DNA of 64,000 nucleotides from Ignavibacteriales bacterium (GTDB lineage: Bacteria > Bacteroidota > Ignavibacteria > Ignavibacteriales > Ignavibacteriaceae): assembly GCA_015709675.1 (NCBI GenBank), contig CP054182.1, positions 3,513,448-3,577,447 of the forward strand, given 5' to 3'. Below, in pieces: positions 1 through 64,000 of the stretch. How positions within the stretch are numbered: position 1 is the first letter of the stretch; every line of letters begins with the position of its first letter. A program made the translations under genes and the position numbers. Under the pieces are notes generated by a model. It searched no databases. It was not told where the DNA came from and saw only the letters and a program-made list of their open reading frames with translations.

Positions 1-357
1 CTGGCGCATGTTGACGCTGATAATGAGGACAGCAGCAGTTCCCCGAAGAACGTGGTAAAGCGGTTTGTAAGTGATTCTGAAGATGATGACCTCGAGTATT
101 CCGGAGAAAGACTTATTGAACTTGAGAGATCTTCCGATGACGGAGGAAAATCAAGAAGCTCGATCTCTCTTGCTCCGCAGAACACGAAGAAAATTTATGT
201 TTCTGATGAATCCGCAGGTCTGAAGTTCAAAGTTAAGCAGGCAATCGAAAGCGGATATACCGGCGATGTCTGCACCGAATGCCAGAGTATGACAATGGTA
301 AGAAACGCAACATGTCTGAAATGCATGACCTGCGGTGCGACTACCGGCTGCAGCTAA
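1..357 (+). CDS. nrdJ: Adenosylcobalamin-dependent (class II) ribonucleotide reductase, C-terminal fragment
   Basis: The frame is open from base 1, so only the last 118 codons are present; the gene begins outside the window. The tail carries paired cysteines (C-T-E-C, then C-L-K-C-M-T-C and a final G-C-S) typical of the C-terminus of vitamin B12-dependent ribonucleotide reductases, where they bind zinc and shuttle electrons to re-reduce the active site. The preceding Ser/Asp/Glu-rich stretch looks like the flexible linker before that tail. The enzyme makes deoxyribonucleotides in the cytosol and works without oxygen. A strong terminator follows 17 bases after the stop. The identification rests on the tail only, since the catalytic barrel is not visible. 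Confidence 0.85.
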   Translation: MAHVDADNEDSSSSPKNVVKRFVSDSEDDDLEYSGERLIELERSSDDGGKSRSSISLAPQNTKKIYVSDESAGLKFKVKQAIESGYTGDVCTECQSMTMVRNATCLKCMTCGATTGCS

Positions 358-373
358 GAACATAATAAAAGCT

Positions 374-406
374 AAAAAGGCGGCATTTATGCCGCCTTTT
401 TATTTT
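374..406 (+). terminator. Intrinsic terminator of nrdJ
   Basis: A GC-rich hairpin (AAAGGCGGC / GCCGCCTTT, loop ATTTAT) is followed by a T-rich run. It lies directly after the ribonucleotide reductase stop codon and separates it from the peroxiredoxin gene. Confidence 0.9.
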
Positions 407-537
407 TAAACTGTACATGAACGAATCCGGACCGATCACATATGGCTTCTAAGAAGTGCGCCGGTAACAGTAAACTTGAATCGCTCCTCAATATTCCGAA
501 TCATATATTACACACTAACAAATATTTTGGAAAAAAC

Positions 538-1254
538 ATGACCGAACAAAACCATACAATACCTGCAGCATTACCCCGTATAGGTGAAAAAGCACCAAGT
601 TTCAAAGCAGTTACCACCCAGGGAGACATTAACTTCCCTGAACAGTATGAAGGAAGCTGGGTTATCCTTTTCAGTCATCCGGCAGATTTCACACCGGTAT
701 GCACATCAGAATTCATGACCTTCGCAGCAATGGAAGACCAGTTCAACAAAGCCAATTGTAAACTGGTTGGCTTGTCAGTTGACGGACTCTACAGCCACAT
801 CGCATGGCTCAGAACCATTAAAGAGAAAATTGAATTCCGCGGCATGAAGAATATCGAGGTTACCTTTCCGCTTATTGAAGATATCACCATGGATGTTGCA
901 CGCAAATATGGCATGATTCAGCCGGGTGAAAGTTCAACAAAAGCCGTCAGGGCAGTCTTTATTATTGATCCAAAGGGAATCGTGAGAGCAATGATCTATT
1001 ATCCGCTTAGCCTCGGGCGTAATTTTGATGAACTTTACCGCGCTCTGATCGCAATGCAAACCGCTGACGCTTTCTCAATTGCAACTCCGGCTGACTGGCA
1101 GCCAGGGGACGATGTAATAGTACCAACCGCAGGTTCATGCGGCACAGCAAAGGAAAGAATGGAAAGCAAAGATGAAATGAACTGCCAGGATTGGTTCTTC
1201 TGCACAAAACCACTGCCGAAGGAAAAAGTCTTAAGCACCATTCTGAAAAAGTAA
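538..1254 (+). CDS. Peroxiredoxin, Prx6 / archaeal-type
   Basis: Thiol peroxidase that reduces hydrogen peroxide and organic peroxides. The AhpC/TSA fold holds the active-site pattern P48-x3-T52-x2-C55, with C55 as the peroxidatic cysteine. The C-terminal C-x-D-W-x-F-C motif is characteristic of the long Prx6-like enzymes of archaea and thermophiles, where these cysteines act in resolution. The start at 538 gives 239 aa, the usual size. An in-frame ATG at 442 would add 32 residues with no resemblance to the family, so it was not chosen. The gene stands alone between two terminators and is probably monocistronic. No clear promoter was recognised in 407-537. Confidence 0.92.
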   Translation: MTEQNHTIPAALPRIGEKAPSFKAVTTQGDINFPEQYEGSWVILFSHPADFTPVCTSEFMTFAAMEDQFNKANCKLVGLSVDGLYSHIAWLRTIKEKIEFRGMKNIEVTFPLIEDITMDVARKYGMIQPGESSTKAVRAVFIIDPKGIVRAMIYYPLSLGRNFDELYRALIAMQTADAFSIATPADWQPGDDVIVPTAGSCGTAKERMESKDEMNCQDWFFCTKPLPKEKVLSTILKK

Positions 1255-1328
1255 AACCCGCATAAAAGAATTCTGCCGGTGCTATGATTAATGGCCATGC
1301 GGCATGAAAAAGTAACAGTATATCAAAT

Positions 1329-1360
1329 AAAAAAGGGCAGTCATTTGACTGCCCTTTTTT
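1329..1360. terminator. Bidirectional intrinsic terminator
   Basis: Perfect hairpin A6-GGGCAGTCA / TGACTGCCC-T6 between the convergent peroxiredoxin (plus) and NlpC/P60 (minus) genes. The A and T runs flank it symmetrically, so it can serve both strands. Confidence 0.92.
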
Positions 1361-1404
1361 GTTTAATACTGGACTGATGAAAACATCAGCGCTGATGCTA
1401 AAAG

Positions 1405-2085
1405 CTAATTGCTCAATACCCCAAGAACTCTTCTTGCTCCCATGTATTTACGGTCATAATAGTTTTCCTCCATGGAAGAAATAATCACCCCATGCTTGGA
1501 ACTTGCATGGGCAAAAAGACCGTTTGCAATATATATACCCACATGTCCCGGCTTCACCCTGCGGCGCGTATCAAAGAACACCAGATCACCAAATACCAGT
1601 TCTTCCCTGTTTGCAATTATTTCTCCCTGAGTATACTGATCACGCGCTGTGCGGTGAAGCCTGATTTTGCCTGCCTGATCAAAAACATTCTGCGTGAATG
1701 CTGAACAGTCAATGCCATCTTCATCATTTCCGCCAAATTTATACGGGGTATCATGATACATGATTATTGCCATCTTGAATTCATCTTCAAGATTAAGGGC
1801 AGTGGTAGAATTGGTGGTTTTCTGATCTTTGGGAATTGAGGAAAATGCGTCTGCTATTTTATAAGCATTTTCACTCTGGAGGTAGGTAAATTCCGGGTCC
1901 TCATCATCCTCTTCAGAGGTTGTGAGGAGACTATCAGGAGTTTTTGGCTCCTGATATCTCACTTTTTCTTCAGTTTTCTTTTCTTCTTTATTCTCACCGT
2001 AACGGATTGTACTCGTTGCCGGAGCACAGCCGGTCAGTGCGTAGACCAGTGGCAGCAGCAACAGTAAAAGATAACGGTTAGTCAT
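1405..2085 (-). CDS. NlpC/P60-family lipoprotein (peptidoglycan endopeptidase)
   Basis: A 226-aa protein with an N-terminal lipoprotein signal (leucine-rich stretch, lipobox L-T-G-C, lipidated Cys20), an acidic linker at about 35-100 and a C-terminal NlpC/P60 domain. Catalytic Cys127 lies in the D-C-S-A-F motif, His181 in G-H-V-G-I-Y and the third polar residue is His193. Such enzymes cut the D-Glu/diamino acid bond in cell-wall stem peptides; the lipid anchor places it in the periplasm on a membrane. It is the last gene of the rpoD run, 6 nt after the rpoD stop, and ends at the bidirectional terminator. Which peptidoglycan bond it cuts is not evident. Confidence 0.93.
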   Translation of the reverse strand: MTNRYLLLLLLPLVYALTGCAPATSTIRYGENKEEKKTEEKVRYQEPKTPDSLLTTSEEDDEDPEFTYLQSENAYKIADAFSSIPKDQKTTNSTTALNLEDEFKMAIIMYHDTPYKFGGNDEDGIDCSAFTQNVFDQAGKIRLHRTARDQYTQGEIIANREELVFGDLVFFDTRRRVKPGHVGIYIANGLFAHASSKHGVIISSMEENYYDRKYMGARRVLGVLSN

Positions 2086-2091
2086 CTTTTA

Positions 2092-2946
2092 TCAGCCGAG
2101 ATAGGTGCGGAGATTTTTGCTGCGTGAAGCATGCCGCAGTCTTCTGATCGCCTTCTCTTTTATCTGACGGACCCGTTCTCTGGTAAGACTGAATTTTTCT
2201 CCGATTTCCTCAAGGGTAAGCGAATGCTCTTTATTCAGACCAAAATAGAGGCGGATAACCTCTGCCTCACGTTCAGTAAGAGTTGAAAGAGCTCTTTCAA
2301 TTTCCATCTTGAGTGACTCACTCATCAGATTGTTATCAGGAGTCGGCTGCTGATCATTCTGTAACACGTCGAGTAGGCGGTTATCTTCTCCCTGAGCAAA
2401 AGGTGCATCCATGGAAACGTGACGGCCGGAGATTTTGAGTGTGTCAGCCACCTCATTAACATCCATATCCAGTTCCTGAGCGAGTTCGGAAGCACTTGGC
2501 TCTCTTTCATACTCCTGCTCAAGACTGCTATACGCTTTTCCGATTTTGTTGAGAGCACCAACCCGGTTAAGGGGAAGTCTTACAATTCTTGACTGTTCTG
2601 CCAATGCCTGTAAAATTGACTGCCTGATCCACCAAACCGCGTAGGAAATAAATTTAAATCCTCTGGTCTCATCAAATCTCTTTGCGGCTTTAATCAGACC
2701 AAGATTACCCTCGTTGATGAGGTCACCAAGGGACAAGCCCTGATTCTGATACTGCTTTGCAACACTTACTACAAAACGGAGATTTGCCTTGGTTAATGCT
2801 TCAAGAGCTGTCTGATCCCCTTTTTTAATTCTTATTGCTAATTCAATTTCCTGGTCGGGGGTTAACAGGCTTACTTTGCCTATTTCCTGAAGATATTTAT
2901 CAAGTGACTGGCTTTCCCTGTTTGTATATTGTTTGGTTATTCTCAC
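2092..2946 (-). CDS. rpoD: Primary RNA polymerase sigma factor (sigma-70, RpoD/SigA)
   Basis: 284 aa, the short form without region 1.1 seen in Bacteroidota and Chlorobiota. Region 1.2 is at about 13-45, region 2 includes the aromatic -10 recognition and melting segment (F-K-F-I-S-Y-A-x-W-W-I-R-Q), region 3 follows, and the region 4.2 helix-turn-helix is near 240-270 (L-T-R-E-R-V-R-Q-I). It directs RNA polymerase to housekeeping promoters, which in this window look like TTG-N20-TATATTTN. The start is GTG at 2946 with no strong ribosome-binding site. It lies 15 nt after a vertex-protein gene and is probably co-transcribed with the upstream run. Confidence 0.96.
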
Positions 2947-2961
2947 TTAGAGCACCTGAAT

Positions 2962-3225
2962 TTAGTTATTGATTGAGTCAATTATTCCGACAATTGAAGC
3001 ATCCACCGGGGCCATATCCACCGGAAGAGGTATTACGGCTTCGCTTGCGGTAACATAGAGGACCTTTTCCCCGGGGCCTGCACCGCTGGTATCCACTGCA
3101 ATCAGCGGTTCCCCTCTTGGGTTTTCGTCAGAATCAACCGGCTGAATGAGCATCAGTTTGAATCCTTCGAGTGCGGGGTACTTTTTAGTAGCCCAGATGT
3201 TTCCGATTACTTTTGCTAAATACAA
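2962..3225 (-). CDS. EutN/CcmL-family bacterial microcompartment vertex protein (second copy)
   Basis: 87 aa covering the whole EutN/CcmL fold: N-terminal strand Y-L-A-K-V-I-G-N-I-W-A-T-K-K, central V-D-T-x-G-A-G-P-G-E-x-V-L, C-terminal P-V-D-A-S-I-V-G-I-I-D. In microcompartments these proteins form pentamers that cap the shell vertices. The start is TTG at 3225. It follows the first copy after 58 nt and precedes rpoD. No hexameric shell gene or cargo enzyme lies in the window, so these may be satellite genes for a microcompartment encoded elsewhere, or pentamers used for something else. Confidence 0.93.
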   Translation of the reverse strand: MYLAKVIGNIWATKKYPALEGFKLMLIQPVDSDENPRGEPLIAVDTSGAGPGEKVLYVTASEAVIPLPVDMAPVDASIVGIIDSINN

Positions 3226-3283
3226 TCTGTCTGAATTTCAAGATTGCAAAAATACGAAAATCGGGGGAGAATTCTGAGTCAAT

Positions 3284-3568
3284 TTACTCTCCATTCCCTG
3301 TTTTCTTGACATCAAGACGGTCAACAATGGCCATTACTACGGCATCCACCGGCTTATTCTTCGTATTCACCGTCTGCCGTGCTGAACTGCCTGTGGCGAC
3401 CAATACCACCTCACCATGTCCTGCCCCGACGCTGTCTACTGCAACTACAAAGCTGTCTTTTTCTTTATACTGCAAATCGAGCTGCCGCACAATAAGCAGT
3501 TTCGCGCCGGTGAGGCTTTCATCTTTTCTGGTTGCCCAGACGGTACCGATAATTTTTCCTAAAATCAC
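3284..3568 (-). CDS. EutN/CcmL-family bacterial microcompartment vertex protein (first copy)
   Basis: 94 aa with the same architecture as its neighbour (I-L-G-K-I-I-G-T-V-W-A-T-R-K at the start, V-D-S-V-G-A-G-H-G-E-V-V-L, P-V-D-A-V-V-M-A-I-V-D). It has an insertion around residues 33-40 and a short charged tail. The two copies differ enough that they are probably old paralogues rather than a recent duplication. The start is GTG at 3568, directly abutting the PIN-gene stop (TAA-GTG), so translation is probably coupled. Confidence 0.93.
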   Translation of the reverse strand: MILGKIIGTVWATRKDESLTGAKLLIVRQLDLQYKEKDSFVVAVDSVGAGHGEVVLVATGSSARQTVNTKNKPVDAVVMAIVDRLDVKKTGNGE

Positions 3569-3970
3569 TTAAATGACTCCTGAAACGATTAATTTAAGAT
3601 CAGCAAATTCTGCTATACCCTCGGGATATTCCTCCCTGCGCAGGGTCGCAATTTTCATTTTATTTACTGATGCGGTCGCAATAAATAATGCCTGACTGCT
3701 GCTCAACCCTGAGTATGATTCTGATTCCGCCTCAAGCGCATATCTTGAGTGAACCCCCAGAACGTTCAGTCCATTCAGCAAAGTCCGCACCGCCTGTTTT
3801 TCCATTCTGTTTTCACACGCGGTAAACAATTCTGCCGCATTTATTACCGATGTAAAGCAAACATCCTTTGAAAGTAGAATTTCCAGCAGCGAAAGCGGAT
3901 GTAAATATTTTTCACTGTCGTGTATTAGATGCTCAAATAAAATATCGGTATCTAATAACAGCCCTTTCAT
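3569..3970 (-). CDS. PIN-domain protein, possible VapC-like ribonuclease
   Basis: 133 aa. The N-terminus has the PIN signature L-L-D-T-D-I-L-F (first acidic residue), then I-N-A-A-E-L-F (second acidic residue) and a C-terminal D/S-x-F-I-A-T-A core, although the usual third aspartate is not obvious in S-S-S-Q-A-L-F-I-A-T-A. PIN domains are metal-dependent RNases, often VapC toxins. The upstream 59-aa ORF overlaps its start by 4 nt (ATGA), the arrangement of an antitoxin-toxin pair. The degenerate third acidic position means activity is not certain, and its place in a housekeeping run argues that it could have a cellular RNase role. Confidence 0.75.
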   Translation of the reverse strand: MKGLLLDTDILFEHLIHDSEKYLHPLSLLEILLSKDVCFTSVINAAELFTACENRMEKQAVRTLLNGLNVLGVHSRYALEAESESYSGLSSSQALFIATASVNKMKIATLRREEYPEGIAEFADLKLIVSGVI

Positions 3971-4146
3971 TGCAGATTTTTCAGTTTACCATTGATTTCC
4001 ATCAGAGCCGTCATTACCTCAACAGGGTTTTTTTGCAGTTTAGACAGCATTTCCGGTGTAACTGTTTCAGTCTTTTTGCAATCTTTGTATAACTTGTGAA
4101 GTTCCGCTTTCCTTGTGAGAGCAGAATGAGATAATCTCATCTTCAT
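3967..4146 (-). CDS. Small ORF upstream of the PIN gene, candidate antitoxin
   Basis: A 59-aa ORF (begins M-K-M-R-L-S-H-S-A-L, ends N-G-K-L-K-N-L-Q) that starts 2 nt after the phosphopentomutase stop and ends in an ATGA overlap with the PIN gene. Composition is basic and predicted helical; I do not recognise an AbrB, ribbon-helix-helix or Phd domain. Size, position and overlap are those of an antitoxin, but function is inferred from context only. Confidence 0.55.
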   Translation of the reverse strand: MKMRLSHSALTRKAELHKLYKDCKKTETVTPEMLSKLQKNPVEVMTALMEINGKLKNLQ

Positions 4147-4148
4147 GA

Positions 4149-5306
4149 TCAGATAAAACTTTCACCCTGAAGTTCATTAGGTACTGAAAAAAAACTGGCA
4201 ACGCTTTTACCCGCATCCGAAAAACTCTTTCTTGTACCCAGGTTTTTACCTTCTTTACCCCGGCGGTAAACCAGAAGAGGAACATACTCCCGGGAGTGAT
4301 CAGTACTTGGAGTTGTCGGGTCATTTCCATGATCAGCTGTGATGATTACCATATCGCTCTCATCAGCAGCCTCAAGAATTTTAGGCAGCAGATTATCAAA
4401 CTCTGTTAAAGCCAGAGAAAACCCGCGGTAGTCATTGCGATGACCGTAATAAACATCAAAATCAACAAGATTGGCGAATATGAAAGCATCCTTCTCAGAC
4501 TTCATATTCTGAATGATGCGCATGACCCCCTCAGCGTTGGATTTTGTAGCAACCGCTTTATCAATACCTTTATAATTAAATAAGTCTCCGACTTTGCCTA
4601 TTGAAATAGTTTTAATACCCGCGCGCTGAAGGTAATTAAACAGAGTAGCCGAAGGAGGATCCATCGAAAAATCTCTACGGTGAACAGTTCTGGTGAAGGT
4701 CCCCGGTTTTCCTATGAAGGGGCGGGCAATAACCCTTCCGACTATATCCGGAGGAACCAGTATTTCATCTCTGGTTATTTCACAGATTTTATAGAGCTCT
4801 TTCAGGGGAATAATATCCTCATGTGCGGCAATCTGAAATACTGAATCTGCCGATGTATATATAATCGGGTATCCGGTTTTCATATGCTTTTCACCCAGTT
4901 CTTTTATGATCTCGGTACCGGAAGCAGCTTTATTTCCTAAAAAACCTTTCAGCCCGGTTTTTTCAAGAAACAGGCTGGTTATCCTTTCAGGAAAACCATC
5001 CGGATAGTATGAGAAATCAAAATCAACGTGAATTCCCGCGAGTTCCCAATGCCCTGTAGTCGAATCTTTTCCTTTCGAAACCTCAGCCATCTTTCCGTAT
5101 GATGCGGATGGAAATGAAACCTGCGGCACTCCCTGAATCAATTCAATATTGCCCAGTCCCAAAGATTTAAGATTAGGAATCTGCAGTCCGTGTACTTTTC
5201 GCGCGGTATTCGCAAGAGTATTGCTTCCCTCATCATGATATAAATGTGCATCCGGCAGTTCGCCGATCCCCACCCCATCAAGAATAATCAGGACACAGTT
5301 ATTGAT
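4149..5306 (-). CDS. deoB: Phosphopentomutase (no canonical start codon at the expected site)
   Basis: Alkaline-phosphatase-superfamily enzyme interconverting (deoxy)ribose 1- and 5-phosphate in nucleoside salvage. Visible motifs are L-D-G-V-G-I-G-E-L-P-D-A, G-K-D-S-T-T-G-H-W-E (phospho-acceptor loop), N-L-V-D-F-D-x3-G-H, I-T-A-D-H-G-N-D-P and T-D-H-S-R-E-Y-V-P-L, which hold the metal ligands. The first canonical start (GTG, 5273) lies inside the first motif and would remove its metal-binding Asp. Homology continues upstream to about 5306, but no ATG/GTG/TTG occurs before the in-frame TAG at 5316-5318 that ends the previous gene. ATC at 5306, 7 nt after AGGA, is a possible non-canonical start and is used here as a boundary only. 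The gene is full length otherwise. Confidence 0.88.
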   Translation of the reverse strand: MNNCVLIILDGVGIGELPDAHLYHDEGSNTLANTARKVHGLQIPNLKSLGLGNIELIQGVPQVSFPSASYGKMAEVSKGKDSTTGHWELAGIHVDFDFSYYPDGFPERITSLFLEKTGLKGFLGNKAASGTEIIKELGEKHMKTGYPIIYTSADSVFQIAAHEDIIPLKELYKICEITRDEILVPPDIVGRVIARPFIGKPGTFTRTVHRRDFSMDPPSATLFNYLQRAGIKTISIGKVGDLFNYKGIDKAVATKSNAEGVMRIIQNMKSEKDAFIFANLVDFDVYYGHRNDYRGFSLALTEFDNLLPKILEAADESDMVIITADHGNDPTTPSTDHSREYVPLLVYRRGKEGKNLGTRKSFSDAGKSVASFFSVPNELQGESFI

Positions 5307-5315
5307 ACAGAAATC

Positions 5316-7217
5316 CTATAGTTGTAAAACTTTATTTCCGCCGGTTTCCGAAGCTTTTTTAACCGCAAGCCGCAGCTGCTCCAGAAGTTCATCAACATCA
5401 GTTTTGTCCGTGGAATTAAGTAAACCAATTGAAACCGTAAACGTTGTGCTTCTGCTACCGGTTGAAACAGGAATCCGTGCAATCTTAACGCGAATCTTAT
5501 CCGCTCTTACGGCAAGTTCCTGTTCATCATTATGCAAAAAGAACAGAGCAAAAGTGAGGTCATCAAGACGCCCGCAGAAACTTAGCGCGTCAAGTTCCTG
5601 ATCAAGAGCATCAGCAAACTCCTTCATGGTATTCTTAATCACTAAGGGATCGCTTAACTCCTGACGGTTTTTACCTTCATCAATCTTGATAAGAACAAGA
5701 TTTGAACGCAAATTAAGAATACTGGCTTTTTCAAGTTCCTCAGCCGCTCTTCTGCGGAAAAAAGCAGAAGAATAGACTCCGGTCTCAGGATCAAATGTAA
5801 TTAGTGACTTTAAACGCTTTATCTGTCCGAAAGCATGCATTAGTATACCTAACTGTCCGGTAACTTTCTTCAGATAATCATGATCACGCTGAGTGAAAGC
5901 ATTCTTTTTCATACTTTCAAAACAAAGCGCTCCGAGGACCTCACTGTGATATATTATCGGCACAGCCATAAAAGATCCGTCTAAAAGTATATCTTCACTA
6001 TGAGAGAACCGCTTAAGCGAAGCCGCGTTCAGATCACCAATACGCACCTGGCTGCCTGTAAATACACATTTTCCGACTATTGTGTTGTCACGTTCAATTA
6101 CTTCACCGCTTTCTATATAGGTGAACGCTTTAGGATTTACAACAGCAGATACCTTGAACTGATGTTCTTCCTGATGCCAGGTAACAAAACTGAAGCAGTC
6201 TGATTCAACAAGGATGGATGATAATGCAGCAATGGAATGATGGAGTGATTCCTCATCATCAGTATGTATATTCTGGCTGAGAAAATCCGCAAAACCCTCC
6301 GAGCGTCTGTTGGCTATGGACTCAGCATGTTTATGTGCGAACAGGTCTATCAGGACGGTTATAAGTCTTACAAACCGGCCGAGCATATACATTTGCTCTA
6401 TACCAAACGCATCCGGGCTTTTGGAGTCAACGGCGAGTATTCCGATAAGATTGGAATTGTGAAATACCGGGACACCGAGGAAACTCTTTATCTTTTGCGG
6501 ATGGGTATAATATCTGAAATTTTCCCTTTCGCTTATTTGCGGTATATCAGTGAGCAACCCCGGTTCCTGCTTGCTTATGATCTGCCCTAATATATCATTC
6601 TGAATCTCAAGTTTTTTCTTTTCGATTTCATGACTGACAGAAGCATATTTTTCAATAGTAAGTGTTGATTTCCGTTTATCATACCAGAAATAAATGGCAG
6701 TATGGGCCGAAAACAGTTCACGGACGATGATAAGAATCCGTTCGAGCAGGAAACTTAACTGCTGGTTAGCTGCAAGATCAACCGGGAATTCTTCAGTGGC
6801 AAGGTTACGGAATTTTTCCAGACTATGTTCCGTATCTTCATCTGAGCTGCTCAACTTATTGCCGATTGTGGTAATATTATTTTCGGTAAGTACACGGCTG
6901 GATTTTCTGACAATCGAAAATCCCTCATCCACATGGTCAAGATTAACATCCGTGTAATCCTGTACCTTTTCAGCGGGACGATTGATGATTCCGTCTGATT
7001 CGGGATTGTCAGTACCCAGCGAAGACCCGAGGGGAAGGTTTTCTTCCGGAGGTTCAGTCTGTGCTTTCTTTTCGCCATCAAGGCGGAGAAAAAGGATGAC
7101 GGAAGTAATAAGGAGGACGATAAAGGTAACCGCCTTCAGGAGAAAATCCTCAAAGAGAACGAACAGTATCAGAAGTGTCGCAGCGGCTACGATCAGCAGC
7201 GCATTGCTGTATTTCAT
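5316..7217 (-). CDS. Membrane protein with two GAF domains and a degenerate GGDEF domain
   Basis: 633 aa. Two adjacent transmembrane helices (about 7-45) are followed by an acidic linker, a first GAF domain (about 145-295), a second GAF domain (about 325-470) and a C-terminal GGDEF-like domain (about 480-633). The GGDEF signature is replaced by G-R-L-D-D-L-T-F, so cyclic-di-GMP synthesis is unlikely. GAF domains bind small ligands or sense redox state, so the protein may be a membrane-tethered sensor with a non-catalytic output domain. It lies 53 nt after engB. Its stop codon is in the same frame as the phosphopentomutase reading frame, 12 nt upstream of that gene's probable N-terminus. Ligand and partner are unknown. 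Confidence 0.82.
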   Translation of the reverse strand: MKYSNALLIVAAATLLILFVLFEDFLLKAVTFIVLLITSVILFLRLDGEKKAQTEPPEENLPLGSSLGTDNPESDGIINRPAEKVQDYTDVNLDHVDEGFSIVRKSSRVLTENNITTIGNKLSSSDEDTEHSLEKFRNLATEEFPVDLAANQQLSFLLERILIIVRELFSAHTAIYFWYDKRKSTLTIEKYASVSHEIEKKKLEIQNDILGQIISKQEPGLLTDIPQISERENFRYYTHPQKIKSFLGVPVFHNSNLIGILAVDSKSPDAFGIEQMYMLGRFVRLITVLIDLFAHKHAESIANRRSEGFADFLSQNIHTDDEESLHHSIAALSSILVESDCFSFVTWHQEEHQFKVSAVVNPKAFTYIESGEVIERDNTIVGKCVFTGSQVRIGDLNAASLKRFSHSEDILLDGSFMAVPIIYHSEVLGALCFESMKKNAFTQRDHDYLKKVTGQLGILMHAFGQIKRLKSLITFDPETGVYSSAFFRRRAAEELEKASILNLRSNLVLIKIDEGKNRQELSDPLVIKNTMKEFADALDQELDALSFCGRLDDLTFALFFLHNDEQELAVRADKIRVKIARIPVSTGSRSTTFTVSIGLLNSTDKTDVDELLEQLRLAVKKASETGGNKVLQL

Positions 7218-7251
7218 AGTTCCTTTATCAGACTGATTAATTAAGGGTTTT

Positions 7252-7259
7252 GAAATATA
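7252..7259 (-). promoter_or_regulatory. Possible -7 promoter element before the GAF/GGDEF gene
   Basis: TATATTTC on the minus strand, 35 nt upstream of the ATG at 7217. It matches the TAnnTTTn form seen at better promoters in this window, but no TTG lies at the expected -33 position. Confidence 0.4.
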
Positions 7260-7270
7260 ATTAAAATTCT

Positions 7271-7867
7271 TTAACTTTTACAGAACTGCGTGAAATTTTG
7301 AATCCTTGAAGCTATAGCTTTTTTGCCGTCAAGAGAAACTGCAGAGTACGGGTAAATTCCCTCCTGCAGGCTTAATTCCGGAAGGATAGCCCGGACCTCC
7401 CTTGCAGCCTCGGAAATCCTGTTTCGCTTAACTTTATCGCACTTTGTAAGAATTACTGCAAAATTCAGTTTTTCACCGACCAGGAAATTCCACAACTCCA
7501 AATCCAGTTTCGAAGGTTCATGTCTGGCATCAACCAGGGAAAAGATCAAACGGTTTTCATTTTTAAGCTTGAGAAAATTTTCAGTAAGCAGGGAGTACTT
7601 TTTAATATCACTCTGAGAGGCTTTGGAGTAACCATAGCCTGGCATGTCAACCAGATACACATCAGAATTGAGCCAGAAGTAATTAATGGAACGGGTTTTA
7701 CCCGGGGTCGAACTGGTTTTAGCCAGACCCGGGACATTAAGAAAAGTATTGATAAAAGAAGACTTCCCCACATTTGAGCGTCCGCAGAGTATCACCTCCG
7801 GCTTCTCCTCTTTCGGGAGCTCCTTCAGGTCAAAAACCGCTTTTAAGAATTTTGCTTTCTCTGCCAT
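7271..7867 (-). CDS. engB: Ribosome-biogenesis GTP-binding protein YsxC/EngB
   Basis: 198 aa, the normal length for this TrmE-Era-EngA-EngB family GTPase. The P-loop is G-R-S-N-V-G-K-S (29-36), G2 is in the T-P-G-K-T-R region, G3 is D-M-P-G-Y-G (74-79) and G4 is T-K-C-D (141-144). It assists late assembly of the large ribosomal subunit and is usually essential. Its ATG lies only about 4 nt downstream of the U-tract of the rplQ terminator, so its mRNA must come from read-through or from a start within that hairpin region. Confidence 0.96.
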   Translation of the reverse strand: MAEKAKFLKAVFDLKELPKEEKPEVILCGRSNVGKSSFINTFLNVPGLAKTSSTPGKTRSINYFWLNSDVYLVDMPGYGYSKASQSDIKKYSLLTENFLKLKNENRLIFSLVDARHEPSKLDLELWNFLVGEKLNFAVILTKCDKVKRNRISEAAREVRAILPELSLQEGIYPYSAVSLDGKKAIASRIQNFTQFCKS

Positions 7868-7869
7868 AA

Positions 7870-7907
7870 TAAAAAAAAGAGTAACCCGGATATCTCCGGA
7901 TTACTCT
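7870..7907 (-). terminator. Terminator at the end of the S10-spc-alpha operon
   Basis: A 13-bp stem with one mismatch (AGAGTAATCCGGA against TCCGGGTTACTCT, loop GATA) is followed on the minus strand by eight T residues. It closes the ribosomal-protein operon after rplQ and stands immediately before the engB start codon. Confidence 0.9.
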
Positions 7908-7930
7908 TCCTGTTAAAGATTCAACGAAGT

Positions 7931-8401
7931 TTACGCGTTGGCTTCAGCCGTTTTTTCGGCTTTTTCCTGCTGTTTTTCTTTCTTCTGCTTGGATTTTTCT
8001 GCGCGTGATTCGCGGAGATCAGCAGCTCTCTGATTTGCTACTTCATTGTAGTCAACCAGTTCAATGATAGCCATCTCAGCAGCATCACCAAGGCGTCTGC
8101 CTCTTTTAATTACACGGGTGTATCCGCCCTTACGGTCTTCAACTTTTGCCGCGATTTCACCAAAGAGTTCTTTTACAACATCCTTATCCTTCAGACGGTC
8201 CATGATCAGCTTTTTGCGGTGCAGATCGCCAACCTTAGCTTTAGTAATGATAGGCTCAATAAATGAACGGAGTTCTTTCGCCTTGGCAAGGGTTGTAGTA
8301 ATTCTTTTATGCTTAAGAAGAGAAACAGAGAGATTTCTCAGCAGAGCTTCTTTATGAGAAGCTGTGCGCCCTAATTTTCTTCCTTTGATATTATGATTCA
8401 T
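7931..8401 (-). CDS. rplQ: 50S ribosomal protein L17
   Basis: 156 aa. The core (R-K-L-G-R-T-x-S-H-K-E-A-L-L-R-N through the G-D-A-A-E-M-A-I-I-E-L region) matches L17, which sits near the exit tunnel of the large subunit. The last 35-40 residues form an extra tail rich in Lys, Glu, Ala and Gln that is absent from the shorter enterobacterial protein. Last gene of the alpha operon, 19 nt after rpoA. Confidence 0.97.
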   Translation of the reverse strand: MNHNIKGRKLGRTASHKEALLRNLSVSLLKHKRITTTLAKAKELRSFIEPIITKAKVGDLHRKKLIMDRLKDKDVVKELFGEIAAKVEDRKGGYTRVIKRGRRLGDAAEMAIIELVDYNEVANQRAADLRESRAEKSKQKKEKQQEKAEKTAEANA

Positions 8402-8420
8402 TTTTCAATTCCTCAGCGTA

Positions 8421-9431
8421 TTAATTATTGTCGGTTTCGGATTTCAGATATTTGTCAATATCCATTCCGAAATGCAGACCAAGTTTTTCAATATGTTCGG
8501 AAAGCTCAGCAAGTGACTTACGGCCGAAGTTTCTGTATTTCAGCAGTTCTGATTCTTCTCTTCTAACCAGATCACCTACACTTTTAATGCTTGCGGCCTT
8601 AAGGCAGTTATGGGCACGAACACTCAGTTCCAGCTCATCAATACTCATCAAAAGCGCTTTTTTGGTTTTCTCAACTTCCGGATCCTTTTCAGCACCTTCT
8701 TTCGGAGCTTCAGGTTCAAGATTCAGACCAGTGAAAAGGTCAAGATGTTCTTTCAGCAGTTTAGCTGACTGCGTCATTGCATCCTGCGGGGAAATACTTC
8801 CGTCAGTGGTTACATCAATGGTGAGTTTTTCGAAATCATTTCTGTCTCCGATTCTCACGTTTTCGATATCATAACGGACATTCTTAATCGGAGTGAAAAT
8901 TGCGTCTATTGCAATAACTCCGATTCCGAATTCCACATATTTTGCTTCACTATTCTTAATCTCTACTGCCGGAACGTAACCTCTGCCCTGACCAAGAATC
9001 AGCTCGATGCTGAATTTAGCCACGCTGTTAAGCGTTGCTATATGGAGTTCAGGATTCAGTACTTCAACATCTGATGTATATTTCGCAAGATCACCCGCTA
9101 CAAATTCACCTTCGCCATTAAAAGAAATTTCAATGCGGCCTGGTTTCTTGGTAAGAGCTTTTAATCTGATCTGTTTCAGATTAAGTATGATCTCAGTAAC
9201 ATCTTCAACAACCCCGGGAATGGTGGTGAACTCATGAAGCACATCACTTATCTTTATTCCGATAATTGCTGTGCCCGGAAGCGATGAAAGCAGTACTCTT
9301 CTCAGAGAGTTGCCAAGAGTGGCTCCATAACCCCTCTCGAGCGGCTGAAGGGTAAATCTTCCGAATGTATCACTTTTCGTTGATTCATCAAGAATTACTG
9401 CCTCAGGCATTCTTAATTTTATCTGGTTCAT
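8421..9431 (-). CDS. rpoA: DNA-directed RNA polymerase alpha subunit
   Basis: 336 aa, normal length. The N-terminal domain has the G-Y-G-x-T-L-G-N-S-L-R-R-V-L-L-S-S dimerisation segment, and a charged linker (about 240-258) leads to a C-terminal domain with the two helix-hairpin-helix motifs that touch DNA and activators. It nucleates assembly of the polymerase core. Located between rpsD and rplQ as in the standard alpha operon; a clear AGAGG ribosome-binding site precedes the ATG. Confidence 0.98.
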   Translation of the reverse strand: MNQIKLRMPEAVILDESTKSDTFGRFTLQPLERGYGATLGNSLRRVLLSSLPGTAIIGIKISDVLHEFTTIPGVVEDVTEIILNLKQIRLKALTKKPGRIEISFNGEGEFVAGDLAKYTSDVEVLNPELHIATLNSVAKFSIELILGQGRGYVPAVEIKNSEAKYVEFGIGVIAIDAIFTPIKNVRYDIENVRIGDRNDFEKLTIDVTTDGSISPQDAMTQSAKLLKEHLDLFTGLNLEPEAPKEGAEKDPEVEKTKKALLMSIDELELSVRAHNCLKAASIKSVGDLVRREESELLKYRNFGRKSLAELSEHIEKLGLHFGMDIDKYLKSETDNN

Positions 9432-9462
9432 GTATATGACCTCTAAATTTCTTTCTTAATTA

Positions 9463-10089
9463 TTACTTAGAGTAGAGCTCAACTACCAACTGTTCATTGG
9501 CATTTAGAGGAATTTCACTTCTCTCAGGAAGCTGTAAAAATGTTCCTGTTAAAGTAGCTTTATTAACCGACAACCAAGAGAACTGAGCATCAACAACTCT
9601 CTTGAGGGAGTTATGAATCAGTTCAAGATTCTTGCTCTGGTCTTTAACTTTTATCACATCACCAGGAGTTACGGTATATGAAGGAATATCAACCAGCTTG
9701 TCATTCACCAGTACGTGACGATGACGGACAATCTGACGGGCTGACTTGCGTGAAGGAGCAAAACCAAGACGATAAACCACGTTATCAAGTCTTGTTTCAA
9801 GCAGTCTCACCAGGTTCTCACCGGTAATACCCTTCTGTCTGGTAGCTTTTTCAAAATAATTTCTGAACTGTGTTTCAAGCACTCCGTAAATTCTTTTGAT
9901 TTTCTGTTTTTCCCTGAGCTGCACACCGTATTCAGAAATCTTTGACTTTCTGGATAATCCGTGCTGTCCGGGAGGATAATTCTTCTTTTCAAGAGGACAT
10001 TTTTCTGTTAAACATTTCTGTCCTTTTAAATACAGCTTAGTCTTTTCTCTTCTGCATAATTTACAAACTGATCCTGTATATCTTGCCAT
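9463..10089 (-). CDS. rpsD: 30S ribosomal protein S4
   Basis: 208 aa. Primary 16S rRNA-binding protein that nucleates small-subunit assembly. It carries an S4 RNA-binding domain (about 95-160, L-E[11 protein letters not shown]). Four N-terminal cysteines (C9, C12, C26, C31) indicate the zinc-binding form. In many bacteria S4 represses the alpha operon by binding its mRNA; no such site was identified here. Confidence 0.98.
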
Positions 10090-10107
10090 TTAGCGCATTC
10101 TCCTCGT

Positions 10108-10494
10108 TTAAACTCTTCTTCTTTTAGGTGGTCTGCACCCGTTATGTGGTATGGGAGTAACATCCTTAATTGAGGATACTTCCAGCCCTGCTGTTGTCAG
10201 CGCCCGGATAGCTGACTCTCTGCCTGATCCGGGACCTTTTACGCGCACTTCAACTCTGCGCAGACCCATGTCATAAGCTTCCTTTGCAGCGGCTTCAGAT
10301 GTTACCTGAGCTGCAAACGGAGTGTTTTTTCTTGATCCTTTAAATCCGTTTTTACCGGCGGACGACCAGGAAATTGCATTGCCATATACATCAGTGAGAA
10401 TTACAATTACGTTGTTAAAGGTTGCCTTTACGTGGGCTATACCATTTACATCAACAACTGATTTTTTCTTAACTTTTTTTACTGCTTTTGCCAT
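10108..10494 (-). CDS. rpsK: 30S ribosomal protein S11
   Basis: 128 aa. Platform protein of the small subunit near the mRNA exit and the E site. Typical segments are [13 protein letters not shown][14 protein letters not shown], and the basic C-terminus [13 protein letters not shown]. Between rpsM and rpsD as expected. Confidence 0.98.
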
Positions 10495-10517
10495 ATATAT
10501 CTAAATCCTTATATCGG

Positions 10518-10901
10518 TTATTTCTTTGATACAGCTTTCTTCTTGCCGGCAACTGTTTTCCTCTTGCCCTTGCGGGTTCTGGAGTTGGTTCTGGTTCTCT
10601 GACCGCGAACCGGCAGGCTGCGTCTGTGGCGAAGGCCGCGGTATGCTCCTACATCCATCAGGCGCTTGATATTGAGCTGTACTTCAGAACGAAGCGCACC
10701 CTCAACCTTATACTCTGCCTGAAGTACCGAGCGGATTGCTGCTACTTCATCCTCGGTAAGGGCTGAAACTTTTTTATCAGGTGCTACGTTAGCTGCCTGG
10801 AGAACATCTCCTGCAACTTTCGGTCCGATACCGAATATATACTGTAAACCGTAATATACCTTTTTATTCTTTGGTAAATCAACACCGGCAATGCGTGCCA
10901 A
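10518..10901 (-). CDS. rpsM: 30S ribosomal protein S13
   Basis: 127 aa. Head protein that bridges to the large subunit and contacts the P-site tRNA through its basic C-terminus. The R-G-L-R-H-R-R[18 protein letters not shown] motif is intact. The start is TTG at 10901, preceded by an AGGAG ribosome-binding site; no nearer ATG fits the conserved M-A-R-I-A-G N-terminus. Confidence 0.97.
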
Positions 10902-10919
10902 ATTTTTACTCCTGTTTAA

Positions 10920-11033
10920 TTAACCTTGACGCTGTTTGTGTTTCGGGTTCTTGCAGATTACCCGCACCACACCTTTTCGTTTAATCACTTTGCAATTATC
11001 GCAAATTTTTCTGACCGATGACCTTACTTTCAT
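10920..11033 (-). CDS. rpmJ: 50S ribosomal protein L36
   Basis: 37 aa, starting [11 protein letters not shown]. The zinc ribbon ligands C11, C14, C27 and H32 are all present, so this is the zinc-binding form. It lies between infA and rpsM, the usual place. Confidence 0.97.
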
Positions 11034-11045
11034 CTCAGATCTCCG

Positions 11046-11264
11046 TTATTTATATCTATAAGTAATACGACCTTTAGAGAGGTCATAAGGAGAAAGTTCT
11101 ATTGAAACTTTATCCCCGACCAATATTTTTATAAAATGCATTCTCATTTTTCCGGAAATGTGCGCAAGTATCTCATGCCCGTTGTCGAGCTTCACTTTAA
11201 AGTGTGCATTGGGCAGAGTTTCTGTAACTGTGCCGTCAACTTTTATGGGACCCTGTTTAGCCAT
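11046..11264 (-). CDS. infA: Translation initiation factor IF-1
   Basis: 72 aa, a single S1/OB fold. Typical segments are G-T-V-x-E-x-L-P-N-A-x-F-x-V, G-H[11 protein letters not shown] and the final [11 protein letters not shown]-1 occupies the A site during initiation and supports IF-2 and IF-3. One base separates the map stop from its ATG. Confidence 0.98.
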
Positions 11265-11265
11265 T

Positions 11266-12027
11266 TTATATTTTTGTTAGTATTTCCGGTTCACCATCGG
11301 TTATCGCGATGGTATGTTCAAAATGTGCTGAGGGCTTTCTGTCTCTTGCGAAAACAGTCCAGCCGTCATCTGAAAAAACTACATCTCTTTTGCCCATGTT
11401 AACCATAGGTTCAATTGCGATGGTCATTCCTTTTTTCAGCTTTGCACCGTAACCCTTTTTACCGTAATTCGGTATTGAAGGGCTTTCGTGAAGGTGTTTG
11501 CCTACTCCATGTCCGGTTAGCTCACGCACTATGGAAAAGGAATTCTTTTCAACATATGACTGAATTGCAAATGATATATCCTGTACTGCGTTTCCGGCTT
11601 TTGCCTCGGCAAGTCCGAGATACAGAGATTTTTCAGTCACTTCAAGAAGTTTTGCAACCTCAGAGGAAACAGCTCCTACCGCTATGGTTGTTGCGCCGTC
11701 TCCGTAATAACCATTCTTCAGCACGCCAACATCAACTGAAATGATATCCCCTTCTTTCAGTTTTCTGGATCCCGGTATTCCGTGTACTACCTCTTCATTC
11801 ACCGAGGAGCAGATGGAACCAGGAAAATCAATGCTTCCCGCCTGTGAGTATCCCTTAAACGCCGGGATTCCTCCTCTTGACCTGATATGCTCTTCTGCCA
11901 TCCTGTCAAGTTCCAGTGTCGTTACACCGGATTTAATTTCTTTTTTTAATAGTTCAAGAACCTCTGCAACAATCCGGCTGCTTTCTCTTATGTAGCCGAT
12001 TTCCTGCTCAGTTTTAATTATGATCAA
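11266..12027 (-). CDS. map: Methionine aminopeptidase, type I
   Basis: 253 aa pita-bread fold metalloprotease that removes the initiator methionine from new proteins. The conserved [11 protein letters not shown] segment, the metal ligands in D-V-G-V-x3-G-Y-Y-G-D, the G-H-G-V-G-x-x-x-H-E-x-P motif and the late E-P-M and E-H-T-I glutamates are visible. The start is TTG at 12027, 3 nt after the secY stop. The secY-map-infA-rpmJ order is typical of many Gram-positive and Bacteroidota spc operons. Confidence 0.97.
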
Positions 12028-12030
12028 CTA

Positions 12031-13368
12031 TTAAGCTCTTCTGCCCTTTATTCTTCCGGACTTCATAAATCCGTCATAGTGGCGAATCTTAAGCTGTGAT
12101 TCAATCTGCTGAAGTGTATCAAGCGCTACACCAACAAGAATGAGAAGACTGGTTCCGCCAAAGAACTGAGCAAATTTACCTGACACGCCAAACGCACCAA
12201 CAAATGCAGGCAGTATGGCGATTATCGCCAGGAAGAATGAACCCGGCAGAGTAATCTTGGTTAATATGTTGTCAATAAAATCAGAGGTCTGTTTGCCTGG
12301 TCTTAAACCGGGAACAAAGCCGCCCTGCTTCTTCATATTGTCAGCAACATCTTTCGGATTGAAAGCAATTGCTGTATAAAAATAGGTAAAGAACACAATC
12401 AGTATTGCATACATAATCGAGTATACTGCTGAGTCATAATTGAAATATACCGCCGTTGACTGCAGAAATTCGCTGTCAGGGAAAAACGAAAGCACAGTGC
12501 TCGGTATAAACATAATTGACTGAGCGAAAATGATCGGCATAACGCCTGCGGTATTAACGCGAAGCGGTATATAATTGGTCACGCCACCGAAGACTTTTCT
12601 TCCGACAACTCTTTTTGCATACTGAACAGGAATTCTTCTGGTACCCTGAGTAACGAGGATAACACCCATGATTACCGCAACCATGAAGACGAGAAGAATA
12701 ATTTCAACGATAACGTTTCTCTGTCCGGAGGCAAGAAGCTGAATTTCATCAAGAACTGCATACGGGAACCGGTCAATGATTCCGATGAAGATGATGAGAG
12801 AGATACCATTTCCGATACCTTTTTCTGTAATCTGCTCACCCATCCACATCATGAAAATCGTACCTGAGGTAAGAATTATGATGGTTGAAAGGGTCCAGAA
12901 GAAGCCCTGGATTTCAGCCGGAATAATAGAAAGTCCGCTGACTTCCATATTGTTAAGGCGGATGGTTACGCCCCATGCCTGCATAGCAGCAATAAGAACG
13001 GTACCCTGTCTGGTTAACTGGGTAATCTTTTTTCTTCCTTCTTCCCCCTCCTGCTGGAGTTTCTGGAAGTAAGGAACCACCGCACCCATAAGCTGGATGA
13101 TAATGGATGCACTGATATACGGCATAATACCGAGAGCAAAGATTGCAGCATTGGAGAAAGCACCGCCCACAAACAAATCATACAGACCAAACAGGTTGTT
13201 GGTATCCGCATTATCCATTGCCTGTTTCAGCAATCCGGAATCAACACCGGGAAGCGTGATATGCGCGCCGATTCTCACAATAAGCAGAAGCGCCAGAGTA
13301 TATAATACTCTTTGGCGCAGCTCATGCACTTTGAATATATTTCTGAAAGCTTCGGTTAATTTCGACAT
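12031..13368 (-). CDS. secY: Preprotein translocase subunit SecY
   Basis: 445 aa with ten predicted transmembrane helices; forms the protein-conducting channel with SecE (encoded at 38 kb). Conserved motifs include G-I-M-P-Y-I-S-A-S-I-I-I-Q-L, the G-I-G-N-G-I-S-L segment and K-x-G-G-F-V-P-G-x-R-P-G-K. The start was set at the ATG 13368 (M-S-K-L-T-E-A-F). A further in-frame start at 13422 would overlap rplO by 41 nt and add an unconserved leader. Confidence 0.97.
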   Translation of the reverse strand: MSKLTEAFRNIFKVHELRQRVLYTLALLLIVRIGAHITLPGVDSGLLKQAMDNADTNNLFGLYDLFVGGAFSNAAIFALGIMPYISASIIIQLMGAVVPYFQKLQQEGEEGRKKITQLTRQGTVLIAAMQAWGVTIRLNNMEVSGLSIIPAEIQGFFWTLSTIIILTSGTIFMMWMGEQITEKGIGNGISLIIFIGIIDRFPYAVLDEIQLLASGQRNVIVEIILLVFMVAVIMGVILVTQGTRRIPVQYAKRVVGRKVFGGVTNYIPLRVNTAGVMPIIFAQSIMFIPSTVLSFFPDSEFLQSTAVYFNYDSAVYSIMYAILIVFFTYFYTAIAFNPKDVADNMKKQGGFVPGLRPGKQTSDFIDNILTKITLPGSFFLAIIAILPAFVGAFGVSGKFAQFFGGTSLLILVGVALDTLQQIESQLKIRHYDGFMKSGRIKGRRA

Positions 13369-13381
13369 GTAATTCCGTTCG

Positions 13382-13846
13382 TTAAATCGTAACCACGTTC
13401 GTAGTTCCGCCGGCAGCTTCAATCTTTTCTTTAGCGGATTTACTGAAAGCTGCTGCTTCTACATTGATTTTACTTTTTAATTCACCGTTGCCTAATATCT
13501 TATAAGGTTTTACACCCGAAGAAATCAGTCCGTTTTTATAGAAAACTTTAGCGTCAAACAGCTCAACTGAAGAACCAAGCTTGTCAGCAAGAGCCTGAAG
13601 CTGATCAACATTGATCACCTGAAAGTGCACCTTAAAGGGACTCTTAAAGCCGAACTTAGGAATTCTTCTCTGAAGGGGCATCTGACCGCCTTCAAACCAT
13701 GCACGCTGCTTGGCACCTGAACGTGAAAGCTGACCGTTCATACCGCGGGTAGACTGTCCGCCGTGTCCTGAACCTTCGCCGCGTCCGACGCGCTTTTTAT
13801 TTTTGGTAGAACCCTTAGCAGGGGTTAAATTACTTAATCTGTCCAT
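13382..13846 (-). CDS. rplO: 50S ribosomal protein L15
   Basis: 154 aa. The N-terminal basic Gly-rich extension (G-R-G-x-G-S-G-H-G-G-Q-S-T-R-G) reaches into 23S rRNA and the C-terminal globular domain is intact. Preceded by CTAGGATATATACA, a ribosome-binding-site context that recurs in this operon. Thirteen bases before secY. Confidence 0.98.
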   Translation of the reverse strand: MDRLSNLTPAKGSTKNKKRVGRGEGSGHGGQSTRGMNGQLSRSGAKQRAWFEGGQMPLQRRIPKFGFKSPFKVHFQVINVDQLQALADKLGSSVELFDAKVFYKNGLISSGVKPYKILGNGELKSKINVEAAAFSKSAKEKIEAAGGTTNVVTI

Positions 13847-13856
13847 TGTATATATC

Positions 13857-14039
13857 CTAGTCCTTCACTTCTTCAACTTTAACCATGTGAGACACTTTGT
13901 TGAGCATGCCTCTGATCTGTGGTGAGTCGTTAACAATTTTAGAATAATTAGGTCTTCCTAATCCGAGGGCTTTGATCGTTCTTTTCTGATCTTTCGGATA
14001 GTCGATCATGCTTTTGATCTGAGTTACTTTCAATTTCAT
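13857..14039 (-). CDS. rpmD: 50S ribosomal protein L30
   Basis: 60 aa from the ATG at 14039 (M-K-L-K-V-T-Q-I-K-S). Conserved T-I-K-A-L-G-L-G-R-x-N and a final P-Q-I-R-G-M-L-N-K-V-x-H-M-V match L30. A GTG at 14048 would add only three residues and is less likely. Confidence 0.96.
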   Translation of the reverse strand: MKLKVTQIKSMIDYPKDQKRTIKALGLGRPNYSKIVNDSPQIRGMLNKVSHMVKVEEVKD

Positions 14040-14053
14040 TCTGAGCACCTATA

Positions 14054-14569
14054 TCAGGGTTTGAATAAGTCGTTAATAGTTAATCCTCTCTTAGAAGCCA
14101 TTGCTTTTGCAGTGATCAGACTCTGCAGTCCGTTCAGAGCAGCTTTAACCTGGTTGTGAGGGTTACTTGAACCGAGTGATTTGGTTAATACATCTTTTAC
14201 ACCTGCAGCTTCAAGCACTGCTCTTACTCCGCCGCCGGCAATAAGACCGGTACCGGGTGAAGCCGGCTTCAGAAGCACTTTGCCCGCGCCGAATTTTCCG
14301 ATAATGGTGTGAGCAATAGTGTTTTTGTGAATTTCAACGCGCACAAGATTCTTCTTTGCGTCATCAATTCCTTTTTGGATAGCATCGGTTACTTCATTGG
14401 CTTTACCAAGACCAACGCCAACCAGACCGCTTTCATTGCCGACTACAACAATCGCATTAAAGCTGAATCTGCGTCCGCCTTTCACAACTTTTGCTACACG
14501 GTTGATATGGACTACTTTTTCTTTCAGTCCTTCAACTTCATTTGCCCGTATATTTAAGGTTTTCTTCAA
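14054..14569 (-). CDS. rpsE: 30S ribosomal protein S5 (TTG start)
   Basis: 171 aa from TTG at 14569, which gives [11 protein letters not shown] and is preceded by AGGATATATACA. The double-stranded RNA-binding domain ([16 protein letters not shown]) and the G-x-G-x-G-K-A-N-E-V segment are typical; S5 supports decoding fidelity in the small subunit. An ATG at 14641 keeps the frame but lies inside the tRNA-Gln gene, so it is rejected as the start. The gene is separated from rplR by that tRNA. Confidence 0.96.
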
Positions 14570-14609
14570 TGTATATATCCTAATGCTTAAAATTTTATGT
14601 ATTAGTTTC

Positions 14610-14683
14610 TGGCTGCCGAGGGAGGATTCGAACCTCCGCATACGGCTCCAAAGGCCGCTGTCCTACCGTTAGACGACTCGGCA
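14610..14683 (-). tRNA. tRNA-Gln (UUG), inside the spc operon
   Basis: A complete cloverleaf. The acceptor stem is TGCCGAG/CTCGGCA with discriminator G and an encoded CCA. The D-stem is GTC/GAC, the anticodon stem GCGGC/GCCGT with loop CTTTGGA (anticodon TTG, reading CAA), and the T arm GGAGG-TTCGAAT-CCTCC. It starts 4 nt after the rplR stop and ends about 40 nt before rpsE, on the same strand, so it is very probably cut out of the ribosomal-protein mRNA. Confidence 0.96.
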
Positions 14684-14687
14684 GTGG

Positions 14688-15038
14688 TTAAAATTGTAAA
14701 CCATTTTCGCGAGCACCGTCAGCGACAGCTTTTACACGGCCGTGATAACGGTAACCGTTGCGGTCAAACACAGCTGCAGTAATGTTGGCTGCTTTTGCTT
14801 TTTCAGCAAGCAGGCTGCCAATCATTTTGCTGCGGGCAATCTTTCCTTTAGCACTCTTCAGGTTTTCCTGAACGCTTTTTTCAAGACTGCTCGCTGCTAC
14901 CAGTGTGGTACCGGCAACATCGTCAATTAACTGTGCGTAAATATGGTTGAGACTTCTGTAAACCGTCAGTCTCGGCTTCTCAGGGGTTCCTGAGATTTTT
15001 TTTCTGATTTTTGTTTTTGATCTTAATCTTGTACTCAT
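14688..15038 (-). CDS. rplR: 50S ribosomal protein L18
   Basis: 116 aa. 5S rRNA-binding protein of the central protuberance. The R-K-K-I-S-G-T-P-E-K-P-R-L-x-V-Y-R-S-L-N-H-I-Y-A-Q start and the final F-D-R-N-G-Y-x-Y-H-G-R-V-K-A-V-A-D-G-A-R-E-N-G-L match the family. Immediately upstream of tRNA-Gln. Confidence 0.98.
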   Translation of the reverse strand: MSTRLRSKTKIRKKISGTPEKPRLTVYRSLNHIYAQLIDDVAGTTLVAASSLEKSVQENLKSAKGKIARSKMIGSLLAEKAKAANITAAVFDRNGYRYHGRVKAVADGARENGLQF

Positions 15039-15053
15039 GTTATCCGCCTTTGC

Positions 15054-15593
15054 TTACTTTCCTGCTGTCTTGCCGGCTTTTCTTCTGATCTGTTCGTCAG
15101 AATACTTAATGCCTTTGCCTTTATATGGTTCCGGCTCTCTGAAAGATCTGATCTTTGCAGCAACCTGACCAACCAACTGCTTATCAATTCCTGATATAAC
15201 AATCTGGGTCGGGGTGGTAACTGCTAAAGTCACACCTGCCGGCGGAATAAAATAGATCGGGTGAGAATAACCGATGTTGATCAAAAGATTGGTACCCTTC
15301 AGTTCAGCTCTGTAACCGACACCAACGATATCAAGGGTTTTGGAGAAGCCTTCAGTAACACCTTTAATCATGTTAGCGGTTAATGCTCTTACTAAACCAT
15401 GCAGTGAGCGGTTTTCTTTCTGATCGTTTGACCGGGTGAAAGAAATTTCGTTATTCTCAATTTTGAAATCTATCGGCTTAGGTAAATCCGCTGAGAGCTC
15501 ACCTTTGGGACCTTTCACGGTAATAACTCCGTCGGTCACCTTCACGTTGATTTTTTCCGGGATAACAACCGGTTTTTTTCCGATTCTTGACAC
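15054..15593 (-). CDS. rplF: 50S ribosomal protein L6
   Basis: 179 aa with the two tandem L6 domains. Conserved M-S-R-I-G-K-K-P-V-x-I-P at the start and the E-P-Y-K-G-K-G-I-K-Y signature near the end. Lies near the sarcin-ricin loop and factor-binding region. The start is GTG at 15593. Confidence 0.98.
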   Translation of the reverse strand: MSRIGKKPVVIPEKINVKVTDGVITVKGPKGELSADLPKPIDFKIENNEISFTRSNDQKENRSLHGLVRALTANMIKGVTEGFSKTLDIVGVGYRAELKGTNLLINIGYSHPIYFIPPAGVTLAVTTPTQIVISGIDKQLVGQVAAKIRSFREPEPYKGKGIKYSDEQIRRKAGKTAGK

Positions 15594-15607
15594 GATATTC
15601 TCCTAGC

Positions 15608-16003
15608 TTACCAAATATAACAGAGAATTTCACCGCCAACAGAGTCTCTGCGAGCCTGTTTGTCGGTAAGGATTCCCTTTGATGTTGAAATAATTGCTAT
15701 TCCGTATCCGTTAAGAACTCTTGGAAGTTCATCAGCCGGTGCATATTTTCTTAAGCCCGGTGTGCTGATTCTTTCCAATCCGGTGATTGCCGGAGTACCG
15801 TTTGTATATTTTAACTGAATACGAAGATTCGATTTACCTTCCTGGGTTGTTTCTGCGAAATCAGTTATAAAATTCTGATCTTTCAGTATCTGAAGGATTT
15901 CTCTCTTGATCTTTGAATACGGAACATCAAGCCGTCTTTTGTTAGCTTTAACTGCGTTGCGTATTCTGGTTAAAAGATCTGCAATAGGATCTGTTACTGG
16001 CAT
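15608..16003 (-). CDS. rpsH: 30S ribosomal protein S8
   Basis: 131 aa. The [13 protein letters not shown] start, the R-V-x-x-x-x-G-L-R-K-Y region and the final S-T-S-K-G-x-L-T-D-x-x-A-R-x-x-x-V-G-G-E match S8, which binds helix 21 of 16S rRNA. A strong GGAGG precedes the ATG. Confidence 0.98.
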
Positions 16004-16018
16004 ATACTCATTTCCTCC

Positions 16019-16288
16019 TTACCAACTTGCCTTTTTAACTCCGGGGAGAAGTCCCTGAAGTGCTTTTTCACGAAGAACCAGACGAGACACACCGAACTTT
16101 CTGTAGTATGCCCGTGCTCTTCCTGTTAATGCGCATCTGTTGTGTAAACGGATTTTAGATGAGTTTCTCGGGAGTGACTGCAGAGCGTCCCAGTCACCTT
16201 TTGCCTTCAGCTCCTTGCGGAGTGCCTCATATTTTTCGTAGAGTTTTCTCTTTTTTTCTTCTCTTGCAAAAAGACTTTTCCGTGCCAT
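16019..16288 (-). CDS. rpsN: 30S ribosomal protein S14 (zinc-free long form)
   Basis: 89 aa, the longer form without the C-x-x-C zinc ribbon. N-R-C[17 protein letters not shown] matches the family. Since L36, L33 and S4 in this window keep their zinc ligands, this is a family trait rather than a zinc-saving strategy for the whole genome. Confidence 0.97.
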
Positions 16289-16297
16289 TAAAATCCT

Positions 16298-16948
16298 TTA
16301 ATTTATTTCTTTCTTCCTGAAGGGGAAGCCGAATGCAGTGAATAATTCAAAAGCATCTGTATCAGACTTTGCAGAAGTTACAAAGGTGATATCCATACCT
16401 TTAATTTTATTAACCTTATCAACGTTAATTTCAGGGAAAATAATCTGTTCTTTGATACCCAGGGTATAGTTGCCTCTTCCGTCAAATGACTTATCCGGAA
16501 GCCCCTTGAAGTCTCTCACACGCGGAAGTGCGATGTTGAGCAGCCTGTCAAGGAATTCATACATTTTATCTTTGCGCAGAGTAACCATAGCACCGATCGG
16601 CATATTCTCACGAAGTTTGAAATTCGAGATTGCCTTTTTTGACTTTCTGATGCTTGGCTTCTGGCCTGCAATTGCTTCGAGTTCTTTTACTGCCTCTTCC
16701 AAAATTTTCGGATCGGAAACAGCATCACCGAGACCCATATTAATTACAATTTTCTTTAGTACGGGAACCTGCATGATACTCTTGTACCCGAGTTTTTTGT
16801 ACAAGGCCGGTCTGATCTGTTCATTAAATACTCCCTGTAAACGAACAGGAATTTTTACAAATGATTCAGCAGACTGCACAGGTTCTTCGCCAGAGCTCTT
16901 TTCTTCTTTCTTGCTCTTGCTTTCTTTGCGAACTTCTTTTTTTGCCAT
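16298..16948 (-). CDS. rplE: 50S ribosomal protein L5 with N-terminal extension
   Basis: 216 aa. The L5 body starts near residue 38 (F-N-E-Q-I-R-P-A-L) and is complete, with [15 protein letters not shown] and the final D[12 protein letters not shown]. L5 binds 5S rRNA and contacts tRNA in the P site. The first 35 residues are a Lys/Glu/Ser-rich extension not found in the usual protein of about 180 aa. The ATG at 16948 has upstream spacing consistent with a true start, and no internal ATG lies close to the conserved body. Confidence 0.96.
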
Positions 16949-16971
16949 GACTGAAGTAACCTATCTGATTT

Positions 16972-17298
16972 TTACTTTAACATTTCGCCGGATTTTTTGC
17001 TGATCCGGACAAATTTTCTTTTCTTGTTGTCATCACCAAGAATTTCCTGTGAGCCGATTCTTGCTGGTTCACCGGTTTTAGGATCGAGGATCATGACATT
17101 TGACACATTAACCGGGAGTTCCTTTTCAAGGATACCGCCCTGCTGATTGCGCTGTGAAGGTTTGGTGTGTCTCTTTCTCAGATTCACGCCTTCAACAATC
17201 ACTCTTCCCTTTTCAGGGAATACTTTTAATACTTTGCCGGTTTTGCCGCGGTCATTGCCGGCAATTACACGGACGTTATCATTCTTTTTCAGTTTCAT
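16972..17298 (-). CDS. rplX: 50S ribosomal protein L24
   Basis: 108 aa with the KOW motif ([18 protein letters not shown]). It initiates assembly of the large subunit. The N-R-K-R-H-T-K-P-type segment appears here as L-R-K-R-H-T-K-P-S. Preceded by an AGGATATATTACG ribosome-binding context. Confidence 0.97.
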
Positions 17299-17309
17299 CG
17301 TAATATATC

Positions 17310-17678
17310 CTATAAAACTTCAGGTGCTAATGAAACAATCTTCATGAACTGTCTCTCGCGGAGTTCTCTTGCCACGGGTCCGAAAATACGGGTTCCTTTC
17401 GGATCGTTCTGATTGTTAATCAGTACCGCTGCATTCTCATCAAAGCGTATATATGAACCGTCTTTTCTTCTGACTTCTTTTTTGGTTCTTACAATCACCG
17501 CGCGGCTTACTTCGCCTTTTTTTACGGCTCCGTTAGGAAGTGCAGCTTTAACTGACACAACGATGATATCTCCGAGACTTGCATACTGTCTTCCGCTTCC
17601 GCCGAGGACTCTGATACAACGAACTCTTTTTGCTCCGGAGTTGTCTGCGACAACTAAATTGGTTTCCTCTTGAATCAT
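17310..17678 (-). CDS. rplN: 50S ribosomal protein L14
   Basis: 122 aa. [18 protein letters not shown] and the final R[12 protein letters not shown] match L14, which lies at the subunit interface next to L19. First gene of the classical spc segment, 14 nt after rpsQ. Confidence 0.98.
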
Positions 17679-17692
17679 CTTACTCCTCCTTC

Positions 17693-17953
17693 CTACTTCG
17701 CTTTCTCAACGATGCTAACCAGGCGCCATCTCTTATTTTTGCTGAGAGGTCTGGTTTCCGCAATCTTTACAGTATCTCCGATGCCGCATTCATTCTTCTC
17801 ATCATGAGCCATGAACTTGGTGGTCTTCTTAAAATATTTTTTATATATCGGATGTGCAACCTGGCGCTCAATAGCCACGGTGATGGTTTTTTCCATCTTA
17901 TTGCTTACCACAACACCGATACGTGTTTTGCGTAATGCTCTTGTATTATCCAT
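17693..17953 (-). CDS. rpsQ: 30S ribosomal protein S17
   Basis: 86 aa OB-fold protein. [19 protein letters not shown] and the K-K-x-x-K-F-M-A-H-D-E segment are typical. Its start overlaps the rpmC stop by 8 nt, which suggests coupled translation. Confidence 0.97.
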
Positions 17954-18155
17954 TACTCTTAGCCTCTTTCGAATTCCGTAATTTTAATTCAGTCATCAGC
18001 CTGGCGATAGTTCTTTTTGTATCACCGAGTTTAGCAGTATTGGTCAACTGTTTCAGAGCATGCGTGAACCGTAAATCTACAAGATTATTCTGTTCGTCTT
18101 CTAATCTTCTTACCAGTTCTTCAGTGGTAAGCTGTCTAATTTCTGATATCTTCAT
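17946..18155 (-). CDS. rpmC: 50S ribosomal protein L29
   Basis: 69 aa, helical. The [10 protein letters not shown] start and the L-R-F-x-H-A-L-K-Q-L-x-N-T segment match L29 at the tunnel exit, where trigger factor and SRP dock near L23. Follows rplP by 2 nt and overlaps rpsQ by 8 nt. Confidence 0.97.
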
Positions 18156-18157
18156 AA

Positions 18158-18589
18158 CTATGCTTTGGTTTGATTGACTAAGTCTCTTCTGGAAACTATT
18201 TTCGTTTTAATTGGAAGCTTATGACCGCAGTTCTTTAATGCTTCTGCAGCAATTTCAGCGGAAACACCGCCAACTTCAAACATAATGCGGCCCGGCTTTA
18301 CAACAGCAACCCAGAATTCCGGAGCGCCTTTACCTTTACCCATACGTGTTTCAAGCGGCTTTTTAGAAACCGGCTTATCTGGGAAAATTCTTATCCAGAT
18401 CTGACCGTCTCTTTTCATGGCACGTGCAAGTGACACACGGCATGCTTCAATCTGACGGCTGGTAATCCATGCCGGTTCAAGCGCTTTCAGACCATAATCG
18501 CCGAAATCAACATTTGAACCTCTGAAAGCTTTACCGGTTCTGCGTCCGCGGTGTGCTTTACGATATTTAACTCTTTTTGGTAATAACAT
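18158..18589 (-). CDS. rplP: 50S ribosomal protein L16
   Basis: 143 aa. [15 protein letters not shown], the central T-S-R-Q-I-E-A-x-R and the M-G-K-G-K-G segment match L16, which helps position tRNA in the A and P sites. Confidence 0.98.
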
Positions 18590-18604
18590 TTAAATCTCCG
18601 TAGA

Positions 18605-19246
18605 TTAATCTGATGCTTTCTTGCCGAGAATTTCTCCGCGGCAAATCCAAACCTTAATTCCGATGGAACCGTAAACGGTTTCAGCTCTTCCGTAAGCAAA
18701 GTCAATGTCAGAACGGAGTGTATGAAGAGGAATCTTTCCTTCTTTATACTGGTCGGTACGGGCAATTTCCGCGCCGCCTAATCTGCCTGAGCACATAACC
18801 TTGATTCCGTCTGCACCGCTGCGCATTGCAGCGCTGATTGCCTGCTTCATTGCTCTTCTGTAGGAAACTCTTTTTTCCAGCTGCTGGGCAATGTTATCTG
18901 CAACCAGGATTGCATCCTGTTCAGGTTTTTTATTTTCAGTAATCTGAATTTTTACATCTTTTTCAGTAAGTGACTTAAGCTCTTTTTCAATCTTGTTGAT
19001 CTCTTCTCCGCCGCGGCCGATAACAACGCCAGGACGTGAAGTATTGATGTTAACAACAATATTCTTTGAAGTTCTTTCAATAATGATTCTTGAAATTCCA
19101 GCTTTCTCAAGTCTGCTCTTAATGTAACTGCGGAGCTTATCATCTTCCAGCAGTTTTCCGGTGTAGGATTTCTTTTCGAACCAGTTTGATTCCCAGCCTC
19201 TGTTAATTCCTACTCTGAATCCGATCGGGTGTGTTTTCTGTCCCAA
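18605..19246 (-). CDS. rpsC: 30S ribosomal protein S3 (TTG start)
   Basis: 213 aa with an N-terminal KH domain (V-V-I-G-R-G-G-E-E-I) and a C-terminal S3 domain ending after G-I-K-V-W-I-C-R-G-E-I-L-G. S3 lines the mRNA entry channel. The start is TTG at 19246, giving the conserved M-G-Q-K-T-H-P-I-G-F-R; the SD-like AGGAG lies just upstream. Confidence 0.97.
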   Translation of the reverse strand: MGQKTHPIGFRVGINRGWESNWFEKKSYTGKLLEDDKLRSYIKSRLEKAGISRIIIERTSKNIVVNINTSRPGVVIGRGGEEINKIEKELKSLTEKDVKIQITENKKPEQDAILVADNIAQQLEKRVSYRRAMKQAISAAMRSGADGIKVMCSGRLGGAEIARTDQYKEGKIPLHTLRSDIDFAYGRAETVYGSIGIKVWICRGEILGKKASD

Positions 19247-19256
19247 GTTATACTCC

Positions 19257-19601
19257 TTACACTTCTTCTACAACGATGGTTAAATGGCAGGATCTTTTAC
19301 GAATCCTGTATGCTCTGCCCATCGGTGCGGGAGAAATCCTCTTCATCGTGGGTCCCTGATCTACGAATGCTTCCTTGACGACAACATTTGCTGTATCAAT
19401 CCTGGTTGAGCCCTGATCATTATTAAGGAGATTTGCAACAGCAGATCTTAAAACTTTTTCTGCGGTTTTAGCTGCATGTTTGGGCTGAAAGTGCAACACT
19501 TCCAGAGCTTTCTCAACATTCATTCCGCGTACCAGATCAATAACCAGTCTCATCTTTCTGGGTGATGAGGGTATAAATCTGCAAACAGCTTTTGCTTTCA
19601 T
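19257..19601 (-). CDS. rplV: 50S ribosomal protein L22
   Basis: 114 aa. R-x-I-P-x-S-P-R-K-M-R-L-V-I-D-L-V-R-G and the long beta-hairpin ending in P-R-A-x-G-R-A-Y-x-I-R-K-R (here P-A-P-M-G-R-A-Y-R-I-R-K-R) match L22, whose loop lines the exit tunnel. Confidence 0.98.
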   Translation of the reverse strand: MKAKAVCRFIPSSPRKMRLVIDLVRGMNVEKALEVLHFQPKHAAKTAEKVLRSAVANLLNNDQGSTRIDTANVVVKEAFVDQGPTMKRISPAPMGRAYRIRKRSCHLTIVVEEV

Positions 19602-19620
19602 TTACTCTGAATCCTCTGTC

Positions 19621-19908
19621 TTATTTTGCTTTTGAAGCCTTCTCGGCTTTGGTGCCGGGATGAGCTCTGAAAATTCTTGTTGGTGAAAATTCACCTAATT
19701 TATGACCTACCATATTTTCTGTTACAAAAACAGGGATCATTTTATTACCATTATGAACAGCAATCGTATGGCCTACAAAATCCGGGTGGATTGTTGAAGA
19801 GCGTGACCAGGTCTTAATGATCTTCTTCTGACCCTGCTTGTTCATCGCATTGATTTTTGCGAGTAACTTCAAATCAATATATGGACCTTTTTTTACCGAT
19901 CTTGGCAT
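19621..19908 (-). CDS. rpsS: 30S ribosomal protein S19
   Basis: 95 aa. [21 protein letters not shown]-x-P-x-F-V-G and [11 protein letters not shown] match S19 in the head of the small subunit. The C-terminus is short and lysine-rich. Confidence 0.98.
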
Positions 19909-19919
19909 AGTTTACTCTG

Positions 19920-20744
19920 TTACTTCCTGCGTTTGATAATATATTTGTTCGATTCGTTCTTCGGCTTTCTGGTTTTCAGTCCTTTTGCCTTCTGACCCCA
20001 TGGAGATACTGGATGACCACCGCCTGAAGTTTTACCTTCACCGCCGCCCATCGGGTGATCTACCGGGTTACGGGCAACACCTCTTGAAAGAGGACGCTTT
20101 CCGAGCCATCTTCTTCTGCCGGCTTTACCAAGACTGATGTTTTCGTGCTCTGAGTTTCCTACTGATCCGTAAGTAGCCATACAATCAAGACTGACCATTC
20201 TTACTTCACCTGAAGGAAGTTTAATCTGAGCCATATCGCCGTCTTTACCGATGAACTGAACAGCACATCCTGCTGATCTTCCGAGCTGGCCGCCTTTCTT
20301 TGGCTTCATTTCAACATTGTGAATAAAGCTTCCGAGAGGCATTTCTCTCAGAGGAAGAGCATTGCCTACTTTAATATCAACGCCTGAACCTGCAATTACC
20401 GTATCGCCAACCTTCAGACCGGTGGGGGCAAGTATATATCTCTTGTCACCATCCTTGTAGAATAACAGCGCTATACGTGAAGAACGGTTCGGATCATATT
20501 CAATTGCCTTTACCAGAGCCGGAACACCAAACTTGTCGCGTTTGAAGTCAATCATTCTGTACTGACGTTTGTGTCCGCCTCCTCTGTGGCGTGAAGTGAT
20601 TCTGCCGAGGTTATTTCTTCCGCCTGATTTGCTCAGCGGTGCAAGCAGTGACTTCTCGGGCACGGTCTTTGTGATTTCCTCAAATGTATAATTTGAGCGG
20701 AATCTGCTGCCGGGAGTCGTCGGATTTAATTTTTTAATTGGCAT
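19920..20744 (-). CDS. rplB: 50S ribosomal protein L2
   Basis: 274 aa, normal length. The conserved P-H-N-V-E-type segment (F-I-H-N-V-E-M-K-P), G-R-S-A-G-x-x-A-Q and the V-R-G-V-A-M-N-P-type loop, here [18 protein letters not shown], with the histidine important for peptidyl transfer. Note that the usual A-M-N-P is A-R-N-P here. Confidence 0.98.
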
Positions 20745-20772
20745 GTACTGCTCCTAATTCCTGCTTCGTCTC

Positions 20773-21072
20773 TTAAACTTGTTCGTAAAGATTAATCGTC
20801 TGGTCCTTCTTCAGGGTGACGTATGCTTTCTTATAACGGGCTGTGCTGCCGGAAAATCTTCCGCTTTTACGGAACTGGGATTTAATCTTGCCTTTATATT
20901 TAATCGTTTTTACCGATTCAACTTCTACGTTGTATTTCTTTTCAACTGCTTTGGCAATTTCAATCTTGTTCGCGCTGTAATCCACCACAAAGCCGTATTT
21001 CGGGTCTTTTTCATCGGTGGACATCTTTGTTACTTTTTCAGTATATAAAGGTTTAATGAGTATGCGTACCAT
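20773..21072 (-). CDS. rplW: 50S ribosomal protein L23
   Basis: 99 aa. I-K-P-L-Y-T-E-K-V at the start and the Y-x-F-x-V-x-x-x-A-N-K-I-E-I-A-K-A-V-E core match L23, the tunnel-exit docking site for SRP and trigger factor. Its ATG overlaps the rplD stop by one base (TAATG). Confidence 0.97.
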   Translation of the reverse strand: MVRILIKPLYTEKVTKMSTDEKDPKYGFVVDYSANKIEIAKAVEKKYNVEVESVKTIKYKGKIKSQFRKSGRFSGSTARYKKAYVTLKKDQTINLYEQV

Positions 21073-21725
21073 TATTCAGCGCTCCTTTTTCCTGCACCGG
21101 CCATTTTCTCATTCAAAGCGAGAATTGCGCTCTTCTGATATATAACAACCTGGTTGTTCAGTATATCATAGGTTGCAGCTTTTTCTGATTCCATGACCTG
21201 TACTTTTGCGATATTTCTGCCGGAACGGTAGATTTTATCATTCTTGCCGTTTGTCAGAAAAAGAATTTTCTTTCCGGAAACTTTCAGCTTCTCAAGAATC
21301 TCATTAAAATTCTGAGTCTTATAACCCGGAAGCTCAAAATCTTCAACAACCATCAGCTGCTGATCCTGAACTTTATAAGAGAGAGCAGATGCTTTTGCAA
21401 GCGCTTTCACTTTTTTGTTCAGATCCTGGCGATGATCTCTCGGCTTAGGACCAAAAATGGTACCGCCGCCAACCCAGAGTGGTGATCTGGTTGTACCTGC
21501 TCTGGCTCCGCCTTTACCTTTCTGCTTCCATGGCTTTTTACCGCCGCCGCTAACTTCGCTTCTTTCCTTTGCCTTGCTTGTTCCCTGACGCTGATTTGCA
21601 AGGAACTGCTTTACGGAAAGATAGATAGCGTGATCATTTGGCTTCTCAAGTGAGAATACTGCGTCTGACAGATCAACTTTTTCTCCTGTCAGCGTACCGT
21701 CTATTTTATAAACATCTAACTGCAT
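21072..21725 (-). CDS. rplD: 50S ribosomal protein L4
   Basis: 217 aa. The extended loop (R-Q-G-T-S-K-A-K-E-R-S-E-V-S-G-G-G-K-K-P-W-x-Q-K-G-x-G-x-A-R) lines the exit tunnel. In E. coli L4 also regulates the S10 operon; no matching leader hairpin was identified here. Confidence 0.98.
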   Translation of the reverse strand: MQLDVYKIDGTLTGEKVDLSDAVFSLEKPNDHAIYLSVKQFLANQRQGTSKAKERSEVSGGGKKPWKQKGKGGARAGTTRSPLWVGGGTIFGPKPRDHRQDLNKKVKALAKASALSYKVQDQQLMVVEDFELPGYKTQNFNEILEKLKVSGKKILFLTNGKNDKIYRSGRNIAKVQVMESEKAATYDILNNQVVIYQKSAILALNEKMAGAGKRSAE

Positions 21726-21732
21726 TGCAAAA

Positions 21733-22359
21733 TCAACTTGTTTTAATTATTTCAACGATTGAATTCACTGCACCAGGAATAGCACCTTTTACAAAGATGA
21801 GATTCTTATCTGCAACTACTTTAACAACCTTCAGATTACGAACGGTAACATTCTCATGTCCCATTCTTCCGGCCATTCTCTGACCTTTGAATACTCTTGA
21901 AGGATAGGATGAAGCACCAACCGAACCGGGAGCTCTGAGACGATCGCTCTGACCGTGTGTTGTGCCGCCGACACCGCCGAAGCCATGTCTCTTCATAACA
22001 CCCTGAAAGCCTTTGCCTTTGCTCTTTCCTTTGACTTTTACTTTGTCGCCTTCCTTAAAGAGTTCGGCTGTTACATCGTCACCAATTTTGAGCGAATTCG
22101 GGTTACCGGATCTGAATTCTTTTACGACCTGAAATGCCGGTAATCCGTTCTTTTTATAATAAGCTTTTGTAGGATTGGGAAGATTTTTCTCTTTCCTCTC
22201 TCCGAAACCGATGGTCAGCGCTTCGTAACCATCTGTTTCCGCCGTTCTGAGACGGACAACTTTACAAGGCCCAGCCTGTATTACAGTAACAGGTATGATT
22301 GCACCATTACTGTCGAAGATGCTGGACATTCCTAATTTTTTACCTAATAAACCGTTCAT
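21733..22359 (-). CDS. rplC: 50S ribosomal protein L3
   Basis: 208 aa. [10 protein letters not shown] at the start and the [14 protein letters not shown] loop, followed by H-G-x-S-D-R-x-R-A-P-G-S-V-G, match L3, whose loop reaches the peptidyl-transferase centre. Confidence 0.98.
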
Positions 22360-22375
22360 CTTTTCTCCGAAGACT

Positions 22376-22687
22376 CTATGTTAACTTTATCTCGATATCC
22401 ACACCGGCAGGTATATCAAGTTTGCCGAGAGCATCAATAGTTTTTGAATTAGAGTTGGAAATATCAATTATTCTTTTGTGAATACTTAATTGAAATTGTT
22501 CTCTGGATTTTTTATCAACATGGGGAGAACGGTTAACTGTAAAAATCGTCTTCTTCGTGGGAAGCGGAATTGGTCCGTTAACCACGGCAGCTGTCATCTC
22601 AACAGTTTTGATGATCTTCTCACATGATTTGTCGATCAGTGTATGATCGTATGACTTTAATTTAATTCTGATATTAGAACCAGCCAA
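22376..22687 (-). CDS. rpsJ: 30S ribosomal protein S10 (TTG start)
   Basis: 103 aa. [19 protein letters not shown] and the R-x-x-H-x-R-x-I-D-I region match S10 (NusE), which also joins antitermination complexes with NusB. The start is TTG at 22687, preceded by a strong AAGGAG. First gene of the S10 operon, separated from tuf by a terminator-like hairpin. Confidence 0.97.
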
Positions 22688-22711
22688 TTTGAAATTCTCC
22701 TTGTTGAATAA

Positions 22712-22742
22712 AGAAACAAAAAGGGAGGTGAAACTCCCTTCT
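22712..22742 (-). terminator. Terminator or attenuator between tuf and rpsJ
   Basis: Stem AAGGGAG/CTCCCTT with loop TTTCAC, followed on the minus strand by TTTGTTTC after the stem's own TT. It lies in the 75-nt gap before the S10 operon. Full termination would require an S10 promoter downstream of it, which is not seen, so partial attenuation is more likely. Confidence 0.7.
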
Positions 22743-22752
22743 TGTTTTCAGT

Positions 22753-22760
22753 CAAATATA
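22753..22760 (-). promoter_or_regulatory. Possible -7 promoter element before rpsJ
   Basis: TATATTTG on the minus strand just after the tuf stop. It matches TAnnTTTG but has no TTG at the -33 position and lies upstream of the tuf-rpsJ hairpin. Confidence 0.3.
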
Positions 22761-22762
22761 TC

Positions 22763-23968
22763 TTATTCGATAATTTTGGTTACTACGCCTGAACCTACGG
22801 TTCTTCCGCCTTCACGGATAGCGAAGCGAAGCTTCTCTTCCATAGCGATGGTTCCGATAAGTTCAATTGACAGTTTTACTGTTTCACCAGGCATTACAAC
22901 CTGCATTCCTTCAGGAAGGGTAGCAACACCGGTAACGTCGGTAGTTCTGAAATAGAACTGAGGTCTGTAACCGTTAGCGAACGGAGTATGTCTTCCGCCT
23001 TCTTCTTTGGACAGGATATATACTTCGCCTTCAAACTTCTTGTGAGGGGTAATTGAACCCGGCTTAGCGAGAACCATTCCTCTTTCGATTTCATTTTTGT
23101 CAACGCCTCTGAGCAGCAGACCTGCATTATCACCAGCCTGAGCTGAATCAAGTTCTTTACGGAACATTTCGATACCGGTAACAACAGTCTTCTTGTGAGC
23201 GCCAAGACCGATCAGTTCAACTTCTTCACCGATCTTTACGGTTCCTCTTTCAACTCTACCGGTTGATACGGTTCCGCGGCCGGTGATTGAGAATACGTCT
23301 TCCACAGGCATAAGGAACGGTTTGTCCATTGCTCTTTCAGGAATCGGTACATATCTGTCAACTGCATCCATCAGATCCCAGATGCACTGATATCTTGGAT
23401 CGTCAACAGGAGCGTTAGCTGAACCTGCATCAAGAGCATGAAGCGCTGAACCGCGAATGAATGGAATATCATCGCCAGGGAATTCATACTTTGAAAGGAT
23501 TTCTCTTAATTCCATTTCAACCAGGTCGAGGAGTTCAGGATCGTCAACTGCATCCACTTTGTTCATGAATACAACGATTCTTGGTACACCTACCTGACGT
23601 GCAAGGAGGATATGTTCTTTGGTCTGTGGCATCGCACCGTCAGTAGCAGCTACAACGAGAATAGCTCCGTCCATCTGAGCAGCACCGGTGATCATGTTCT
23701 TCACATAGTCAGCGTGACCCGGGCAGTCTACGTGTGCATAGTGTCTTGCTTCGGTTGCATACTCAACGTGAGCGGTTGCAATGGTAATACCTCTTTCTCT
23801 TTCTTCAGGGGCATTATCAATTGAGTCAAATGTTCTAACCTGAGCATAACCTTTACGGGCAAGAGCCATGGTAATTGCTGCGGTTAAGGTTGTCTTTCCA
23901 TGGTCAACGTGGCCGATTGTACCAATGTTCACATGGGGTTTACTGCGGTCAAATTTTTCTTTTGCCAT
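22763..23968 (-). CDS. tuf: Translation elongation factor Tu
   Basis: 401 aa. G1 [10 protein letters not shown]2 region R-G-I-T-I-A-T, G3 D-C-P-G-H-A-D-Y, G4 N-K-x-D and the two beta-barrel domains are complete. It carries aminoacyl-tRNA to the ribosome. One copy is seen in the window; whether a second exists elsewhere is unknown. Compared with E. coli it has a small insertion in the G domain ([12 protein letters not shown] region). Confidence 0.99.
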
Positions 23969-23995
23969 TAATGTATCTCCTTAAGTTAAAATCTA

Positions 23996-26095
23996 TTATG
24001 CGTTAACTGCTTTTTTACCAGATGACTTTTCTGCAATTTCTTCAGCCAGTGACTTCGGAACTTCAGAGTAATGAGAGAACTGCATGCTGTAGATCGCTCT
24101 TCCCTGTGTCATTGATCTGAGTACGGTTGCATAACCGAACATCTCTGAAAGTGGAACAAGTGCTTTAATTACCTGAGCATCTTTTCTTGCGGTAAATCCT
24201 TCGATTCTGCCTCTGCGTGAGTTAAGGTCTCCCATAACATCTCCGAGGTATTCTTCCGGAGTTACTACTTCGACGCTCATGGTCGGCTCCAGAAGTACTG
24301 GCTTTGCTTTACGTGCACCTTCTTTGAAGCCAATTGAGCCGGCAACTTTGAATGAAAGCTCATCTGAGTCCACATCGTGATATGAACCGTCATAAATTTT
24401 AACTTTCACGTCAACAACCGGGAAGCCGGCGATAACACCGTTTCTCATTGCTTCCTGCACACCTGCTGATACTGCAGGCACATATTCTTTTGGCACAACA
24501 CCGCCGACAATACCGTTGGTGAACTCGTAACCTTTACCCGGTTCGTTCGGTGAAATCTCAAGCCATACATGGCCGTATTTACCGCGTCCGCCGGACTGTT
24601 TTACAAATTTACCTTCTGCATTTACCGTGGTTGTAATGGTTTCTCTGTAAGCAACCTGAGGTTTACCAACATTTGCTTCTACTTTAAATTCTCTCTTCAT
24701 TCTGTCAACCAGGATTTCCAGATGAAGTTCACCCATACCAGCGATAAGGGTCTGACCGGTTTCTTCGTTGGTCGAAACTCTGAATGTCGGATCTTCATCA
24801 GAAAGCTTCTGAAGAGAATCTGAAAGTCTGTCCTGATCAGCTTTGGTTTTGGGTTCAATGGCAATTTCAATAACCGGTTCTGGGAATACCATCTTCTCCA
24901 TGATTACCGGATCGTCTTCCAGACAGAGTGTATCACCGGTTCTGGTGAACTTGAGACCAACTGCAGCGGCGATATCACCGGCGCGTACTTCTGAAATCTC
25001 TTCTCTGTGGTTTGCATGCATCTGCAGCAGACGCGAAATTCTTTCTTTTTTTCCGCTGATTGAATTGTATATATAAGAACCAGCGTTCAGTTTTCCTGAA
25101 TATACTCTGAAGAAGGTGAGCTTCCCTACAAACGGATCGTTCATGATCTTGAATGCAAGAGCTGTAAACTTTTCATCTTCAGCAACTTTTCTTTTTACGA
25201 CATCATTAATGTTTACATGATGCGCTTCAATTTCACCTGCATCAACCGGCGCAGGAAGGAATTCAACTACTGCGTCAAGCAGTCTCTGAACACCTTTATT
25301 CTTAAATGATGATCCGCAGAGAACAGGAATAATTTTACCCTGAATGGTCGCTTTGCGAAGCACTGAGGTAATCTCAAGATCTGAGATATCCTGGCCTTCA
25401 AGATATTTTTCGAGAAGGGTATCATCTACATCAGATACTGCTTCGAGCATCTGTGTTCTGTATTTTGTGGCTACCTCTTCCAGATCGTGCGGAATAGCAA
25501 TTTCGTCAAATGTTGTGCCCTGTGTTTCAGCATGATACATACGGGCTTTATATTTAATCAGATCAACTTCACCGGCAAACATATCACCTTCTCCGATCGG
25601 GAGAGTTACAGGGATAGCGTTTGCACCGAGGCGCTCTCTGATCATTGAGAGGGCATTATAAAAATCTGCACCAATACGGTCCATCTTATTGATGAATGCA
25701 ATTCTTGGCACATTATATTTGTCTGCCTGTCTCCATACTGTTTCAGACTGAGGTTCAACACCGCCGACCGCGCAGAAAAGCGCAACAGCTCCGTCGAGGA
25801 TACGGAGAGATCTTTCAACCTCTACGGTAAAATCAACGTGACCCGGGGTGTCAATAATGTTAATCTGATGATTGTTCCAGAAACAGGTGGTAGCAGCGGA
25901 AGTAATAGTAATACCGCGCTCTTTTTCCTGTTCCATCCAGTCCATCGTAGCAGCACCGTCATGAACTTCACCAAGGCGATGCAGCTTTCCTGTATAGAAA
26001 AGAATTCGCTCGGTTGTAGTAGTCTTACCCGCATCAATGTGAGCCATGATGCCGATATTTCTTACTTTATCAATTGGTGTTGAAGTTTTAGCCAT
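23996..26095 (-). CDS. fusA: Translation elongation factor G
   Basis: 699 aa. The GTPase domain with [21 protein letters not shown] and N-K-M-D-R is followed by domains II-V, with the domain IV loop motif Y-H-D-V-D-S (here [10 protein letters not shown]). It drives ribosomal translocation. Between rpsG and tuf as in the str operon. Confidence 0.99.
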
Positions 26096-26131
26096 CTAAT
26101 CGTTAATCCTGATTCTTCTTATATCTGTCTA

Positions 26132-26599
26132 TTACCACTTAAAGTGAGCAAAAGCTTTATTAGCTTCAGCCATTCTGTGGGTATCTTCTTTCTTTTTAAC
26201 TGCGGAACCTTCGCCATTGTGAGCAGCAACCAGTTCACCCGCTAATTTTGCAGGGAATGATTTCTCATTTCTCGCGCGGGAATATTCTCTTAACCATCTG
26301 AAAGCGAGTGCAAGACGTCTTTCCGGACGTACTTCCATCGGAACCTGATAGGTCGCGCCGCCAACTCTGCGGCTTCTCACTTCGATTACCGGAGAGATAT
26401 TAGCAATTGCTTTCTTAAAAACTTCAATGCCGGGTTTTTTAGTCTTTTCTTCAGCCAGTCTGAAAGCTTCATATACTGCATTAGCCGCGGTAATTCTTTT
26501 ACCGTCATACATAACAGCATTGATAAATTTTGCAACCCAGAGGTCATTATACTTTGCATCCGGGAGTAAATATCGTTTTTCGGCTCGTTTTTTTCTCAT
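26132..26599 (-). CDS. rpsG: 30S ribosomal protein S7
   Basis: 155 aa. Nucleates assembly of the 30S head. The G-G-A-T-Y-Q-V-P-M-E-V segment and the R-x-L-A-L-R-W-L-type helix (L-A-L-A-F-R-W-L-R-E-Y-S-R) are typical. Two bases after the rpsL stop. In E. coli S7 represses the str operon. Confidence 0.98.
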   Translation of the reverse strand: MRKKRAEKRYLLPDAKYNDLWVAKFINAVMYDGKRITAANAVYEAFRLAEEKTKKPGIEVFKKAIANISPVIEVRSRRVGGATYQVPMEVRPERRLALAFRWLREYSRARNEKSFPAKLAGELVAAHNGEGSAVKKKEDTHRMAEANKAFAHFKW

Positions 26600-26601
26600 A
26601 C

Positions 26602-26979
26602 TTATTTAGCTTTTGGTTTCTTAGCACCGTATTTGGAGCGGGCCTGTTTTCTGTCCTGCACACCGCTGGTATCTAACGTACCGCGAATGATGTGATAACG
26701 AACGCCAGGGAGATCTTTCACTCTTCCGCCTCTGATGAGAACGATAGAGTGCTCCTGAAGGTTGTGTCCTTCACCCGGTATGTAGGCCGTTACCTCTATG
26801 TGATTTGTTAATCGTACTCTGGCAACCTTACGAAGAGCTGAATTTGGCTTCTTCGGGGTAGTTGTGTAAACTCTCGTACAGACACCTCTGCGCTGAGGGC
26901 AGGCATCCAAAGCCGGAGCTTTGTTCTTGCTCTTTACAACAACTCTGCCTTTTCTGACTAGCTGATTAATCGTAGGCAC
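26602..26979 (-). CDS. rpsL: 30S ribosomal protein S12
   Basis: 125 aa. Decoding-centre protein; the streptomycin-related loops [11 protein letters not shown] and [12 protein letters not shown] are intact, with the wild-type lysines in both. The start is GTG at 26979 with an upstream AGGA. A good promoter lies about 45 nt upstream. Confidence 0.98.
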
Positions 26980-27020
26980 AAATATCCTCGTTTTGTCAAT
27001 GTCAAAAAAAATTCAGACTT

Positions 27021-27051
27021 TAAATATACTCACTTCCTGACAATTAGTCAA
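27021..27051 (-). promoter_or_regulatory. Promoter for rpsL-rpsG-fusA-tuf
   Basis: On the minus strand TTG (27049-27051), a 20-nt spacer and TATATTTA (27021-27028) match the Bacteroidota consensus TTG-N19/21-TAnnTTTG except the last base. It gives an expected transcript start about 35 nt before the rpsL GTG. The spacer is filled by an inverted repeat (27029-27059). Confidence 0.7.
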
Positions 27052-27059
27052 GAAGTGAG
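27029..27059. promoter_or_regulatory. Inverted repeat overlapping the rpsL promoter
   Basis: CTCACTTCCTGAC / GTCAAGAAGTGAG with loop AATTA; 13-bp arms with one mismatch. It lies between the rpoC stop and the rpsL start and fills the spacer plus -33 element of the rpsL promoter. There is no U-tract after it, so it is a poor terminator; it could be an operator or an RNA hairpin in the read-through transcript. Confidence 0.6.
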
Positions 27060-27093
27060 CAAATGTTTTATGTTCTTTGGAGAGAAGCCGAAA

Positions 27094-30000
27094 TTATTCG
27101 GCTACTTCTTCTTCAGCCTGGGGGGCTGGTACCTCTTCTACTTTTATCAAGAGGTTCTTATATTTCTTAAGGCCAGTTCCTGCGGGAATAAGTCTTCCCA
27201 TCACAACGTTTTCCTTCAGTCCGCGTAAGGTATCTACCTTAGCTGCAACTGCGGCATTTGTGAGAACTTTAGTGGTCTCCTGGAAAGATGCGGCTGAGAT
27301 AAAACTTTCAGTGTTCAGAGCAGCCGATGTGATACCGAGTAATTGGTGCGTAAAGCTTGCACTCACGCATTCTCTTGCCTCGATAATTTTTTTTCCTTTT
27401 CTTTTCAGATCCGCGTTAAGCTCTTTAAACTTAGTGCGGCTGATAATCGTTCCTTCTTTCAGTTTACTGTCACCCTTGTCTGTAACAGCTACGGAGTTCC
27501 TGATTCTTTCGTTTTCTTCGTTCAGTTCAACTTTGTCAACCTGATCGTCTTCGAGGAATCTGGTATCACCCGGATCGCTGATTCTGACTTTCTGGAGCAT
27601 CTGACGAACGATAACTTCAATATGCTTATCGTTTATCTTTACGCCCTGGAGACGGTAAACGTCCTGGATTTCATTTACGAGGTATTCCTGTACCGCCGTT
27701 GGTCCGTTAATCCGCAGAATATCATGCGGATTGATATGGTTTTCAGTAATTTTCTCGCCATTCAATATCTGCTCACCGTCGAGTACTACAATATTATGGC
27801 TGAGCGGCACGTTATACTTCTTTTCAGTAGAGCCGTCGAGCGAGGTTACAATGATTTCCCTGTAACCTTTTTTCTTAGCTCCAAATTTAACAATTCCTAC
27901 GATATCAGACAAGATCGCAGATTCCTGCGGAGTCCTTGCTTCGAATAATTCTGTTACTCTTGGCAGACCCGCGGTAATATCTTTCGATTTTGAGGCCTGT
28001 TTTGAGATTTTAGCCAGTACGGTACCAGCTGAAACCTGCTCGTCCTCATCAACTGCCAGATAGGCTTTTGAAGGAATGCTGAAGGTTTTGGAGGTTCCGT
28101 CCGGCGCCTCAACAATAACGCTTGGTGACATATTCTTGTCTTTGGACTCAATAATCACCTTTTGCACGTAACCGGTCTGATCGTCAGTAATCTGCTGGAA
28201 GGTTATATTTTCCTTCATATCACTGAACTTGATTTTACCGGCGATATCGGTAAGAATCAGTGAGTTATACGGATCGTGCTTGAAAAGAATGGTCTTCTTA
28301 TCAACTTTGCTTCCGTCCTCAATCCTGAGTTCAGCACCGTTGGGCACCTGATGCTTTTTGGAAAGAACATTATTTTCATTGTACACTTCAATAACGCCTC
28401 TTCTTCCGAGCACAACTTTTACCTTGGAACCGTCGAACGAATCCTTCAGGACAAAGTTGATATTCTGGAAGCGCACGGTACCAACAGCATCTGCTTCAAG
28501 CAATGACTGGCTTGCTTCCTTAGAAGCAACACCGCCTGTGTGGAAGGTTCTGAGCGTAAGCTGAGTACCCGGCTCACCGATTGACTGTGCAGCAATAACA
28601 CCGACCGCTTCTCCTACCTCAACTAATTTTGCATTGGTCAGGTTTCTGCCGTAGCATTTTGCGCATACTCCCTGCTTTGATTCGCAGGTAAGTACTGAAC
28701 GGATTTTAACTGATTCGAATCCGGTTGATTCAATTTTCTTCGCGATGTCTTCAGTAACCATCTCCCCTGCTTCAATCATCAGATCGCCGGTAACAGGATC
28801 ATATACTGAATCTGATACCACACGTCCGGTGATTCTTTCAGAGAGTGATTCTCTTTCTTCATTTGCGTCTTTAAGCGCGCTTACGTTAATACCAAGGAAG
28901 GTACCGCAGTCGACTTCGCTGATAATTACATCCTGAGCAACGTCCACAAGTCTTCTGGTCAGATAACCTGCATCCGCGGTTTTAAGAGCTGTATCAGCAA
29001 GACCTTTTCTCGCACCGTGTGTGGAGATAAAGTACTCAAGTACTGAAAGGCCTTCTTTGAAGTTAGCGATAATCGGGTTTTCGATGATTTCACCCGCCTG
29101 ACCGGACATGGATTTCTGCGGTTTCATCATAAGACCGCGCATACCGGCAAGCTGTTTAATCTGTTCCTGAGAACCTCTAGCGCCTGAGTCAGCCATCATG
29201 TGAACGGAGTTGAAGCCGCCGCTTACGGTAGAAAGTGTTTCCATAACCACCTTCGCAACGTCATTCGATGTATGGTTCCATATATCAATGAGACGGTTAT
29301 ATCTTTCATTCTCAGTGATAATACCCATATCGTAGTTGCTTTCAACTACTTCAACTTCTTTATTGGCCGCATCAACAAGCTGCTGTTTTCTTTCAGGGAT
29401 AACCAGATCGCTGAAGCTGATAGAGATACCGCCTGCGGTTGCATAACGGAATCCGAGATCTTTCAGATCATCAAGGAACTTTGAGGTAACTTTGTTGCCC
29501 ATCTTAACGAACATCGCGCCGATGAACTTACCAAAGTTTTTCTTTATAAGTACCTGATTATAGTAACCCATTTCTTTGGGTACAATTTTATTGAAGATTA
29601 CTCTTCCAACCGTGGTTTCAATTAACTGACCATCAATACGGACTTTAATTGCAGCATGAAGAGCTACTACTCTGTTATCATATGCAACGGTTACTTCTTC
29701 AGAACTTGAGAATACCATGCCTTCGCCGAGAGCATTATCAAGCTTCTTGGTAAGATAGTAACAGCCAAGTACGATATCCTGCGTAGGCACAACAATCGGA
29801 CTTCCGTTTTGCGGAGAGAGAATGTTGTGTGAACTGAGCATAAGGAGCTGTGCTTCAAGCTGTGCTTCATGTGAAAGCGGAACGTGAACCGCCATCTGGT
29901 CACCGTCGAAATCCGCGTTAAACGCGGTACATACCATCGGGTGAAGTCTGATTGCTTTTTCGTCAATCAGCACCGGCTGGAATGCCTGGATACCAAGTCT

Positions 30001-31323
30001 GTGCAGAGTCGGAGCTCTGTTCAGCAGAACCGGGTGTCCGTCAATAATTTTTTCAAGAATTTCCCAGATAACCGGGTCTTTTCTTTCAACAATTTTCTTC
30101 GCGCTCTTTACGGTCTTGCTGTTTCCTCTTTCAATAAGTTTGCGGATTACAAACGGCTTAAAGAGTTCAACGGCCATATCTTTAGGAAGACCGCACTGAA
30201 ACAGTTTCAGTTCAGGACCAACTACAATTACTGAACGGCCTGAGTAGTCAACGCGCTTTCCAAGAAGATTCTGACGGAATCTTCCCTGCTTTCCCTTGAG
30301 CATATCGCTGAGGGATTTCAGTGGCCTGTTGTTGTCCGAACGAACAGCGCTGCCTCTTCTTGAGTTATCAAAAAGTGCATCAACTGACTCCTGAAGCATT
30401 CTCTTTTCATTACGAAGAATTACTTCCGGAGCTTTAATATCAATCATCCTCTTTAGACGGTTATTGCGGATGATAACTCTGCGGTAAAGATCGTTCAGAT
30501 CACTGGAAGCAAATCTTCCGCCTTCAAGGGGCACAAGCGGTCTGAGTTCCGGCGGAATGATTGGTATATAACTGAGTACCATCCATTCAGGTCTGTTATC
30601 CACGCCTTCTTTGGGGCGGAATGCTTCAAGAACCTTTAACCTCTTGAGCAGATCTTCACGCTTCTGCATACTGGTCTCACCGCGAAGCTGATCGCGCAGT
30701 TCGTGGAAGAGGTTTTCTATTTCGGTATTCTTGAGAAGTTCTTTTATAGCTTCGCCGCCGATTTTAGCATAGAACTTATTCGGGTCTTTATCATCGAGCT
30801 TATCATTTCCCGGAGGAAGTGACTGAAGAATTTCAAAATACTGTTCTTCAGTGATAAGGTCCTTACGACTCAGACCGGTTGGTCCGGGATTAAGCACCAC
30901 GTATGATTCGTAGTATATAATCCTCTCCAGTTCCTTTGAACTGAAGCCGAGGATGTTGCCGATTTTTGACGGAAGTGACTTAAAGAACCAGATATGAACT
31001 ACGGGTACTGCAAGCGCAATGTGACCCATTCTTTCTCTTCTGACGTTCTTTTGTGTTACTTCAACACCGCATCGGTCGCAGATAATACCTTTATAGCGTA
31101 TTCTCTTATACTTTCCGCAGTAACATTCCCAGTCACGTGTAGGACCGAAAATCTTTTCGCAGAACAGACCATCTTTTTCAGGACGGTAAGAGCGGTAATT
31201 AATGGTTTCCGGCTTGGTTACTTCACCATGAGACCGGTTTAGAATATCATCGGGGCTCGCGAGCGTTATACGGATGCTCTCGATATCCCTGCTGGTTGTT
31301 TCCTGTGTTCTGTTAATGGACAT
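27094..31323 (-). CDS. rpoC: DNA-directed RNA polymerase beta' subunit
   Basis: 1409 aa. The N-terminal zinc ribbon uses C67, C69, C82 and C85. The catalytic N-A-D-F-D-G-D loop, which holds the Mg ions, is intact, and the second zinc site ([11 protein letters not shown]) lies near 900. The trigger loop and bridge helix region follow. Length and order resemble other Bacteroidota/Chlorobiota proteins. Preceded by a CAGGAG ribosome-binding site, 39 nt after rpoB. Confidence 0.99.
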
Positions 31324-31362
31324 ACAATCTCCTGTTAATAGTTATATATACCCGGTACCGGA

Positions 31363-34300
31363 TTAATTAATTTTAATATCAAGACCAAGGCCTTGAAGTT
31401 CTTTAATTAATACGTTAAAGGATTCGGGTATATTCGGGTCCTGAATATTCTGTCCTTTTACTATTGCATCATATACTTTGGTTCTTCCGGCAACGTCATC
31501 ACTCTTAACCGTGAGAATTTCCTGAAGGATATGCGATGCTCCGTAGGCCTCAAGCGCCCAGACTTCCATTTCTCCGAATCTCTGGCCGCCGAACTGGGCT
31601 TTACCGCCGAGAGGCTGCTGAGTAATGAGAGAGTAGGGTCCGATGCTCCTTGCGTGGATTTTATCGTCCACAAGGTGGCCCAGTTTAAGCATGTATATAT
31701 ATCCGCAGGTTACCGGCGAATGGAATTTCTCGCCTGAGCGTCCGTCAGTAAGTTCAGCTTTCACGCCGTTTGGCAGACCGGCTTTGCTCACCCATTCGTT
31801 CACATCTTCCGGAGAAGCACCGTCAAATACCGGTGTAGCGAACTTAACTCCAAGCTTTTTGCCAACCCAGCCGAGCGCTGTTTCATACAACTGGCCAAGG
31901 TTCATACGTGAAGGCACGCCGAGAGGGTTAAGAATGATATCAACAGGTGTACCGTCTTCAAGGAATGGCATATCTTCGACCGGAACGATCTTGGATACCA
32001 CACCCTTGTTGCCGTGTCTTCCTGCCATTTTGTCACCAACGGAGATTTTTCTCTTTTTGGCAACATACACTTTAGCAAGCTGAAGAATTCCCGGAGGAAG
32101 CTCATCACCAAGCTGCAGTTTCATCTTCTCTCTCTTATACTCTTCTTCAAGAACGTTCAGATACTGGAAGTAGCTCTTATACAGCTTTTTTACCAGTTCG
32201 CTGAGCGCGCTGTCATCAAACCATGCTTCTGCAGGTTCATAATTCTTAACCAGGGTAACATCTTCAAAGTGGCTGTCTGAAAGTTTTGTGTTTGCTTTAA
32301 TAACCACTTTACCTTCAAGATCTCTGATGCCCTTGGTAGTATTGCCTGAGCAGATTGATTTCAGCTTAGCAAGAAGTTTCTGATCATGTGAATAGAAGCG
32401 GTTCTTGAAGTCATTTTCGAAATTATCAAGAATTCTCTTTTCGTTCTTCTTGGTATCAGCTTCTTTTTTCTTCTTGCTGAAAAGACGGGTTTTAATAACC
32501 GTGCCGCGGAGACCCGGTGTTGCTTTCAGCGATGCATCTTTTACATCGCCGGCCTTATCACCAAAGATCGCACGGAGCAGTTTTTCTTCAGGAGTAGGAT
32601 CGGTTTCACCTTTAGGAGTGATTTTACCGATAAGAATATCTCCTTCTTTTACTTCTGCACCGACGCGGATGATTCCGTTTTCATCAAGATTGCGGAGTGT
32701 TTCATCATTCACGTTCGGAATTTCACGGGTCAGTTCTTCTTCACCGCGCTTTGTCTCACGTACCTGGGTTTCGAACTCTTCAATGTGGATAGATGTATAT
32801 ATATCTTCAGCAACGAGGCGCTCGCTGAGGATGATAGCATCTTCAAAGTTGTAACCTCTCCATGGCATGAACGCGACAAGCACGTTTCTTCCAAGCGCAA
32901 GTTCGCCGCCCTGTGTGGCAAAACCGTCAGCAAGAACATCGCCTTTTTTAATCCGCTGTCCTTGTTTAACGATCGGCTTCTGGCTGATGGAAGTTTCCTG
33001 GTTGGTACCGGAGAACTTAATCAGTTTGAAGGTTTTAAGATGGCTGTCTTCAAATCTGAGCAGTGTTTCTTCTGAATTAGGATCAAAGTCATACTTAACC
33101 ATGATCTTATCAGAATCTACATATTCAACCACGCCGTTGTCTTCAGCAACAATAACTGCACGGGAGTCTCTTGCTGCTTTGCCTTCGAGACCGGTACCTA
33201 CGACCGGAGCTTCCGGACGGAGGAGCGGCACAGCCTGGCGCTGCATGTTTGATCCCATGAGCGCGCGGTTAGCATCATCATGTTCAAGAAATGGTATCAG
33301 GGCTGCTGCTGCAGATACAATCTGAGCAGGAGCAACGTCCATATAGTCAATCTTATCCGGAGTTACTATCGGGAATTCACCGTGATTTCTGGACTTAACT
33401 CTTTCATCAACGAATGAGCCATCCTTATTCAGCATCGCATTTGCCTGAGCAATTGTCTTCTGATCTTCCATCTCAGCGGTGAGATATATCAGTTCATTGG
33501 TGACTTTACCATTTTTCACAACACGGTACGGAGTTTCAAGGAAACCGTAACGGTTTACACGGGCATATATCGTCAGTGATGAGATAAGACCGATGTTCGG
33601 ACCTTCAGGTGTTTCAATCGGGCAGAGGCGGCCGTAGTGTGTGTAGTGTACGTCACGGACTTCGAAGCCGGCTCTTTCTCTGGTAAGACCGCCTGGTCCG
33701 AGTGCAGACATTCTTCTCTTGTGAGTAAGCTCTGCAAGCGGATTGGTCTGATCCATGAACTGTGAAAGCTGGTTTGTACCGAAGAATCCGTTGATAACGC
33801 TGCTGATGGTACGCGCGTTTACCAGTTCGGAAGGAGTGAAATTCTCCGAATCACGGATATTCATTCTTTCTTTAATGGTACGGGCCATTCTGGCTATACC
33901 AACGTTAAACTGTGAACCGAGCTGCTCGCCCACTGTTTTTACTCTTCTGTTGCCCAGATGATCTATATCATCTGATTCTTCAAGACCATCTTTCATGCGA
34001 AGTATATACTTCATGATTTCGATGATATCTTCAGGAGTAAGAACCGTAGTGGTTTCAGGAATTTCAAGTTTCAGCTTGTCATTCATGCGGTGACGGCCTA
34101 CATCACCAAGATCATATCTCTTATCGTTAAAGAAGAGTTTTTCAATAAGTGCCTGAGCTGCTTCAAGATCAGGCGGTTCACCGGTTCTTAACTGCCGGTA
34201 AATTGCAAAAAGTGCTTCTTCACGGGAGTGAGAAGTATCTTTCTTAAGCGTATTCATAATAAGGTTCTGCTCAACCTTAGTATCGGTTTTGATGACCTTT

Positions 34301-35124
34301 ATTATTTCAACTTCTGCTTCATGAATTCTTTCGAGATGATCTTCAGAAATCACATCTTCGCGGGTAAGGAAAATTTCACCGGTATTCATGTCAACCACGT
34401 CGCTCGCGATAGTGCGGCCGATGTAGTCAGCGATATTTACTTCACTTACCTTAATTTCTTCAACTAAGTTAAAGAGTTCAAGAATCTGCTCATCGGTAAC
34501 AAAGCCAAGCGCACGCAGCAGCATGGTTGAAGGGAATTTTTTTCTGCGGTCAATGTAGCAGTAAAGAATGTAATTAATATCTGTCGCGAACTCAACCCAT
34601 GAGCCCTTCAGAGGAATAATTCTCGCTGAATAAAGCGGGGTATTGTTCGGATGGAATGCTTTGGAGAAAGCCACACCCGGTGAGCGGTGAAGCTGTGTTA
34701 CCACAACACGCTCAGCACCGTTAATTATAAAGGTTGCTTTATCAGTCATGAACGGAAGATTGCCGAGATAGACAACTTCTTCAACTGCATCAACCCATTC
34801 CTGTGTTTCCTGATCTTTGGCTGAAAGGCGGAGTTTTGCCTTTAGCGGAGCAGAGAAGGTAAGACCTTTCTCAGTGCACTCAGCCATGGAGTAACGCGGC
34901 TTTTCAATGTAGTATTCTACAAAATCGAGCCGGAAATTTTCTTTATTATCAAAAATCGGAAAGTTAGATGTAAATACCTGCTGAAGGCCGAAATTATCCC
35001 TTTCTGCCGGGGCAGTGTGAAGCTGTAAAAAGCCTTCAAAGGATTCTTTCTGAATAGCTAATAGATCGGGTACATTAAGAATTGGCTCAATCTGTCCGAA
35101 GGAAATTCTATTGTTATTTTCCAA
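31363..35124 (-). CDS. rpoB: DNA-directed RNA polymerase beta subunit (TTG start)
   Basis: 1253 aa. The rifampicin pocket (F-F-G-T-N-Q-L-S-Q-F-M-D-Q-T-N-P-L and H-K-R-R-M-S-A-L-G-P-G-G-L) is the usual sensitive-type sequence. The C-terminal G-G-K-A-Q-F-G-G-Q-R-F-G-E-M-E-V-W-A-L clamp segment is intact. The start is TTG at 35124, with GGAG 9 nt upstream; no other start keeps the N-terminus. A terminator-like hairpin lies between rplL and this gene. Confidence 0.99.
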   Translation of the reverse strand: MENNNRISFGQIEPILNVPDLLAIQKESFEGFLQLHTAPAERDNFGLQQVFTSNFPIFDNKENFRLDFVEYYIEKPRYSMAECTEKGLTFSAPLKAKLRLSAKDQETQEWVDAVEEVVYLGNLPFMTDKATFIINGAERVVVTQLHRSPGVAFSKAFHPNNTPLYSARIIPLKGSWVEFATDINYILYCYIDRRKKFPSTMLLRALGFVTDEQILELFNLVEEIKVSEVNIADYIGRTIASDVVDMNTGEIFLTREDVISEDHLERIHEAEVEIIKVIKTDTKVEQNLIMNTLKKDTSHSREEALFAIYRQLRTGEPPDLEAAQALIEKLFFNDKRYDLGDVGRHRMNDKLKLEIPETTTVLTPEDIIEIMKYILRMKDGLEESDDIDHLGNRRVKTVGEQLGSQFNVGIARMARTIKERMNIRDSENFTPSELVNARTISSVINGFFGTNQLSQFMDQTNPLAELTHKRRMSALGPGGLTRERAGFEVRDVHYTHYGRLCPIETPEGPNIGLISSLTIYARVNRYGFLETPYRVVKNGKVTNELIYLTAEMEDQKTIAQANAMLNKDGSFVDERVKSRNHGEFPIVTPDKIDYMDVAPAQIVSAAAALIPFLEHDDANRALMGSNMQRQAVPLLRPEAPVVGTGLEGKAARDSRAVIVAEDNGVVEYVDSDKIMVKYDFDPNSEETLLRFEDSHLKTFKLIKFSGTNQETSISQKPIVKQGQRIKKGDVLADGFATQGGELALGRNVLVAFMPWRGYNFEDAIILSERLVAEDIYTSIHIEEFETQVRETKRGEEELTREIPNVNDETLRNLDENGIIRVGAEVKEGDILIGKITPKGETDPTPEEKLLRAIFGDKAGDVKDASLKATPGLRGTVIKTRLFSKKKKEADTKKNEKRILDNFENDFKNRFYSHDQKLLAKLKSICSGNTTKGIRDLEGKVVIKANTKLSDSHFEDVTLVKNYEPAEAWFDDSALSELVKKLYKSYFQYLNVLEEEYKREKMKLQLGDELPPGILQLAKVYVAKKRKISVGDKMAGRHGNKGVVSKIVPVEDMPFLEDGTPVDIILNPLGVPSRMNLGQLYETALGWVGKKLGVKFATPVFDGASPEDVNEWVSKAGLPNGVKAELTDGRSGEKFHSPVTCGYIYMLKLGHLVDDKIHARSIGPYSLITQQPLGGKAQFGGQRFGEMEVWALEAYGASHILQEILTVKSDDVAGRTKVYDAIVKGQNIQDPNIPESFNVLIKELQGLGLDIKIN

Positions 35125-35150
35125 GGTTTGTTTCTCCGATAGTTCTTTTC

Positions 35151-35164
35151 ATACGATGTCGTAT
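35151..35164. promoter_or_regulatory. Perfect 14-bp palindrome upstream of rpoB
   Basis: ATACGATGTCGTAT lies 26 nt upstream of the rpoB start, between the rplL-rpoB hairpin and the ribosome-binding site. It could be a protein-binding site or a weak RNA hairpin; function is not known. Confidence 0.3.
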
Positions 35165-35169
35165 CAAAT

Positions 35170-35204
35170 AAAAAAACGATAAGACGGATTACTCCGTCTT
35201 ATCG
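35170..35204 (-). terminator. Attenuator between rplL and rpoB
   Basis: An 11-bp perfect stem CGATAAGACGG/CCGTCTTATCG with a short loop, followed on the minus strand by seven T residues. It has the full form of an intrinsic terminator but stands inside the operon. Partial termination at the rplL-rpoB junction is well known in E. coli and sets the ratio of ribosomal protein to polymerase. Confidence 0.85.
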
Positions 35205-35257
35205 GCAACGTAACTATTGCAATAATGTAGGGACGAAAAAATAAAGTAATAAAAGAA

Positions 35258-35641
35258 TTACTTTACCTGAACAGTAGCGCCTGCTTCTTCGAGCTCTTTT
35301 TTGATCTTTTCAGCTTCGTCTTTGGATACAGCTTCTTTAACGGTCTTTGGTGCACCGTCAACCAGATCCTTAGCTTCTTTCAGACCGAGACCGGTATGAG
35401 CGCGGACAACTTTAATAACGTTAATTTTGTTTGCGCCAGCAGCTGAAAGAACAACATCAAACTCAGTCTTCTCTTCAACCGGAGCGGCAGCAGCAGCGCC
35501 TGCAGCAGGCATTGCGCCCATCATCATCGGTGCAGCAGCGCTAACGCCGAATTCTTCTTCGAGTGCTTTCTTTAATTCTGAAGCTTCAACTAAGGTTAAC
35601 GCTTTGATTTTTTCTACTAATTCTGATACTTTTTCAGACAT
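35258..35641 (-). CDS. rplL: 50S ribosomal protein L7/L12
   Basis: 127 aa. N-terminal dimerisation helices, an Ala/Met/Gly-rich hinge (about 35-58) and the C-terminal domain with V-V-R[14 protein letters not shown] form the stalk that recruits translation factors. An AGGAGATATATA ribosome-binding context precedes the ATG. Confidence 0.98.
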
Positions 35642-35674
35642 TATATATCTCCTGATCTATATTATATTAAAAAT

Positions 35675-36196
35675 TTATGCAGCTTTTTTCTTTTCGATCT
35701 CGTCAATAACACTGACAAGTTCTCTGATAACTGCGTGAATTGAACCGACGATTCCGGATGCCGGTGCGTTGATGCTGCTGAGAATTGCTGCAATTACTTC
35801 CGGCTTGCTCGGCAGGGAAGCCAGCTCGTTTAAGCTGCTGCCGGGGAAATACTGTGCATCTATGCAGGCACCTTTTAAGGCGAATTTTTTCTTATCATCA
35901 AAATACTTTTTAATCACTTTTGCAGGTGCACCCGGATTATCGAATGCGAATGCAAATCCTGACATGCCTGGCAGTGAACCTTTCAGTTCAGTATATTTAC
36001 CGGCCTGGTCAACGGCACGTGAGAAAAAAGTGTTCTTAACGACTTTGTAAACAATTCCCTCTTTCCGGAACTCAGCGCGAAGCTTGCTTATATCAGCAAC
36101 ATCCACACCGGCATAGTCCACACAGTAGACAGCCATGCTTTTGTTGATGAGCTCAGCAACCTCGTCAATGACTTGTTGTTTTTCGTTTCTATCCAT
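35675..36196 (-). CDS. rplJ: 50S ribosomal protein L10
   Basis: 173 aa. Stalk base that holds the L7/L12 dimers through its C-terminal helix. V-D-Y-x-G-x-x-V-x-x-I-S-x-L-R-x-x-x-R and the K-N-T-x-x-x-R-A segment are typical. The 70-nt gap before it contains the arms ATTACG and CGTAAT and may hold an L10 autoregulatory leader, as in other bacteria, but the fold was not verified. Confidence 0.97.
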   Translation of the reverse strand: MDRNEKQQVIDEVAELINKSMAVYCVDYAGVDVADISKLRAEFRKEGIVYKVVKNTFFSRAVDQAGKYTELKGSLPGMSGFAFAFDNPGAPAKVIKKYFDDKKKFALKGACIDAQYFPGSSLNELASLPSKPEVIAAILSSINAPASGIVGSIHAVIRELVSVIDEIEKKKAA

Positions 36197-36266
36197 TGTA
36201 CTCCCGGATAATAAGGTTGTTAATCATTACGAACGAGAACTTAGAAGCGATTTAGTGCGTAATCTC

Positions 36267-36962
36267 TTAATGAGCGCCTATTTCATCTTTAAGGATCTTA
36301 AGACCAGGACCCATGGTGCTGGTGAGCGTTAAGCTCTTTATATAATTTCCTTTTGAGGATGAGGGCTTTAACTTAACCACGGTGTTCAGGAATGCCTGAA
36401 CGTTTTCTACCAGCTGGTCAGTTTCAAAACTCAATTTGCCTAATGAGGTGTGGATGATACCGGCTTTTTCAACGCGGAAATCGATTTTTCCGGCTTTAAC
36501 TTCTTTTACGGCTTTAGCAACATCCATGGTAACCGTTCCGCTCTTCGGATTCGGCATAAGGCCTTTAGGACCAAGCATCTTTCCGAGCTTTCCTAATTCA
36601 GCCATTACATCAGGGGTTGCTATAATGACATCAACATCTGCCCAGCCGCCTTTAATTTTTTCGAGGTATTCTTCAAAACCAGCAAAATCTGCACCGGCTG
36701 AAAGAGCATCCTGCGCCTTGGGGCCTTTGGCTATGACGAGTACTTTGACACTCTTTCCGGTTCCGTGTGGCAGTGATACTGTTCCTCTTACGTTCTGATC
36801 TGCGTGACGCGGATCAACGCCAAGACGAATAGCAACATCAAGCGACTCCGTGAACTTTACGTTCGAGTGTTTCTTCAGTTCTGCGACAGCTTCTTTCAGA
36901 GTGTACTCTTTCTGAGTATTTACTGTCTCCTGAATTTTTGTATATCTTTTTGATGCTTTCAT
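36267..36962 (-). CDS. rplA: 50S ribosomal protein L1
   Basis: 231 aa. Forms the mobile L1 stalk at the E site and commonly represses the rplK-rplA mRNA. The M-P-N-P-K-S-G-T-V-T signature, G-P-K-G-L and the final S-x-T-M-G-P-G-L-K-I are intact. Confidence 0.98.
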   Translation of the reverse strand: MKASKRYTKIQETVNTQKEYTLKEAVAELKKHSNVKFTESLDVAIRLGVDPRHADQNVRGTVSLPHGTGKSVKVLVIAKGPKAQDALSAGADFAGFEEYLEKIKGGWADVDVIIATPDVMAELGKLGKMLGPKGLMPNPKSGTVTMDVAKAVKEVKAGKIDFRVEKAGIIHTSLGKLSFETDQLVENVQAFLNTVVKLKPSSSKGNYIKSLTLTSTMGPGLKILKDEIGAH

Positions 36963-36983
36963 TGGTATTCTGTTTAGGTGAAA

Positions 36984-37409
36984 TTATCCTTCTACGGTAA
37001 TACCCATTGAACGGGCGGTACCGGCAACCATGCTCTTGGCTGCTTCAATATCATTTGCGTTAAGATCAGGCATTTTCAGCTTTGCGATTTCCTCTACCTG
37101 TGCCATGCTTACTTTGCCGACTTTGTTTCTGTTCGGGATGGCTGATCCTTTGTCCAGTTTAGCTGCCTTTAAGAGGAGCACCGGAGCAGGAGGGGTTTTG
37201 GTAATAAAGGTGAATGACTTATCTGAGAATACGGTAATAACAACCGGGATGATCAGCCCGTCCTGTGAAGCAGTTCTTGCGTTGAACTGTTTACAGAACT
37301 CCATAATATTCACACCCTTCTGACCGAGTGCCGGACCTACCGGAGGTGACGGATTTGCTTTGCCTGCCGGAATCTGAAGCTTAATGTAACCTGTTATTTT
37401 CTTAGCCAT
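36984..37409 (-). CDS. rplK: 50S ribosomal protein L11
   Basis: 141 aa, usual length. The N-terminal proline helix ([17 protein letters not shown]) and the rRNA-binding C-terminal domain (G-T-A-R-S-M-G-I) are present. Part of the GTPase-associated centre and the target of thiopeptides. Confidence 0.98.
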
Positions 37410-37436
37410 AGTTAAACCTGATTATCTCTTATAATT

Positions 37437-37976
37437 CTACTTTTCTAATTCTGCCTGATCAAAGTCAATTTCCACAGGTGTTTTTCTTCCAAGAATCGGC
37501 ACCATAACCTTGATCTTCATTTTTTCTTCGTTTACTTCTTCAACCTGACCGCTGAAAGACTTAAACGGTCCGTTTACTATTTTCACGGTATCACCGTGTC
37601 TGAAAAGTGTTTCCATTCTTTCATCAACTGCATCGGGATTAACGCGGTTGAGAAGGGACTTAACTTCATGAGCCGGAAGCGCTGTGGGGTGCAGACGTCC
37701 ATTACCTACGAAACCGAGTACAGATGTGGTGCCAAGGATAAACTCCTTTACGGCAGCATCCATATCGCAGTTAATGAGCATATGGCCGGGGAGAAGATTT
37801 TTTGTTTTGCTCTTCTTTTTACCGTCCTTAACCTCAAAAACTTTTTCCATGGGAATGACGATTTCCGTTACTTTTGCACGGAGCTTTTCATTGTCCTTAA
37901 GCTCATGCTCAAGGATGGTTTTCACCTTGTTCTCGTGACCGGTAACGGTTTTAATCACATACCACTTATGTTCCAT
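37437..37976 (-). CDS. nusG: Transcription termination/antitermination factor NusG
   Basis: 179 aa. NGN domain (W-Y-V-I-K-T-V-T-G-H-E-N-K-V) followed by a KOW domain (G-D-T-V-K-I-V-N-G-P-F-K-S-F-S-G). It binds RNA polymerase and couples it to Rho or the ribosome. Between secE and rplK as in most bacteria. Confidence 0.98.
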   Translation of the reverse strand: MEHKWYVIKTVTGHENKVKTILEHELKDNEKLRAKVTEIVIPMEKVFEVKDGKKKSKTKNLLPGHMLINCDMDAAVKEFILGTTSVLGFVGNGRLHPTALPAHEVKSLLNRVNPDAVDERMETLFRHGDTVKIVNGPFKSFSGQVEEVNEEKMKIKVMVPILGRKTPVEIDFDQAELEK

Positions 37977-37985
37977 GGTTCCTTC

Positions 37986-38168
37986 TTAGTAGATTGCCTT
38001 GAATAATTCGGTAAGACCGATATCCACAGCATACGTGAAGACGGAAATAACGAGACAAACCACGATAACAATCGTGGTTGACTCTTTAAGTTCTTCCTGA
38101 GTTGGCCAGGTAACTTTTTTCATTTCCTTAACCACATCATTAACGAAGTTTACAATTTTATCTTTCAT
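37986..38168 (-). CDS. secE: Preprotein translocase subunit SecE
   Basis: 60 aa from the ATG at 38168 (M-K-D-K-I-V-N-F). One transmembrane helix (about 35-55) and the conserved K-K-V-T-W-P-T-Q-E-E-L amphipathic segment. An in-frame start at 38213 would run into tRNA-Trp and is rejected. It clamps SecY. Confidence 0.96.
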   Translation of the reverse strand: MKDKIVNFVNDVVKEMKKVTWPTQEELKESTTIVIVVCLVISVFTYAVDIGLTELFKAIY

Positions 38169-38186
38169 AGCGTCTTTCGATACTTG

Positions 38187-38259
38187 CACGGCAGGAGGGA
38201 CTCGAACCCCCAACCTGCGGTTTTGGAGACCGCTGCTCTACCAATTGAGCCACTGCCGT
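38187..38259 (-). tRNA. tRNA-Trp (CCA)
   Basis: Cloverleaf with acceptor ACGGCAG/CTGCCGT, anticodon loop CTCCAAA (anticodon CCA, reading UGG) and discriminator G. The 3' CCA is not encoded. It lies between rpmG and secE on the same strand, as in many bacterial secE operons. Confidence 0.97.
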
Positions 38260-38270
38260 ATGGGTATAAA

Positions 38271-38420
38271 TTATTTTGTCTCTTTATGAATGACATGCTT
38301 CTTGCACCAGCGGCAGTACTTTTTGTGCTCTACGCGCTGGGGATGCGTTCTTTTGTTCTTTGTCGTGGAATAATTCCTTCTTTTGCACTCGGTGCATTCT
38401 AAGGTGATTATTTCTCTCAT
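38271..38420 (-). CDS. rpmG: 50S ribosomal protein L33
   Basis: 49 aa from the ATG at 38420 (M-R-E-I-I-T-L-E-C). Zinc ligands C9, C12, C36 and C39 show the zinc-binding form. A longer frame reaches 38513 but its first 31 codons lie partly in tRNA-Thr, so they are not coding. Situated between tRNA-Thr and tRNA-Trp. Confidence 0.97.
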
Positions 38421-38455
38421 CGGAAGTATCCTGTTGTATAAAAAGTAGTAATGAG

Positions 38456-38528
38456 AGCTGACGACCGGGATTGAACCGGTGACCTCATCCTTACCAAGGA
38501 TGTGCTCTACCAACTGAGCTACGTCAGC
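38456..38528 (-). tRNA. tRNA-Thr (GGU)
   Basis: Acceptor GCTGACG/CGTCAGC, anticodon loop TTGGTAA (anticodon GGT, reading ACC), T loop TTCAATC. CCA is not encoded. Third in the tRNA-Tyr, tRNA-Gly, tRNA-Thr series. Confidence 0.96.
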
Positions 38529-38544
38529 TTATGGAATAAGGTTG

Positions 38545-38617
38545 AGCGAGAGACGGGACTCGAACCCGCGACCAACAGCTTGGAAGGCTGTGACTCTACC
38601 AACTGAGTTACTCTCGC
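38545..38617 (-). tRNA. tRNA-Gly (UCC)
   Basis: Acceptor GCGAGAG/CTCTCGC, anticodon loop CTTCCAA (anticodon TCC, reading GGA), T loop TTCGAGT. CCA is not encoded. Confidence 0.96.
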
Positions 38618-38650
38618 GTCTCTGAAAAAGCTATCTCCACAAGAAAATAA

Positions 38651-38681
38651 AAGGTTAATCTGAGAATCAAATTAACCTTTT
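38651..38681 (-). terminator. Hairpin between tRNA-Tyr and tRNA-Gly, terminator-like
   Basis: Arms AAGGTTAAT/ATTAACCTT with an 11-nt loop, followed on the minus strand by TTATTTTC. The stem is AT-rich. It may act as a weak terminator after tRNA-Tyr or simply as a processing structure in the tRNA precursor. Confidence 0.4.
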
Positions 38682-38688
38682 CTCTAAG

Positions 38689-38772
38689 TGGGCGGCGAGG
38701 GATTCGAACCCCCAAAGGCGTCAGCCAACGGATTTACAGTCCGCCCCGGCTCTCCAACTCCGGCGTCCGCCC
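38689..38772 (-). tRNA. tRNA-Tyr (GUA)
   Basis: 84 nt with the long variable arm of a class II tRNA. Anticodon GTA within CTGTAAA; acceptor GGGCGGA/GCCGCCC (last pair mismatched), discriminator A, T loop TTCGAAT. CCA is not encoded. First gene after the main promoter. Confidence 0.95.
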
Positions 38773-38789
38773 AGATTTTTTCAGAACAA

Positions 38790-38820
38790 CAAAATTAGGG
38801 GAAAAATTTTTAAAATGCAA
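38790..38820 (-). promoter_or_regulatory. Main promoter of the tRNA-sec-nus-ribosomal locus
   Basis: On the minus strand TTG (38818-38820), a 20-nt AT-rich spacer and TAATTTTG (38790-38797) match the Bacteroidota consensus TTG-N19/21-TAnnTTTG exactly. It lies 18 nt before the 5' end of tRNA-Tyr. Confidence 0.8.
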
Positions 38821-38917
38821 CCTTTCTGCAAAAATAAAATTCCCTTTTCTGAATTTTCCCCCGTTTTTTTTAATCTATCTGTGAAGATACGTGGAATTTG
38901 TGGCTCCATCTCCCCAT

Positions 38918-39691
38918 TTAGTAACGGAAATGCTTAATTGACTCTCCCCTCCCCACAATATCCGTCATCGCATCAATCCCCAGACTCAGATGCACATCAG
39001 CCCACTCCTGTGTGACTTTGTTGTCTGACTCTTCCGTTTTTACCCCGTCAGGAGTAATCGGCACATCAGAAACCAGCAAAAGAGCACCACGGGCAATGGA
39101 ATTATAATGCCCGACAATAAAGAGCGTTGCGGTTTCCATATCAATGGCAATGCAAGTGAGCTGCTGCAGCTTCTGACGGAATGCATCATCATGCTCCCAC
39201 AGACGCCTGTTCGTGGAATAAATTACGCCTGTGCGGTACTCAAAACCCTTCTCAATTATCTTTTCCGAAACGAATTTATGCAGTTTGAACGAAGGCAGAG
39301 CGGGAACCTCCGGCGGGAAATAATCCCCGCTGGTCCCTTCACCGCGTATTGCAGCTATCGGAAGTATAAAATGCCCAATTTCACTTGAGCGCTTCAGACC
39401 CCCGCATTTACCCAGAAAAAGCACTCCTTTAGGCTGTCGTGCAATTAGAATATCCATAATGGTTGCCGCATTGGCCGAACCGATTCCGAAATTAATGAGC
39501 GTGAGACCGGCACTATTGGTCGCGCAGGGCATTGGGCGGCCGATTCCCTGAACATCACATTTAAATTTCTCTGCGAATTTATTAAGATAGTTCTGAAAAT
39601 TGGTCAGAAGAATATAATCACCAAAGCCGTCAATGGGCATTCCGGTATAGCGCGGCAGCCAGTTTTTAGCTATTTCAAGGCGGTCAATCAT
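38918..39691 (-). CDS. amn: AMP nucleosidase, short form
   Basis: 257 aa of the PNP/UDP nucleoside phosphorylase fold. It hydrolyses AMP to adenine and ribose 5-phosphate in purine turnover. Visible signs are G-I-G-S-A-N-A-A-T-I-M-D, the F-L-G-K-C-G-G-L loop, the substrate-binding A-I-D-M-E-T-A-T-L-F and V-S-D-V-P. It corresponds to the short Bacteroidota-type enzyme without the N-terminal regulatory domain of the E. coli protein. Monocistronic, with a -7 element TATATTTG 28 nt before its ATG. Confidence 0.9.
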   Translation of the reverse strand: MIDRLEIAKNWLPRYTGMPIDGFGDYILLTNFQNYLNKFAEKFKCDVQGIGRPMPCATNSAGLTLINFGIGSANAATIMDILIARQPKGVLFLGKCGGLKRSSEIGHFILPIAAIRGEGTSGDYFPPEVPALPSFKLHKFVSEKIIEKGFEYRTGVIYSTNRRLWEHDDAFRQKLQQLTCIAIDMETATLFIVGHYNSIARGALLLVSDVPITPDGVKTEESDNKVTQEWADVHLSLGIDAMTDIVGRGESIKHFRY

Positions 39692-39719
39692 GGAAAAATT
39701 CTTTGTTATTCAATAAAAA

Positions 39720-39727
39720 CAAATATA
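39720..39727 (-). promoter_or_regulatory. -7 promoter element of amn
   Basis: TATATTTG on the minus strand, an exact TAnnTTTG match 28 nt before the amn ATG. A -33 TTG is not present at the ideal distance. Confidence 0.55.
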
Positions 39728-39867
39728 GAAAAGAATTATGAAGTTTGAATTATGAAGTATGAATTTATGTGAGATTGATAGAACGGTGCTGCAAATTCTT
39801 GATATTTGTCAAAGACAAAAAAATCAGATGCCTTTTCCTGGTCTTTCCTGAATACTCAATAGCAGCA

Positions 39868-39902
39868 GTCCTTTTTGTCCTTTCTGTCCTCATTGTCCTT
39901 AG
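39868..39902. repeat. Short tandem repeat of TGTCCTTT type
   Basis: Four imperfect copies of TGTCCTTT/TGTCCTCA in the gap 39692-40002. The rest of this gap holds the amn promoter and the terminator of the next gene; no coding sequence was seen. Confidence 0.6.
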
Positions 39903-39924
39903 AAAAAAACCGGTTTAATCAAAA

Positions 39925-39961
39925 CAAAAAAGCCCCGCCTGACTAACTCAGACGGGGCTTT
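39925..39961 (-). terminator. Terminator of the Asp-box/T9SS protein gene
   Basis: Stem AAGCCCCGTCTGA/TCAGGCGGGGCTT with loop GTTAG (one G-T pair), followed on the minus strand by TTTTGTTTTG. Confidence 0.9.
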
Positions 39962-40002
39962 GTATTAAGTAGCTTTAGAAACTGCCGGGGGCAGCCTCAG
40001 AA

Positions 40003-42513
40003 TTACTTTATGAACATCATCTTCTTTGTTGAAGTGAACTCACCTGCTTTGATAGTATAGAAATACATACCTGAAGCAAGGTTGCTTGCATCAAAGTTGA
40101 GTGAATAGTATCCTGCATCCTGACGTGCATTAACCAGTGTTGCAACTTCGGTACCGGTAATGTCATATATCTTCAGTGATACAACTGCTGCTGCAGGTAT
40201 TCTGTAAGAAATGGTTGTAGCCGGGTTGAACGGGTTAGGATAGTTCTGATTGAGTGCAAAGGTAATCGGGGTGCCGACTTCTACTTCAACTGTATTGGAA
40301 TAATCATACGCTCCGTCATAATCAATCTGTTTCAGACGGTATGTATAATTACCATCTTTCAGACCTTTATCAGAGAAGGAATATTCATGAATTCTGGTTG
40401 AAGTACCGTTGCCTGAAACATAACCAATCTTTGACCAGCTGCCTGAAGCATCTTTTCTTTCGATTTCGAAGCCGCGGTTATTCAGCTCTGTAACAGTTTT
40501 CCATGAGAGATTTACATCATTTCCGGTAACAGTTGCTGAGAAAGCAGCCAGTTCAACAGGAACAATGCTGATGGTGTTTTTCAGAATAGCACCGTTAGTT
40601 CCGGCGGTAAAGAGTGCCCAGGTGTTGGTCTGAGTATCAAATGACCAGTGGGAACCATTAAGAGTAGCAGCGGAAGTATTCTTGTTCATCCAGGTAAGTC
40701 CGCCGTCAACTGTAATAAAATTCACGCCAGTTCCGCCAAAAAGAGCGAGTGTCTGCGGATTAATCATCTCCATTGAGTTGAATGCATATGATCTGGTTGG
40801 AACCGAAATGGTATCCCAGAGGAGACCTCCGTTTGTAGTTTTGTAGAATCTGCCGGACGAACCAACCATATAACCAGTAGAAGTATCAACCATTTTTATA
40901 TCATAAAGGAATCCGCCATGGCCATCAACAGTTGTCTGCAGAGTCCAGGTCGTACCGCCATTGGTGGTTCTGAGAACTCTTGGCTCCCAGGTAAGTGCAT
41001 AACCATCAGTTTCGGTGAGCATGTGCCCGCCGTATATCTGAGCGTTTGATCCAGGAGCAATACCGTGATCCTGACCTGACCATGTAGCACCACCATCTGT
41101 TGTTTTATAAACATAGGTTGTTGATGTGTTAGGAGTACTAACAAACACCCATCCGGTATTTGCATTCACAAAATCAATTTTTCTGAAGGTAAGACCTGCC
41201 GGGAACCCGCCGGTCGTAACAGAATCCCATGAAGCACCGCCGTTTGTGGTTTTGTAAACAGCACTGTTTGTGCCGCTGATAAATCCGGTGTTTGCATCAA
41301 TCATATCAATTGACCAGAAGGATGCTGTTGATGTGGTTGAGAAAGGAACGATTGACCAGGTGCTGCCGCCGTCGGTTGAACGGGCAATCTGATCAAAAGA
41401 TGAACCTGCAACGGTAGGTGCACCAACTGCAATCACGGTTCCTGTCGGGCTTGAACTCCAGATGTCATACCATGTGCCCGGCTTGCCAAGGGCAGTATGA
41501 GCAACTGGTGTACCGGCAGAACCTAATTTTGACTGAATAAGCCCAAAACTTCCGACAGATACTAATGAATCACCTGTTGGTGAAAAAGCTGTAGCATAAT
41601 AGGTGCTGGTCCACGGCTGGGTCGGATTCAGAACTGAAATCGCGGTCCACGTGGTGCCATCGTCTGTTGATTTGAAGATATCGAAACTGTTGCCGGTTAC
41701 AAACCATGCACCATTCACGTAATCAATATCCCATACGGTGGTGCTTGCGGTAATTCCTGTGCTTTTAAGTGTCCAGGTTGCGCCGAGATCGGTCGAAAAT
41801 CTGACCTGAGGTACCGTTGAAACTGAAGTACCACCCACCATTACATTATTGCCGTTAACAGCAATTTTATAAACAGTGTAAGAAGCACCGGTTCCTACAT
41901 TCGTCCAGGTTGCACCTGCATCTGTTGATCTTCTTACGTTGCCTGCAGAAGTTGCAAGCATGATAGTATTTCCGTCATCTGAAGCCCATACATCGTTCAT
42001 GGTAGTGGTAACACCCGTTGGAACGTCCACCCAATTGTTTCCGCCGTCGGTGGTCTTCATAAGAGTGCCGGAACTTCCTGCAACATAACCGGTAGTGGAG
42101 GAGGTGAAATGTAGCTGATAAAAGGTCCTGGAGGTAAGTGCCGGGTTTGATGCAACTTCCTGCCAGGTATCGCCGCCGTCGGTGGTCTTAAGAATGCCGC
42201 CGGTTGAACCGCAAAGAATGCCGTTCTGCTCATCAAAGAAATGAAAATCAAAGGCATTTGAAGTCTGGCCAGAGGTGGCAAAAGGCCTTCCTGCCTGATG
42301 ATGGAATGACCAGGTAGCACCGCCATCGGTGGTTTTCATGAAGGTACCTGCTGCACCGAGTGCATACCACTTAGTAGGGCTAAATGCATGAACAGCTCTT
42401 AACTGGCTGCCCTGCGGGTTTGGGTGGAGCCATTTCCAGTCGGAACCGGTCTGAGCATTAAGCAGGCCTGTAACAGAAAAGGCAAAGAATAGAACAAGTA
42501 AGAAATTTCTCAA
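40003..42513 (-). CDS. Secreted Asp-box (BNR/YCF48-like) beta-propeller protein with T9SS sorting domain
   Basis: 836 aa. A signal peptide (about 1-20) is followed by about twelve Asp-box repeats of the form S/T-T-D-G-G-x-T-W spread over residues 35-640, which indicate one or more beta-propellers like photosystem assembly factor YCF48 or sialidase-type folds. An Ig/Fn3-like segment (about 660-740) precedes a C-terminal type IX secretion sorting domain ([10 protein letters not shown], final S-T-K-K-M-M-F-I-K). It is therefore probably exported and cell-surface attached. Function beyond binding or scaffolding is unknown; the repeats do not imply glycosidase activity. The start is TTG at 42513 with AGAGG upstream. 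Confidence 0.88.
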
Positions 42514-42700
42514 TGAGAACCTCTCGTTGATTTGTTAATGAATAGACTATAGTAAAGAATGAACTGACAGAACTACACACGTGTAAAGCACGAAAAACCA
42601 GAAAAACCCGATTTTCCGCACGGAAGCTAAACAATCTTTGTTTTTTACACAACAGGAAATTTTTAGGGGAATGCTATTTTTGACGGATAAATGCCATTTT

Positions 42701-42830
42701 TACCCGGTTAGCTGGCAGTTCGGAAATTCACTGCCAATTCCGGATGTGTTTTGGTCCCCTCCCCCAGCCGCTGAGGAGTTTGGATGAATCGCGAAATTTG
42801 CGCTGAGATACAACCCTCGTTAACCGGGTA
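42701..42830. repeat. Inverted repeat TACCCGGTTA/TAACCGGGTA in the intergenic region
   Basis: Two perfect 10-bp arms at 42701-42710 and 42821-42830. They lie in the 850-nt non-coding gap 42514-43363, which carries several repeat types but no supported gene. Confidence 0.45.
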
Positions 42831-42881
42831 ATTGATGCCCCTTTTTTGAGATATTAAAGTTCTTCCCTGAGACAATGCAAA

Positions 42882-43094
42882 ATGCAGGATGGGTTTCCTA
42901 GAATCCGCTCAGAAACCGGGGCCTATTGTTTTCCGTAGAGACGATGCAATCGCCACGATAAATTATTATAGACAATATATTACTGCGATTGCGTCGTCTT
43001 ATTGCGTATCTGTGTTTTTAAACCACCAACTGTTCTACCTGAAACGTTACAAATCCAGAATGGGTTTCCTCGACTCCGCTCGGAAACCGGGGCC
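42882..43094. repeat. Direct repeat pair with internal GGTTTCC/GGAAACC palindrome
   Basis: Two copies of a 42-43 bp unit at 42882-42923 and 43052-43094, about four fifths identical. Each has the arms GGTTTCC and GGAAACC (first copy with small changes) around an ACTCCGCTC-like loop and ends in GGGGCC(T). Reading through both gives a spurious ORF with a duplicated M-G-F-L-x-S-A motif. Confidence 0.75.
42938..42999. repeat. GAGACGATGCAATCG palindromic element, copy 1
   Basis: The left arm GAGACGATGCAATCGC pairs with the right arm GCGATTGCGTCGTCT about 30 nt away. Same terminal sequence as copy 2 at 43191 but a different centre. Related GTAGAGACG-type palindromes are widespread in Bacteroidota intergenic regions. 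Confidence 0.7.
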
Positions 43095-43144
43095 TTGGAA
43101 ATTTTCTTTTGATATGTCGCACGTTCAGGAATTCACCGTTATTT

Positions 43145-43247
43145 AAACACCCGGTTGGTATTTGGATAAGAGGTCTGCTCGTTCTTGCCTGAGACGACGC
43201 AAATGCAGAAGATCTCCATTAGCGAAACACCCGGTTGGCATTTGCAT
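43145..43247. repeat. Direct repeat AAACACCCGGTTGG
   Basis: Two copies of a 23-bp unit (AAACACCCGGTTGG followed by a variable TRTTTGSAT-like end) at 43145-43167 and 43225-43247, differing at two or three positions. The second copy overlaps the palindromic element at 43191-43253. Confidence 0.65.
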
Positions 43248-43253
43248 CGTCTC
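43191..43253. repeat. GAGACGACGCAAATGC palindromic element, copy 2
   Basis: The left arm GAGACGACGCAAATGC (43191-43206) pairs with the right arm GCATTTGCATCGTCTC (43238-43253), one mismatch. The centre differs from copy 1. Confidence 0.7.
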
Positions 43254-43363
43254 TACGGAGATATATATCCATTGCTTGCATGAAAACCCCTTATGTTATT
43301 GCCCCGGATCAATGTTCCATCTGATGGAATTATAAAATTAATTCACAATTCACAATTATAATA

Positions 43364-44902
43364 TCATCGCTTCCACAACTCCCTGTCAAGCGAACGGTAC
43401 TGGATCGCTTCGCTGATATGCTGTGCCTGAATCTGTTCTGAATCACTCAGGTCGGCTATGGTACGGGCGACTTTAAGAATGCGGTCATAGGCACGGGCGG
43501 AAAATCCAAGGCGCGTCATTGCCATCTTGAGCAGTTCATTGCCGGAGCCGTCAAGTTTGCAATAGGTGCGGACCTCCTTGCTTCCCATATCCGCGTTGTT
43601 ATATATATGGGGCTGATCCTTAAACCGGGCATACTGCCTCATACGGCTTTTTATCACCCGCTTCCGTATATCAGCAGATGGCTCGCCACCGGCCTCTGAA
43701 GATAGTTCTTTATACTTAACAGCCGGCACTTCAATATGTATATCAATCCTGTCCAGAAGCGGGCCGGAGATGCGTGACATATATTTCTGAATCTGCGGCG
43801 GAATGCAGGTGCAGTCGCGGCCCGGATCGGTGTAAAATCCGCATGGGCACGGGTTCATGGCAGCGGCAAGCATAAAGTTTGCGGGGAACTCCAGGGACAT
43901 TTTTGATCTGCTCACCGTAACACGCGAATCTTCAAGCGGCTGGCGCATTACCTCAAGAACATTCTTCTTAAACTCCGGCAGCTCATCAAGGAACAGCACA
44001 CCATGATGCGCATAGGAAACCTCTCCAGGACGAGGAAATGATCCGCCGCCGACTAATGCGGCATCAGAGACCGTATGATGCGGGCTGCGGAAGGGCCGTT
44101 CGGTTATAAGCGCCTGATCTGATGGTAGGATTCCCGCAACGGAATGAATCTTGGTTGTTTCCAATGCTTCTTCAAAACTGAGAGGAGGAAGAATGGTCGG
44201 GATCCGTTTTGCAAGCATAGTTTTGCCTGAACCGGGAGGGCCGATCATCAGGATGTTATGTCCCCCGGCCGCGGCAACTTCAAGCGCGCGCTTTACATTT
44301 TCCTGCCCCTTCACATCGGCAAAGTCAAGATGATAATGATTAACTTTGGAGAATATCTCTTCGCGGGATGTATATACCGGCTCGGCGGTTACTTCATCAT
44401 TCAGAAAGGCAATCACATCAGCAAGCTGCTGAAAACCGTACACACTGATTCCGTCAACAATGGATGCTTCTTTTACCGAATCAGCCGGGAGTATCAGCCG
44501 TTTCATCCCCTGCTTTTTTGCCTCCACGGCTACAGGCAGTGCACCTTTAACCGAGCGGAGTTTGCCATCCAGAGCAAGTTCGCCCAGAAATACAGTATCC
44601 TCAAGCATGGCCGGACTGATTTTTTCATTTGCGGCGAGTATTCCGATCGCGATGGGAAGATCAAACGAGCTCCCCTCTTTCTTAATATCTGCCGGTGCAA
44701 GATTCACCGTGAATTTGCGCGGGGGAAATTCAAATCCGCTGTTCTTAATGGCGGCTGAAACCCGCTCACGGCTTTCTTTGATAGCATTATCGGGGAGCCC
44801 TACAATGAGGAACGAAGGGAGTTTCTGTTCGGCGCTGGTTTCAACTTCTACGATATATGCGTCAATGCCGTAGGTTGCGCTTGAGAGTACTTTGGATAAC
44901 AC
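43364..44902 (-). CDS. YifB/ComM-family Mg-chelatase-like AAA+ ATPase
   Basis: 512 aa. The N-terminal Lon-protease-like ChlI domain (about 1-170) is followed by an AAA+ module with Walker A G-P-P-G-S-G-K-T (221-228) and Walker B V-L-F-L-D-E-L-P-E (302-310), then a C-terminal Mg-chelatase domain with a Cys cluster C-P-C-G-F-Y-T-D-P-G-R-D-C-T-C near 365. ComM, the studied member, is a hexameric helicase that extends branch migration during natural transformation; the role here is inferred. The start is GTG at 44902 with GGGG upstream. It is separated from nuoI by a terminator. Confidence 0.93.
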   Translation of the reverse strand: MLSKVLSSATYGIDAYIVEVETSAEQKLPSFLIVGLPDNAIKESRERVSAAIKNSGFEFPPRKFTVNLAPADIKKEGSSFDLPIAIGILAANEKISPAMLEDTVFLGELALDGKLRSVKGALPVAVEAKKQGMKRLILPADSVKEASIVDGISVYGFQQLADVIAFLNDEVTAEPVYTSREEIFSKVNHYHLDFADVKGQENVKRALEVAAAGGHNILMIGPPGSGKTMLAKRIPTILPPLSFEEALETTKIHSVAGILPSDQALITERPFRSPHHTVSDAALVGGGSFPRPGEVSYAHHGVLFLDELPEFKKNVLEVMRQPLEDSRVTVSRSKMSLEFPANFMLAAAMNPCPCGFYTDPGRDCTCIPPQIQKYMSRISGPLLDRIDIHIEVPAVKYKELSSEAGGEPSADIRKRVIKSRMRQYARFKDQPHIYNNADMGSKEVRTYCKLDGSGNELLKMAMTRLGFSARAYDRILKVARTIADLSDSEQIQAQHISEAIQYRSLDRELWKR

Positions 44903-44936
44903 TGGGTATATATCCCCTTTCCGGCTTCTTTAAAAT

Positions 44937-44976
44937 AAAAAAGGTGTTTACTTACCTTGAGGAGAAGCAAACACCT
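44937..44976 (-). terminator. Terminator of the nuoG-nuoH-nuoI operon
   Basis: Stem AGGTGTTTGCTT / AAGTAAACACCT with an internal loop, followed on the minus strand by TTTTTTATTTTA. It lies 17 nt after the nuoI stop. Confidence 0.85.
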
Positions 44977-44993
44977 GTTTCATTAATTACAGA

Positions 44994-45488
44994 TTATTTA
45001 TGAGAGCGGAGGAAGTCAATCCTGTCCTGAAGCTGTGCAACGGGAATCAGGAGTTTATCCTTGCCGTAGATTGCGTCTTCACGGTTGTGGAAGACCATTT
45101 CATAATCTTTGCTCATTACAATTGCTTCTTCCGGACAGACTTCCTCGCAGAAGCCGCAGAAGATGCAGCGGAGCATATTGATTTCAAACTTTTCAGGATA
45201 CCGTTCTTTTTCACGGTCCGTTTCACCTGCCTGCACTTCAATTGCAAGCGCGGGACAGACGCGTGAACAGAGTCCGCAAGCCACACAGCGCTCTTCACCG
45301 CCTGCTTCCTCTACAAGCACAGGGCGGCCGCGGTACGATGACGGCGGTTCGAATTTCACTTCAGGATACTCCATCGTAAACTTCGGCTTAAACATCGTCT
45401 TCAGTGTAAGAGCAAGACCCTTAACAATTTCGGGTATATATGCTTTCTGCCATACGGTCAGGTCTTTTATTCTTTTCTTCTCAGCCAT
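44994..45488 (-). CDS. nuoI: NADH-quinone oxidoreductase subunit I
   Basis: 164 aa from the ATG at 45488 (M-A-E-K-K-R-I-K-D). Two 4Fe-4S motifs: C68-x2-C71-x2-C74-x3-C78 and C108-x2-C111-x2-C114-x3-C118. These carry clusters N6a and N6b of complex I at the membrane arm junction. A longer frame begins at 45536 but overlaps nuoH. Last gene of its operon. Confidence 0.97.
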
Positions 45489-45502
45489 AGTATCTCCGTG
45501 GT

Positions 45503-46528
45503 CTAATTCATAATCATTGCAAGAATAGCCGCCCACACCAGGTTAAGCAGCGAGAGAGGGAACATCACTTTCCATCCTAAGTCCATCAGCTGGTCATATC
45601 TGAATCTCGGAATGCTCCAGCGAACCCAGATAAAGAAGAAGAGCAGAGCTCCGATTTTAACAAAGAATGCTGCTATCTGAATGCCTGTCTGCACTCCCGT
45701 TGATAGTCCGAGCGTCTCTATATACGGCACCTGCCATCCGCCAAGATAGAGCATAACAATCATTGCTGCTGCAATAATCATGTTTGCATACTCAGCCAGG
45801 AAGAAGCCCGCAAATTTCATGCTGCTGTATTCGGTGTGATATCCTCCGACCAGTTCCGGCTCTGCCTCAGGCAGGTCAAACGGAAGGCGGTTGGTTTCAG
45901 CAAATGCCGCGGTTACAAAAGTGAGGAATCCGATCGGCTGGAGAATTGCGTTCCACATCCATCCGCTCTGCGAAGCAATAATATCAGCCGGACGAAGCGA
46001 CTCAGCAAAAATGAGCACGCCGGCTACAGAGAAGCCCATGGAGATTTCATACGAAATCATCTGCGCTGAAGAACGCACACCGCCAAGCAGCGAATATTTA
46101 CTTCCTGATGACCAGCCGGAAAACGTGATCGCGTATACACCGAGTGAAGTTAACGCAAGGACTAAAAGAACGCCTGAATTAACATCCACAACAGCAAGAT
46201 TAATGGTTCTGCCAAAGAGTTCAACCGGCGGCCCAATAGGTATCACTGCATAGGTGGTAAACGCCACAAAAAGCGCAAGCATCGGCGCCAGGGTGTGCAG
46301 CGGCTTATTTGCGGCAGTGGGAACGATATCTTCCTTAAAAAGAAGCTTGAATACATCAGCAAAGGGCTGAAAAATACCGGCCGGACCTACCCGGTTCGGA
46401 CCGATACGGTTCTGCGCCCATGCGCTTATCTTTCTTTCGAAATATACCGAGTATGATACCGTAAGCAGCATCAGTGTAACGATTATCAGAATTTTTACCA
46501 GAGGAATAAGAATCAGATCTATAAGCAT
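45503..46528 (-). CDS. nuoH: NADH-quinone oxidoreductase subunit H
   Basis: 341 aa, multi-spanning membrane subunit that forms much of the quinone pocket and the first part of the proton path. [19 protein letters not shown], the E[18 protein letters not shown] segment and G-G-W are typical. Fourteen bases after nuoG. Confidence 0.97.
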
Positions 46529-46541
46529 ATATACTTACTCC

Positions 46542-48218
46542 TTACGCTTTCACTTTAACGGAGACTTCAAGCTGAACGCCCTGCTCTCCGATTTTTTCGT
46601 AATCAAGCTTTTTGAATGCGTCAATGGATTTGCCCATATCAATCAGCACATCTTCAGCAGTGTTATATTTCATTTTATTGCCGAATGCTGTTGAGAGGCC
46701 TGCAAAAATTTTCCAGACCGGACGGGCATCCAGTTTGACACTCTTGCCCCAGCGGTCGAGCTCAGTGCCGAATTTATCAAGGCGGCTCTGCGCAAGATTA
46801 TCAAGGGTTCTGTCTGCCTCAAGCGTAGTGACGGCAGGACGGATTCTCTGAATCCTTCCCTGGAAATTCACCCAGGTGCCGTTCTTCTCAGCATACGCAG
46901 CTGACGGGAAAATAATGTTGGCAAGCGCGGTAGTGCGGTTGTGATGGGTTGAAACAGCAATAAGCACATCGAGTTTTGCAAGAGCGGTTTCCATTTCAGG
47001 ACTCATTGCAGCCAGATTTTCATCAACCACGATGAGCGCCTTAATGGTGCCTTTTTTAACCCCTTCAAGAATTGCATCGCGGTTAAGGCCTCCTGCAGCG
47101 GGCTGAACACCGGCAAGCTCTGTTCCGAGCGCGTTTGGTGATTTATCCTCGCGGATCAGCAGATCATCACCTGAACCCGGAATCACATGCGGTATATAAT
47201 CTATATGCTTTGTTGAAAGAACGCTCTTTGCAAACTTTGCCAGCATAAAGTTATCTTCGCAGGTTGAAGAAGCAGAAGCAATAACAGCAATCTCATCTTT
47301 ATTAAAATGCTTCAGTTCGCCTGCAGCATTTGCATACGCTTCATCCCAGCTTACTTTTACATCCTGCCCCTCGCGCTTCATATATACGCCGTTAACGCGT
47401 TCGGCTGAGTGAACCTGTTTGAACGTTTCAAGACGGCCGTGGTCACACATCCAGTAGCTGTTTACCGCGTCATTCTGGCGCGGGGTTAAACGCAGGATTT
47501 CATTATTCCTAACCCACATCTCGGTATTGCAACCTCTTGCGCAGCCGGAGCAGATGGTCTTGGTTGCTGACATATCCCACACGCGCGCCTTAAAGCGGAA
47601 GTCACGGTTTGTGAGAGCGCCAACCGGGCAAATATCTGTCACGTTAAGTGAATAAGCATTGTCAAACTCTTTGCCGGGGAAGGTAACGATGGTAACACGG
47701 TCACCGCGCTGAACAAAGGTAAGCTCGCCGGTTTTGGTAATTTCATCAGCAAAACGGATGCAGCGGCTGCATGATATACAGCGCTCGCCGTCAAACATCA
47801 CATTCGGTCCAAGCGGTACGCGCTTATCCTTATGCTGTTTTTCTTCAGTGAATCTGCTCTCACCTACACTATGCTGGTAAGCGTAGTCCTGCAGTTTGCA
47901 CTCTCCGGCTTCGTCACAGATGGGGCAGTCAAGCGGATGATTAATAAGCAAAAACTCCATAACCGCGTTACGGGCTGAAAGAGTTTTCTCTGACTGGGAG
48001 TGTACAACCATTCCTTCTGAGGCGATAGTGGAGCAGGCGATTGCCAGCTTTGGCATCTTTTCGATTTCAACCAAACAGACACGGCAGTTACCGGAAACCG
48101 AAAGAGATGGATGCCAGCAGAAGTGCGGTATATCCACTCCCACTTTCTTTGCCGCTTCGATGATGGTTTCACCGGGCTGAAATTCTACTTCATTTCCATC
48201 TAATGTAAATTTTGGCAT
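46542..48218 (-). CDS. nuoG: NADH-quinone oxidoreductase subunit G (short form)
   Basis: 558 aa. 2Fe-2S ligands C34, C45, C48 and C62; the His-Cys cluster H94, C98, C101 and C107; further 4Fe-4S cysteines C147, C150, C153 and C197; and the off-path N7-type cluster C223, C226, C230 and C258. A truncated molybdopterin-oxidoreductase-like body follows. It is much shorter than E. coli NuoG (about 908 aa), as in several other phyla. Situated between an M16 peptidase gene and nuoH. Confidence 0.95.
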   Translation of the reverse strand: MPKFTLDGNEVEFQPGETIIEAAKKVGVDIPHFCWHPSLSVSGNCRVCLVEIEKMPKLAIACSTIASEGMVVHSQSEKTLSARNAVMEFLLINHPLDCPICDEAGECKLQDYAYQHSVGESRFTEEKQHKDKRVPLGPNVMFDGERCISCSRCIRFADEITKTGELTFVQRGDRVTIVTFPGKEFDNAYSLNVTDICPVGALTNRDFRFKARVWDMSATKTICSGCARGCNTEMWVRNNEILRLTPRQNDAVNSYWMCDHGRLETFKQVHSAERVNGVYMKREGQDVKVSWDEAYANAAGELKHFNKDEIAVIASASSTCEDNFMLAKFAKSVLSTKHIDYIPHVIPGSGDDLLIREDKSPNALGTELAGVQPAAGGLNRDAILEGVKKGTIKALIVVDENLAAMSPEMETALAKLDVLIAVSTHHNRTTALANIIFPSAAYAEKNGTWVNFQGRIQRIRPAVTTLEADRTLDNLAQSRLDKFGTELDRWGKSVKLDARPVWKIFAGLSTAFGNKMKYNTAEDVLIDMGKSIDAFKKLDYEKIGEQGVQLEVSVKVKA

Positions 48219-48240
48219 AGAGACCTTTAGTTCTTTTTTG

Positions 48241-49488
48241 CTAAGCTGCCAGTATTTTAACTTTGGCAGGTGTAATAGTTAAACTGAATAATTTTTCCGG
48301 GTTGAGTATCTCCCGTGCAACTTCGAGCAGTTCCGCTTCAGTAATTGAAGCGATCCGCTCCAGGGTTTCATCAATGGGAATTACCCTGTTAAAATAAAGC
48401 ATGGAAGTGGCCTGACCAATCTGACGGTTGGTGATATTTTCCAGACCGAGCAGAATGGTTCCCTTCATATACTCTTTAATCCGCTTCAGCTCTTTTGCGG
48501 GAAGCGGTTCATTTACAATTTTTTCGAATTCTTTATAAATTTTTTCTTTTGCTCTTTCAAGATTCTTAGCTCCGGTCGAAAAGAATACCCCGAAGCAGGA
48601 TGTATCATAATAGGTATTCATAAATGTGCTGATCTGATAGGCGATGCCCATCTTTTCGCGCACTGCCTGAAAAAGCCGCGAACTGGTGCCGTCACCAAGC
48701 AGATAGGAAAGCAGATTAAGCACTATCCTTTTTTCACTGTCAAACCCGTAGGATGGAGCCCCGAGTATGCAGTATATCTGGTTCGTATTTTTTTCAATAT
48801 TTTCGACCTTTGCCGGTATAGGGCTGAAAAGCTCCAATTTTTTTCTGGCCTGTGAACCGCTGCGGTTAAGGTATTTTAATGCCAGTTCGCAAATCTGCTG
48901 ATGATGCACATTGCCTGAGACCGAAATGAGCAGTTCTGACTCCAGAAAATTCTTCTGATAATAAGCCCGGACTGTTTCTGCGTTAAAAGCGCTCACCGTG
49001 GCTTCGCTCCCCAGAATAGGGTGTGCAAGAGAGTGCCTGCCGTAAATCAGCTCTTCAAATTTGTCAAAGATCAGTTCTTCAGGATTATCCTCCAGATCCC
49101 GGATTTCATCCAGTACCACTCCGGCTTCCTTTCGGATGTCAGATTCCTTAAACCGGGGGAACTGTACCATATCAGCCATCACCTGAAAAGTGCGGCTAAG
49201 GTTTTCAGTTAGTCCCCTGCCATAAACGGAGATATTTTCCTTGGTTGTGAAAGCGTTCAGGTAACCGCCGGATGACTCCACAATGTCCGAGATTTTTTTT
49301 GAGGTATAATGATCAGTACCCTTAAACAGCATGTGCTCAATAAAGTGCGAAATGCCGTTCATTTCGGGGGTCTCGTCCCGGGTACCGGTTGCAAACCAGA
49401 AACCGAGCGAAAAAGAGCGGACATAAGGGATATTTTCGGTTATCACCGTAATATTCCCCGGAAGTTTAGTGGTTTGAACCTGTGTCAA
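48241..49488 (-). CDS. M16-family zinc metallopeptidase (processing-protease type)
   Basis: 415 aa from TTG at 49488. The inverted zinc motif H48-F-I-E51-H52 and the downstream glutamate in V-L-D-E-I-R-D-L-E-D are present, and the second, non-catalytic M16 domain has the R-E-x-x-G-I-A-Y-Q motif (about 308-316). These enzymes degrade or process peptides. An ATG at 49644 is in frame but would add 52 residues of low-complexity sequence across a good promoter (49524-49554), so the TTG was preferred. First gene of the operon with nuoGHI. Confidence 0.9.
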   Translation of the reverse strand: MTQVQTTKLPGNITVITENIPYVRSFSLGFWFATGTRDETPEMNGISHFIEHMLFKGTDHYTSKKISDIVESSGGYLNAFTTKENISVYGRGLTENLSRTFQVMADMVQFPRFKESDIRKEAGVVLDEIRDLEDNPEELIFDKFEELIYGRHSLAHPILGSEATVSAFNAETVRAYYQKNFLESELLISVSGNVHHQQICELALKYLNRSGSQARKKLELFSPIPAKVENIEKNTNQIYCILGAPSYGFDSEKRIVLNLLSYLLGDGTSSRLFQAVREKMGIAYQISTFMNTYYDTSCFGVFFSTGAKNLERAKEKIYKEFEKIVNEPLPAKELKRIKEYMKGTILLGLENITNRQIGQATSMLYFNRVIPIDETLERIASITEAELLEVAREILNPEKLFSLTITPAKVKILAA

Positions 49489-49523
49489 AAATCTCGGGTG
49501 TAACTGATAGAATTTTTCAGTTT

Positions 49524-49554
49524 GAAATATATTGATTTCAGGGCAGTCTGACAA
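49524..49554 (-). promoter_or_regulatory. Promoter of the M16 peptidase-nuoGHI operon
   Basis: TTG (49552-49554), a 20-nt spacer and TATATTTC (49524-49531) on the minus strand. The expected start of the transcript is about 30 nt before the TTG start codon at 49488. Confidence 0.7.
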
Positions 49555-49698
49555 ACCAGAGAGGGGGGATTTTCGGGGGAAATTGAGGGGAAATGACCGA
49601 AAAATGCCGCTTGTCTGAATTGTTGCCAGCAGGGTTTTCAACAATGTAGGTCAGCTTCTTTACACGAGGCCGGGGGGAAAGGAGTTTAATCTCTTGAG

Positions 49699-49840
49699 TA
49701 ACTTAGCGTTGAACTTTGGAAACTTTGCGTTTAACTGATACTTTGCGCCTTGGCGTCTTTGCGTGATCATGGGAGTCAAAGGTCTAAAATTTTGCGTTCC
49801 TTAGCGTTTAACTGCGTTTTCCGCCGCGGCGGATTGCGTT
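49699..49840. repeat. Degenerate CTTTGCG/TAGCGTTTAAC repeat tract
   Basis: Many imperfect copies of CTTTGCG, CTTTGCGTTTAAC and TTAGCGTTTAAC occur in this stretch of the gap 49645-50000. No gene or tRNA was seen; this kind of repeat is frequent between genes in Bacteroidota and related phyla. Confidence 0.6.
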
Positions 49841-49852
49841 AAAAAAGGGAAA

Positions 49853-49881
49853 CAAAAAAGCCCCGGCAACGAACCAGGGCT
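49853..49881 (-). terminator. Terminator of the 448-aa lipoprotein gene
   Basis: Stem AGCCCTGG/CCGGGGCT (one G-T pair) with loop TTCGTTG, followed on the minus strand by TTTTTGTTT. Confidence 0.85.
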
Positions 49882-49887
49882 TTCTTT

Positions 49888-49967
49888 AATTAAAAATTAA
49901 GAATGAAGAATTAATAATGCAAATAAGAATAATTATTCATTATTCATTTTTAATTCTTCATTATTTA
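49888..49967. repeat. AT-rich imperfect inverted repeat
   Basis: Two related AT-rich stretches that share GAAGAATTA and AATAATG in opposite directions. It follows the terminator of the lipoprotein gene. Confidence 0.45.
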
Positions 49968-50000
49968 AGCATTGTCATCTTCCTCGTAATACTCTGCTCC

Positions 50001-51347
50001 TTACCTTCGCCCTATTGCGATGTATGCCTTTCTGTTGTTATAGCCAACTGCCACTATTGTGTTTTTATAGATTTTGCACTTGTAAAAACTGCCATTTTGA
50101 AATCCCATTTCATCAATGAAGTTTTTCCATTTTAAACCATTAAAGTGAACTATTTCGGTAAATGATCCGCTCACTACTACATCATTAAAGTCTTGAGCAT
50201 CTACAGATTCGCTGTAATATCTTGCAATTGAGCCAGTTGGAAACTTTATCCAAGACTCTTTTTGATTAAAAATATCCGATTTAGTGAATATTCCATCACC
50301 AACCACATAATATTTTAATCCATTTATACTCGCAATATCATCCGCTCCGGATCTTAAACCACCAATACTAAGTTCGGCTACCTTATCCTGTTCACTTACA
50401 TGATAAATTTTCGGGCTAACCGTCTGATAAGCTAATGAAGCAATCCCGAAGATATCTGTACGCTTATGTCGTAAATTGTTGACAATTGTCATATCCTGAA
50501 TCCTCAGATCGGTATCTCTGGTAAAATCTTTCCAGACTTTACCTTCCCTTTTCAGTAATGTACCTCTGCTTCCATAAACATATAAACTGCTATCGTTTTT
50601 TAACGAAATCCCAAATATTTCTCCAACTAATATTCCAGCAACACTACAATCAATTTGAACGTCATTCCCATTATAAACTCCTAAAAAATTTCCATTGGTA
50701 AAGTATATTTTCTGCCCTGATCTGGTAGCGCCAGCGTTTAGGTAAGCAGATTGAGCCGGTTCACAATCTGAAAAAGTGTTAAATCTTTTCTGTTCCCATT
50801 CTTGTCCATTCCAGTGAACAGCGTTAAAGAGATTGTACGAATAAACTGAAGAGTCCTCAAATTTAATTTCTCCAAAAGCCCAAATATTATTCTCGTCAAT
50901 TATCTCCACATCATATAAAGTGCTGGTACCTACCTCCCCGAAAGACCAGGTTTGCCAGGTAAAGTTCTGGCTGGTTTCTTTTAGTGTTGTTATCTGAGCT
51001 TGGTTGGAACCTTTGACAGCTTCATCTTTTTCGTTGAGAATAAATGTCTGAAAGGATAATGACTGTTCTGGTTGGAAGCCACTTAGCAAAAGAAGAGTGT
51101 CGTTTTTTGCCTTTATGATTGTTTTAATTTTAACACCATTTTGCCGAATTTCAACATTTGCCGGCTGGATAAGATTGCTGAACTTAAGTTCAAGCCACAC
51201 TTCGGTGCAGGAGGCATCTAATGCTTCAATAGTAATTTCCGTCTGCCCATACGGGCTGGCTGGCTCTGAGCAGGAGTATGCGGTGAGGGCAAAAAGCGAG
51301 AGTGCTGCCCAGAAGAGTAGTTGATTTAGTATCCTATTTCGTGCCAT
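50001..51347 (-). CDS. Lipoprotein of unknown function, predicted beta-propeller
   Basis: 448 aa. A signal peptide ends with L-T-A-Y-S-C (lipid-modified Cys26), then a short Ig-like segment (about 35-125) and a body with recurrent short beta motifs (W-A-F-G-E, Y-V-Y-G-S-R-G-T, V-V-V-S-G-S-F) that look like propeller blades. No catalytic motif was found. The signal and lipobox place it on a membrane facing the periplasm or outside. It is monocistronic and I do not recognise a named family. Confidence 0.75.
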   Translation of the reverse strand: MARNRILNQLLFWAALSLFALTAYSCSEPASPYGQTEITIEALDASCTEVWLELKFSNLIQPANVEIRQNGVKIKTIIKAKNDTLLLLSGFQPEQSLSFQTFILNEKDEAVKGSNQAQITTLKETSQNFTWQTWSFGEVGTSTLYDVEIIDENNIWAFGEIKFEDSSVYSYNLFNAVHWNGQEWEQKRFNTFSDCEPAQSAYLNAGATRSGQKIYFTNGNFLGVYNGNDVQIDCSVAGILVGEIFGISLKNDSSLYVYGSRGTLLKREGKVWKDFTRDTDLRIQDMTIVNNLRHKRTDIFGIASLAYQTVSPKIYHVSEQDKVAELSIGGLRSGADDIASINGLKYYVVGDGIFTKSDIFNQKESWIKFPTGSIARYYSESVDAQDFNDVVVSGSFTEIVHFNGLKWKNFIDEMGFQNGSFYKCKIYKNTIVAVGYNNRKAYIAIGRR

Positions 51348-51754
51348 AGGTCCGCCCTAATAAATTGAGTAAAAAAAATTTCAGGTGCACGAACAAAAGT
51401 TTTAGCCCGTGGTGTTTAGAATTGACACGGACATAAAAATTCAATCAAGTCAAACTTATGAAAAACTGAGGGAAATCAGTAATAGAAAGTATATTCCCTT
51501 AAGCACCAAACACTTTTCATCCCAAATGAATTCTCACCTGAGGAGTAATCAATAAATCAATCGCTGACTTACAGAAACATAATAATTTTTGTCAAAAAAA
51601 AACACAGTATTTAGGATAATTTTTAGCGCCCTATCTTTTTTTGAGCGAAAGCAGAATATCAGGAACTGATTCAAAAACCTTGTTTTTAGAGCAAAATCAA
51701 ATGTTTTTGCTCAATTCTGCGTAAAACAGTAAAAGGACATCAGAGTTAAACAAA
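51348..51754. other. Non-coding gap before the lipoprotein gene
   Basis: No gene, tRNA or clear promoter was found in this AT-rich stretch. It must hold the start of transcription for the lipoprotein gene on the minus strand, but no TTG-N20-TAnnTTTn match was seen. Confidence 0.5.
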
Positions 51755-51779
51755 AAGCCCTGGCTGCAAACCAGGGCTT
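51752..51779 (-). terminator. Terminator of the GH13-sugar dehydrogenase operon
   Basis: Stem AAGCCCTGG/CCAGGGCTT with loop TTTGCAG, preceded and followed by A and T runs. Perfect 9-bp stem; on the minus strand it ends with TTTGTTT. Confidence 0.9.
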
Positions 51780-51812
51780 TTTTTTAGTTAAAAGTTCAGA
51801 GTGAAAAGTGAA

Positions 51813-51845
51813 AATTCACAATTCACCATTCACAATTCACAATTA
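51813..51845. repeat. TTCACAA tandem repeat
   Basis: Several copies of ATTCACAATTCAC, close to the end of the sugar dehydrogenase gene. A shorter version occurs at 43340-43358. Confidence 0.6.
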
Positions 51846-53849
51846 TTTAAGATAAACAATTTTCTTCGTTTCACTCAGCATCACACCTTCAGAAGACACT
51901 GCTTTAACACGAAGATAATATATACCCGCGGCAAAAGCGGAGGCATCCCACTGCATCTCATGTCCACCCGGCGGCAGTTCGCCCATTCTTACGACAGAAG
52001 CTTCCCGCCCAAGAAGGTCAGTTATCATAACTGTTACCTCAGCCATGACTGGAATTGCAAATCGTACCGTGGTGGATGGGTTAAACGGGTTCGGATAATT
52101 CTGTACCATTATATATTGTTTATCATCAGATTCAAGCAGTACAGATACTTCACCGCTCAGGGAGGATGTTCCGTCATAGTCAATTTGCTTCAGGCGGTAA
52201 TAAACCGCACCGGCAAAATTTCCAAGATCATCATTAAAGCTGTAGCTTTGCGCCTCAGCCGTGCTCCCCGCACCGCTTTGGAACCCAACAGCCAGCCAGC
52301 CGGTATTGTGGTAACCGCTCTGCCTTCTCTGGATTTCAAACCCCCGGTTATTTGTTTCCGAAGCAGTGCTCCATGTAAGCGTAATTGCTGAACCATGAGC
52401 CGCTGCGGTAAATGAGACCAGTTCAACCGGAACGGGGGCAGAACTGCTCACCGTGTTGCTGTAGCCGGATGTTCCTGACGCGTTAATGCCCCGCACACGG
52501 TAGTAATAGCGCGATGTATCGGCAATAGTGCCGTCCGTATATACGGTTACATTGGCATCGGTTGTATCAACCGGCACAAATTCACTTCCCGCGGTTTTTC
52601 TTTCGATAACATATCCTGTCTCGTTGCCTGCGTTATCCCTCCAGGAGAGTCCTATCTGACCAAAGCTGCTTCCGGTTACCACAAGGCGGGTTGGCGCAAT
52701 TACGGGGGCAGTTGGAGTAAATTTCCAGATTTTACCGCCGCTCAGATCACATATATACAGCTCTCCGTAACGGTCAACGCCAAATGAAGAGAGACTTCTT
52801 CCTGAGCTGAGAATGACATTCTGGTTAACCGCAGGTCCGGAGCCATCATAGGTAATTGCCCAGATATGTTTTGTGCCATAGTCACCGTATATATATTTGC
52901 CGTAAAGACCGGGCTGGTTCGGTCCGCGATAAACATATCCGCCGGTTACAGAATATCCCTGAGTGCGCGGGTACTCCCATATCGGTAGTATTTTTCCTGA
53001 AGTATCACATCCGGTTGAGGGTGAGTAGCAGAGAGTGCCCTCCATAGTTTTCCAGCCGTAGTTACCGCCATTTACGATAATGTCAATCTCCTCCCGCGCT
53101 GACTGCCCCACATCAGCGCACCAGAGCCATCCGGTTACCGGATCAAATGCCATACGCCATGGGTTGCGCATTCCATACGCATATATCTCTTTGGTCTTGC
53201 CGGTGTTGTCATTTGCAAAAGGATTGGTCGGAGGAATAGCATAATTGAGTGATCCGTTCGTATTGTCAACATCAATTCTTAAAATTTTGCCAAGCATGGT
53301 TGAGAGGTTTTGCGCGTACCCCTGAGGGTCGCCTCCAGAACCGCCGTCACCGGTTGCTATATATAAATAACCGTCAGGACCAAAAGCAAGCTGCCCGCCG
53401 TTGTGATTTGAATAGGGCTGATTGAAGGTAAGCAGCTGAAGTTCGCTGCTTTTATCGGCTGAATCAGGATTGGATGCGCTGACCTTAAACCGTGAGACCA
53501 CCGTCCTTCTCTGCGGAGTGTTGGTGGTATAGTTCACATAGAAATAACCGTTCTGCATATAGTCTGGATGAAACGCAAGCCCGAGCAGCCCCATCTCACC
53601 TCCGGAGGTTACCCGGTCAGTGATATTAAGAAATTGTTTTGCAGATGGCGCAGTTTTTTCGTTCGGGAATACATAGATGATCCCTGATTGCGCAACAACG
53701 AAAATCCGGTCACTCTCATCATCCGGTATGCTTTGCAGGTCAACCGGTGAGGTAATCGTGATATTAGGGAATGCCTGCTCAAGTGCGTATTGAGGCAGGA
53801 GCAATGAGGTAAACAGCATAAAGCTGAAAACCAGAAGCGTCTTCTTCAT
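51843..53849 (-). CDS. PQQ-type soluble aldose/sugar dehydrogenase-like protein with T9SS sorting domain
   Basis: 668 aa. A signal peptide (1-19) is followed by a six-bladed propeller of the glucose/sorbosone dehydrogenase family (about 25-375), shown by G-L-L-G-L-A-F-H-P-D-Y, the H-N-G-G-Q-L-A-F-G-P-D-G-Y-L-Y catalytic-His segment, G-D-G-G-S-G-G-D-P and the R-N-P-W-R loop. Then come a fibronectin-like domain (about 380-470), a second Ig-like segment and a T9SS sorting domain with Q-N-Y-P-N-P-F-N-P. Members oxidise aldoses outside the cell using PQQ. It lies 37 nt after the GH13 gene, so starch degradation and sugar oxidation may be linked; the substrate is not known. Confidence 0.87.
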   Translation of the reverse strand: MKKTLLVFSFMLFTSLLLPQYALEQAFPNITITSPVDLQSIPDDESDRIFVVAQSGIIYVFPNEKTAPSAKQFLNITDRVTSGGEMGLLGLAFHPDYMQNGYFYVNYTTNTPQRRTVVSRFKVSASNPDSADKSSELQLLTFNQPYSNHNGGQLAFGPDGYLYIATGDGGSGGDPQGYAQNLSTMLGKILRIDVDNTNGSLNYAIPPTNPFANDNTGKTKEIYAYGMRNPWRMAFDPVTGWLWCADVGQSAREEIDIIVNGGNYGWKTMEGTLCYSPSTGCDTSGKILPIWEYPRTQGYSVTGGYVYRGPNQPGLYGKYIYGDYGTKHIWAITYDGSGPAVNQNVILSSGRSLSSFGVDRYGELYICDLSGGKIWKFTPTAPVIAPTRLVVTGSSFGQIGLSWRDNAGNETGYVIERKTAGSEFVPVDTTDANVTVYTDGTIADTSRYYYRVRGINASGTSGYSNTVSSSAPVPVELVSFTAAAHGSAITLTWSTASETNNRGFEIQRRQSGYHNTGWLAVGFQSGAGSTAEAQSYSFNDDLGNFAGAVYYRLKQIDYDGTSSLSGEVSVLLESDDKQYIMVQNYPNPFNPSTTVRFAIPVMAEVTVMITDLLGREASVVRMGELPPGGHEMQWDASAFAAGIYYLRVKAVSSEGVMLSETKKIVYLK

Positions 53850-53886
53850 GTAAGAGAGCCCTCTCTTTTATGGGTTACGGTTTATA

Positions 53887-56800
53887 TTATGATTTCTTTT
53901 TCTTCTCAGAACTCTTTTTCCCCTTCTTTTCCGAAGAGGATTTTTTCTCTTTTTTCTTTTCCTTCTTTTTTCCGGAATCAGATTTCTTTTCTTTTTTTGC
54001 CTTTTTCTCTGATTTCTTTTTTTCCGGCTTCTCTTTTTTCTTAACATCGGCTGATTTTTCCTCAGCCAGAGATTTTTTCTCACCCGCGGCTTTTTTCACT
54101 TTTGAAGGTTTTTTCTTTTCCTCCTTTGCAACTTCCCCTGCCGGCTCAGCTCTTTTTGCTGTTGATTTTCTTGCTGCGGGTTTTTTTGCCGCAACAGGGG
54201 CAGATTGTTTAACCAGAACTTTTTCGCGGAACAGGTCAAAGTTAAAACCGCTCTCTCCGGCAGTGCCAAGTAGTGCGGATATATAGTCAATCATCTGCAG
54301 CGTGGATTCAGTGAAATCTTTCGACTTCATAAATTTAGCGGTTGTCTCCTTTGGTGAGACATCAGCCCTCAGCCATTCTATTCTGCGCAGATGTTCAATC
54401 GTAAACATCCATTTGAGCAGAAGTTCAAACCGCTCCTTGCTGAAATAGACAACCCCCTGCCAGGTATTAAAGTTCAGAAATTCCCTTATCTCCGGTCTGA
54501 TCATCAGTTCCAGGAGCAGAACACGGTCCTGCATCGATGAAATATATATCTTTCCTGCCGCGGTGCCTGATTTAATCAGACGGCTGTAACGGGGGAAGAT
54601 ACTCTGTGCTGTTGAAAAGATCCGGAGCAGTTCAAATTCATCTTTAATCACCCGGTAATTATCCGAGAGGCGGATGAAGTTCTGCCAGAGGGGTTTAGCC
54701 AGAATAAGCAGATCATAAAGCGCTCCGGCATTGCGGCCTGACTCTTTTTCCTGGAAAACCAGCAGCAGGCGCCGCGTAATGGTATATATCAGCAGCAGGT
54801 CATAATACCCGGCACCTGACTCAAGCCGGATGGTATAGTCCTGCAGTTGAACATTCCTCATACCCAGTTTCTCTGACGGAATGATAGTAAAACGGTACTC
54901 CTTCAGGCGGTAGAGATCATCAGCCACCTGCCCGATTACCGCTTCCTGCTGAACCGGCTTATTCAGGAAGAGGGAAAGCTCACGCACAACAGGAGTAAGG
55001 AGCCGTTCAGCTTTTTCAGGCAGAGTATATGCGGTATCAGGTTCCGCGGTGAGCGAGTCCTGCAGAACGGCAATCACTTCCCTGGTGAAGAGATTATTCA
55101 CGGCGGTATGCAGCGGCATCAGTTCCATTTCACGCATAGCGGTTTCAATGGAGGGAACACCGCTTCCGTTAAGCATCGCGGCAAGACGGCGGTATTTGCC
55201 GTTAACATCCCGGACTTCAGTAAAGTTCAGCAGTACTTTATACTCGTATCCGTTCAGCCGGAAGTGCATTCCTCCTGAAACAATCTCCGCCGCGGATGTT
55301 ATATACTCAAGCCCGGAGCGGGATTCATAATAGATATAGTAGATATCAGGCTGGGAATTAATCTTAAGTGCTGAGGCAACCGGCAGCGATCTGAACTCCG
55401 CGGTCTCATCCTCATGTTTATCTCCAGTCACTTTTCCGGATGAATGATTGATATATCCTTTTACGGCAGCGTAAGAGTTATTGTAAACAACAACCGTTCT
55501 CTCGCTTCCCCTTCCGTTTGAAAACGCAATGACGCTTTCTTCCGGTTCATCCTCTTCATTTAGGAAATCATACAACTCAAAATTTTCAACTTCGGCAAAG
55601 AGAGCCCGTTTCTTAAGCAGAGGAAAGATTTCCCGTTCATGACGGCGCACCAGATATTCATCCGCCTGTTCATTATAGTAAGCGCGGGAGTACTCCATCC
55701 CGTATTTTTCTGTGAAACCCTCAATCTGACCGTGGGCGAACATCGGCAGTCCGGGCAGTGTTGCCATCATTACCAGCACACCGAAGTATTTATCACCTTT
55801 ACCAAACTGATTAACCGCTGTTTCCTCATCAGGATTGCTCATGAAGTTTACATAGCGTTTCAGGATTTCCGGATTAAACTCAAGCGTGTTTTTTATCAGC
55901 AGGCGGTATTTGTCATTCTCCTCTTTCATGAACATATGCATGAAAGCACTGTTATAGACGCGGTGCATACCAAGCGTACGGACGAAGTATCCCTCCATCA
56001 GCCAGAATGCCTCGGCAAGCAGCAGCGTATTCGGCATCTCTGCATTCATCCGGTCAACCACTTCGCGCCAGAATTCATTCGGCATTGCCTGATTAAACAT
56101 ATCCGGTGACATTGCATATTCAGCACGGGAGGGAACCGCTCCCCCGCTTCCCGGCTGAGGGAACCATAAGCGTGAATAGTGCTTCTTGGCAAGAGTCATT
56201 GCCGCATCAAACCGGATAACAGGGGTCATCCGCGCTACATGCATGATATTCTGTATAAGGGCCTCACGCACCTCAGGCAGCAGCAGATTTAGCTGTGCCG
56301 TATCGTTCCATGGCATATTGGTGCCGTCATTGCCATGATATATATAGCGGGTGAGCCCGGTGGCGTTTTCAATCACCTGAAAGACTACCGCTGCATCCTG
56401 ACGGGTATAATATTTATCTTCTATCCTGATTTGCATGGCAGGATTTTCTGAAAGATCAGGCCCGGTGAATGAGTACGATGGATACGGAGGGGAAACCCGC
56501 TGAATAAAATATTCAGGATGCTTAAGTACCCAGTCGGAATATATACCGGTATGATTCGGCACCATATCGCTCGCGAGTCTGATTCCGCGCGCGGCGCACC
56601 GCTGCTTAAACTGATTAAATGCTTCCTCGCCGCCTACTGCCTGGGCGATTTCATAACTGTAGAGTGAGTACGCGGAAGATGTTGCGTCGGGATTGCCGCA
56701 AAACTGCTTAATTTTTTTTGAAGCAGTTGAACGCTCCCATATTCCTATGAACCAGAGCGTATTAATGTTCCATGCAGCAAGCTGGTCAATTTCCTGATCG

Positions 56801-57867
56801 GGTATCTGGTCAAGCCGGTTTATTTCCCTCACATATTTCTTGCTCAGCTGATCAAGCCATACCAGGGTATTCTTTGCGATCATCACCACATTAGGCATCC
56901 AGTCCAGATCTTCGGTGAACTGCTCAGTCTCCTGCATATAGGAGAAACTTATATCATCAATCGAGAACTTTTTCTGCAGTGCAGCCCATTCTTCCGGAGT
57001 GAGCTTTCCTCCTCCGGCTTTCATCATTGCTTTCAGTTCTTCAAGATACTCCTGCAGGGCTTTGCTGTATTCCGGAACTGGCGGCGTACCCACTCCTCCA
57101 TGTGAGATGAAGAGTTTCGCGTCTTCTCTGATCAGGTCAGAGCCGCTGAGCAATTTGAATACCAGCAAGTCACTCAGCACCACTCTCCACTTGAATGATA
57201 TATAATTCAACTGGGCAAGAATATCCGCAGGATTCTCAAGAATCGGTTTCCTGAGCGCTTTAAGCAGAGGAAGATTTTCTATGCTTGCGGGTTTTTCACT
57301 GTCAAAAAACTGTTCTGTTTCCTTCAGGAATGTTTCATAGACCGGAATTTCTTTAAGCGGTGCATCATCAAAAAGTTCACTCAGCGCATTAAATCCGGGG
57401 TTTTCATTTTCAAGGTAAAGCAGCAGGATTTCTTCGAGGATGATTTCCCTGTTCGGCTTACCGGCCGTTGAACCTGCAAGATACTCCTCCGGTGTAACTT
57501 CATTCAGATAAACCGGAAGAGGAGGGAAGTGTTCGATGAATTTTTGGAATATCAGCCCGGCATTTTCCTGAAGTTTGTCTTCAAGATATTTCACTCCCCG
57601 CTCAAAAACCCCGGGGTTCTCGTTTTCCTCATACTTTCTTATGACCAGGTGCAGCACCTCATGAAAAAGGCCCGCGGTGTTAATAAGTCCCGGAGTAACA
57701 AAAGTACCCGGTTTCCCGAGTTTATTAATCCGGTCGGAAAGTTCACGGGCAGCAGTAAAGTCGGCAATTATCAGATTTCCGGTAACGGAAAAGAGAGTTG
57801 ATTCAAACCCGAATTTCTCACGGGAGTCTTTCGAGACATGAAGATTAAAGGTTGTCAGGTGAAACAT
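53887..57867 (-). CDS. Large GH13 alpha-amylase-family protein with lysine-rich tail
   Basis: 1326 aa. The GH13 barrel lies at about 350-760: region I D-M-V-P-N-H-T (434-440), region II I-R-F-D554-A-A-M-T-L (nucleophile), region III L-L-A-E619-A-F (acid/base) and region IV S-N-P-D680. A helical N-terminal part (1-330) contains an H-E-V-L-H motif at 69-73. A long helical C-terminal region (about 830-1225) has no recognised domain. Residues from about 1228 to the end are almost only Lys, Glu, Ser and Ala. There is no signal peptide, so the enzyme appears cytoplasmic and may act on glycogen or maltodextrin. Codon use in the tail (AAA/AAG/GAA runs) differs from the rest. Confidence 0.87.
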   Translation of the reverse strand: MFHLTTFNLHVSKDSREKFGFESTLFSVTGNLIIADFTAARELSDRINKLGKPGTFVTPGLINTAGLFHEVLHLVIRKYEENENPGVFERGVKYLEDKLQENAGLIFQKFIEHFPPLPVYLNEVTPEEYLAGSTAGKPNREIILEEILLLYLENENPGFNALSELFDDAPLKEIPVYETFLKETEQFFDSEKPASIENLPLLKALRKPILENPADILAQLNYISFKWRVVLSDLLVFKLLSGSDLIREDAKLFISHGGVGTPPVPEYSKALQEYLEELKAMMKAGGGKLTPEEWAALQKKFSIDDISFSYMQETEQFTEDLDWMPNVVMIAKNTLVWLDQLSKKYVREINRLDQIPDQEIDQLAAWNINTLWFIGIWERSTASKKIKQFCGNPDATSSAYSLYSYEIAQAVGGEEAFNQFKQRCAARGIRLASDMVPNHTGIYSDWVLKHPEYFIQRVSPPYPSYSFTGPDLSENPAMQIRIEDKYYTRQDAAVVFQVIENATGLTRYIYHGNDGTNMPWNDTAQLNLLLPEVREALIQNIMHVARMTPVIRFDAAMTLAKKHYSRLWFPQPGSGGAVPSRAEYAMSPDMFNQAMPNEFWREVVDRMNAEMPNTLLLAEAFWLMEGYFVRTLGMHRVYNSAFMHMFMKEENDKYRLLIKNTLEFNPEILKRYVNFMSNPDEETAVNQFGKGDKYFGVLVMMATLPGLPMFAHGQIEGFTEKYGMEYSRAYYNEQADEYLVRRHEREIFPLLKKRALFAEVENFELYDFLNEEDEPEESVIAFSNGRGSERTVVVYNNSYAAVKGYINHSSGKVTGDKHEDETAEFRSLPVASALKINSQPDIYYIYYESRSGLEYITSAAEIVSGGMHFRLNGYEYKVLLNFTEVRDVNGKYRRLAAMLNGSGVPSIETAMREMELMPLHTAVNNLFTREVIAVLQDSLTAEPDTAYTLPEKAERLLTPVVRELSLFLNKPVQQEAVIGQVADDLYRLKEYRFTIIPSEKLGMRNVQLQDYTIRLESGAGYYDLLLIYTITRRLLLVFQEKESGRNAGALYDLLILAKPLWQNFIRLSDNYRVIKDEFELLRIFSTAQSIFPRYSRLIKSGTAAGKIYISSMQDRVLLLELMIRPEIREFLNFNTWQGVVYFSKERFELLLKWMFTIEHLRRIEWLRADVSPKETTAKFMKSKDFTESTLQMIDYISALLGTAGESGFNFDLFREKVLVKQSAPVAAKKPAARKSTAKRAEPAGEVAKEEKKKPSKVKKAAGEKKSLAEEKSADVKKKEKPEKKKSEKKAKKEKKSDSGKKKEKKKEKKSSSEKKGKKSSEKKKKS

Positions 57868-57892
57868 CTGAAGTCAGTTATCGGTTAATTTC

Positions 57893-57911
57893 AAAAACCG
57901 GCATGGGCCGG
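57893..57911 (-). terminator. Small GC hairpin with T-run in the leader of the GH13 gene
   Basis: CCGGC/GCCGG with loop CCAT, followed on the minus strand by TTTTTG. It lies 26 nt before the ATG of the GH13 gene, so it could be an attenuator. The stem is only 5 bp. Confidence 0.35.
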
Positions 57912-57941
57912 ATTATGTTAACGAATTGAATAGTTACTGTC

Positions 57942-57949
57942 TAAATATA
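57942..57949 (-). promoter_or_regulatory. Possible -7 promoter element of the GH13 gene
   Basis: TATATTTA on the minus strand, 75 nt upstream of the start codon and upstream of the GC hairpin. No -33 TTG at the expected spacing. Confidence 0.35.
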
Positions 57950-58034
57950 AGAAAATTACAGGTACTGAAGGGGTACCCTCTTTTGACATTGAAAAAAGAA
58001 TGGCACAATTTCCCCGAAGTCCCGCGGGCGGCAT

Positions 58035-58042
58035 TATATTTG
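58035..58042 (+). promoter_or_regulatory. -7 promoter element of the outer-membrane protein gene
   Basis: TATATTTG on the plus strand, an exact TAnnTTTG match, 40 nt upstream of the ATG at 58083. The -33 position has no TTG. Confidence 0.5.
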
Positions 58043-58082
58043 GGCAGTCAATTTACAATTTCTGTCAGAAACCAACCTTTCC

Positions 58083-58934
58083 ATGAAACTAATTTTATTA
58101 GCTGCATTGTCATTTTTATTTTGGGGTAAACTCTCTGCCCAGTGTTCAGACGCCGGAGTATGCTCGGTTCACAAAATGTCTGATATAAAAAAGAAGCAAT
58201 CGGTGTATTCAGCCGGCTACTCGTACGGACAGAGCGGAGATGCCAATAATCTGAATTTTCACACATTCCATATTGGTGCCGAAGGGTACCTTCTTACCGA
58301 CACAAGATACTCCGTGATTATTCCGATACATGGCATAACCGGTTCGCTGGGTTCAGTTCAGGGACTCGGAGATATTCTCGGCATCATCACCATCCGTCAG
58401 CCAAAGCAGAATTTTTCTTTCAGTGCAGGAGTGCGGCTTGCAACGGGTAATGACAACAAAGCAGGCCTCCCCCAGGCATATCAGCCTGGTACCGGAACGA
58501 CCGACCTGCTTCTGGGAATCGGATATTATTACGAAAAATTTCTCTTCGCCGCCGGGTACCAGAAAAGCAGCGGAAGAAGTAAAAACACCCTTACAGAACT
58601 TAAGCGCGGCGATGATCTGATGCTGAGAATGACGTATTCAAGTGAGTATGATGAAGACAGGGATTATGCGATATCTCTTCTTTATATTAATCGTCTCACC
58701 GAAATGAGCGTGGTCTCTTATACATTACCGTCTACATTTTCAGGAAAGACCTATGTTGCGGTAAACGGAAGCAATCAGAAGCAGTTAAACCTTCTGCTGC
58801 AGGCAGGGTGGAAACTTGATGATCACACCAAGATGGTTATTGAGGGAGCATTCCCTTTCTTTAAAAGACCCGTCAATATAGACGGGCTTTCAAGGACTTT
58901 TACCATCGGGCTTGGGGCATATTTTAATTATTGA
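58083..58934 (+). CDS. Putative outer-membrane beta-barrel protein
   Basis: 283 aa. A signal peptide (1-19, ends in L-S-A-Q) is followed by a C-S-D-A-G-V-C-S-V-H segment that could bind metal or form a disulfide. The rest is made of alternating hydrophobic and polar residues with many aromatic ends, and the final residues G-L-G-A-Y-F-N-Y fit an outer-membrane barrel signal. No specific family was recognised. It is the only plus-strand gene in this half of the window and stands alone. Confidence 0.7.
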   Translation: MKLILLAALSFLFWGKLSAQCSDAGVCSVHKMSDIKKKQSVYSAGYSYGQSGDANNLNFHTFHIGAEGYLLTDTRYSVIIPIHGITGSLGSVQGLGDILGIITIRQPKQNFSFSAGVRLATGNDNKAGLPQAYQPGTGTTDLLLGIGYYYEKFLFAAGYQKSSGRSKNTLTELKRGDDLMLRMTYSSEYDEDRDYAISLLYINRLTEMSVVSYTLPSTFSGKTYVAVNGSNQKQLNLLLQAGWKLDDHTKMVIEGAFPFFKRPVNIDGLSRTFTIGLGAYFNY

Positions 58935-59114
58935 GCTGCGGGGAGAGTGGATATATCCCCGGTAATAGTTTAATTCTGACTGATCGCTTATATCATATAG
59001 CCTCAGCGGCATAAGGCAAACAGCCCCCAAGGGGCGATATATTAATAACAATCCCAATAAAACAAAAAAGCCCCGCAGGGGCGATATATATTGACGGAAA
59101 TTGGCAAATAGGAG
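58935..59114. other. Intergenic region with two short GGGGCGATATAT palindromes
   Basis: The motif GCCCC-x-GGGGCGATATAT occurs at 59023-59042 (with AA in the centre) and at 59070-59090 (with GCA). The second has an AAAAAA tract before it. Either could end transcription of the plus-strand gene, but they also look like dispersed repeats. Confidence 0.5.
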
Positions 59115-59303
59115 GTCACCAGCGCTGCGGGTTCAGCATATCGGGTTTTCATCGGATTGTCTATTAAACGGTTACCCGCGCTGCGGGTTCAGAGATATTG
59201 AGGCCGTATCGGATTATCTATAATCAGACCACCTGCTCTGCGGGTTCAACATATCGGGGTTTTCATCGGACTGTCTATTAACCGGTTACCCAGCCTTCGG
59301 GTT
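59115..59303. repeat. 56-58 bp tandem repeat, about 3.3 copies
   Basis: Units start at 59115, 59171, 59227 and 59285 (the last is cut short). Each begins with G-T/A-Y-ACC, contains CTGCGGGTTCA and an ATATCGG/TATCGG part, and ends in CTATTAA or CTATAAT. The start of unit 2 forms an ACCCGC/GCGGGT hairpin. Intergenic, no ORF. Confidence 0.75.
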
Positions 59304-59438
59304 AAGGGATGTCCTGCTCCCCACTCCCGGTTTTAGACTTTTAACTTTTCTCTTTTAACTTTTAACTAACAGGTCATCCTTGCTGCATACAATGAGACGA
59401 CAAATCCATCTGCGTTTAGAAAACGGATAATCAGCAGC

Positions 59439-60620
59439 TCACACCACCGGATGAAAAGCGCAGCTTGACCCGACCCAGGTCTTATTTTTGTTAAAATCAA
59501 CACCCATCATGGCGCCTTTGCTGGTACGTACGAGATTATTCACCAGCAGCGGTTCATTATCCCACAGATACATCATCCGTATTTCCACCCGGGAAAATCC
59601 GTCCGGTGTGTCAATCAGCGGTGCATATTCAATCTTTTCCTGCAGTATATAATTACTTCGGTCGGTAATGCTGTCAAGCCGTGCCTTGTCAAAATTCATT
59701 TCAACCCCCAGTCCCGCAAACGAATAGAGCGGCTTCAAAATATATTGCGACAGATCATCCGGATATGACTGCATTTCGCTCAAAAATGATGATGCCGGAA
59801 CATACTTTGACTTCAGGAAGGGCAGCGTATTCTTGCTGATCTTAAAAAACCAGTTTGGATGCCCTACCCACGTTACATCCATTTCATCAACAAAGCGGAA
59901 ACCGTAATCGGGACCCTTTCTTTTCAGCTCATCATAAATTACACGGTTGTATATCCGTTCAACCGGAATTTCCCGCCCGTTCTTTTCATAAAAAAGTTTC
60001 CGTCCCTGTTTTTTAACCTTTGTAATGCATACGGTTGAGATTCCGGTGAGTTCTTCCGTTGCCGCGAAATCAATCCGGGTCTTCTGTTTATCAGGTTCAA
60101 TCTCAAGCAGGATTACATTCTCCGGATCAGCATCGCCCACAATGATATGTTTCAGATGAGATATATATGCATCATCGTCAAAACCGGAAAAGTAGGGAGT
60201 CAATTCATCCGGTATGTTAAAATGCCTCCTGATTACGAGAGGAAGATAATACTGGAACGCGTAGAGCGAAGGAAAACCCTGCAATTCAATCAGCTTGGGT
60301 ATAAAGTTACCCTGAGAGTCCTTTGTGATCGCAAAATCAATCTGCAAAAACTTGGGATGGCTGTCCTGATTCGGAACCGCAAGCCCCTCCGGTATTGCGT
60401 TCCTGCTATATATCTCAAACTCAGGAGTCCGGAGCTGAGAAATAATATCATTACAGGCAGTTACCAGTTCACGGGTCAGGGTTTCCGACAGGAAAAGGGG
60501 TGTTTCACAGACACGGAAATCACACGGATACCTGAGAATGGAATTCAGGTCATTATTAAATGCTTCGTATGCACTTTCAGTGAATTCGCTGTTATATTTC
60601 TTCCGTAATTCCGTGACCAT
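59439..60620 (-). CDS. ATP-grasp-like protein of unknown specificity
   Basis: 393 aa. The C-terminal half looks like an ATP-grasp fold: Y-I-L-K-P-L-Y-S-F-A-G-L-G-V (nucleotide-binding Lys and glycine-rich loop), then Y-I-L-Q-E-K-I-E-Y, R-V-E-I-R-M-M-Y and a terminal N-N-L-V-R-T-S-K-G-A-M-M-G. The N-terminal half (I-E-L-Q-G-F-P-S-L-Y-A-F-Q) suggests a circularly permuted or glutathionylspermidine-synthase-like arrangement. It would form an amide bond using ATP, but substrate and even activity are not known. Last gene of a four-gene operon, 15 nt after the peptidase gene. Confidence 0.65.
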   Translation of the reverse strand: MVTELRKKYNSEFTESAYEAFNNDLNSILRYPCDFRVCETPLFLSETLTRELVTACNDIISQLRTPEFEIYSRNAIPEGLAVPNQDSHPKFLQIDFAITKDSQGNFIPKLIELQGFPSLYAFQYYLPLVIRRHFNIPDELTPYFSGFDDDAYISHLKHIIVGDADPENVILLEIEPDKQKTRIDFAATEELTGISTVCITKVKKQGRKLFYEKNGREIPVERIYNRVIYDELKRKGPDYGFRFVDEMDVTWVGHPNWFFKISKNTLPFLKSKYVPASSFLSEMQSYPDDLSQYILKPLYSFAGLGVEMNFDKARLDSITDRSNYILQEKIEYAPLIDTPDGFSRVEIRMMYLWDNEPLLVNNLVRTSKGAMMGVDFNKNKTWVGSSCAFHPVV

Positions 60621-60635
60621 TCTGAGGATTTCCTT

Positions 60636-61655
60636 TTAGATTAAAAATCTGCCTTTTTCCATGACCTTTTCATCATCAAGCCAGATGTCAAAGTCACGGC
60701 CAACACAGTCAATATGGGTTGTTGATACCCAGTCAGCGCCGGTATGCTGTGCATAGGGATGACCAAAAGCGATGTGTATACCGGGGATTTTTTCATCCTG
60801 AAGGATATTTCCGATTACCCGGGTTACCGCCAGATTAGTGCCAATGGCAAACTCACCAACGCGGTTGCTGTTTTCATCCGTCATGGTATATGCGGTAAAT
60901 TCTTCAAGAAGTTCCTGATTATCGCATTCCATCCTGGTAATGCGGCTGTCACTGATATGAATAGTCAGAGGAGTTTCTTTCAGGTCACCATACTTTTTGC
61001 AGAGATAATCTCCCACAACACCATCAACCACAAAAACGCCATTAACATTAAACGGTGAAGTGAATATCTCACCACCGGGCAAATTGCCCCATTTGTCGGT
61101 ATTGATGATGCCGCTGGTTTTAATCCATTTCAGTTTTGGTGAAAACTCGGCAATAATATCAGTACCGGCTGCAGTTTTGCAGGTGATAAATTTTGCTTTG
61201 CGGGCTTTTTCAATCAGTCTGGTGCTCATGTCATCCACCAGATTGAAATCGGCACGCATTCCCTGCTTCATGATCTCCTTGGTTATATTCACCATGTGAC
61301 CGTGGCGGAGTTTATACTTATTCACCACATCAGTCATCTGAATCCGGGAGCCCAGTTCCCCTGTCTGTGTGAAGCAGGCATATATACTCACCTGCGATTT
61401 TGCCAGATCCTCAAGTATCTCCTTCGGCATATCGGTCATCGGACGCGCAACATAATCCTCAAGCACGAATGTGTGGCACTCAGCACCGATTTTTTCAACT
61501 TCCGCGACAATGCTGGCGGCAATTTCAACTGATTCCTCATCAGTGATAATGGTCATTCTCTCTTCCGGTTTCAGTTTCAGGCAGACGTTTACGGCGTTAT
61601 AAGCGCCGGGAGTCAGTTCGCTGTCAAAGGAGATCGCTTTTATATCTTTCACCAA
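60636..61655 (-). CDS. M29-like (aminopeptidase T / NicX-related) metalloprotein
   Basis: 339 aa. The sequence follows the leucyl aminopeptidase of the M29 family, with a metal-binding C-terminal region H-I-A-F-G-H-P-Y, then W-V-S-T-T-H-I-D. Two acidic residues in G-E-F-A-I-G-T-N fit metal ligands. The related NicX family opens aromatic rings, so hydrolysis of peptides is likely but not certain. The start is TTG at 61655 or the adjacent GTG. It lies between the GCS2 and ATP-grasp-like genes and could trim or recycle the peptide made by them. Confidence 0.8.
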   Translation of the reverse strand: MVKDIKAISFDSELTPGAYNAVNVCLKLKPEERMTIITDEESVEIAASIVAEVEKIGAECHTFVLEDYVARPMTDMPKEILEDLAKSQVSIYACFTQTGELGSRIQMTDVVNKYKLRHGHMVNITKEIMKQGMRADFNLVDDMSTRLIEKARKAKFITCKTAAGTDIIAEFSPKLKWIKTSGIINTDKWGNLPGGEIFTSPFNVNGVFVVDGVVGDYLCKKYGDLKETPLTIHISDSRITRMECDNQELLEEFTAYTMTDENSNRVGEFAIGTNLAVTRVIGNILQDEKIPGIHIAFGHPYAQHTGADWVSTTHIDCVGRDFDIWLDDEKVMEKGRFLI

Positions 61656-61681
61656 ATTGTAACCTTGTTCTGTTATATAAA

Positions 61682-62803
61682 TTATTTCGTTAAATCAAGC
61701 CCGACATGGGTTTCTTCAATAATGAAGTCCACTACCCGCTTCAGGTCATAGGACTGCTCCCAAATCCGGAGCTGACGGTCGGCGCCTGTTCCGGCTTTTA
61801 CCATTTCCTGTATATAGTTGATTTCTTTTCTGCTTCCGAGATCATCAACCACTTCATCAATAAACTCAAGCAGTTCATCAATCAGGCTTGCCGTCGGAAC
61901 TTCTTCCTTCTTTCCAAAATCAATCAGCTTGCCTGATATACCGTAACGGCATGCTCTCCACTTGTTTTCGGCAATCAGGGCTCTTCTGTATAACCTGAAG
62001 CCAAGATTCTGCTTAAGCAGTTTATGAAGTTTCGCGACCAGGGCCTGCATTACCGCTGCCAGCGCAATCGTTTCATCAACCCGCATCGGCACATCGCATA
62101 CGCGGAACTCAAGCGTGCTGTAAAAAGGATGCATCCGTATATCCCACCAGATTTTTTTAGCGTTATCTATACAGCCGGTTTTAATCAGGAGGTTAATATA
62201 ATTATCATATTCTGACACACTGCCAAAGTAATCCGGAATTCCGGTTCTCGGAAAGCGGTCAAATACTTTTGAGCGGTAAGACTTGAAGCCGGTATTTCTG
62301 CCAAGCCAAAAAGGAGAGTTTGTTGAAAGAGCGAATATATGCGGCAGAAAGTAACGTGCAGCATTCATGATGTGAATCGCTGCGTCACGGTCATCAATAC
62401 CCACATGCACATGAAGACCAAAGATGAGATTGGCACGCGCGACCTGCTGCATATCATCAACCACCTGCTTATAACGCGGATGTTCGGTTATGCGCTGATC
62501 TTTCCAATGGGAGAACGGGTGCGTGCCGGCAGCAGCAATTCTCAGATTATTTTTTATTGCCAGTTTTGCAAGTTCGGTACGCAGTTTCACTACTTCCCTT
62601 CTTGCCTCATCCACATTCATGCAGACTTCAGTTCCCATTTCAACTACGGACTGATGCATTTCCGGCTTAACCTGTTCCTTCAGTATCATCTTGCCGTCTT
62701 CAAGAATCTGCTCAATGTGTGAACGCAATTCACGCGTTACCGGATCAACGATCTGAACCTCTTCTTCTATTCCGATAGAGAAAAGATTATCTTTCTCACT
62801 CAT
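61682..62803 (-). CDS. GCS2/YbdK-type carboxylate-amine ligase
   Basis: 373 aa. Similar to glutamate-cysteine ligase family 2: I-G-I-E-E-E-V-Q-I-V-D-P at the start, H-Q-S-V-V-E-M-G-T-E-V-C, L-H-V-H-V-G-I-D-D, S-P-F-W-L-G-R-N-T-G-F-K-S-Y-R and the final E-F-R-V-C-D-V-P. These enzymes join a carboxylate (often glutamate gamma-carboxyl) to an amine with ATP. The true substrates of YbdK-type proteins vary, so cysteine should not be assumed. Second gene of the operon, 33 nt after the ATP-grasp gene. Confidence 0.88.
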   Translation of the reverse strand: MSEKDNLFSIGIEEEVQIVDPVTRELRSHIEQILEDGKMILKEQVKPEMHQSVVEMGTEVCMNVDEARREVVKLRTELAKLAIKNNLRIAAAGTHPFSHWKDQRITEHPRYKQVVDDMQQVARANLIFGLHVHVGIDDRDAAIHIMNAARYFLPHIFALSTNSPFWLGRNTGFKSYRSKVFDRFPRTGIPDYFGSVSEYDNYINLLIKTGCIDNAKKIWWDIRMHPFYSTLEFRVCDVPMRVDETIALAAVMQALVAKLHKLLKQNLGFRLYRRALIAENKWRACRYGISGKLIDFGKKEEVPTASLIDELLEFIDEVVDDLGSRKEINYIQEMVKAGTGADRQLRIWEQSYDLKRVVDFIIEETHVGLDLTK

Positions 62804-62836
62804 AAACCACTACTTTCCTGATGCTGATATATATTA

Positions 62837-63778
62837 CTACTTTACGCTTTTCTTAACAAACTCGCCCCAGGTGCAGTTATTCTGACCCGGTTTATGATTC
62901 TGCGCGCGGCGTATTGCCATATTGGCGGCAGCTTCCACAATCCATTCAAAATTTTCTTCGCCGACTGAATTCACATCCGCATCCGGTGCCGGATTGCAAA
63001 AATCAATCGCGTAAGGAATCCCGTTCTTTACGGCAAGTTCTACCGTATTAAAATCATAACCGAGTGCCTTGTTCAGTTTCAGGACGTAGTCCTTAAGTGT
63101 ATCCAGCAGCTTTTTGGTTTTAGGCTGTGCATTGCGGACATATCTCAGATGATGCGGCTGTTTGGGGTCATACTGCATCAGGTGCACATCCTGACGGTCA
63201 ATGCAGTAGCAGCGGAAGTAATCCTCAAATACAATCTCTTCCTGAAGCATCATCACTAACTGGCCTGTTTCATTATACGCGGTGAAGAACTCGTCCTTGT
63301 TTTCAAGGCGATAAACATTCTTCCATCCTCCACCGGCGAATGGCTTAAAGAAAGCCGGGAACCCTACATAATTGAATATTCCTTCCCAATCCATCGGAAA
63401 GGCCAGATTACGGAATGAATTTGAATTAGTATCCGGCGGATGCTGATTGGAAGGCAGTATTACGGTTTTGGGAACCGGAACACCCACCTGCTCGGCAAGG
63501 GCATTATTAAAAAACTTATCATCAGCCGTCCACCAGAATGGGTTATTGATAACAGCAGTACCGGTAATTGCGGCATTCTTAAGCATTGCCCGGTAAAACG
63601 GCACATCCTGAGAAATTCTGTCTATTATAACATCATAGCCCTGAGGGGTGTATTGCATAACTTTGTCAATCTTGACAAATTCTGCAGTAATTCCATCAAC
63701 TTTCTTTGCATTGATACGTTCAACGAGCGCTGGCGGAAATGTGTTTTCCTGTCCAAACAAAATGCCGATTTTTTTCAT
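62837..63778 (-). CDS. RimK/D-Ala-D-Ala-ligase-like ATP-grasp enzyme
   Basis: 313 aa. Residues 1-90 form a pre-ATP-grasp domain with a Rossmann start (K-I-G-I-L-F-G-Q-E-N-T-F), then F-F-K-P-F-A-G-G-G-W (nucleotide-binding Lys and glycine loop), L-Q-E-E-I-V-F and a Mg-binding part N-T-V-E-L-A-V-K-N-G-I-P-Y-A-I-D-F-C-N-P. It is expected to ligate a carboxylate with an amine. First gene of the operon, with a promoter and leader upstream. Confidence 0.82.
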   Translation of the reverse strand: MKKIGILFGQENTFPPALVERINAKKVDGITAEFVKIDKVMQYTPQGYDVIIDRISQDVPFYRAMLKNAAITGTAVINNPFWWTADDKFFNNALAEQVGVPVPKTVILPSNQHPPDTNSNSFRNLAFPMDWEGIFNYVGFPAFFKPFAGGGWKNVYRLENKDEFFTAYNETGQLVMMLQEEIVFEDYFRCYCIDRQDVHLMQYDPKQPHHLRYVRNAQPKTKKLLDTLKDYVLKLNKALGYDFNTVELAVKNGIPYAIDFCNPAPDADVNSVGEENFEWIVEAAANMAIRRAQNHKPGQNNCTWGEFVKKSVK

Positions 63779-63904
63779 GGGACTTCCGGTTTAGTTAATT
63801 ACTGTGTACGCTGATTTATTTCGAAAAAGGAATGATTTACACGCTTTATCACACATTTTTCGGCCAAAAATTACTATTTTTAAGTACTTTTGGTAAAAAT
63901 GTTG

Positions 63905-63928
63905 AATCCGGCCTTCTCAATCCGGATT
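63905..63928 (-). promoter_or_regulatory. Hairpin in the leader of the ligase operon
   Basis: Arms AATCCGG and CCGGATT with a 10-nt loop, located just inside the expected transcript start. On the minus strand it is followed by CAACATTTTTACC, which could make it a weak attenuator. Confidence 0.4.
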
Positions 63929-63944
63929 TTTCGTAAACTGAAAA

Positions 63945-63976
63945 TAAATATACAAGTACATCAGGCTCTTTTGCAA
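63945..63976 (-). promoter_or_regulatory. Promoter of the ligase operon
   Basis: TTG (63974-63976), a 21-nt spacer and TATATTTA (63945-63952) on the minus strand. The expected leader up to the ATG at 63778 is about 160 nt. An alternative weaker start nearer to the gene cannot be excluded. Confidence 0.6.
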
Positions 63977-64000
63977 GATTCATTTTTACGGGTTTCATGA

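Follow-up and report, generated by a model that had tools for sequence, protein, structure and literature searches.

A conserved AUU, AUC or AUA start codon with Shine-Dalgarno support proposed for deoB in a clade of Ignavibacteriales

In the genome of an Ignavibacteriales bacterium, the phosphopentomutase gene deoB raises the question of where its translation begins. The window analyzed here is a stretch of 64,000 nucleotides from contig CP054182.1, and on its minus strand deoB directly follows a gene for a protein with two GAF domains and a GGDEF-like domain (Table 1). The junction of the two genes reads TAG (5318-5316), GAT TTC TGT ATC (5306-5304) AAT AAC TGT GTC CTG (5291-5289) ATT ATT CTT GAT (5279-5277) GGG GTG (5273-5271). 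The original prediction held that no canonical start codon preserves the aspartate of the L-D-G-V-G-I-G-E motif of DeoB, a residue which we take to be a metal ligand, and the letters bear this out: the deoB frame, read from the upstream TAG (5318-5316) to the Asp codon, contains no ATG, GTG or TTG. It was also correct in placing the first GTG (5273) after the Asp codon and the TAG in the same frame as deoB, both of which can be read directly. A mechanical ORF finder places the start of deoB at this GTG, which would cost the protein its Asp. The frame itself is that of a deoB equivalog, with scores of 518.6 bits for NF003766 (cut-off 256) and 459.3 bits for TIGR01696 (cut-off 341.2), and solved phosphopentomutases such as 3m8w align with it from residue 7. 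GTG 5273 was rejected as an internal start, as the valine codon of D-G-V-G is GTC, GTT, GTA or GTG in relatives and GTG is not conserved.

Table 1. Features of the deoB locus, in coordinates of the window
Feature	Position	Strand	Remarks
deoB, phosphopentomutase	4149-5306	-	385 residues if AUC-started; NF003766 and TIGR01696 above cut-off; Pfam Metalloenzyme
AUC start codon of deoB (proposed)	5304-5306	-	homologous column holds only ATG, TTG, GTG, ATT, ATC or ATA (94/94 genomes)
Shine-Dalgarno core AGGA	5314-5317	-	7 nt before AUC; overlaps the upstream TAG
Asp codon of L-D-G-V-G-I-G-E motif	5277-5279	-	invariant column D13 in 17-row alignment; aligned with 3m8w
GAF-GAF-GGDEF-like upstream gene	5316-7217	-	ends 9 nt before AUC

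Three options had been offered for the missing start: an AUC or AUU start after AGGA, read-through of the stop codon to give a sensor-enzyme fusion, or a sequencing error. The first of these has stood and the other two have not. Comparison of the junction in close relatives, which the original prediction had called for, was made at the ninth codon before the metal-binding Asp, the column occupied by ATC (5306-5304) in the present genome. A first set of genomes of the order yielded deoB in 57 of 59, the present one included, and 43 genomes added from the same family as a second set yielded deoB in 38, readable in 37; no deoB match was obtained in seven of the genomes searched (G024, G035, G065, G074, G083, G095 and G097). 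Two loci were dropped before the count, one on a second deoB contig of genome G033 (L344) and one cut at a contig edge (L320). Across the resulting 94 genomes the start column holds ATG in 54, TTG in 14, GTG in 6, ATT in 12, ATC in 7 and ATA in 1, and no other codon occurs, so that an NTG codon is found in 74 genomes and an AUH codon (AUU, AUC or AUA) in 20. The sister species L002, which is 83% identical, shows this gap as well, its start column being ATT (TAG GAA ACG TCA ATT AAT AAC).

All 20 AUH starts fall within one family, f1, which is probably the Ignavibacteriaceae because its member G096 matches L032 (Ignavibacteriaceae bacterium ACE_BAC35) exactly in the protein stretch used for the tree described below. 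They occur in 12 genera and in 20 of the 72 readable f1 genomes, compared with none of the 22 genomes of families f2 and f3. The six AUH genera with at least two readable genomes are each uniform, the second, ATG-started copy in G033 (L344) being left out as possibly foreign. That copy (G033:C66) lies on a short contig and has a different leader; it is perhaps foreign DNA in a draft genome. Around the AUH codons, position -1 is T in 8 loci, G in 6, C in 3 and A in 3, while every one of the 20 has A at +1 and T at +2.

Each of the 20 AUH loci also carries a supporting Shine-Dalgarno (SD) sequence at proper spacing, the spacing of the AGGA in the present genome being 7. The letters and spacing of the SD vary among these loci, and the present one lies at the weak end of the group with a 4-nt match and -3.7 kcal/mol. 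The 3' end of the 16S rRNA in this genome is GGCTGGATCACCTCCTT, which carries CCTCC. An SD tetramer was scored as AGGA, GGAG, GAGG, AAGG, AGGT or GGTG within a 15-nt stretch whose end lies 3 nt ahead of the start codon, and by this list, which was drawn up after all 94 loci were known, a tetramer precedes 20/20 AUH starts, 0/54 ATG starts and 5/20 TTG or GTG starts of deoB. Ordinary ATG orthologs lie in between, with tetramers in 41/91 in the present genome and 34/91 in the relative G002; deoB thus tends to have either AUG without an SD or AUH with one. If a match of at least 4 to the SD consensus is required instead, 20/20 AUH, 7/54 ATG and 9/20 TTG or GTG starts qualify. This second measure had been settled before the second set, with its 37 readable genomes, was added, and in that set it gave 3/3 for AUH and 2/31 for ATG, one of the three AUH genomes (G096) not being truly unseen since it shares its protein stretch with L032, which was known earlier. 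Fisher's exact test of SD against AUH gives p = 1.5e-12, a value that overstates the evidence because the AUH cases are related, with three state changes in the tree and a single origin not rejected. The original suggestion of an AUC or AUU start after AGGA has therefore held up, given the restriction of the column to ATG, TTG, GTG or ATH in 94/94 genomes and the SD in every ATH case. This comparison shows where deoB starts, that its start codon is AUH in these genomes and that AUH goes together with an SD, and the joint reading, that deoB starts at AUC 5306-5304 and that this start is SD-dependent and weakly initiating, is one that we hold with good confidence.

The history of the AUH state was followed in a tree of the deoB protein with the start region excluded, in which 70 of 95 labelled rows were used, 18 of them AUH; the other 25, which include the AUH loci L338 and L345, are short stretches and were omitted. 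AUH rows fall in three places in this tree (13 rows including the present one, 4 rows and 1 row), corresponding to three state changes, and the link between SD and AUH consequently rests on few independent events. A single AUH origin was not rejected (p-AU 0.353). Other row sets gave 2 changes (57 rows, 13 AUH) or 4 changes (62 rows, 15 AUH, with some distant rows including L068). Inside the AUH groups the codon switches among ATT, ATC and ATA, and the AUH state itself has been kept over evolutionary time, as is seen from the 12 genera and from the groups of 13, 4 and 1 rows. Among the best 80 named deoB loci of the matches listed, 6 are without a canonical codon 6-16 codons before the Asp; three of these (L032, L036 and L039) are AUH loci of family f1, and L052 has GTG at -18. 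L068, a Syntrophothermus metagenome-assembled genome (MAG), is also among the six; AGGAGG is followed by ATA or ATT around 2982-3030, and this locus is possibly an independent AUH deoB in Clostridia. In L057, an Ignavibacteriae MAG, CTG or ATC is the candidate deoB start.

The textbook example of a gene with an AUH start is infC, which encodes IF3. The infC product of the present organism scores over the profile cut-off (208.6 bits), indicating that IF3 is present, and AGAGGT precedes ATC in the gene. Judged by coordinates, 29 of 31 genomes have no canonical codon in infC ahead of the conserved part. The exceptions are G025 with ATG and G009 with TTG (L151, L152); deoB in these two genomes has ATT and ATC, respectively, so the two traits are not locked together. 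The canonical codons of infC in G025 and G009 could reflect a loss of IF3 autoregulation. A wider screen compared 1.2 Mb of the present genome (of 4.2 Mb) with 1.2 Mb of G002 (of 3.86 Mb), which is under a third of each, and gave 228 reciprocal-best pairs, 177 without overlapping shadow frames and 173 once short ones were also removed. The first pass flagged 19 pairs and the second 7, all of which were inspected; the flagged pairs other than deoB and infC either had ATG, GTG or TTG no more than a few codons away or were frames over tRNA genes. In the present genome only deoB (ATC, versus ATG in G002) and infC (ATC in both) had no canonical codon at the position of the homologous start, a statement that holds for the 173-pair screen and not for the genome, as an AUH gene would escape the screen if its N-terminus were poorly conserved or if an NTG codon happened to lie upstream. 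Only 105 of the 173 pairs have a canonical codon in the same column within 25 aligned columns, and the codon in the present genome is ATG in 86 of these 105, compared with 8 of 22 for deoB in families f2 and f3, where weak deoB starts are frequent (TTG 10, GTG 4, ATG 8).

A serious rival to a selected weak start is that AUH represents a drifted start which was tolerated once an SD had arisen, with output compensated and no sensing of IF3 selected. The presence of an SD in 20/20 AUH loci and of the tetramer in 0/54 ATG loci fits such a history and resembles the compensation of GUG and UUG starts by SD sequences described in PMC5622118. The same paper reports 1 AUG-to-AUU switch per 61,358 ancestral AUG starts, a rarity that speaks against drift but may rest on annotated starts and hence be an undercount. 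The canonical infC of G025 and G009, where deoB stays AUH, also sits comfortably with drift. A single base change would restore AUG, yet AUH has been kept in 12 genera, and the six with at least two readable genomes are uniform. Unregulated drift is a substantial possibility, to which we give a minority share of belief.

It is far less probable that deoB starts at CTG 5291, four codons before the Asp. This CTG is in frame, and CTG is a listed start codon in translation table 11. The gap from AGGA to the CTG would be 22 nt, however, the sister genome has CTC at this place, and it is the ATH column that is kept in 20 genomes.

The gene upstream of deoB bears on the remaining alternatives. In 53 of 56 loci its C-terminal end resembles that of the present GGDEF-like gene, with no call for the other three; the relatives were judged by eye, and the profile search was run on the present copy only. 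AUH deoB genes begin 7-15 nt after the stop codon of the GGDEF-like gene in all 17 measured loci, and in all 17 the upstream gene is on the same strand at this short gap, as expected for a translationally coupled pair. ATG deoB genes lie at 7-15 nt in 3 of 19 measured loci, the others ranging from a 1-nt overlap to 105 nt. The corresponding figures are 8/13 for TTG loci and 0/4 for GTG loci, and since 8 of the 13 TTG loci have it as well, the short gap is not special to AUH. Read-through of the TAG to give a GGDEF-phosphopentomutase fusion would require the two frames to agree, as they do in 8 of the 17 AUH loci including the present one. They differ in the other 9 (gaps of 7, 8, 10 or 14 nt), which excludes a fusion as a general explanation, and as ATG-start relatives separate the two genes by as much as 105 nt, we regard the suggested sensor-enzyme fusion as highly implausible even here. 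A sequencing or assembly error, or a decayed deoB, is just as hard to credit: most of the relatives are draft genomes, but 20 genomes from 12 genera share the gap, the present single-contig genome included, and none of the 20 has a stop within the matched frame (G027 and G100 being cut at contig ends).

The GGDEF-like domain of the present genome reads CGRLDD in place of GGDEF. Active cyclases carry the GGDEF motif, and this protein is probably not an active cyclase. GRLxE-like letters occur in 19 of 56 loci, by a pattern that was shaped on the present form and is uninformative for the remaining loci. With respect to RNA features, a fold of 111 nt at the junction was no better than those of shuffled sequences (z 0.58), and no Rfam family reached its gathering score in positions 4000-10000 of the window. 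Elsewhere in the window, a tRNA-Gln (TTG) gene is located at 14610-14683 on the minus strand inside a ribosomal protein cluster, flanked by genes that are presumably rplR and rpsE, and G002 has a tRNA-like sequence at the same junction of the cluster.

Initiator fMet-tRNA can initiate at AUU, AUC and AUA; IF3 destabilizes such complexes and SD pairing strengthens them. In the model proposed for deoB, AGGA (5317-5314) would pair with the 16S tail and initiator fMet-tRNA would then read AUC 5306-5304, probably assisted by ribosomes that have just left the GGDEF-like gene 9 nt upstream. Initiation at AUC would be weak and open to rejection by IF3, and deoB would as a result be held at a low and probably IF3-sensitive output, in the manner of infC, pcnB and sigR. 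The low output, the translational coupling and the sensitivity to IF3 are predictions from the arrangement of the locus, and for the IF3 step taken alone we see the chances as about even.

Conserved AUH starts are of a known kind, and deoB in this clade of Ignavibacteriales appears to be a new case. Literature searches limited to open-access PMC papers listed none that names an AUU, AUC or AUA start of deoB in its title or in the opening of its abstract, which is weak evidence of absence. Like deoB, infC has an AUH codon whose position is conserved and which follows an SD-like sequence, identified by eye. It differs in encoding the codon-rejecting factor itself, which makes for autoregulation, whereas deoB encodes a metabolic enzyme and follows a GGDEF-like gene. 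The output of pcnB in E. coli is reportedly limited by its AUU start (cited in PMC13009471 and PMC1780047); this is another gene in another phylum, and the AUH state of deoB follows clades within one family. PMC1780047 also notes that in two bacteria lepA reaches its full length only with AUU as the start codon. The sigR gene of Streptomyces combines a conserved non-canonical start with an extensive ribosome-binding site, and IF3 represses its GTC start (PMC5472188). Its codon is GTC or GTT rather than ATH, its product is a regulator, and it has been tested experimentally, whereas deoB is known from sequence comparison. In Staphylococcus, ccpN (AUA), cvfC1 (AUU) and, in one lineage, citZ (AUA) have AUH starts with an extended SD, conserved for ccpN and cvfC1; in poor medium the AUA and AUU starts yield about 10% of what AUG gives, and in rich medium ccpN reaches as much as 30% (PMC13009471). 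These genes belong to Firmicutes and, unlike deoB, were tested experimentally, and the passages on them describe no coupling to a conserved upstream gene. Raised IF3 also lowers re-initiation, and does so less when an SD is present, as shown in PMC2268962. For Ignavibacteria, a table in PMC10783764 gives the value 32, taken here as percent SD use.

Well-characterized bacterial genes with conserved AUH starts are few, and deoB offers a natural comparison series in which one gene pair carries six different start codons across 94 genomes. Gene callers limited to ATG, GTG and TTG lose the catalytic Asp of DeoB in this genome and may misplace starts in relatives. For the organism, the proposed reading is that a non-canonical start has been maintained and, rescued by SD pairing, throttles deoB. 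It is tempting, though we consider it rather unlikely, to go further and suppose that deoB and infC of family f1 form an IF3-sensing group, in which (deoxy)ribose-phosphate salvage would follow the level of free IF3 relative to ribosomes as well as the translation of the conserved GGDEF-like gene, and that the lineage has swapped two equally throttled designs, AUG without an SD and AUH with one. The alternation between these two designs provides a direct way to ask if weak initiation is itself what is selected.
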